The notes under the pieces: generated by a model
Seen by the model: the letters and a program-made list of their open reading frames with translations, nothing else
Database searches by the model: none
Told to the model about the DNA's origin: nothing
Assembly: GCF_021917145.1 (NCBI RefSeq)
Contig: NC_061081.1
Span: forward strand, 2,090,562-2,154,561
DNA from: Hypomesus transpacificus
Lineage: Eukaryota > Chordata > Actinopteri > Osmeriformes > Osmeridae
DNA: 64,000 nucleotides
Reading direction: 5' to 3'
Program-made: the position numbers and the translations under genes
In this document: piece after piece, positions 1 to 64,000 of the stretch
Layout: each line of letters starts with the position of its first letter
Position numbering within the stretch: position 1 is the first letter of the stretch

Positions 1-109
1 TGGTATACATTACTGTGCAAAAGTCTAGGGGCACAATACAAATTGGAAAGAAAAACAAGAATGCTTGAAGAAATAATGACATTTATTAAAAAGACCAAAC
101 ACAAATCAG
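1..109. repeat. Partial copy of a Tc1-like non-autonomous element (copy 1)
   Basis: The first ~109 bases are nearly identical to 2018-2113, differing at only a few positions. Both copies contain the terminal-repeat-like string TACTGTGCAAAAGTCT, which resembles the ends of teleost Tc1-like elements. This copy is cut on the left by the window edge and lacks the right terminal repeat seen in copy 2. It lies in a wdr36 intron. Confidence 0.6.
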
Positions 110-194
110 CTTTAAGTTGAGGGAGTTGTTTCATGTTTAAAGGGTGTCTGCAATTCCTGTGTTTTTCGTTTGTTTCTCTGCTCTATTATTCCAG

Positions 195-3100
195 AGGAGT
201 ACTTGCAGATATCATTTGACAAGGCCTGCTTTGAGGTGTCAGCAGTCATGCACCCCAGCACCTACCTAAACAAGATCCTGTTTGGCTGCAGCCAAGGAGG
301 CCTTCAGCTCTGGAACATCAAATCAAAGTACTGGTTGTCCATGTTTAATTTCCCCATTTAACAACACAGTTTTTGTCCAAATAATCATCACTGCATGGTG
401 GTATTGTAGTTATGGTAATGATTGGAGGCCAAACAGAAAAGCTGTGTAGGAAACCTATTGTTTCTCTACCTTTTCTTCTTCTTCTTATGCATCATCTTCT
501 TCTCCCTTTGGAGTCTATGGCAGCTTCTAGAACCTTATGGTAAAAAGTTGTGAAATTCGGCACACTTACTGTGGACAGTCCCCAGATCCTGTTCACCAAG
601 TTGAATGTTTCCCATCGGAGCTCTCTCGTGGTAAACCTGTCCTGAGGATGTTCCAAATGTGTCATTTGACCTGCTTGGCTGCCTCATTGCTGTTTGAAGC
701 TATATCTGTGTGTATATCATCGTAAAAAATCACACAATGAACATCTACTTCCAGCTGAGACCCTGTAATAATCCTATAGATCTCTGTGGAGAAGATACAC
801 TTCTATGGAGGCCTGATTACTGATTCATTGTGACACGGCAAATGGAGTGTGTTGTCATCGGCTCTGCTTCCTGTGTTGCAGTAAGCTCCTGTACACGTTT
901 CCTGGGTGGGACTCGGCAGTCACCGTTCTACAGCAGGTGGGTTCTCTCAGCGCAGTCTCAAGAGTCAGAGGTACCCTCTGACGAAGTCTAATTGGCCATT
1001 TGCAATTCGCGGGTGGACGATTTTATAAAACTTCTTAACTATCTTAATCTTGACTACAACAAAGACGATGCAAATGCAGGGATGTCACTTCTAAGGTCGA
1101 TGCCGTATATGGTAAAGGTAAGGCTTCACCGTCACATCTAAGTCCATCTCTACCCATGAGACTCTTCAAATGAGTAAGGGTACAGAGACAGTGGCAGGTA
1201 GGTCATACTGGAAGGTATCCATTCATGTTGTGTCTGTAGACCTGTCAAAGATGTCATGTGAACGGGATAAAGGAACACAGCGATATATAGATTTTCTATC
1301 AGCTGGCACCCTCTGTCTCTCTCGCTCTCCCGCCACACCATATTTTCACTATTCCTATCCGCCCCCCAACCATCACTGTCTCCCCCCTAACCCTTCCTCT
1401 CTCCCTCCCCCTTGACCCTCCCCTCAGAGCCCGGCAGTAGATGTGGTCGGCGTGGGCCTCTCCTCCGGACAGATCGTCCTCCACAACATCAAGTTTGACG
1501 AGTCCCTGATGAAGTTCCAGCAGGACTGGGGCCCAGTCACAGCCATCTCTTTCAGAACAGGTGAGCCTCCTGCCCTCCCATGCTGCCTGGGTGCAGCGCA
1601 GACCTGAGGGGATGATGGACCGCTGACGGGAGAGCGTTTCACATGAACTGAGGCGTGAACGAGGGAATAATCGAGTCCTGCCGGAGTTGAGATTTCCGCT
1701 TCAATGACGTCAAATTCCTTGTTATTTCCCCATAACTCCGTTCCCACCTGGGTTGTCTTCCTGCGGTTCACCTGTACGCTTGCCTTCATCTGTAATCCTC
1801 TTCTATCCAAGATGGCCACCCTGTAATGGCGGCGGGGAGCCCAGTGGGGCACATCGGCCTGTGGGACCTGGAGGAGAAGAAGCTGGTGTGTCAGATGAGG
1901 GACGCCCACAGCACAGCCATCGCTGGGCTGACCTTCCTGCATGGCGAGCCCCTGTTGCTGACCAATGGGGCTGACAATGCCATAAGGGTTCGTTAGTGAA
2001 TATTAGATTATGCTAATGGTATACATTACTGTGCAAAAGTCTAGGGGCACAATACAAATTGGAAAGAAAAACAAGAACGCTTGAAGAAATAATGACATTT
2101 ATTAAAAATACCAAACTAAATTGTCTGCAAAAATGCACTTTTAGACTGCCACACAAGTATAAAAGATGTATTATTCATGTATTAAAGCTTGGGTGCCTAA
2201 GACTTCTGCACAGTACTGCACATGTTGATTTTAGAGCAGAAAGCGATTGGATGGAGGTGAGATCTAACTGCCAGCCTTTTTCCAAAGGTGTGGATCTTTG
2301 ACACGGCGGGAGGAGGAGGTCGGCTGCTCCGGAGTCGCTTGGGACACAGCGCCCCGCCCTCGAAGATCCGGCACTACGGACAGACAGGCCACCACATCCT
2401 CAGTGCAGGTAGGGAGGGCCGAATTCATGTAACCTCCAAAACTGGATCGGTTATTGAGATACACTTGAAAAGTAATTGAGGTGCATTTGATTCGGTTCAG
2501 TTATTCGAGCTCATGAGAGATGCATCAAAGTCTGACAATCTCAGAGTAGCCGTTTGAATCTGGGATCAGATTTCCACCTGCCCACACAATCCTTATTTAC
2601 ACTGAAACGAGCCACAGCATGAACCAGTGGAGACTGATGCGCCTGTTCTTGTCCTCAGGTCAGGATGGAACTTTACAGTCCTTCTCCACGGTCCATGAGA
2701 GATTCAACAAGAGCCTGGGCCAAGGTGAGATCCTTCCCCCACCCGAGCACCTATGTTTTATAACCATGGATAAACATTTTATCTAATTAACAATGTATTT
2801 GCATTCGAGAGACATGGTTTTCTTCATCATCCCAATCTGGACATCCAGGTTCCATCAACAAGAAGTCGTCCAAGAAGAAAGGTCTGAGGTACGATGAACT
2901 GAAGCTCCCTGCAATCACCGCCTTCGCCTCAGGTAAAGCCAGCAGCTGGCGCCAGCACCACGTTGAAGCGTTCGCATTCGCTCGTTTGATTGATGTGGAG
3001 ATTTATAGTGTTTTATGGGGATATTATAGCAAGAAAGTTCCCCCTAAAAAGTTGGGTAGAGGATGATGGTTGAGTGTGTTTGTTTCATATGAATGGATGA

Positions 3101-4147
3101 GGAACCCAGAGGTTGAGGTCAAAGTCATGTTTATTGTCTCACAGAGAAATCTGTCATGCAGCCAGACATGAAACAGACGCAACAAACCAAACATAAATGC
3201 ATATCATGTTTGGTCAGTATGTGTATGTGTGAGTAGTGTATGAGCGGTGGATTTCATGTTGGCGTTTGTAGAGAGCGCCCGTCAGAGCGACTGGGACGGC
3301 ATCGTGGCCTGCCATCAGGGCTACCTCGTCAGCACCACCTGGAACTACCACAAGTCGTCCATGGGGTCGCACAAGCTGGAGCCTGACCGCTTCAACAAGA
3401 ACCGTGCCCTCAGCGTCCACGCCACGGTGAGCAGCGTGGGCCCTACCTGGGCCTTTCCTCTTTACACTACATATAGTCATTTAGCAGACGCTCTTATCCA
3501 GAGCCACTTACAGTAAGTACAGGGACATTCCCCCCGAGGCAAGTAGGGGTGAAGTGCCTTGCCCAAGAACACATCATTTGGCACAGCCGGGAATCGAACT
3601 GGCAACCTTCAGATTACTAGCCCGATTCCCTAACCGCTCAGCCACCTGACTCCTGAATGTGGATGTTTGTGACCAGGGTTTCCCGTAGCACTTTGCAGCT
3701 AAGGTGGCAACACACGCCTGCCGCCTTAAATACTTTGTCAATAAATATATATGAGCGATATCTGCCGTGTAACTCGGTCCTGTTTTCTCCCTTTCATTCC
3801 AAACCGTGACCAACGCCAGTTTCAAAATAAATATGTTTATACAATCTTTAAATATGTGATATGCCTCCGAATCGTGTGATGCGTCCGAACAGAGTCACCT
3901 GGTGGTGGTTGAATGCAGGTCTGGACTGGGACTGAAAAATGGCCCGGCACTTTGAAACGCAGACCAGCCCACGGCCGTGTATTATTATTTATATATATAT
4001 ATATCGCTAAAAAAAGAAAATTGCATTATGCCTCGGTCGTTTGACCTGCCTGGTTGACTGTCATCAATCATCATTCGCCAAACATTCTTTATCGAGGGAG
4101 GATAGCCTGTAGCGATGCTAGAGTCTGTAGTCTATCGCACAAACAAG

Positions 4148-4199
<52 letters not shown>

Positions 4200-4575
4200 C
4201 TGACGGCAAACCCTACCACCTTAACTAACACATTTTCTGTGAGAAACCTTGGTGACTTATCAGGCACATGGAGTGTTCAGTAGAAACATGGAAATAAGAT
4301 ATACACAACCTGCATGCTTGCTCATAGATGCTGCTACGGTTTCCTGTTTAGCGGAACTCTCACTTTTTCTGATGAATTGTTGAAAGAAATATGTGGGATG
4401 TGTCCTGAATGAATGTGGATGTGTGAAAGCAGTACTTGTTTGCTGAGATCAAACTAGTACCATCTATAAAAAGCTGGATGCCAAAAATGTTACATAATCA
4501 CATTTACAAAAACAAATCTTACATTAATTCAATGTAATTGAGTAACTATATAAGCTATACATAAAATAAAATATT

Positions 4576-4622
<47 letters not shown>

Positions 4623-7600
4623 TGTATATACAGTGCCCTCCAAAAGTATTGGAACAGTGAGGCCAATTCCTTTATTTTTGCTGTAGACTGAAAACATTTG
4701 GGCTTGACATCAAACGATGAATGTGAAACCAGAGATCAACGTTTCAGCTTTTATTTCCAGGTATTTACATCAGGATCTGATGCACAAATTAGAAAATATC
4801 ACCTTTTTGTTCGAACCCACCCATTTGTCACGTGAGCAAAAGTATTGGAACATGTGACTGACAGGTGTGTTTTGTTGCCCAGGTGTGTCCTATTACATAC
4901 ATTATTCAATCAATAAATACCACTGAATGTCTACACTCAGGTTCAGATTGGGTAAGATAGGTTTTGTCTATGCAGACTGTATTCAGAGGTGAAAACAACA
5001 TGAAAACCAGAGCGCTGTCTTTGGGTGAAAAACAAGCAATTGTGAGTCTTAGAGAAGATGGAAAATCAATCAGAGCCATTGCAGAAACATTGACCATAGC
5101 CAGTACAACCATTTGGAATGTCCTGAAGAAGAAGAAAACTACTGGTGTACTAAGTAACAGACGTCGAACAGGTAGACCAAGGAAAACATCAGCAGTTGAT
5201 GACAGAAACATTGTGAGAGCTGTAAAGAAAGACCCTAAAACAACTGTTAGTGAGATCAGCAACAACCTCCAGATGGCAGGAGTGAAGGTATCACTATCTA
5301 CTGTTCGCAGAAGACTTCATGAACAAAAGTACAAGGGCTACACCAGAAGATGCAAACCACTCATTAGCAAGAAGAATAGGAAGGCCAGGCTGGAATTTGC
5401 CAAAAAGTACAGAGATGAACCTCAAAAATTCTGGGACAAAGTTTTATGGACTGATGAGACAAAGATTAACTTTTACCAAAGTGATGGAAAGGCTAAAGTT
5501 TGGAGAAAGAAAGGAACTGCTCATGATCCCAAACACACAAGCTCATCTGTGAAACACGGTGGAGGTAATGTCATGGCTTGGGCTTGCATGGCTTCTTCTG
5601 GGACGGGCTCATTAATCTTCATTGAGGATGTAACACATGATGGCAGCAGCAAAATGAACTCGGAAGTCTACAGAAACATTTTGTCTGCCAATTTAAGGAA
5701 AGATGCAACCAAACTGATTGGCAGAGCCTTCATCATGCAGCAAGATAACGACCCAAAACACACTGCCAAAACAACAAAGGAGTTCATCAGGGGCAAGAAA
5801 TGGAAGGTATTAGACTGGCCAAGTCAATCTCCAGACTTAAACCCTATAGAGCATGCATTTTACCTGCTTAAGAGGAGACTGAAGGGAGGAACCCCACAAA
5901 ACAAACAACAACTGAAAGAGGCTGCAGTGAAAGCCTGGGAAAGCATCAAAAAGGAAGAATGCAAAAGTTTGGTGACGTCAATGGGTCACAGACTTGCTGC
6001 AGTTATTGAAAGCAAAGGATTTGCAACTAAATATTAAGTCTTATTCACTTAAATATGTTTTAAGTATATCTGTTCCAATACTTTTGATCACATGACAAAT
6101 GGGTGGATTCAAACAAAATGTGATATTTTCTTAGTTGTGCATCAGATCCTGATGTAAATACCTGGAAATAAAAGCTGAAACGTTGATCTCTGGTCTCACG
6201 TTCATTATTTGATGTCAAGCCCAAATGTTTTCAGTCTACAGCAAAAATAAAGGAATTCGCCTCACTGTTCCAATACTTTTGGAGGGCACTGTATAATCAA
6301 ACTTGTATTTTATTTTATATAATACTCTCATGAAGGGATAAATAACTTAAACTTGCATCTTTGACCAAATTATCATTTTGAAATCATTATTTGTCGTTGA
6401 ACCATGAATGCTAATCCGTTCTGATGTAACCCGCTCAATCAGACTTCCACCGTGCTCACTGATGCTTGATGTAACCCGCTCAATCAGACTTCCACCGTGC
6501 TCACTGATGCTTGATGTAACCCGCTCAATCAGACTTCCACCGTGCTCACTGATGCTTGATGTAACCCGCTCAATCAGACTTCCACCGTGCTCACTGATGC
6601 TTGATGTAACCCGCTCAATCAGACTTCCACCGTGCTCACTGATGCTTGATGTAACCCGCTCAATCAGACTTCCACCGTGCTCACTGATGCTTGATGTAAC
6701 CCGCTCAATCAGACTTCCACCGTGCTCACTGATGCTCTTTGTCCCTGCAGGCTGTGGACATCACGTCGTGTGGTAACTTTGCGGTGGTGGGCCTGTCCTC
6801 TGGCCATGTGGATGTCTACAACATGCAGTCAGGGCTCCACAGGGGACACTATGGAGAGGAGAAGGGTAAACACACTGTCTCTTTCTACATCTTTCACTGG
6901 CTTTTTCCCATGACTTACTGACATCATTATCACACCGTCTTGCTTTCTCGTCATCCGCCAATGAACTCACTTATCCACTCATCCATGTTCAAATGATGAA
7001 CTCACTCACACACCCACTGACCTCTCGCAACCATGACAATTGAACCCAGCACAAGTATACTGATTCATCCCATCTCTGCCCCCCCCACCCCCCAGCCCAT
7101 GATGGACCGGTGCGAGGTGTGTGTGTGGACGGACTCAACCAGCTGACAGTCAGTGTCGGCGCAGACCGACTCATCAAGATCTGGAAGTTTAAGTCTAAGA
7201 AGCTGGTCCACTGCATGAGCCTGTCATCCTCGCCCGCAACCATAGATCTACACAGAGACAGGTATGAAGTTAGCATAGCTAAGAAACTAGCATCACAACC
7301 AAGGAACAAACAAGCATGGGTAAGGAATTAGCATGGCTACCTGCTTAGCCCAAACAGGCAAGGAATGAGCACTGGTCTCACCGCAGTGAGATCACGAATA
7401 AGAAACTAGCATCATGGCTGAGGAATTAGGGATTTAACAATGAGGCATAGGAAGTTACATTGCTAATGATCATTGCTACATAACATGGCTTACTAGCTAC
7501 AGGTAAGAGACTGTAAGGCTTGCTACATAGCCACGGCAAAGCCACGGCAAAAAAAAACAAGACTAAATATTGTATTTCTCTGACTCCTGGACCAGCGGTA

Positions 7601-10600
7601 TGCTAGCCATCGCTCTAGATGACTTCACACTCAACGTCCTGGACATGGAGACCCAAAGGATAGTCAGGAAGTTCTCTGGCCATCGAGGACAAGTCAACGA
7701 CATGGTGAGGGGGGCCCACAGGATGTACAGGCCGTGTGCTCTCGCCATTCCTCAATGTGATTTGGGAAATGGTCCTTCTGATTCCTAATAGGCTTGTCTG
7801 TGTGTGTCTCCCAGGCCTTTAGCCCAGATGGACGCTGGCTGTTCTCAGCAGCCATGGACTGTACCATTAGGACCTGGGACCTCCCCTCAGGCTGGTAAGA
7901 TGGACTACTCTGGTTTTTTTTCGAAATGTGCTTTCCCTCTTCCACTATCTCCATATCAGTGTAAGTCTCTCCACCCACTACAACATTGAGATGGAGAAGA
8001 TGACCTTTCCCCCAAGAGCAGTGATGGGGAACTTGTCGACTGAAATCAAAACCTAAAGTTGGTCAGCTCCTGTAATCGGATCTCTGTCGGGCTGTTGCCA
8101 GGCGGAATCCCCCTCCCTGACCATAGAACTTTGACTCTGTTATCTCTCCTGATCTCTCTCTTTCCTCATAGTTGTATCCGTACTCCCCCTTTCCTTCCTT
8201 TCTTCTCTTATTTGTGTTATTCTTCTCTCTTATTTTATTGATCTTATTTATGCCCCTACCTCCCTCATCACCTACACACTTATGCTGGCTTTCATGTTTT
8301 TCTTTTCGTTTTTGTCTTTTTTTTGTTGGCCTCTCCCTTCATGTCTCACCACCTTCCCCCTCTACTTGGCTATTCAAGCAGGCTTTTAGTTAGTCAACGT
8401 GTTTTTATGGTTGTTTGTCATGTTTTTCTATTTTAAACGCATCTTAATGTGTGGTGTTGTATTGCATTTTGTTGTGAAGCACTTTGGGATTTTGATCTGA
8501 GAGAGGTGTTATGTAAATCCATTTGACTGACTTCCCGTCCTCCTCCTCCTCTTCTGTAGCCTGGTGGACTGTTTCTTGGTAGACTCTGCAGCGGTCAGCC
8601 TCACCATGTCACCCACGGGGGACTTTCTGGCCTCGTCACATGTGGACAACCTTGGGATATACCTGTGGTGAGACGCATGACCACATCAAGGAGACCGAGC
8701 TGGCTTTTCTCTGTGGCCTCATTCATATCCGTCTGTGTGTGAGAATGAGTCGGCAACTGTTCATTCATCTGTTCTCGCTGATCGTTAGTAGACAAAACGG
8801 TGTGGGGACTCGACGCATTGAGCCTTCATCTTGATAAGAATCGTTGGAGTAAAAAGAAAACAACTGAAAGATGACTCGTACATTTATGTCCTCTTCTGTG
8901 GCTTAGGTCCAACAACACGTTGTGCAGCCTGGTGTCGCTGCGCCCCCTACCTACAGATTATCAACCTACAGTCGTCATGCTGCCAGGAACCTGCCCCAGC
9001 CAAGGTACCACCACTGAGTCTCTCTTCCACACACCTCCCTAATGCAGGGGGAGAGAGCCCCCGCACCATCTGCTCTAGAACCACCAGCAGCTGCTTGGTG
9101 GTGTGTCAGAGTCCAGTCCTACTGTTAAGTAAACACATGTCTGCTGTGTGTATACTGTTTGATACACACGTGATATGTGTTGCCGTGTGTGCTATAGCAC
9201 CTTGCGTGTCAGTCTTTAAGTATTTACCCGAGGAATTTGGATGTTGTGCCGTTGTCAGCATAATCACCCTACAGACTTTCTCGTCTGAATCAGTGATGGT
9301 CTGAAATGCAGCACCATCTCCCTCTTCCCATGACCACGCAGTCTGAACAGGAAACCTGCTTTGGACACACAGCAAGGACAGATTGTCTGTTCTGTACAAA
9401 AAGAAGGGAGATAAGCCTAATAACACAGCCGTCGTATTTTGGTCCGTCAAGGTCTTAGGATGTGACTCAATACTGGGGAAGACCTTGGAGTGGAAAACGA
9501 TAGACTTTAGACAGGAGCACGATTCCTCTGGGTTTTTCAACAACCCAATATTCTTTTTTCATTGAAGACATTTCTTGCATGACAGTATGTGAAGGTAATG
9601 GAGGTGCCTTTGATTTGACCTCCTCAGATGATGAGGCAGAGGAACAAGAGACGGGCAGCTCCGAAATGATCGAGTACGTCTCTCCCGCTCAGCTGGACGA
9701 GCAGCTGGTCACCCTGTCTCTGCTGCCCGACTCCCGCTGGAAGAACCTGCTTCACCTGGATGTCATCAAGGTAGGTACCTGGAGAACCCCGGAGAACTGG
9801 GGGTGCGATAGGCAACACACTGCATCTAGGCTCAAAGCTGTCCCTTAGTTGTGCTGCGTACAATTTGTTTCCATGCTGCTGAGTAGAAATACATGATGCA
9901 GAAGAAAACAAAAGCGAAAGCAAACATGTATTTGTCAGGATTAAGAATGTGAAGGAAAGATCTAGGCCTATTTACAACCAAGCCATCGTCGATCGCTGTG
10001 TCATCGTCATCCCTGCACTGGTTTGGTGTTTCCCCAGAGACGGAACAAGCCCAAGGAGCCTCCTAAAGTACCCCAGGCTGCTCCATTCTTCATCCCCACC
10101 ATCCCAGGGCTGGTGGCCCAGTTTGCTCTTCCAGACGGCTCGAACCAGAACCAGCAGGTCAGACATAACTGATGATGTTGTAGTTGTGGTGGTAGTATTG
10201 ATTATTATGGTGGTGATGATATTGGTGGCGAGTGACGATGATGATGATAATGATGAAGCTGAAACAGTAGTGAATGCTACTCCCACGTCAGAACAAAAAA
10301 TGATCTCATCTAGCAAGAAACTGATGCTTTGTTTCGGTGTCTCCGCGCCCGCAGACTAAAGTGGTTAATTTCGGAGTGTTGGCTCAGAAGTCCCGATTCT
10401 ACCTTCAACTAGAGTCTGCTGTGGTCAGCAACAACTGTGAGTCTCTCTGTCAGCAAGCACAGGGACCCCATCTCATGTCTGCGTCAAAACACGGTGTTGC
10501 GTAGCTTCTAAAATAAAGAACTAGGTCTCTCATACCCTTCGTCCCCCCCCCCCTCCATCATCTTTCTCCACCCCCCCACCTTTCTCACCCCCCCCCCCAC

Positions 10601-11605
10601 CTTCATCATACCGTCCCTCCCTCCCTCTCCTTCCCCCAGATGAGGCCCCCATCAGCCTGCTGAAGGAGATGGGCCCCTCAGGGATTGACACAGAGTTCCG
10701 GGGCCTGGGCCCAGACATGGGCGGGGACGTGTCCGTCCTCCGGGGCTTCCTGGGGATGGTGGCCAGCATGCTGGACTCCCACAGGGACTTTGACCTGGCC
10801 CAGGCCTACCTGGCACTCTTCCTCAAGGTACAGGATCACATGGGTTATGCATGTGCTCATAAAAATACAATAAAACGATGTTTGGGTTTGAAAACGTATC
10901 TAAAAATAGATCTAGTGTGTGTGTGTGTGTGTGTGTGCTAGTTATGAACCCATGGGTTTCAGTGACCCTAATATAATTGGGACAAATGGAAAAAAAAACT
11001 TGATTTGCCAAAGCAAATCTGATGCTGAAACAACAAAATGATAGGCTTGTCTGTTGTGGAGGTTAATATAGATAGTTCACTTGTACTTATTACGACCAGC
11101 AGGTGGAGTCCCAACTGTATGGCTGAGAATGTTTATCAATGATGCTGTGGAACTGAACATGGAAAAAAGAGAGAGGGAGGGAGGAACCGTTTAACAGATG
11201 AAATACGACAACAAAAGAGCAGATCTCAAGGCTATCTGTAAATCAGTAAAGTGATCCTATTATACAGAAATGTAATACTTAAGTCAAAATACTTTGAATA
11301 ACCCAAGCATAATCTAGCACTACGTTTTGCTGGTCTGTGTATGAAAATGTGTCATTATATGTCCCACCCTGTGACCGAGCTTCTTTCAATGTCCCCTGTC
11401 ATGTGACTTGTGTGTATGAGTCTGCCGTTGACCTGTACGGTGCATGTCTCTCCAGCTCCATCTCCGGGTTCTCTCCCAGAACCAGGAGCTGACGGAGGAG
11501 GCCTCCAGGGTGTCTGCCAAACTGGAGGAGACCTGGACCTCCATGCAGACCCTCTTCAACCAGAGTCTCTGTCTGCTAGCCTACACCAAGAGTGCCCTGC
11601 TCTGA
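195..11605 (+). CDS. wdr36: WD repeat-containing protein 36 (UTP21 homologue), 3' part, 19 exons
   Basis: WDR36 is the animal Utp21, a nucleolar beta-propeller protein of the small-subunit processome needed for 18S rRNA maturation. Coding exons read from splice sites and phase: 195-327, 882-936, 1428-1560, 1812-1987, 2288-2408, 2659-2724, 2849-2932, 3272-3426, 6751-6865, 7096-7261, 7596-7704, 7815-7894, 8560-8667, 8907-9004, 9628-9770, 10038-10157, 10355-10436, 10640-10827, 11456-11605 (TGA). They give about 759 residues; the 5' exons lie left of the window. WD-type strands are visible (LWNIKS, HIGLWDLEEKK, VWIFDT, LIKIWKFKSKK, TIRTWDL), then the Utp21 C-terminal region from about 8907 (SLRPLPTDYQPTVVMLPGTC), an acidic stretch (DDEAEEQE) and the end TKSALL. 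The donor of the fourth exon is GTTCGT, a weak form, about 30 bp before a transposon fragment. The intron 3427-6750 is enlarged by mobile DNA. The next gene, camk4, has the same order and orientation as in human. Confidence 0.95.
2018..2220. mobile_element. Small non-autonomous Tc1-like element (copy 2) with inverted ends
   Basis: The left end contains TACTGTGCAAAAGTCT and the right end contains AGACTTCTGCACAGTA, which is its near-perfect inverse complement. The ends lie about 200 bp apart and no open frame lies between them. This fits a MITE derived from a Tc1-type transposon. The left half matches the fragment at 1-109. It sits in a wdr36 intron about 30 bp after an exon end. Confidence 0.65.
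3468..3652 (-). mobile_element. tRNA-derived SINE with LINE-type 3' tail
   Basis: On the minus strand the element starts near 3652 with a tRNA-like head. An A-box-like region (TGGCTGAGCGGTTAGGG, 3644-3628) is followed by a B-box-like region (GGTTGCCAGTTCGATTCCC, about 3607-3589). A conserved middle (CTTGGGCAAGGCACTTCACC) follows, then a tail TCTGGATAAGAGCGTCTGCT that many teleost SINEs share with L2-type LINEs. It begins about 40 bp after a wdr36 exon donor. The family name cannot be fixed without a repeat library. Confidence 0.8.
4147..4196. repeat. Poly-C run of about 50 bases
   Basis: An uninterrupted C homopolymer in a wdr36 intron. Runs of this length are rare and are often length errors in assemblies. 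If real, the minus strand would be a G-run able to form quadruplexes. Confidence 0.9.
4631..6291 (+). mobile_element. Complete Tc1/mariner-type transposon (IR/DR class) flanked by TA
   Basis: The element is 1661 bp, flanked on both sides by TA (4629-4630 and 6292-6293), the expected target duplication. Its termini are near-perfect inverted repeats of about 220 bp (4631-4852 and 6071-6291), starting CAGTGCCCTCCAAAAGTATT. Each arm contains the string CAAAAGTATTGGAACA (or a close variant) at both its outer and inner end, the IR/DR arrangement of Sleeping Beauty-like elements. The two arms differ at only a handful of positions, which suggests a recent insertion. It lies in a wdr36 intron in the sense orientation and carries one transposase gene. 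Confidence 0.95.
5000..6037 (+). CDS. Tc1-like transposase, apparently intact, 345 aa
   Basis: A DDE-type transposase that would cut and paste the surrounding element at TA dinucleotides. I chose the ATG at 5000 because it gives the usual Tc1 length of about 345 residues; an in-frame ATG at 4970 would add ten. Visible parts are an N-terminal paired-like helix-turn-helix DNA-binding region with an RRTGRPRK (GRPR-type) linker, then the catalytic domain. Its likely triad is the Asp of LWTDETKINF, the Asp of QQDNDPKHTA and the Glu of SPDLNPIEH, a DD34E-like spacing. No stop or frameshift interrupts the frame, and the glycine-rich box (KHGGGNVMAWAC) is present. Activity is an inference from intactness only. 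Confidence 0.93.
   Translation: MKTRALSLGEKQAIVSLREDGKSIRAIAETLTIASTTIWNVLKKKKTTGVLSNRRRTGRPRKTSAVDDRNIVRAVKKDPKTTVSEISNNLQMAGVKVSLSTVRRRLHEQKYKGYTRRCKPLISKKNRKARLEFAKKYRDEPQKFWDKVLWTDETKINFYQSDGKAKVWRKKGTAHDPKHTSSSVKHGGGNVMAWACMASSGTGSLIFIEDVTHDGSSKMNSEVYRNILSANLRKDATKLIGRAFIMQQDNDPKHTAKTTKEFIRGKKWKVLDWPSQSPDLNPIEHAFYLLKRRLKGGTPQNKQQLKEAAVKAWESIKKEECKSLVTSMGHRLAAVIESKGFATKY
6408..6738 (+). repeat. 45-bp minisatellite (about 7 copies) abutting a wdr36 exon
   Basis: The unit is 45 bp, beginning GATGTAACCCGCTCAATCAG and ending near CACTGATGCTT, repeated about seven times with almost no divergence. The last copy runs straight into the intron end (CTCTTTGTCCCTGCAG) at 6735-6750, so the array ends less than 20 bp before the exon at 6751. 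Because 45 is divisible by three, the array is stop-free and looks like a protein repeat, but it is intronic. Confidence 0.92.
8440..8530 (+). repeat. Possible LINE/SINE 3'-tail remnant
   Basis: The stretch containing GAAGCACTTTGGGATTTTGA and GGTGTTATGTAAATCC resembles the 3' tails of fish L2-like LINEs and their SINEs (the AAGCACTTTG...CTATATAAAT type). It is degraded, and it sits in the wdr36 intron just before the exon at 8560. Confidence 0.4.
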
Positions 11606-12906
11606 GGAGGGTCCCATAGACCGGAGGCCTTGCTCCGTTACACGATGAGGCATCGGGCACACACACACACACCCAGTACAATGACACCGGCGGGACCAGT
11701 CCAGTGTGTGCTAACTGTGAGAGGGATCAGAGGGATCAAATGTGCATCAGATCTGATGGAGACCTGCCTCCCCCACACGCTGTAGTTGTTCTTCCCTCTG
11801 GGTGTTCCCTGCCAGGAGATGGACAGGTTGTCATGTATGTGAACTCTGCTTTTTGTAATACTGAAAAGATATGATGTAAAAAAAAAAAAAAAAAAAACGA
11901 AATACAAGCTATATTGTTACACACGTACAAATAAATAAAAGACCTTCATTTTAATGTTTGAGAATACATTGTTGGTCACCATCCATATTTCAAACCACAA
12001 ATCTCTTTTGATATGAAACTGAAATTATGCACCCTGCTAACCAACTGAACAATTGGATTTCTAGTGTAATGAAAATATATTTGGATGTATCTGGAGCCTG
12101 TTTTGGGGATTACTGCGAGTCTCCCGTGTTTGCAGGTAGTGAGCAGATGGTGTCTCTGTCGCTGTCGTGCTGCCAGGCAGAGAGGAGGATGGGACAGAAG
12201 CTGTCTGAAGCTGACCAGGGGTAGCATTCTGTTTCATTTATGAAATATGGAAAAAAAATACTCATACTCAATAAGGCCAACAAGATAAGTCTGTCAGTAC
12301 TTTCAATTTACGATTTGTCGATTTGTATTTTTGCAAAATGGCATGAGTAAATTCATGAAAAGATGAAAAGGTCTTGAAGCCTAGATTCCCCATATGGTTT
12401 TACATATCTGGAAAGATCCACAATTCGCCAACGTACTCCCTGGAACTAATAATATGCTTTTGCTTAAATGGTCTGTTTCATCATAAGGCCCATAGTCATT
12501 ATTTATGACAGTATGACGTGCTTGATTATGACCTCAGGTAGGGTAGCCGCGCTCTGAACGTTACATTGGCGACATTAAGACCCGGTGGACACCAGCTGAA
12601 ATGCAGGCACCTCGCGCTGACTGCACTCTGCTCCTCTACTGACTTGAGTACAATATGGTAGCGAAGCGCGGCTGTAGATAATAATGCATATAGCTCTACT
12701 ATAATTTAAACTACCAACTATCCGCTTGCTTTATTGCTCATGTCAAATTTAGTCGAGCAGTCTCGTTTTACGGTTGAGCGCGTTTTGAGCACACCTTGAG
12801 AGGCAAACCACTGTCTCTTTCTCTCACCCTGTAACTGAGTCAAACCGAGGAGCGCCGCAGGGGAGACAGCTTTCAGGATACTTGAATCCGGCTGGACAGT
12901 TGAGAG
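11606..12906 (+). other. wdr36 3' UTR and wdr36-camk4 intergenic / camk4 5' UTR
   Basis: The wdr36 3' UTR runs from 11606 to overlapping AATAAA signals at 11930-11939. It includes a CA run near 11658 and an A-run at 11878-11897. The remainder up to the camk4 start at 12907 holds the camk4 promoter and 5' UTR; I see no clear TATA box or CpG-dense block. No further coding sequence is evident. Confidence 0.6.
11930..11939 (+). terminator. wdr36: wdr36 polyadenylation signal
   Basis: Two overlapping AATAAA hexamers about 325 bp after the wdr36 stop codon, a typical position for a polyA signal. Cleavage would be expected 10-30 bp downstream. Confidence 0.6.
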
Positions 12907-25397
<12,491 letters not shown>

Positions 25398-27579
25398 CTG
25401 GGGAGCCATATACCCGTCTCCCACCCTCCTGACGGACGACAGTGCTCTGTTCCATTAGGCTGTGCCCAAAGGGCCATGATGTGGTTTAATGAACATGTCA
25501 CCGCACAGACTGTGGATCCACTGTCTGGCATTCTTGCATGTGACTGATTAATGATGTATAACCGAACTACCCTAGGCCTCTGCACTCTGAAGAGACATAC
25601 TAAGAGATACATGCAGGATCAGTTCATATCTAAATGTGCATGCCCTATTCATACGGTATCTTACAGCAAGCACTAGCTCGCTCCTCCATCTTTCCAGTCA
25701 GTATTGAACCAGGGTCATACAGTTTGCATTAAGTATGCTGGGATACAGTAATGTAGTTGGACAAACTAGATTACACAACGGCAGCGGGATGCACCAAAGT
25801 TCTCAAGCAGTGTTATTTAAAATGGAAAAGACCCCCCCCCCCCCCCCCATTTCCAACTATGATTGTACGACAACATCCGGTACTCCAGTAATTCTTCTGA
25901 TAAAGCCACATAGAATGTAACCATTTAAGTGTTTGAACTGTGGTGCTGTTATAGTATACAATACAGGGCGCATGTGGGTAATTACAAGGTAACATATGGT
26001 TAGTGCAATGGCTGTCACAGTATCCCTATATCAGTTGGAAACTAATGTGTCAAATTTGCATTTTTGGATGGTAGGGAATTATTGCAATGCTGCCTCCCAG
26101 AAACAATATTATAAAACAGAGTCCATTTGGATTGATATACCAAGGTGTCTGTGAGAAGGTAACACATTTCAAGTAGTCATCATACATCAGACGTTTTACA
26201 GTTTCTAAGGAGAATGCCTTAATGCATCTTAATGACAGGATTTGACACTCCTTTTATGAGAAATATTTCATATAGTCAATAATTAGTCCAGAGAAATTGT
26301 TAAAAGACCCATAAATTGCACAAATGATTGTACTCAGATAAACTTGTAAGCTTTAGATAGGTTATTTTTCAGAGTAGAGGTGTTTTAGCGGTACAACCAT
26401 TTTCACTTTTGTATATCGAATACCTTTTAGAATACATTTTTTAAACACCTAAATACATCTGATTTGCACATAAGTGAACAAAAATATACTTAGTGCCAAA
26501 ATACCTTAGTTGTATACCAGTTGATTTTGTTAAAATCTTATCTTAACCAGTGAACGAGACTCTATTTGTGCAAATCAGGTCATTTCTCACAGACCCAGTG
26601 ATAGACATGCGTTGTTATAGACATGCCCAAGTCATAGAACAGGGCAGGCAGCTTTTACAGTGGAAAGTTTTTAACAAATAAGGTTGGCTATGTATTGAAG
26701 TTTTGCATGCTTTTTGCCTGCAATGTCATAGAATGATGTGGACAAAATATATGATCTGAACTTCAGATAAAACATTAATGGATTTTAAATAGGAGTTGTC
26801 CTTTTTTGCATGTGGGAATGTACAATTTATCTTCTGCGACTGTTTGTAAAAAAGTAAAGCACAGTATTTTATTGACAACATGAATGACCGTCTCTATGAA
26901 CCACATTTGTGATGGTTCGAGGCCTGAAAGCCGATGTGAAAATACCAATATTCATTTTATATATAGACAGGAACATTTAATCATTTAATGTTGTCTTGGA
27001 ATTGTTACTATCAGGACTGATTTGCTATGACTAGATCCCAAATAAAAAATCCAAAGTTATTTATGTGAGTTCAGTTCAGTTGCAGTTTACTCATTTTGAT
27101 TGAGTTTGGAAAAAGACATGAGAGAATGTCATTTTATCTGGGCTCATACAGGGGAAGGTCACACACACACTGGTCACTTATATCGTTTTGACACAAGAAA
27201 ACACAGACTAATACGATAGAAGTGCTATGACGATTTACACTAAATGTTGCACACAGCCAGAGGTCAATAGAACACATACAGTAAACCATGACACTTCATG
27301 GTTGCGGCTTACTTCTCACAAGTCAGGTGCCACTATTAGAGGAGCGATGAAGTGCGCCCTCCAGCGTTTCTTCGGCAGGCCACGAATGCTCCGTCTTTAC
27401 AGTACTTCTTCATGACAGACGGGGAGGGGAAGCGGGGAACTGTAAGCTCCGGATCCATCTTAGCTAAATAGCAAATAGGAGAGAGAAACCACGGCCCAGT
27501 TTTATCCATCAAAAGCTGCATTTTTCCGCGCGATCCGTACTGGGGAGCCCGAGGAGGGGGCTGTGTCATTGTCTGTAGG
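25398..27579 (+). other. camk4 3' UTR and camk4-kcmf1 intergenic / kcmf1 5' region
   Basis: AT-rich non-coding sequence follows the camk4 stop. A likely polyA signal AATAAA lies at 27041-27046, giving a 3' UTR of about 1.65 kb. A C-run sits at 25831-25847. From about 27,330 to 27,579 the sequence turns GC-rich and holds the kcmf1 promoter and 5' UTR. I see no other gene. Confidence 0.6.
27041..27046 (+). terminator. camk4: Likely camk4 polyadenylation signal
   Basis: AATAAA about 1.64 kb after the camk4 stop codon, at the end of an AT-rich non-coding stretch; it is the best candidate before kcmf1. Confidence 0.45.
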
Positions 27580-29826
27580 ATGTCCCGACATGAAGGTAAG
27601 TGGAAAAATAGACGTGTCCATAGCGTGTCTTGGTTAGCTAGCTGACTAGCAAGCTATGTGGCTAGCTTGTGTATTCTGAACTGTGGGTTACCATGTTTTG
27701 TAGCTGGACTCATGATGGCGGCCACCATGAATTGTCAACCTTTTCTCAACCTCCTCCTTGTTGGTGGTGGATGGCACTGCTCAAATGCCCATACAATTTG
27801 AGTTACAGTGGCGAATAGTCTTACTCTAATAACCTATACTTTAAGAAAGGGGCTCTTTAGTGACACATATTGCAGGCTAGTTATCCAGCTAATGTAACCG
27901 GGACGTTAGCACTAGCTAGCTAGGTAGCAATCTGGCTAACTAACCCCAGTCATCTCGTTAGCGCGTCTTCCTGAGACGTTGGTCTTTCGACTGGAGAGGG
28001 ACAATATTCAAAATATTGCTGTGAAGTCAGTTATGCGTTGTTTTTGGCAATAGGTTAGTACATTGTCGTGCGCTTTGTGTAACCCCAGTCAGACCTGTGG
28101 GTGGACACCGGTGACAATGAATGCACTGTCATCAAGATATATCTAGCTAGTTGGCTTGGCTAAGTGTTAGCAGGGTAGACAGAGCAGAGGCCTCTGTCAG
28201 TGTCAACGCTCAAATGATCTGGTGGAATTCTAGCTACCAGTACCAGGCCAGACAACACACATGGTTCAACCGCTTTCCATTAGTGAATTTATTTAATTAA
28301 CTAGCTAATTATTAAGGGTAGCTATTTCAATTAGCAAAGGTAAAAGCACACCATTAATCAATGGTAGCCTCAGCCTGCCAGCTAGCCATTATTGGTCTGC
28401 TTGTTAGTGGTGCAGCAAAGTTCTAAGACTACTAGTACTGTAGTTAGAAGACAATATGTACCTATGCTATGCAACACAATAAGTCCATTGGTACAGAGTT
28501 AGCTTAGCTGGCTTGCACAAGTATAGGCTAACGACCTCAGTTTTGTTTGTCTGGCAACTTGGCTAGCAGTCGTGGTGCTAGCTATCCAATTATCCAACTA
28601 TCAAATTATCGAATCAATTATCTAACCCTAACAAGGCTCCTGTCTGAATGTTCAGTATTGAGTAAAAACGTGTTTTCTTGTGTTCATGTGTCTTGTTCTT
28701 GTGTCATGCTAACTTTCTGTGTGAAAGATAACATATTCAAATCAACACTTGACCAATGTCAATCGTGTAGGCAAATGTCTGTATAAGAGAACACTCACAA
28801 GTCTAAAACGTCTAAGTTGACAGGACAGTGTATGGGTCCCATTTGTCAAAGTGACAAATGACAGCTGTCTCTCAAGTACAGTGGGATCCCGATGACCACA
28901 ATTGGCCTCATTCAGACACAGTAGACCCTCTCATTTAGGGCTACCTCATGTGTTTAAAGACGAGATGCAGCCTTCCCTAATATGCTTCGTGGCGCTTTTC
29001 ATTATCGACCATTCAGTATATTTCTTTGTGGATCATCAGTCACTTCCAGATGAGTCTCTGTGTTCATTAGTAATTCCCACAGTGTGATTGAATGAATTCA
29101 TGTCTTTCATGTGATCTATAATTGGCTAAAAATAGCCTTTAGCCTTACCTACTCAATAACTTTATTAAAACTTTATTATAAGGCTCAGGGTACACTAGGA
29201 TTTGGGGGAATTCTCTCTTTAAGGATAGCCTGTGTTTAGATTGATGGCTTGTGGTTGCAAGGTTATGGATAGGATGTGCCATGTTAGACAGTGTTTTCCA
29301 GTCCAAGAACAACAAAGAAGAAGTTAAGGGGGGAAGAACAAATCTCCCTCTTAATATTCACCGTCTCCAGAGGGAGAGGGATTCCTGACGACGTGCTGAG
29401 GACTGGGGCACAGGGTTGTTCCCTCTAGTTGTCTGTCCAATAAGGCTGTCCCCACTCAGCCCTACTGTCCAATCGGTGTCATGTGGCACTTCCATCCCCC
29501 AACACGAATCAGTCACTGTTGACCTGTGAGGGAAAAAAGGAATTAAAACTTTATTAATTGAGAGGTGGTGACAATAAATCTGTGTTAATAAAGGGAAATA
29601 AGCACACCACACACACAGTACCTCTAGTTATATCAACAAAACGACACATAGTCTGATGACTGAAAGGGTCACAGAGACAGTTGGAGGACAACTGCGAAAC
29701 AGTTTTTCTTCTCGGGTTTCTCTCTTTCTGTCCATTTCCTAACCCTCTCGTTGGCTATGAATGGTTACACAGTGACATACATACGATGAAACGAATGTGA
29801 AACATATCCAAAAGAATAGCCTGCAT

Positions 29827-29879
<53 letters not shown>

Positions 29880-30984
29880 GATGGAGGCAGGTAGTGGGGC
29901 ACACACGCACACTAGCATTCCTTCAGAGTCTTGAATGAAATTCTTCTAGGTATATCTGGATGAGGTCTACACATAACTGCCAAGCACTTGCTGTTTGGCA
30001 TCAGCCAGCCAGGCCTGGGACGCCAGTAGGACATGCTCGGATTGCTAGCCATAGAACTCTCGAGGCATCTCTGAAAGCTAAAGGGGTGTCCGATTTTCTC
30101 TTTTACACTGTGCAGATTTATGCGGTCGTTTTCACTGCGTTGCTAATTGTTGTCCCCCTCCCCCCCCCCCCCCGGCCCCACGCTTGTCCCTGTCAGGTGT
30201 GAGCTGTGATGCGTGTTTAAAAGGGAACTTCAGAGGACGGCGGTACAAGTGTCTCATCTGCTACGACTACGACCTGTGTGCCTCGTGCTACGAGAGCGGA
30301 GCCACCACCACCAGACACACCACAGAGCACCCCATGCAGTGCATACTAACAAGGGTAGACTTTGGTAAGTACATGGCTAATGCATCCCTCTGGCTAGTAC
30401 GCCCACCTGAGTTCTAGTGGCCATTCATTATAATGTCCGAAATGGAAAGATGATGTCTAATATGGAGGCATAGTGTCTTGGGGGGGGGGGGGGGGGGCTG
30501 ATGTTGTTATGGCTGACTGGTGTTTTCCGTTCTGGACAGACCTTTATTATGGCGGCGAGGCGTTCTCAGTAGAGCAGCCCCAGTCTTTTACCTGTCCTTA
30601 CTGTGGGAAGATGGGCTACACAGAGACCTCCCTACAGGAGCACGTCACCTCAGAGCACGCAGAGACCTCTACAGAGGTGGTGGGTGGACGCGGACACACA
30701 CACACACAAACACACACACACGCTCAACTTGCTCATAGCTGTTGGTCTGCATAGATAAGGAGTTTTGTTTGGATAATTGGATCGTTGTTTAAAAACCAAA
30801 AAGCAAGTCTGAGGTCCTGCTCTCTCCCTCTCCTTCCAGATCTGTCCCATATGTGCTGCCTTGCCGGGAGGAGATCCCAACCACGTGACAGACGACTTTG
30901 CTGCTCATCTCACACTTGAACACAGAGCTCCCAGAGATTTAATATCCTTGTACTCGGCTCTGCGGTTGTTACCTAGGGCAAGCG

Positions 30985-31015
<31 letters not shown>

Positions 31016-32745
31016 CTCGTGCTCGCTCTCTCTCGTGCTCGCTCTCTCTCCTGCTCGCTCTCTCTCCTGCTCGCTCTCTCTCGTGCTCGCTCTCTCTCGT
31101 GCTCGCTCTCTCTTGTGCTCGCTCTCTCCTCTCTGGTGTGTTGAAGGTGTCTGTCCGTGTGCATGCCCAGTCTCTTCCCTCCCCCGCCCCACCCCTCTCA
31201 GCGCGGTGTTCCACCTTAACCGTGCGCGTGCACGACGAGTCCAGCGGCGTCCGGCATGTGCGCCGGATGTTCCACCCCGGGCGGGGCCTGGGGGGGCCCC
31301 GGGCACGCAGGACCAACATGCACTTTACCAGCAGCTCCACGGGGGGGCTGTCCTCCTCACAGAGCTCCTCCTACTCCCCCAGCAACAGAGAAGCCATGGA
31401 CCCCATCGCTGGTGAGCCCTCGGCACTGGCCCTGTTTGTGTCTCTATCGAGGCGGGCTCGGCTCCACTTGGGAGCGTGCCGGAGAAGACGTCCCCCGCAA
31501 ACCTCTCTTTTTGTCCTTGTCGTTTCTCTCGCCTCCTGGCCTCACCTCCTGATTCTCTCTCTCTATCTCTCCCCCCCCCCTCCAGAGTTATTGTCTCAGC
31601 TGTCAGGCGTGCGTCGCTCGGCGGGGGGGCAGCTCAACTCTTCGGGCCCGTCTGCGTCGCAGCTGCAGCAGCTCCAGATGCAGCTGCAGCTGGAGCGGCA
31701 GCAGGCCCAGGCGGCGCGCCAGCAGCTGGAGACGGCGCGCAACGCCACGCGGCGCAGTAACCCCGGCAACATGAGCGCCTCCATCCCCCCGCCGAGCGCC
31801 GCCTCGAACGCCGCCGCCGCCGCCGACAGCAACCCCTCCTCCTCCCACAGCTCCCAGTTCCTGCTCTCACGGTGAGTCGGCCTGCCTGACTGACTGGCTT
31901 GTCTGCCTGTGTTTGTAGGGCTGGGGGGGAAATGGATTTGCATTTGAATCGCGATTCAGTCTTCTAGCGATTCATATTGATTCACAAATAAAATAAATTA
32001 TAATAACAATAAGTTTACTAAACTGCAAGAAAAACAATACATTTCAAGGTTTTGATGCATTGGGATTTTACTCTTAATTGCCTATCACAGTCAAATAGAA
32101 ACAAGTAACACTAAACAGCAAACTGATTCAAATGTAAGCATATATTGAATCGAAATTTGATTACAAATCGTAAATCGATTTTTAATCGAATCGTGACCCC
32201 AAGAATCGAATGGTGAGGTACCAAAAGATTCCCACCCCTACTGTGTTGTCTCTCAAGGCTTGTCTGTCTGTCTTTCTCTCTTTATGCTTTGGTCGCCCTA
32301 TACTGGTACCAACCGTTATTTAATTGCTTCTCCTCCCTCTGTCTCTCCTCCTTCCTCTCCCCCATCCCCTGCTCCCTCCGGTCACCTTCCCCTCTCCTCA
32401 CCTTCTTCATCCCCTTCTCCTTCCTTCACCCGTCCTCCCTCCTTCCTTCCTCTCCTTCTCCCCCCCCCCCTGCCTCCCTCCAGGTTGAATGAGCCCAAGA
32501 TGTCGGAGTCAGAGCGCCAGGCCCTGGAGGGCGAGCGTGCAGACCGGAGCCTGTTTGTCCAGGAGCTCCTCCTCTCCACGCTGATGCGGGAGGAGAGCTC
32601 CTCCTCCGACGAGGACGAGCGGCGAGATTTCGCCAGCTTCAGAGCCATGGGCTGTGTGGATATCATGCCTTTAGACGTGGCCCTGGAGAACCTGAACCTA
32701 CAGGAGAGCTCCACAGGGAAGGAGCCTCCGCCGCCTCCTCTTTGA
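27580..32745 (+). CDS. kcmf1: E3 ubiquitin-protein ligase KCMF1, 7 exons, 383 aa
   Basis: KCMF1 is a zinc-finger ubiquitin ligase that works with UBR4 in protein quality control. Exons: 27580-27595, 30197-30364, 30540-30679, 30840-30941, 31234-31411, 31586-31871, 32484-32745 (TGA). The 383-residue product compares with 381 in human. The first exon encodes only MSRHE plus one base. A ZZ-type zinc finger follows at residues 4-50 (SCDACLKGNFRGRRYKC, CYDYDLCASCYE). A C2H2/Di19-like double finger is at about 78-135 (FTCPYCGKMGY and HVTSEH, CPICAALPGGDP and HLTLEH). Then come RHVRRMFHPGRGLGGPRARR, a Gln/Leu coiled coil, an alanine/serine-rich variable insert, and the conserved C-terminus (FVQELLLSTLMREESSSSDE, MGCVDIMPLDVALENLNL). 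Intron 4 (30942-31233) starts ATATCCTT and ends AC, as in minor-spliceosome introns. Intron 1 is 2.6 kb. Confidence 0.96.
29829..29877. repeat. (CA)n microsatellite in kcmf1 intron 1
   Basis: A pure CA run of about 24 units. Confidence 0.95.
30942..31233 (+). other. kcmf1: Putative U12-type AT-AC intron of kcmf1
   Basis: The reading frame joins ...RAPRDL to DESSGVRHVR only if the intron begins ATATCCTTG at 30942 and ends GTGCAC at 31233; no GT donor or AG acceptor fits this junction. ATATCCTT is the minor-spliceosome 5' consensus. CCTTAAC at 31214-31220 matches the U12 branch-point core, with its A about 14 bases before the AC end, the usual short distance. The intron is 292 bp. Confidence 0.85.
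31003..31128. repeat. 16-bp tandem repeat inside the AT-AC intron
   Basis: Degenerate head-to-tail copies of TCTCTCTCGTGCTCGC, with CCTGCTCGC variants, fill the middle of kcmf1 intron 4. Open frames rich in Ser-Leu-Val or Arg-Glu here are artefacts. Confidence 0.88.
31916..32240. mobile_element. Probable hAT-type MITE in kcmf1 intron 6
   Basis: About 325 bp with inverted ends: TAGGGCTGGGGGG on the left and CCCACCCCTA on the right. The flanks CTGTGTTT and CTGTGTTG almost match as an 8-bp target duplication, although the left copy is offset by one base from the element end. The interior is rich in ATTCGAT/AATCGAT motifs typical of a widespread teleost element. No coding capacity. Confidence 0.55.
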
Positions 32746-34310
32746 TGACGCCCCGGCCGCTCATAGACTGTGTCCTCTTTGCTGTCACTGCCAGTGACGG
32801 TTGGGCGAGGCTGGACGAGGCAGGCGAGGCAGGCAGGCAGGCAGCTGTGGCTGTTATTGTTTGTTTGTTTTTGTTTTCTTTTTCTGGTGATTGTAATTTC
32901 AGGTCTGTCACCTTTGTTACATTGTGTACAACAACGACAACAGCAACCATTAAGGAGAGAGCAACTGGGGGGAAAGTGCAAAAGTTGAGTGCCGTGCGTA
33001 AAAAAAAAGAAAAGAAAAAAAGACAAAGCGAGCGAGTGAGAACTGAGCGAGTGAGAGAAGATGAAATATATATAAATATATAAAGTTGATAATCAAATTC
33101 CACATAACTAATTTTTGTTTTTCCTTTAGCCAGGCGAGCGTAGGTTGCTGTGTCTGACCTAAGCTGTGTCTGTTTATAAATACTCCACATTCAATCCTGA
33201 AGAGGAGCCCAGCTCCCCCGATGAAGCTGCTGTGTGTATTTCTGACTATTAACTAATAAAAAGTGCTTGGATGGTTACCATAACTACTGCATGAGGTTCT
33301 TCTCGGCGTGCATGACTTTTAGCAACGACCTCCCGCGCCGTTGAAAAGAAAAGAAAAAAAAAGATCCCAAAGCTTTTTTCTCTTCTACCATTTTTAAAAA
33401 GGGTTACTTGAAAACAGAATTGAGTTAGTTCATTGAATATCACAAAACAAAAAACAAAAAAAAACTGATATGGCTGAAAAATTGAGGAACTTTTTAAAAT
33501 ATAACGTTGTTTATTTAATTTGAGTTTTTTTTTTTGTATAGTAAAAATAACATTGGAATCTTGCAGTAGCTTCTAAAGAAAACAAATGCAATGTGTTTGT
33601 CTCTCAGCTCCTGAACGCCCCTCCCTCTCTGTGACATCATCGTCTGAGTACTATAACTTGTTGCTGCACTTAAGGCCTAACCTCTACGACTACAGAGAGC
33701 CCTACACGTCTGTGGTCCCATAGCAAAGATGTAGATCTAGAAACAGGACGACAACAAGAGCTTCTTGCCTTCTTGACATGTATCCTAGATGTTGATGTTT
33801 TAGTCCTAACGAGCTGTGTCTTCACCAGAGGTAGTTTCTTCTTCATGCACCACAACAGTCTTCATTCTCTCCTTCTTCTTCCCTCCACTCCTTCCTGTTG
33901 TCATAAACGTCTCTGCTTTTGTACAGGCCCTGCCAGAAACCCCGGCTTAACCAACCCATTCCATGTTTCTTTGTTGAGGAAGGGGAGCTTGAGACTGTCC
34001 ACATTGCAGGCATTGTTTTTGTTGTTATTTTGTTTTTCTAACTTTGAAAGAGAGATGTTCCGACTTTCTCTCGGAAAGGATAGCACCTTCTATTTATTCA
34101 GTTTTTGTTTTCTCTTGATTCTTTTAAGCCTTGATGTAAATCATGTTGCCACCTCCATGCCTATGCTCTTATCCTCCTTATGTAAAATACAATGAGATGT
34201 ATATTGAATTTGTGCGTTAACTTTCATAATGGTTCTAGGACATGGGCAGACTTTGTTTTTTTTTTAATGTACATTTAGAATACTACAATAAAGAAAACTG
34301 CGCACAGCTT
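32746..34310 (+). other. kcmf1: kcmf1 3' UTR
   Basis: AT-rich sequence after the kcmf1 stop with polyA signals AATAAA at 33255-33260 and 34287-34292, suggesting short (0.5 kb) and long (1.55 kb) 3' UTR forms. No other coding sequence is evident. Confidence 0.6.
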
Positions 34311-36850
34311 TTGATGAAACCACGTGCCCACTCCCCTTCTGCCTCCTCCTCTGTGTCCATCTTTTTTACTTTTACCAAGCGTCTTGGCTCTCTGAATGCT
34401 TTCTCTGAAATGGTCTGCCTGGCAATTTGCCTTTCTGGCGGTGACAAGGCGGCGTCCTGCAGTTCTTGAACCTGACGCTGTCTCTAGCCACGTGCACATA
34501 CAAGGCTTCAGTTCCTGAAGACATTGGAAGTGATCAGTGAACCAATAGATATGAAATAAGTTGACATATACTTCTTACATATGATGTAACTGGTTGGCTG
34601 GTCTTAGATGCAGATCACCTCTACAGTTTGTTGTTCACCTTGTTTACCAGTTTGTTGTTCACCTTGTTTACAGCCAGAAACGGGTAAACATGTCTGGCAG
34701 AGGCTGGGGCTCAGCTGGCTGCATCCTGTGGCCAGTTGTCCCCTTCTACCCTGGATGGCTGGAACAGTAGTGGTGTTAATGTGAGCGTATGTGTCGCAGC
34801 TGCCTCTGTCGTTCCTCCAGGGTTATTGTTAGAAACAAACGCTGCCCTTGGGATTCTTTTCATGACGCGTTGAGGGCTGCTCCTTTTAAGATAGATTCGT
34901 CAGGGCAGGGCAGCTGGGGCGGGGTTGGAACACATGGCCGAGGTGGCGCAGAGCTCAGGCTTTAAAAACAAGCAGCCCTAAACGACAACTGTGGGTTCAG
35001 GTACTTTGGAGAAATGGGCCGGTCTCAACACCATCTGTTTTTTGATTGGTCAAGATGGGCACATGATGAACAGTCATACCCGAGCCACTCCTGTCTGGGC
35101 ATACTTCATGCAGTCCCGAGTTGAAAAGCAGTGGGTCAAAACCATAGAATAATCCTGGATACTTCTGTTTGGGAGTGAAGACACGGTTTGTTGTAAGACA
35201 TACCACTTTTATTAAATGCACAGTATTACAAGGAACATTTCCATAATCGTCTGATAAGCTACTCACATGATGCACAAAGCATAGATTGATTGATAGAATC
35301 GACTTGATACTTAAGCACAGGGATTGAATCTGCCAGGAGAAAAAAATACACACACACACACACATCCACACTACAGCGCATAGGCATTTGACACACCCCC
35401 CCCCCCCAAACACACCTCTTACACACAGTGCCTAAATCTCTCTCCACCCTCCCCCCCCCCCCCCAAACACACGTACGCATCCTCAGTCTTCATAATCACA
35501 CAGCAAGTAAAACATGTTACATGTTATCTGCACAGAGATGAAAACTGCAGTTCTGCTTACATATTTACAAAACAATAAACTCAGAACCCCGTAGATAGAT
35601 TACATTCAAAAAAGGTCCCGTCCCTTCTAGATTACATTCAAAATAATATGAATACTATTCATGATGCAAAGTCACAGTTAGTCAGCTGAAAGGAAACCAT
35701 AAAGGGCGACAGTCAGAGATGAGAGGTGTGTGGATGGGTTGAAACCCGACCTATGAACTCTGATCATTAAGTCACCTTTTCCCAGGAGTAGGGATGGTGG
35801 GAGGGAGAAACCTGTCTGTAGTGGTTACCTGTCTGTCAGGTGGGATTTCATCGTTTTGTAAAGGTAACAGGGATCTTTGACCTCTCTAACTCACAAACAG
35901 AAAGACAAACAACATCTCCCAGAATGCTCTTTCTGTTATACAGGAATGAGAAGGGGGGGGGAGGGAGGGAGGGGCTGAATCAGTTTCTCAATGGAGGGAA
36001 AAACAGAACACGCTGTTCAGAGACATAGAGTCCTTCCTCTCCAGTTCAAAAAAGTTGATACAAAAATGGGATTGTATTCTCACTATTATCGTAAACGAGC
36101 ACAACAAAATTATACAATGTCAGCACAAATGTGTATATTTACATAGAGTATGTACTGTATTGCCAGTGGCCCGTAGTAACACGTTTTTCTTTCATTAATG
36201 TCACACATTTTGACATGGTTTCTGTGTAAAACAGAACGTTACTGTAGAACATAGTATTCAAATAGACAGATATCATAACTGTAGAGGATGGACAGCACAT
36301 TGTTCAGAGGCAGACACACATGATTAGTATCAAACAGTGGTCAAATGGTGTAGATGTTCCGAGCAGGGAAATCAATCATTTATAGATTACCGTTATTCAA
36401 CCTGAACACTGTGAGCTTGGGGGGGCATCCGAGCTGAGACTAATGCTGGATCTTTAATTGGCTGAGTGGAACAGCCCTGTGAGTTTAGGAGTTTAGTAAC
36501 TGTCATCGGATCACTCAAGCACTGGACATGCAATTACGTTCGGATGAATATCATGAAGAGCGCTTCATTTTGGTCTCGCTCATGATCACTGTTGTTCTGG
36601 AGAAGGTTCTGGATTTATCGAGAGCCAACGAGTGGAGATCCCTGCTGTCCGCCTGTGTGCCCAGGTGCCCTTGTTGAGACACATGTGAGGTGAAATGGAT
36701 GGTTTGATTGTATTAGAAAGGTAGAAACACAAACCACACTCACAGGAGAGCACTGTCCGCACCCAAGTATTTGAACTGTATTCACAAATAGGAATTGACC
36801 CAGGTCTGATGTTTAGTCATCCTAGTTTCCAGGTCGTCATCTCACAGAAT

Positions 36851-36973
36851 CTACTGTCCAGCCTTGAGGGTCCGTGCCAAGTCGTCACATCCCTCAACAG
36901 GGTCCTCCGGGGGGTCAAAGGTCACCAGAGGGGAATCGGACTTGAACATTTGCAACACAGGCCACGTTCCGAC
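36851..36973 (-). other. Possible C-terminal coding exon of an unidentified minus-strand gene
   Basis: On the minus strand, directly after a CTAG that could be an acceptor, a frame reads VGTWPVLQMFKSDSPLVTFD and ends LARTLKAGQ then TAG. The composition looks like real protein, and a minus-strand polyA signal lies 1.64 kb downstream. Against it, the acceptor has a poor pyrimidine tract and I cannot place any upstream exon. I do not recognise the family. Confidence 0.2.
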
Positions 36974-37606
36974 CTAGTTATGTGGTTTGGTCCACCTATC
37001 CCGTCATCCACGTCATCCAGGTTTTGAGCGAGGTAGCCAATAGGAGGTGGAGACGGAATGTAGGCGATTACATTATATTCTGTGAAATAAATTAAATTAA
37101 ATAAATTAAATTGTGAAACAAAGACTAGTATACTGTATATCAGACAATAGAGGACCACAAAATGTCAAACCCCAAAATAGTACTCAGTAAGAAAACTAAT
37201 AGTAAGCAATACAAGTGCATAAAAAGCTGAAATGTGCAAATAAAAATACCAATAAATCTCCTTCTATACAGCAGTGCTGAAGGCCTGTTAATTCCCTCGC
37301 AATCACAGCTGAAATAAAACAATGTCTCTTCAGGTTCAGTGTTCCCTTATTTCTCCTCTTCACAGAAAATCAAACACCATTGGGACAACACCACAGAAGA
37401 CCGTTCAGTTTGTTAAGCTGCCGTTTGCAGATGAGCATGAAGTCATGTGTTGGAGCAATGTGTGACCGCCAGTAGATTAAGGATGAACCTCCGTGGTGTC
37501 TCTGCTGGTGAATGTGCTCTCCACAAAGAAAGTCAAAAACGTAAAAAATTGAAAAACGGAAAGAAGATCAGTGCTCTGCTTCTGCTTCGCCTCAGGGAGA
37601 GGCCTA

Positions 37607-37950
37607 CCCTTACCCTGAGCTCCACCCTGAGCTCCACCCTCACCTCCACCCTCACCTCCACCCTCACCTCCAGCCTGACCTCCACCCTCACCTCCACCCT
37701 CACCTCCAGCCTGACCTCCACCCTCACCTCCACCCTGACCTCCACCCTCACCTCCACCCTCACCTCCAGCCTGACCTCCACCCTCACCTCCACCCTCACC
37801 TCCACCCTGACCTCCACCCTCACCTCCAGCCTGACCTCCACCCTCACCTCCACCCTCACCTCCAGCCTGACCTCCACCCTCACCTCCACCCTCACCTCCA
37901 GCCTGACCTCCACCCTCACCTCCACCCTGATCTCCACCTTGACCTCCACA
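37607..37950. repeat. 12-bp minisatellite (CTCCACCCTCAC type)
   Basis: About 28 units of a 12-bp CTCCACCCTCAC-like repeat, with CAGCCTGAC variants in a regular order. It is stop-free on both strands because 12 is a multiple of three, so it produces Ser-Thr-Leu and Arg-Val-Glu repeat frames that I do not accept as genes. Confidence 0.92.
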
Positions 37951-39396
37951 GTTCTGCTGTCCGCTCCCTAGTCACTGTGCTTTAAAGTTCTCTCATTCAG
38001 ACTGTGAGCTGGCGTACGTGCATTCTAACCACACTCAAAAAACACTTGACACATTGAAACATGGAGATGTCAGTTGCCTGCTAGCAAAATAGAAACAAAT
38101 ATATTTATAAAAAGAGACCACTGATGATGTCCACAACCTCAACGTTCATAAAGATAAAAAATAATTTAGAAAAATGAATCAAATACTGTTTGGCATTTTT
38201 AGAAATGCCCATGTTTTTTTTTTTTTTCAAAGGTAAATCTTTTTACATTGAAAATTGTTTTGATATATATTCACATTTGTATCAACGTTCAGGGGATTTA
38301 CAGTGCAGTGATTATGGATGGCTCCTTTTTTCTCTAATGTTCATTTACCGTTCAATTCACCCAATTCCGAGTGTTAATTGAAATTCCAAAATGATAAAGG
38401 ACAAATTGGCTTTTTGTTTGGAATCCCCTATTCCCATAACAAAGTTTTTTTTTTAAGCGTTCCAATTCCAAGAAACGTCTGTGATTGGTTGAATTGAGAC
38501 TGAATGGGCTCCTCCCTGTTCTGAGATGACTGGCATTTCTCACCTCCACACCTCAAATGTGTCATTGCCATGGGAAGGGTCAGTCAGTCACAAACTACAA
38601 TGGAAAGTTATGACTTCGTATAGCGCAAATAAAACTAGATCCCCTGACATCAATACGAAATCTCCCACAGAAAAAGAAATGTGTCCATGACACTTAGAAG
38701 CAAAAAAGCCTTCACTGGTTGCAATATATATATATATATTGTTCTTCTTTTTCCTTGCTCCTCCACTTCACGTTGCTCAACAAATGTCTCTCTTTGCGTT
38801 AGAAGTCAAATCAGTTTCCATAACAGACGGGTCAATGTTCATACATTGTCCATGAAGATTTGACACACAGTTATGTTCCCTTTGTTCATCCCCGGAAAAT
38901 ACAGAACAAGAATGCAATCTACATTAGTGACCTGTTTCACAAACCCAGATTAAGACCACTGTACAACTAACTGGCAATTAATCCAGATTACTGGCTATTT
39001 GGTTTCATTGAGATCATTTTCAGTGACAGCATTTTAGGAAATCACTTTTTTTTTATCCATCAATAGAATCAGCCAGTTCTCTGCATTCATTTGACCTGGG
39101 TAAGGAACACAGGACCAGTGAGAATCTTTAGAATGGAGAACGTAAGTAAATAAAAAATCTCAATTAAATTTAAGGCTTTTGTTCATGTGATGAAGAGGCA
39201 GAAGCACGCTCAAAACATACACACAAACACAAATGCTCCTTCTGTCTATATGAACCTCCTCCCCTCTCTTTACAGGCAAACACACACACACAGAGACACG
39301 CACGCAAACACACACAAACACACACACAAACACACACACAGAGACACGGGCGCAAACGCGTACGCCCGTTCCCCCTCTCTCAGCCCAGGATGTCCA

Positions 39397-39496
39397 NNNN
39401 NNNNNNNNNNNNNNNNNNNNNNNNNNNNNNNNNNNNNNNNNNNNNNNNNNNNNNNNNNNNNNNNNNNNNNNNNNNNNNNNNNNNNNNNNNNNNNNN
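39397..39496. other. Assembly gap (100 N)
   Basis: Exactly 100 Ns, the usual placeholder for a gap of unknown size. Coding sequence of thbs4 begins at the first base after it, so real sequence with the upstream thbs4 exons is missing here or the join is wrong. Confidence 0.99.
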
Positions 39497-40976
<1,480 letters not shown>

Positions 40977-42061
40977 CCCGCTGGAAGAAGAGAGAGAGAG
41001 ACCCGAGAGAGACTAGGACTGAGAGAGACAGTCTCTCCACGTCTGTACGTGGTGTATATGGCGTGTGGTTGCGTGTGGTCATTTGTGCGAGTGTGCACAG
41101 CTTTTGTGCTTTGTTTGGTATGTTTCACCGTCACCTGTACCCCCCCTCCCACCCCACTCTGAACCCCTTTTATAAAATGTCTCAAGCTGATTTAGTGTAT
41201 CATACAATTACACAACAAATGGTTGGAAGGTCATTTTCACTCATTCCCTTCCATGTCTTTCAGCATTTCATACATTTTCCATTTCATGTTACTATATTTC
41301 TGCAATACCATAGTCGCCATCTACTACATGCAGTGTCAACCATTGTTTAAGCTTCCTTTCCCTTTCAAAAGCTTTTGTACTCAGAAAGTTAGCTCTCTAG
41401 GGACAGGTCACGGTCTCCAGCCTAACAGGGTGGGAGGTGTGGAGACAGATGACTCTGGGCGTAGTTCTATCCATGACTAGTTTTGTTTCAACCTAATCAG
41501 CCCCTCTCTACCACCAGCTACTGTACTATAGTTGGCTACACTCTTCGAAACTACCCCCATATAGGGGTATCTTGGAGGAAAGAAACAATGGAGTGCGAAG
41601 AAAAAATAGATTCCAGAAGAACATCCCAGTGCCTGTTGACATGAGTAGACATGAGTGTTCTCACACGTTAAGAGTTGCTGTCACGTCGATTCTCTTTTTG
41701 TGCGTGTGATGTCATCAATGAGAGAAATTAAACGTTTTCAAAGATTTGTGTGATGTTTGAGTGTATTTTGTTTCATTGTTAAGGTTCACAACTCTCTCAA
41801 GACTGTCAGCATTGTACATCAATCCCTTCTCCTTCTCTGTGGGTAGGAACCAGAAGTGATTTAGAACAATTCCATATTCTGATCCCTGATTAGCTGCCTG
41901 TGAGGAAGTCTCCTGACCAAACAGCAGGGTGGACAGGGGGAGAGGGAGGGGGGGGCAGGAGGACAGGGTGTTTGGCTATTTGGAACCAAAGGGTGCAGAG
42001 AAGGGGAGGGCAGACATTTGAGAGGAGGGATTGTGAAGAGAAGATCTATAATAAGACTGTT
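40977..42061 (+). other. thbs4 3' UTR and intergenic region
   Basis: Non-coding sequence with a likely polyA signal ATTAAA at 41727-41732, about 0.75 kb after the thbs4 stop. The following 330 bp lead into the urea transporter; a G-rich block lies at 41936-42020. No other gene seen. Confidence 0.5.
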
Positions 42062-44169
42062 ATGTTTGGATTGTTTGTGGGTATCTGCAAATATCTATGC
42101 CAGGCTCTTAGATCACAGGTAAGGGGCACTCTACTGTAGAAAATACTAGATTTCAGAGAAAGGATCCATTGTTTAAGAGTTGCTAGTAATGTTGCTGTTT
42201 AGTTTCAATGTGGTTGTGTTTGTTCTGTCTCCATGTCCTTGGAGGGACTTGGGAGATCTTTGGGAGCAAGTGTTGAAAATTGTGTGTATGCAGCTCAAAA
42301 ACATAATTTATATTTCACAGTACTTTACTCTACTGCATTGTTTTACTGTTTTAAACGGATCAATCAAGCTTATGTGATGAAGGGCCTCCATAATCTATGT
42401 GTCAAGTTTTCCTAAACAACCCAGCAGCAATGGGGTCAATGCCACCCACATTCCATCAAACCCAAATCAAGTTTTCAAAGGTTGAAACCCCTTTCTTGAG
42501 GTCGACTCGGTGACATCGAGCCTAGTCTGGCCACTGTGCTCCAGCTGCCTTGCAGGACCTGGAGCCTCTGATGATCACAGCAGCCGCCCAGATGGAGCCG
42601 GGAGCGAGGGCCCCGTCTGGGAGAAAGAACACGGCCACAGACTCCAGAGCCCTCCCCAGGCTCGTCAGCCTGTTCACCGGGGACATGAGGGTCTGTGGAG
42701 ACTGGATGAAAAGTAAGAAGACAACTCTTCCATCCATCCATCCATCCAGTCATCCATCAAACCAAAGAGCTCTGAAGCATGTGTCTCTCTGCCCGGCTCA
42801 GAGCAGGTTCTGGGGGTCCAGATGGTGGACTGGGTGTTCCGGGGCCTTGCCCAGGTTATGTTTGTCAACAACCCCCTCAGTGGGCTTCTGATCGCAGTGG
42901 GCCTGACTCTACAGAACCGCTGGTACGCTCTGAATGGACTGCTAGGGACCCTCCTCTCCACCACATCTGCCCTCCTGATTGGACAGAGCCGGTGAGGGTC
43001 TGCCGTGTAGCAGGTCGTGTTTCACATTCGACACATTTCACGCGTTTAGGGTTTCTCACCGTAGTGTTGACCTAAGCTGTTGGAGTGACATGTGTGGTTG
43101 GTTGCAGGGGGGCCGTGTCTGCAGGGCTGCATGGCTACAACGGGACTCTGGTGGGCATGCTGATGGCGGTCTTCTCTGCCAGCGGAGACTGGTACTGGTG
43201 GCTTCTTTTACCCAACACCTTCATGTCCATGATGTGGTAGGTGGACAGTGCATGCAGTAAACCGACCTTCACTTTGGAGTGTCGCGTAGCATGAACAAGC
43301 GCACGCACGTACACATTCACACACACAATGGTATGCTCATCAGGCTTGTTGACATCCTTCTTCCTGTCGCCTGCATCTGATCTTGCGATTGACTTCCTGT
43401 TTATCGTGGGTTTGCTTGGCGGTGTAGCCCAGTGGTCTCCAGTGCCTTGGCCTCAGTATTCAGTAAATGGGACCTGCCCGTCTTCACTCTGCCGTTCAAC
43501 ATGGTGCTGTATGTACACATGGCGGCGACTGGAGCAAACCACCCGTTCTTCCCTCAGGTGGAGTCAATAACACACACACACACACACTCACACACACACA
43601 TAGCGACAAATGCTAATCTTGTTCTGATTCAAACCATGTTCCTGCTCTCCTAGGTGGTTATTCAGCCAAAGTCCCTCTCCCATGACAACACCACTAGAAC
43701 TGGGCTCAGTATCTCTGAGGTATGTGTGCTTGAAGGCACCACACTGTTCATTCACACACACACACACACATATACACACACAGTATAATCCCTATGGATG
43801 GAGTCCAGAAAGAGGCTTTTCTTCCACTGAAAGCTAGGCTCATTTCCAGTTCCTACTCATGAATGACATTCTTCAAAGAATCTCTCCCAGCGGATATTGG
43901 ATTATCACTGTTACCCGCGGCGACAGCTCTGCTTGGCCCGTGACCACATCCTGTTATTACTGTTGCTAGCGGCGACAGGGTCCCTCATTGATCATTTCTT
44001 TCCCCTCGGGTTCCAGCTGGTTTTGTCTGTGCCGGTTGGCGTGGGTCAGGTGTACGGCTGCGACGGGCCCTGGACCGGAGGGCTGTTCATCCTGGCCCTG
44101 CTGGTCTCCTCTCCAACCATCTGTCTGCACGCCATACTGGGCTCTGCTGCTGGCTCACTGGCTGGTAGG

Positions 44170-44204
<35 letters not shown>

Positions 44205-46513
44205 TCGGACTGCAGTGATTGAAGTCAGACCATAAGATTGAAAGTCCGAGCATGTCTGAATGAAATAGCAGCAGGGAGAGCAGGCGGGTGGGACCAACAC
44301 TGTTTGGTTTGAATGAGGACGAGAGGGAGATAACAACGATTTGTGGAGAAAAGGTTGATTTTACACAAAGAAACAGCTAAATATGTCATAAACATTTCTA
44401 CAATGACAGTAACAGCCACTCGTGTGATTTTGATATGACTATGGAAGAGAAGTGAGGTTTTGATAGGTCAGTCAGCGCTTGCCAATTACTGATGATCAAT
44501 CCCAGTGAGCCTCATCCTCCGGGACACGCCCCCCATCCTCCAGGACACGCCCCCCATCCTCCGGGACACGCCCCCCATCCTCCGGGACATCCCCCACATG
44601 CCAAACTCTACACAATAGCTCCTCTCTTTGGAAAACGATACACTACAATGGAAACATTAAGGATATCCACTATTGTTCTTTCAAGGTTTGTTCAACCCCC
44701 AGATTATTTGGCTGATTTCCTGTTCTTATGGTTCCCAGATGTTGACTTCCCCCCCTCCCCCCTCCTCTAGGTAGGATGTGGAGCATGGAAGCTGGGGGTT
44801 GTACTGTGGCTTCTTTATAGCTGCAACAATTTGTTCAATCGAGCTGCCATAACTTACCCCCCCGCATCTTTGTAAATATACCTGAAAGCTTTCTCAAATT
44901 AAATGTTCTACAGAGAACCATAAAGGGTTCTTTCTTTGGTTTCCCCTGTGGGAGAACCCTCTGAGAACGTTCTCCCACTAAGACCTGAAAGGAAACAAGC
45001 CGAGCTTGTGTTCCGGTGAGAGACACCGTGGGCCGCCGTGTTAGTTGATATCATCACTGTCCAGTTGCTCCCATCCAATCATCCTCAGCGACGTTAACAG
45101 GGCGACCTATTGAAGAAAAGGGACTGACATTGCCACTGTACCCATGGTTCTGTTTTCGCTAATCTGTTTGCGTCAGAGTGGTCACAAACCAAAACCACAC
45201 CTCCGAGATGATGTGTTTACACACTCACTAAAATCTTGCTAAATACCACCTACCTTTCCTGATTGAACCCATGTGGAACCTTTAGTTGTAGATTCTGGAG
45301 TGGAAGTCTGAGGTCCGATGTCTTGGGTTGGCTATGCAGGTCTGGCCCTGGCTGCCCCTCGTCAGGAAATTTACTCTGGCCTATGGGGGTACAACAGCAC
45401 CCTGTCCTGCATCGCCATTGGAGGAATGTTCTACGCTCTCACCTGGCAAGCTCATCTATTGGCCATCACTTGTGGTACCCACCCTCCCCTCCACACATCT
45501 ACTACTGGTGACCCATCACGTTCATAAGATTTCACGACGTCATTTGAATTCCTTTGTCTTTTTTTCAGCATTTTTTTGTGCCTACTTGGGTTCAGCTTTC
45601 GCAAACGTGGTATCCGTGGTAAGAGATTGATAATCATAAGCTTACAATCTCATTGCATCATAGGTACTACACATAGTACTACACATAGTACTGCACTTAG
45701 TACTGCACATAGTACTGCACATAGTACTGCACATAGTACTGCACATAGTACTGCACATAGTACTACACATAGTACTGCACTTAGTACTGCACATAGTACT
45801 GCACATAGTACTGCACATAGTACTGCACTTAGTACTGCACATAGTACTGCACATAGTACTACACATAGTACTGCACATAGTACTGCACATAGTACTGCAC
45901 ATAGTACTACACATAGTACTGCACATAGTACTGCACATAGTACTGCACATAGTACTACACATAGTACTGCACATAGTACTGCACATAGTACTGCACATAG
46001 TACTGCACATAGTACTACACATAGTACTGCACATAGTACTGCACATAGTACTGCACATAGTACTACACATAGTACTGCACATAGTACTACACATAGTACT
46101 GCACTTAGTACTGCACATAGTACTACACATAGTACTGCACTTAGTACTGCACATAGTACTACACATAGTACTGCACATACTATGTCCAAATGATGAGTGT
46201 CCTGGCTTCCTGCTCCTCTACCATCTCCCCCTCCCTCCCCCAGTGGGGGTTACCAGCGTGCACCTGGCCCTTCTGCCTGTCCACCCTCACCTTCCTGCTC
46301 CTCTCCTCCGGCATCAGAGCTCTCCTCAGGCTGCCCTTGTCTGCCGTGTCCTATCCTGAGGAGAACCGCCGCTTCTACAGGAGCCTGAGAGAGTCGGAGG
46401 GGTGCGAGGAGAGCCGTCAAGATCATCGGCCGCAGAACCAGCAGAGCGTCAGTAACGAGGACACACTGATGGAGGGGGATGGAGATTGCAGACCCAATGT
46501 TATTATCACATAG
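42062..46513 (+). CDS. slc14a2: Urea transporter (SLC14 family), 10 exons, about 443 aa
   Basis: A membrane channel-like transporter for facilitated urea movement; in fish it serves gill and kidney urea handling. Exons: 42062-42118 (tentative first coding exon, [19 protein letters not shown]), 42556-42712, 42802-42991, 43108-43236, 43428-43557, 43654-43719, 44017-44164, 45340-45474, 45569-45618, 46244-46513 (TAG). Signatures are [65 protein letters not shown] and [20 protein letters not shown]. The family's LPxxTxPF motif occurs twice (LPVFTLPF and LPACTWPF), once in each homologous half, at the urea selectivity filter. The C-terminus is a cytoplasmic tail ([15 protein letters not shown]). 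If the first exon is wrong, translation could start at ATG 42571 or 42592, giving 419 or 412 residues. SLC14A1 versus SLC14A2 naming is uncertain because fish have a single ancestral type. Confidence 0.88.
44507..44590. repeat. 21-bp tandem repeat (CATCCTCCGGGACACGCCCCC)
   Basis: Four head-to-tail copies, the last one partial, in an intron of the urea transporter gene. Confidence 0.85.
45663..46180. repeat. 12-bp minisatellite (AGTACTGCACAT / AGTACTACACAT)
   Basis: About 43 units of AGTACTGCACAT, with AGTACTACACAT and AGTACTGCACTT variants in clustered order. The array lies in the last intron of the urea transporter gene. AGTACT is a perfect palindrome. The array is stop-free in several frames on both strands, so the roughly 180-200 codon frames here are not genes. 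Confidence 0.96.
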
Positions 46514-47407
46514 ATGTGGGATAGAGAGACGTGTGGGTTTGTGTGTTTGTGTTGGGGGGTAGATTGCAGAGACAAGGAACTCGTGTTTGACATTCAGGTT
46601 GTAATGGGAAAGTACCGCTTCCTGTAATTGCGGATTTATAACGTTTGCCACGCACTGTTTTTATTTGTTGAATGGTAGTGTTTCGTGTTTATCATATTTT
46701 CTGTAACTTCTGTGTTATACAGCAGGGGGCAGCATTTGCTAAGGTCTCTGAGTCTGTGACAGTTAAAAACAATGGCCGTTCCCATTCATAATGCCTGTAT
46801 AAGCGCTGGTTAAATTAAAGGTATGATTTCTTTTTTGCAGAAACCATCGTTTTTGATCATTTTTCAAGGCTGTCAAGATTGGGAAACAGACACGGAAAGC
46901 TGTTTCCAGAAAGAAAACAGAGCCTTTGCGGGGTGGGATTTTTCATAATGCAGTGGCTTACAGAAGTCAGCCAGGCAGAGTGCTGAATGTGTGTGTGTGT
47001 GTGTCGTGCGGGTGTGTGTTGGGGTGGGGATTGGTGGGGGTTAGTGGGATTCATCCTGCAGAGAAAAAAAAAAACCTTCCTCCTCAGGCAGCAACAGCAA
47101 CATCACCTTGCTCATGTGCACAGATTCCCATCACTGGAACGTGGAGAGGATGTTTATGAGCTAGATGCATCATCAGTCATGTCTGATGATCTGATGATTC
47201 CGTCTAATGAGTAGACAGGAGTGTCTGTCAGGGCCTATTTGTGTGCACTGTATGTGTTTGTGGGTGTGTATGTGTGTGTCTTAGTGTGTGTTGTGTCTTA
47301 GTGTGTGTGTGGTGCGTGTATGTACACCATGGGACACATGCGCCGGACACAGTCACACTCCCGGACATGTGTGGGCGCCGGAGGAGACAAGAGGAGGGGG
47401 TGAGAGA

Positions 47408-47730
<323 letters not shown>

Positions 47731-49589
47731 AGAGACAGGGTGCGACAAGGTGTAAAAAAGGATTACTTAAAAGATATACTGAGGCAACGTTTCTTCAAAG
47801 TCTCTTCCTTATCCTCTCCCCTCTTCGTGAACTTTCAAATACGGCTGCTCCCTTGGTTCTCCCTCCATCTTTGAGACGGTGTGAATAGAATGCCCACCAG
47901 ACTCCTGCTCTCAACAGTTTCACAAGTACACGAGCGATGATGAATCAGAGATGTGGCTGTCTGGGGACACATATATCAACACACACATACACGCTAACAC
48001 ACACCAGTGGAAACCCATACTCCCGCATACACGCCAACACACACGCGCGTGCCCGCGCGTGGCAACACGCGAGCACGCGCCAAAACACACGCGCGCCCGT
48101 GGCTGCCCGCACAGACACACTTGCACACGTACACACACACCATGTTACCTTTATGGACGAGGAGAGTGGGTTGAAGAGGGAGGAAGAGGGATGTGGTTGG
48201 TGTGACTTGCTGCCTTTCATTTCTCTCTGGGTGCGTGTCAGAACTCCCAGCAAGGTGATTCAGCCTGTCCCTGGACCTCCACAGTTGTCCCACAGCAGGA
48301 AGGGGGAAGGTGGCAGTGGGTTGAACTTGTGAAGGATCGCACCTACATCACTTCTGGTCTGTCATAGGTCACACTCTTTGATCAGAGGAAAGAGATTGAC
48401 ATGAGATGATTGATTCTTTAGTCATTGGTATTATTAGACGTTACTTCTGACTCGTCTAGTCACAGCAGAGGGGTCGAGAATTGGAAACGCAGAAAAGGGG
48501 CGTGCGTGTGTTTAAGCGTGTGCCAACGCATGTGCATGAGAATTCCCCTTTAAATAACGACGCACTACAAAATCTCGAATCCGAGACTGCATCCAAATGT
48601 TGTGTGGGTGTGGGTATTGTTGGGTTCTGTTTGGCACGTGAGATCTCGGTCCCTCCCTAGCTGTCACTTAACCGTCAGGACATGCCGCGATAATAAGTGT
48701 GATTATCGAGCATGTTCCTTCAGTCCCCACTCTCCACCGTGGGCTGAGACAGAACATTCGGAGAGATTCCATTTCAAGCCACTACATTCTGGAACAGTCT
48801 GTCTGCTCGCTGCACCACAGAGATTGGCTCCGTGGCTGGGTGTCTGTGTGACGCTCCGGGCTGTGCAGATTCAGACCAAATTTGTCTCCCATTTCCTGTT
48901 GGAGTGACTGGGAGATTCCACTGGTAACTCTGGCCTCCCATTGGTTGATGGGAGAATTGTGGAGGAGGAAGAAGTCCATCTATGTATGCCAACGTTCCAT
49001 AATAGCACAGCGCTGTCGTTCAGTGGGCTATGCTCAGGGTCCTGTTGGGTAACCAGGCTACACAATAAGGGTGATCCTAAGGGGCCATCCGTACACCAGG
49101 TGTAAAGAACAATCTTAACATCACGTTACATTCAGTGATCCCCACTCACTCACAAGAAACATTCAGTTCAATTCAGTCCCATTTTGTAATCAAATTTAGC
49201 AAAAAGTTATCTGACTAATGTTCTATTGGTTACAGTATTTGTTATCACAGAGCCAAATAAAATCGATCAATTAGGGTGGATTTTTAACCAAAGCTCGCAC
49301 TAAGGATACGTTTCCCCCTCGGGACATATGACACCCCAGGGACTTTTTTAGTATTCTGGAAAATGTCAGTTTTTTTGTCTGTCTGGCGTTGTTTGGCTAT
49401 TTTTTAAATCAGCCCCAGACATCTCGAGGATCCTCCTAGCCGTGACATTTCCTCAGCCCTGCCATTAGAATTCCGGAAACGAGTCTCAAGAAGGAGAAGG
49501 GGGCCCTTACATCCGCGTGCTCACAAAGAAGACCAATGGTTTTGCCGGAGAAACTGTGGGCTCGGTATTCCCTCCAGTGCGTAGGAAAT

Positions 49590-49668
49590 GGGCGGGCTTG
49601 GGGAAGGCTCTGTCACGCTGCGTGGGCGGTGAGTTCGTAGTAAGGCAAGTTGGCGAGGAGGTATTTAA
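49590..49668 (+). promoter_or_regulatory. dnajb5: Candidate dnajb5 core promoter
   Basis: A GC-box-like GGGCGGG (49590-49596), a second GGGCGG (about 49624) and a TATA-like TATTTAA (49662-49668) lie about 100-180 bp before the ATG. This fits an inducible vertebrate promoter. A single two-unit heat-shock-like palindrome TTCCGGAA is at 49471-49478. The positions are suggestive only. Confidence 0.35.
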
Positions 49669-49768
49669 CAGTCTGCAGATCAGCACTGAGGCAAGAGCAA
49701 CGCTTGCTACAGTCAGAGCATTTCAGCACCACAGCAATTGGACAGCGACCGCATAACAAGCCGACATT

Positions 49769-52700
49769 ATGGTTCTGATCTGGACTCAGTTTGGTGTCAA
49801 AAACAAGAATGTTAACGTCAAGTGCAAGGTCCGCCCTATGCACAGGGATGACAGCTCGAATTCCACATCTTCTGGGGTGAGTTACATTATTTTTTATAAC
49901 GTTTTATACTTAGCTATTTAATTTTGCAAATGATTGTAGCCTATCTGATCTTATTTTAAGTTACCTGAAACAAAACACTCTGAAAGTTGTGTTTTCTGAT
50001 ACGTATGTTTCCTGGATGTCACTGGTAACAGAAAGTTGAATATTGGACTGTAATTATCAGAAAATGTTGAATATGAATTGACAATGTGCAATTAAGCTTA
50101 TATGTTGTAGAGGAGATGCATTTGATAAACACAACAGAGCGAAAATGTAACTAGCTATAAAGTGAACGGTATTTTAGACAATGTACATCTGGACTTGTAT
50201 TATTCATAGCTTAGCTTCATCGTTTAAAAAACAGTCGGCGTTTCTGAGCCGTTCTAGCCAATGGGGGCACTGAGCGTTTCCGATAGGAGGTACCGTCAGC
50301 ATCACGAAGCATGCAAGCACATGAGTGCCCCCCTCCTCACGTTTTGAGCATTGTAAATGCACAGTACAGATATCTGCATTAGGGGGAAAGACCCCCGGAG
50401 ATATGGAGCCTTAAGATGAAATAAAGAGCCTCAGCTATTGGCCGGATTTTCACGTGAGATAAGCAGCCTCCAATGCAGTGCCCGTGATTAGATGACAAGA
50501 ACGGGGATTGGGTGCATTGTGGTGAACTAATTCGTGTTCAAAGCTCTCTGTGATCAGATCTGATTGACAGCCAATTTGATCTCCAATGCAGCATTGAATT
50601 AAAGCTAAATTAAAACAAGTTTCAAATGAATGTACCTACTGGGTCAAATTCCTGAAAATAGTGACTCAGCTATAGCTGTACCCAGGCCATTATCAGAGAG
50701 GTGTTGAATGTCACAAAGTGCTGGTGGTTAGCATGCCCCTGCAGGATGCTTGTCATGCGCTCTACCATCGAACCATTAATGTCAGACTTAAGGAGTGGTT
50801 AAGACGTCAAGCACCCAGGGAGTTCAGCTCTGAACTCAGTCACATTCAGAATCCTTTCATTCAGCTCCAGCCTCTAGCCCGTGTACTGAAGTGGTCAGCT
50901 CCAGGACTTATAGAAACAGGATCAAGTGCATCCATTGGTGGGTGCGATGGAGATAGGGTTCAGGTTTTTCCCATTGAACGCTGATGACGGTTGATATTCA
51001 CTTATGCCTGAGAGCCGTTCTCCTGTGAGCTGTGCCGTTCTAACGCGTCACCCCCCCCCCTCCTCTGTTCCCGCAGGAGAGCAAGTCCGACCAGGAGGCC
51101 CCCTGCCTGTCCATCCAGCCCATGGGGAAGGATTACTACAAGGTCCTCGGCGTGTCGTCCGACTCCAACGAGGACGAGATCAAGCGGGCGTACAGGAAGA
51201 TGGCCCTGAAGTTCCACCCCGACAAGAACAGCGAGGCCGACGCCGAGGACAAGTTCAAGGAGATCGCGGAAGCCTACGAGATCCTCACAGACCCCAAGAA
51301 GAGGAGCATCTACGACCAGTTCGGAGAAGAAGGTGAGAGGTGCTTCCGCAGGTCTTCTGTCTTCTAAAGACTTGACCTCTAGAGGTTGCCCTGCTGTCGC
51401 GTACAAGGGATCAGTGTAGTAACCTTGCAAAGATTCCAACCCGTGAGTCCTCAAACCATGTATCTGTTGAAGGATGTATGTGAGGAAGGAGTAAGTGGTA
51501 GCAGTCCTACATGGGTAAATATAGATGAAGTCGTGTCTCCGCTATAAACCGGGCATGGGCTCCTGGGAGGCGTGCACACATGCGCTGTAGACACACCACC
51601 AACAGAAAAGAAAAAAAGAATTTAGCTCCAAACCTCAAAGTGCCAGATTTAAATTTAGTAAGCCCCCCCAGAAGTAGGGTGTTAATATGAATGAGTGAGG
51701 GCGGGGTTGAGAGTGGCAAGATTAAAGTCAACTTGAAGGAGGGGAGTTTCTAAAGAAGTGCTGCCATGGTAGAAAACACAAACCCAGGGAGCTCTGAACT
51801 GAAATGTCTTTTCCTCTCCTCCTCTGTGCCAGGTCTTAAGAACGGAGGCGGAATGTCCATGTCGGGTCAGACCAACTCCCCTCACTACAGTTACCACGGC
51901 GATGCCCACGCCACCTTCTCCTCCTTCTTCCGCGGCTCCGACCACTTTGACATCTTCTTCGGGACGGACGCCGACGGCGAGGACGACCTCTTCAACCCCT
52001 TCAGCCGCTTCACCTTCAGCCACGTGGGCGGCGGCCCGCACGGCAACGAGGGCCTGCGGCGCGGCCGCCGGCGTCTCCAGGGCCTGGCCGTCATCCAGGA
52101 GCTCCTGGTCACCCTGGAGGAGGTGTTCCACGGCTGCACCAAGAGGATGAAGATCACCAGGCGGCGGCTCAACCCCGACGGACGCAGCCTGAGGACGGAG
52201 GACAAGGTGCTGGACGTGGTGGTGAAGAAGGGTTGGAAGGCCGGGACCAAGATCACCTTCCCCAGGGAGGGGGACGAGACCCCCAACAACACCCCTGCCG
52301 ACATCACCTTCGTCCTCAAGGACAAGAAACACTCCCAGTACAAAAGAGACGGCTCCAACATCGTCTACACCGCCAAGATCACCCTCAAAGAGGTAGGAGT
52401 GTGTGCTTGTGTGCGCATCACCATCCAATGGATGATGTCTTATCTATCGGCTTCCGATTTCTCACAAAAGGCAAATAATGCGGATGTAATGCTTCGGCGG
52501 AAGTGCAGTTCACTGTCTGGCCAGAATAGCACAGCAGAGGGAACAGTGTGTTCCCTCGTTTCTCAGTCAGTCTGCCTCCCTGTCCTCTCGCCCACACTGT
52601 CGGATCCTCACTTCCACAGCGTCCACCCACGCCTCCCTTACCTCATCAGCCCCTGCAGAGCGAGAGAGCAAGTGGCTAAATATAGCCTCGGTGTCGAACG

Positions 52701-53506
52701 CCCCCTCACAGTGCTCTCTCTCTCTCTCTTACACTCTCCTACAGACTCCTCTGTGCCTTTGGCACCCTCTCTCTCTCTCTCTCTCTCTCGGTTTTTCTCT
52801 CACTCTCTGGCACTTGCTCTCTCTCTCATCTAGCCCACACTGAGATGAGTTTGGCAGGCTGGTAGTCATAGACACTGTCCTCTTAGAGAGAGACCCCTCC
52901 ACCTCCGTTATTGCAGTCAGCTCACCCCCGTCTCTTTCTATGAGGCACTCATGCTCCCACACAACACCAGGATGTGGAGCCGAGATTAGGGCATTTGTAA
53001 CACTACGGCTTCCTTGCATAACAGAGGAAAACAGGCTCCTATGGGGGTGGCAGCTCCATATATTCTCTCGGTGATGTAACAAGAAAAGCTCTTCAGATGT
53101 AATGGGCCTGTTAGATAAGACCTACTCAAGGTGCAGGGCCATTTATGATAAATATGGGGTCTGCCAATGGATGTGTTATGAAACCAGATGTTCTCACATA
53201 ATAGGTTCAGTACATAACATGTCTGGAAAGTTGCCTAATCTTCCTTGTTCTTTCTCTCTGTCCTTTCTCCAGGCTCTGTGCGGATGCACGGTGAACGTGC
53301 CCACCCTGGACAACCGGATGATGCCGTTGCCGTGCAGCGACGTCATCAAACCAGGCGCCATCCGCAGGTTGAGGGGCGAGGGGCTGCCCCACCCCAAGAT
53401 GCCTGCCCAGCGTGGGGACCTGGTGGTGGAGTTCCAGGTGCTCTTCCCTGACAGAATACCTCCCCAGTCCCGCGAGATCATCAAGCACAGCCTGGCCAAG
53501 TGCTAG
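49769..53506 (+). CDS. dnajb5: DnaJ homolog subfamily B member 5 (Hsp40), 4 exons, 385 aa
   Basis: A type II Hsp40 co-chaperone that delivers clients to Hsp70 and stimulates its ATPase. Exons: 49769-49876, 51077-51332, 51833-52392, 53273-53506 (TAG); phases agree. The J domain runs from [13 protein letters not shown] (residue 52) with the essential HPD at 83-85 (KFHPDKN). A Gly/Phe- and acid-rich linker follows ([31 protein letters not shown]). The two C-terminal client-binding beta domains begin near [20 protein letters not shown] and include [44 protein letters not shown] and [10 protein letters not shown]. The end is [11 protein letters not shown]. The first exon adds 51 residues before the J domain ([19 protein letters not shown]...); an isoform starting at Met52 would be a plain J protein of 334 residues. 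DNAJB5 rather than DNAJB1/4 is chosen from the C-terminal sequence and linkage to vcp. Exon 3 is GC-rich. Confidence 0.9.
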
Positions 53507-54536
53507 CCTGCCTTTTACATACCTGCCTGTTTGCCTGCCTGACATCAAGGCCACAGTTTCAACTGGTGCAACACTGAAATCCAGTCTGAGCCTTTGCTAT
53601 TGGTGCTATGGCAACCAATCACAACCTCGTTTTGTACTTGGGGGGGCTATTGACAAGTGAAAATGGACTGAAGATTTGAGAGTGAGTTGGAAAGCTAGAG
53701 AATGATTAGCTTTTTGTTGAAACTGCAGACACTATCGGCATGATTGTTTGACATTGACAGCTCCGTGTGAAGAGCTGTGTGTTCTGATAAAAGGATTGCT
53801 GAGTGTCTGTCTGGAAGCATGCACAGTGTCCAATCTGTCTCTTACATTCAAAGGGATAGGAGCTGTTACTGTATACTACAGGCCTATATCAGGGACTCAG
53901 TGTTCTACTCTAACGTGTGTAGACTTCCTGAAACCTGACCAGTAGAATCACGTGAATTAAGTTGTATGTCGTTCATATGACTGCAGTTTTACATTGATTT
54001 ATTACAATATCAAAAATGTACTTGTGTACAAAAACAGTAAACTTTGTCTCTAAGAGAGATTCCTTTGTCAAATGTTCAATTGAATTATTTGAAAAGTTTG
54101 TATATAGCTGTTAGACTCAGATGTTTATGTATAGGCTAATGTTTATTCAATTGACATGAGAAGCATGGTGTATCAATAAAAACTTGTTGAATAATATTCT
54201 TTGCACTGGTCATGATCTGGTCATATGGACAGTTCACTACAAGTTACTGTAAACCACAGATGGCGGTAAAGAACAACCATTTGCAGTACAATTACCTAAA
54301 TATAACATGAGAGAATAGATTATAATGGATGAAATGAATAGAACAGCAAGATACAAATGAGTATAACAGAAATTAACATTTGAAAAACAGGAGATAGAGA
54401 AAATATAGGATACGAGATCCCTTGCTGCTGGACTACATAAAATGACAGCCTGGAATGCTACAGAAGGCTTCATCTGGCAGGAGACAAGACTACCACAGCT
54501 CTCTGCTTCCATCTAGTGGCTTATATATATAGAGAG
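53507..54536 (+). other. dnajb5: dnajb5 3' UTR and downstream region
   Basis: AT-rich sequence with the polyA signal AATAAA at 54175-54180, giving a 3' UTR of about 0.7 kb. The next 350 bp up to the hAT element show no feature. Confidence 0.6.
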
Positions 54537-55330
54537 TAGTGATGGGAAGTTCGGTTCTTTTTACTGATTCGGTTCTTTGAATCTCGTTCAGTAAAATGAA
54601 CGAATCTTTTTTCGAGTCATTTGTTCATTTCAGAATAATTTATATTATATTTATTTATATTTCAAAAAAAATTCCTGCATTAAAATAATGTATCATGAGT
54701 TTGTATGATTTGGTCATGTATTATCACACTAGCATTTAATTATCACGTCAAACAATTACACTGCACTAAACTGTAAGTGTAAATGTAAAGTGAAAATAAC
54801 AAAACCAGTCAGTATGATGACTTGAGCGAATATCATTCATTCACGTCTTACTAAAACAGCGGCCACGCGAAAGGGAATAAGGAAACTGTTTCCTCTACTA
54901 AAAAATACAATGCGGGTCACGTGAAAAAAGGATCCAAAGACTCGTAGAAAGACCGAGTCGGGGAAGGAACTAATCATTCGTTTCCTCTAGCTACAGAGCC
55001 TATGCAGGTCACGTGAAAAATTATCCAAAGACTCGTAGAAAGACCGAGTCGGGAAAGGAACGAATCGTTCGTTTCCTCTTGCTACAGCCTATACAGGTCA
55101 CGTGAAAAATGACCCAAAGACTCGTAGAAAGACCGAGTCGGGAAAGGAACGAATCGTTCGTTTCCTCTAGCTACAGAGCCTATGCAGGTCACGTGAAAAA
55201 TGATCCAAAGACTCGTAGAAAGACCGAGTCGGGAAATGAACGAATCACTCGTTGAGAGGACTCGTTACTCCCGAGTCCTTATAAGGATTCGTTCAAAATG
55301 AACGAATCGTTCACGAACGACACATCACTA
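54537..55330. mobile_element. Non-autonomous hAT-type transposon with 8-bp target duplication
   Basis: The 794-bp element starts TAGTGATGGGAAGTTCG and ends CGAACGACACATCACTA, inverted termini matching at TAGTGATG and in the following TTCG-rich part. It is flanked on both sides by the identical octamer ATAGAGAG (54529-54536 and 55331-55338), the duplication size made by hAT transposases. The interior has no transposase but carries four tandem units of about 90 bp. Confidence 0.85.
54905..55250. repeat. Four tandem units of about 90 bp inside the hAT element
   Basis: Units begin at GGTCACGTG (54914, 55008, 55096, 55188; spacing 94, 88 and 92 bp). Each contains the E-box palindrome CACGTG, then CCAAAGACTCGTAGAAAGAC and a near-palindromic CGAATCGTTCG-type block. 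Confidence 0.88.
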
Positions 55331-55540
55331 ATAGAGAGAAGTATATTCTGTTGTATGCCAGAATGTTTTTGCATTCTCACCAACTGGACTGCATATCAGA
55401 CAGGAACAGAGCTCAATTAATCAGAATAAATTAACAGGTTACACCTGGTTTGCTCTCCGACATTGGTAGGACCAGGCATTCGTCTGCAAAGCAAAACAAG
55501 TTTCTTAAAACAGGGATTTGCCCTTACTAACGTTGTAGCC

Positions 55541-55801
55541 ATGTGCATTTGCATGGACATGTTCATTTCAAACGTTGCAGATAGACGTAGACTACACATG
55601 GGACCAAACTATAACATGAAATTCGAGGTCCCTTCGAGGTTCAAAATCCAAGCAACAGTAAATCGCAGAGCAGACTTGCCTAGACCGATGTTGATTGGCG
55701 GATCATTAGGCTACACCTGCGTTCACTGGGACAAGGAAACCAACTTTAGATTGATTGCAAATGGTTACAATCGAACAATCGAATTTGATCTTGAATTATA
55801 G
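55541..55801 (+). other. Upstream open frame before the huluwa candidate (86 codons)
   Basis: An ATG-initiated frame (MCICMDMFISNVADRRRL...) ends with TAG 17 bp before the ATG at 55819 and in a different frame. It could be an upstream ORF in the 5' UTR, a separate small protein, or chance. I recognise no family; its composition is not low-complexity. Confidence 0.25.
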
Positions 55802-55818
55802 ATACTATTTCTGATGAG

Positions 55819-57286
55819 ATGTCGCAAATAAGCCCATCACCAAACTCAAATCTCGCTGAAGGTTTACCAATCACAAGTTTGACCCTACTTGTTCTCCTTC
55901 TTATACCATGCGTAGTTCTTTTGCTACTGTTGAACTGCCTATTTCTCGGTTACAAATTCCTAATATTATCCAGGAGAAAAAGAAAACGAGAGGATTCTGA
56001 GAGCACACTTCTACAGTCGAGTCACTCGACCCACCAGAGAATCACCAGAATATCTGAAAAACCCTTGTTACCCAATCAGGATGGGAAAAGAACATATTTG
56101 TCCATATCGGAACCAATGTTGGTACCACCCGTGACATCTTCAAGAACCTCTTCACGGGGAAATGTTGCTTTGGATCCGAGAGGGATTCACTTCTTGCGGC
56201 CAAGTGGAACGACAGGAGGACGATCGGGGTCTCTGAGGTCCCCCAGTACAATCCTGGCGACCTCGTCAACAACGCCCAACTCGAGGCCCGACTTGCACCG
56301 CAAGTCCTGCATGTACAGCAAAAGCAAATGGTGCTGTAGCGCCCCAGTCTTACCGCTTTCCAGTGACTCTGAGACGGAACGGACACACCGTGTGCCCCCC
56401 AATACACCATGTATCACAGAATTAAACGACGCTGTTTCTGGTGTAAGTAGACCAGCTATGTGTTATTGAGATGCTGGACCTTAAGTGATCCCTGATATTG
56501 TCTCCTTGGAAACATGTTTGCCATCGGCAGGTTGAGTTGGGCCATATGCGCCGCAGCAGTACAATGGAGCTGCAGAATGTAGCGATCGACTCTCCTGAGC
56601 ACTTGTTTGACAAGGTCCTGTTTGAGAGCGAGTACGCTTGCATCCCCCCCGAGGCTTCCTGTATTGCCGCATCTGTCAACTCCACCACCGTGGGGCCAGG
56701 ACTTGACAGCGACTTTGGTGCAAGTGCAGGTATGGGTCTCCTAAAAGTAAATCAATCAGCGGTTCTTCTATACGAGACATAGCCTACAGCAGGGGTACTC
56801 AATTAGAAACTCAAAAGTTCCATTCACCAGATTTCTATTCCGGCATTGATGGTTTATTTTTTTGGCCCTTACCTCAGAGTTCTGGGGGTAATTTTGTTCA
56901 ATGTCTCAATGCGTTGTGTCATAGTGACGATTCACGTTAGCTCTACCACTGTTGACAAGGGCAACCGTCTCATTGCAGATTAAACCGGTTTTGTGCTCCC
57001 CACCGGCAACACAAATGCATACTTGTCAGTCCATTCGGCCTACAGCTATTACATCATGCTCGAAACTTATGGCATATAATGTCTCTTATTTCGGTTTTCT
57101 TCCATGTCCTCAGGTGTCTCTCTCCGGATCTTGTCCGCTGACAGCGACGGTCTTTGTAACGGGGCCTCTGCCTCCGCCTTGGAGTGGGATTACTACTACT
57201 ACGACCCTTGCTACGTCAGACAGAACAACATACCCAAGCACAAACACCACCGACCTGCAATGCATAGCAGGCAGTACTGGGTGTAA
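55819..57286 (+). CDS. hwa: Huluwa-like single-pass membrane protein (maternal dorsal determinant), 3 exons, 331 aa
   Basis: Huluwa is a maternally supplied plasma-membrane protein that in zebrafish and Xenopus triggers dorsal axis formation by promoting Axin degradation and stabilising beta-catenin without Wnt ligand. Exons: 55819-56442, 56531-56729, 57114-57286 (TAA); donors GTAAGT and GTATGG, phases agree. A short extracellular N-terminus (MSQISPSPNSNLAEGLP) precedes one hydrophobic segment at about 20-45 (LLVLLLIPCVVLLLLLNCLF). A basic stop-transfer stretch (RRKRKR, 52-57) and a long Ser/Thr-rich cytoplasmic tail follow. The tail holds PPNTP at 193-197, close to the PPNSP motif reported as needed for Axin binding, and RRSST at 215-219 within HMRRSSTMEL. 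It ends HHRPAMHSRQYWV with a tyrosine run (WDYYYYDP) before it. The identification rests on architecture and remembered motifs, not on a search. There is no signal peptide. The gene lies tail-to-tail with vcp. Confidence 0.72.
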
Positions 57287-57611
57287 GAACGGTGCTTTTT
57301 AAGTGTAATGTTTTAATGTATTAACTATTTATTTTGTTGCAATGTATTTTTATTTTCGAAAAGAAAACCACGTGTTAGCCATAAACCACAATCATTTTAG
57401 CACTACCTTTAGTTTGTCATCTTTGAAAAGCATTCACTTTCTTTGTTTTTACAGTCGTTTGACACTTTCAATCACTTATATTCACATTACGGTACTTTTC
57501 ACTTCATGTTAAGATTGTCCCACGTTTTCTGAATGAAGCACTTTGTTATCACATATACTTTTAATATCCACTGTTGTTGCCTCAAATGTTTTCTAAACTT
57601 CACTGATATCA

Positions 57612-57617
57612 AATAAA
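57612..57617 (+). terminator. hwa: Likely polyadenylation signal of the huluwa candidate
   Basis: AATAAA about 325 bp after the stop codon, in AT-rich sequence. The minus-strand vcp transcript probably ends within about 100 bp of this point. Confidence 0.55.
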
Positions 57618-57650
57618 GAATGTATATAATACACAACAAATCCTACATCA

Positions 57651-57743
57651 TTTATTATTTCAGTTCAGCTTTAGAATAATGACAATAAGAAACGCTATGC
57701 AAAAGATTTCACACATTGATGCATTTTCTCCAGTTAATTTATT
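57651..57743 (-). terminator. vcp: vcp polyadenylation signals
   Basis: On the minus strand AATAAA occurs at 57743-57738 and again at 57656-57651, giving a 3' UTR of about 0.5-0.6 kb after the vcp stop at 58251. Confidence 0.5.
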
Positions 57744-58250
57744 GTTTTTTTCTTTCATACAACTCAATTTTCCAACGTTCCCCCCCCCCCCCCCCTCACC
57801 CCCATCCCCATAACATTATACGCTATATTCATAAAAAAATGACAAGTCATAAAGCAATAACCCTCTCCCCTTTCTAAGTGGCCAGCGCTGCTCTTTCCAC
57901 TGGGTTGGAGAGGGGTGACCCATACGGATCCAAACACACTCAGACCCGACTCCAACGAGCCCACGCCCGCCCCAAATCCTTCCAAAGTGGGATATAGTCC
58001 TCCCCAGACAGGGTCCAGACAAGCTGGAACATGCTGCCTCTAACACAGAAGATGGAGGACAGGTTTCACATCTCTAAAGAATATTAATAGGATTTTTTTT
58101 TCTTTTTTCTTTTTTGTCTTACATGTGGAATGTGTGTGTGTGTATGTGTGTGTGCGCGCATGTGTGTTATTGTACAGCTTCACCAGGATGTTTAAGGAGC
58201 TTTTTGGTCCACCATGTGGCAGAGTGTTGGTCCACTGCAGGGTCAGGGGC

Positions 58251-64000
<5,750 letters not shown>

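Follow-up and report, generated by a model that had tools for sequence, protein, structure and literature searches.

Gene content of the locus and the predicted gene

The window, that is the whole stretch of 64,000 nucleotides of Hypomesus transpacificus DNA analysed here (contig NC_061081.1), carries a candidate huluwa (hwa) gene on the forward strand at 55819-57286. In zebrafish and Xenopus the membrane protein Huluwa (Hwa), supplied with the egg, is the maternal determinant that initiates the dorsal organiser. Upstream of the candidate lies a gene with DnaJ and DnaJ_C domains (+) and downstream lies vcp (-), where the original prediction had named dnajb5 and vcp; the upstream neighbour is identified by its domains as a DnaJ-type gene. 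From the ATG at 55819 to the TAA ending at 57286 three exons, with GT and AG at both introns, encode 331 amino acids in an unbroken frame (Table 1). The splice sites are predictions from the DNA, and the earlier three-exon model of a 331-residue protein proved exact, its ends and splice borders being reproduced. When the bases of 55401-57700 were shuffled 1,000 times, a stop-free stretch of at least 208 aa arose on the + strand in a single shuffle. Exons E1-E3 of zebrafish hwa are named in a figure legend (PMC12758452, in the part available), and the gene predicted here likewise has three.

On both sides of the coding region minor features were noted. Just 5' of the ATG a stop-free frame of 123 aa (55430-55801), without a Pfam match at E 0.01, is probably due to chance. 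The AT-rich stretch behind the stop codon (GC 0.30) contains CPE-like TTTTAAT at 57311 and 57559, TTTTAT at 57348 and GCACTT at 57538, the last of which we take to be of the miR-430 type. Such motifs may suit a maternal mRNA, to which, in a stretch so rich in AT, they point weakly.

Table 1. Features of the candidate hwa gene in the 64-kb window
Feature	Positions	Strand	Description
hwa exon 1 (coding)	55819..56442	+	624 nt open frame; N-terminus, transmembrane helix, basic stretch, tail with PPNTP
Predicted transmembrane region	55873..55962	+	about residues 19-48, limits judged from hydropathy
Basic stop-transfer stretch SRRKRKR	55969..55989	+	residues 51-57, after the helix
LSISEP block	56098..56115	+	counterpart of VSVSEP; zebrafish S168 forward primer 14/20 nt, in frame
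PPNTP	56395..56409	+	residues 193-197; presumed phospho-acceptor Thr196 = zebrafish Ser168
Intron 1	56443..56530	+	88 nt, GT...AG, phase 0; donor GT 56443, acceptor side GGCAG
hwa exon 2 (coding)	56531..56729	+	199 nt, holds RRSST
RRSST block	56549..56563	+	residues 215-219, exon 2
Intron 2	56730..57113	+	384 nt, GT...AG, phase 1; donor GT 56730, acceptor side CCTCAG
hwa exon 3 (coding)	57114..57286	+	173 nt, stop TAA
YDPCYV block	57200..57217	+	counterpart of YDPSYV; qPCR reverse primer (reverse complement) 16/20 nt, rank 1 in the window
Likely 3' untranslated region	57287..57617	+	motif scan only; AATAAA at 57612

Architecture of the predicted protein

Hwa proteins are recognised by a short, non-essential N-terminus, one transmembrane helix and a large disordered cytoplasmic tail, and the same order of parts was found here. 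In 19-residue windows, Kyte-Doolittle values above 1.6 are confined to window starts 11-34, with a peak of 3.09 at residue 23, and beyond residue 60 no window exceeds 0.82; one membrane helix is therefore likely. The N-terminus ahead of it comprises about 18 residues. Behind residue 50 there are 281 residues, 63% of them S, T, P, R, K, D, E, N, Q or G; the predicted cytoplasmic tail is large and presumably disordered, disorder being judged from composition only. The short N-terminus, single helix, basic stretch, long tail, PPNTP and RRSST described in the original prediction are thus all present. It can be added that the zebrafish Hwa construct which was purified lacks the first 46 residues (PMC11576741, in the excerpts available), and that the helix of the protein studied here ends near residue 48.

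Compared with zebrafish Hwa as far as the published fragments go, the predicted protein has in common the MSQ start, the single helix, the long polar tail, VSVSEP/LSISEP, PPN(S/T)P and YDP(S/C)YV. In contrast to Ser168 of zebrafish, the acceptor here is Thr196, located 28 residues later in the chain (196 vs 168). PPN(S/T)P is also common to Hwa of frog, sea squirt and amphioxus, by the published description (PMC11576741, excerpts). The tails of LRP5/6 offer a more distant likeness, as their PPP(S/T)P is a proline-directed phospho-motif in a membrane-anchored tail which feeds beta-catenin signalling (same excerpts), however the protein studied here carries a single PPN motif and lacks a large extracellular domain. 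Membership of LRP5/6 was considered and rejected, as the 331-aa sequence holds one PPNTP, no PPP(S/T)P, and about 18 residues before the helix.

Comparison with zebrafish fragments

The reference for zebrafish hwa consisted of the primers and the phosphopeptide printed in the Methods of PMC11576741, in the part of that paper available; the huluwa literature searched yielded no Hwa sequence beyond it. Three zebrafish fragments, 16 residues in total, had not been used by the original prediction and formed the independent test, with shuffles and window pseudo-proteins serving as controls. All three align with the predicted protein, each in frame and in the zebrafish order, with 12 of the 16 residues identical: MSQL/MSQI at the start codon, VSVSEP/LSISEP, and YDPSYV/YDPCYV (zebrafish first).

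At the DNA level the start-region genotyping primer (reverse complement) matches 17 of 23 nucleotides at the predicted start, which is rank 1 over both strands of the window, and it sets the zebrafish ATG onto the predicted ATG. The S168 forward primer shares first rank with one other position in the window. Shuffled primers equalled the match in the gene region (+ strand) in 2 of 400 cases for the start-region primer, 11 of 400 for the S168 forward primer and 0 of 400 for the qPCR reverse primer. In a six-frame protein search of the window, another place scored as well as the gene for VSVSEP, and likewise for the PPNSP peptide, and YDPSYV came clearly first (score 30 vs 23).

Taken collinearly, the three fragments score 70. 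The highest scores were 56 among 20,000 protein shuffles and 48 among 2,395 window pseudo-proteins, so that neither set reached it; the pseudo-proteins were 331-aa six-frame pieces with stops removed (2,409 minus the 14 that hold the gene's own blocks). Addition of the PPNSP peptide and RRSST raises the score to 123, where 5,000 shuffles gave at most 84 and 2,393 of the 2,409 pseudo-proteins at most 79; both motifs had already been used by the original prediction to pick the gene, hence this higher score is not independent.

The remaining primers gave no placement. The qPCR forward primer, presumed to be coding, reaches at best 13/20 ungapped in the gene, a value equalled by 118 of 400 shuffles in the gene region, and its three translations find no convincing position; it lends the hwa reading no support. 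For the wild-type upstream forward primer the best match in 54900-55840, where it was expected, is 12/20, and 37 places elsewhere in the window do better. The S168 reverse primer is assumed to be intronic, although one of its frames is open (GRVLICH); its best match in the expected stretch, 56380-56560, is 12/24, and 250 other places surpass it. Non-coding DNA need not be conserved, and the misses of these two primers neither support nor exclude hwa.

Identity of the gene

Besides the architecture, PPN(S/T)P, RRSST about 20 residues past it, and homology outside these two motifs mark a Hwa protein. PPNTP occupies the place of the first, RRSST follows at that spacing (from the acceptor to the last RRSST residue there are 22 positions in zebrafish, 168 to 190, in the excerpts of PMC11576741, vs 23 here, 196 to 219), and the homology elsewhere is provided by the three collinear zebrafish fragments. 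The huluwa reading of the original prediction is supported by these fragments, which are collinear, in frame and beyond what shuffles and the rest of the window deliver. Judged from the sequence, the gene at 55819-57286 is very probably a true hwa orthologue, with a probability of about 95%.

It could be argued that the protein is a member of a different family of small single-pass membrane proteins, for example TMEM154, and that its Hwa-like motifs are coincidental. TMEM154 (PF15102) is indeed the only Pfam match listed, at residues 21-72, that is the helix and the residues directly after it, but at E = 0.071 it attains 13.4 bits vs a cut-off of 30.3. The match spans only the helix and its neighbours and leaves the MSQI start, LSISEP, the RRSST spacing and YDPCYV unexplained; such a coincidence is considered extremely unlikely. 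For the 331-aa protein no Pfam family was found above cut-off and no relative was found in PDB; because no Pfam family exceeds its cut-off, hwa copies of this kind are easily left unnamed.

As a hwa orthologue, the gene looks like a further, ordinary member of the known huluwa group. That group had been described in the original prediction as known mainly from zebrafish and Xenopus, which is too narrow, since Hwa of amphioxus and sea squirt has been tested (PMC11576741) and hwa of halibut has been reported (PMC12722812), both according to excerpts of these papers.

Copy number and a duplicated vcp/DnaJ block

DNA and protein searches of the genome (437,198,280 bases, 376 contigs) detected one hwa locus, and the other protein matches listed have E values of only 1.23 and 1.75. 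A second vcp with introns and a second DnaJ gene were found on contig C169 (1565056-1586900), where they lie tail to tail (convergent) as in the window and enclose an aldo/keto reductase fragment. The second vcp is 92.7-99.5% identical to that of the window in six blocks and 81% in one block at the 3' end, and the second DnaJ gene shows 54-76% identity in three protein pieces. A sensitive, uncorrected tblastn search for hwa in this block gave nothing in gene order: the best E values were 0.007 (hydrophobic residues 5-42, within the stretch of the DnaJ gene) and 0.010 (within the end of vcp), and the stretch separating vcp from DnaJ yielded nothing better than 0.27. Two vcp/DnaJ blocks and one hwa fit a duplicated block with a single hwa retained.

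The PPN(S/T)P motif and the choice of kinase

In zebrafish the S168A substitution nearly abolishes Hwa activity, S168T is largely active, and the motif, reported to be conserved across chordates except birds and mammals, has been tied experimentally to Tankyrase binding and Axin degradation (PMC11576741, in the parts available). The Ser-to-Thr form is accordingly not new, as PPN(S/T)P and an active S168T are already described there. Since S168T is largely active and chordates share PPN(S/T)P, the Thr form is expected to work. The term "Axin-interacting motif" used in the original prediction does not fit the available text of PMC11576741, which shows Tankyrase binding and Axin degradation rather than direct binding of Axin.

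Arg at +4 of zebrafish PPNSPVLR is preferred by Cdk16 (PMC11576741, excerpts). This Arg is a zebrafish feature rather than one that defines the Hwa family, and it is absent here, where +4 of PPNTPCITE is Thr200. With the loss of Arg at +4, weaker use of Cdk16 is predicted. The string T-P-C-I-T fits the pattern of a primed site of the GSK3 type, and Thr at +4 may create a possible primed GSK3 site. It would be a larger step to assume that the Hwa switch is wired here to a different kinase, with priming at Thr200 controlling the acceptor, so that another order of kinases would trigger the same axis determinant; on the sequence in hand this appears unlikely. Once confirmed, an orthologue with a Thr acceptor and no Arg at +4 would be a naturally occurring variant of the S168 switch already published, on which the kinase question can be tested.

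The canonical tankyrase-binding motif has the pattern R-x-x-small-x-G. No such motif was found in the 331-aa protein, in which RTSSRG at residue 109 alone fits R....G.

Proposed function and the upstream transposon

Hwa of this fish is most likely a single-pass plasma-membrane protein with a disordered cytoplasmic tail. Phosphorylation of Thr196 in PPNTP would lead to the recruitment of Tankyrase, which would result in degradation of Axin; in the early embryo beta-catenin would thereby be stabilised even in the absence of a Wnt ligand. By analogy with zebrafish and Xenopus we infer the membrane location and phosphorylation of the protein, its action on Tankyrase and Axin, its maternal supply and its role in inducing the axis. 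Zebrafish Hwa is reported to act independently of Wnt ligands (PMC11576741), and maternal hwa has been reported in zebrafish oocytes (PMC11652594) and in halibut eggs (PMC12722812), according to the parts of these papers available.

Upstream of the gene lies a transposable element of 794 bp (54537-55330). Its ends read TAGTGATG, an 8-bp duplication (ATAGAGAG) flanks it, and repeats of roughly 90 nt occur inside it. Presumably it is hAT-like and non-autonomous. The genome search for it scored 40 of 896 candidates and gave at least 80 matches, the window's own included; among the 80 matches listed, 78 are 98-100% identical to the element, which therefore is young. Another copy complete from end to end was located at C22:5046837.

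Such a neighbour raises the question whether a diverged hwa could have ceased to set the axis, for example through silencing by the transposon. A young, high-copy element in this place would give that reading some ground, and in the zebrafish mutant tsu01sm a retrotransposon insertion inactivates hwa transcription (PMC11652594, excerpts); the loss of Arg at +4 could be read in the same direction. The element ends 488 bp 5' of the ATG, but this is the distance to the ATG and not to the transcription start. Loss of the axis role would also have to be reconciled with a frame intact over three exons, with preserved motifs and spacing, and with a genome in which no second hwa copy was detected, and it is regarded as very unlikely.

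Other features of the window

Far from hwa, an open frame of 358 aa at 4961-6037 encodes a transposase of the Tc1/mariner type (Pfam HTH_Tnp_Tc3_2 and DDE_3). The left gene order, read from single exons in 7044-39899, comprises a WDR36/Utp21-like propeller (E 2.9e-15, yet below the Pfam cut-off), a protein kinase, a ZZ zinc finger and a thrombospondin C-terminal domain. The exon with the ZZ zinc finger is KCMF1-like by eye.
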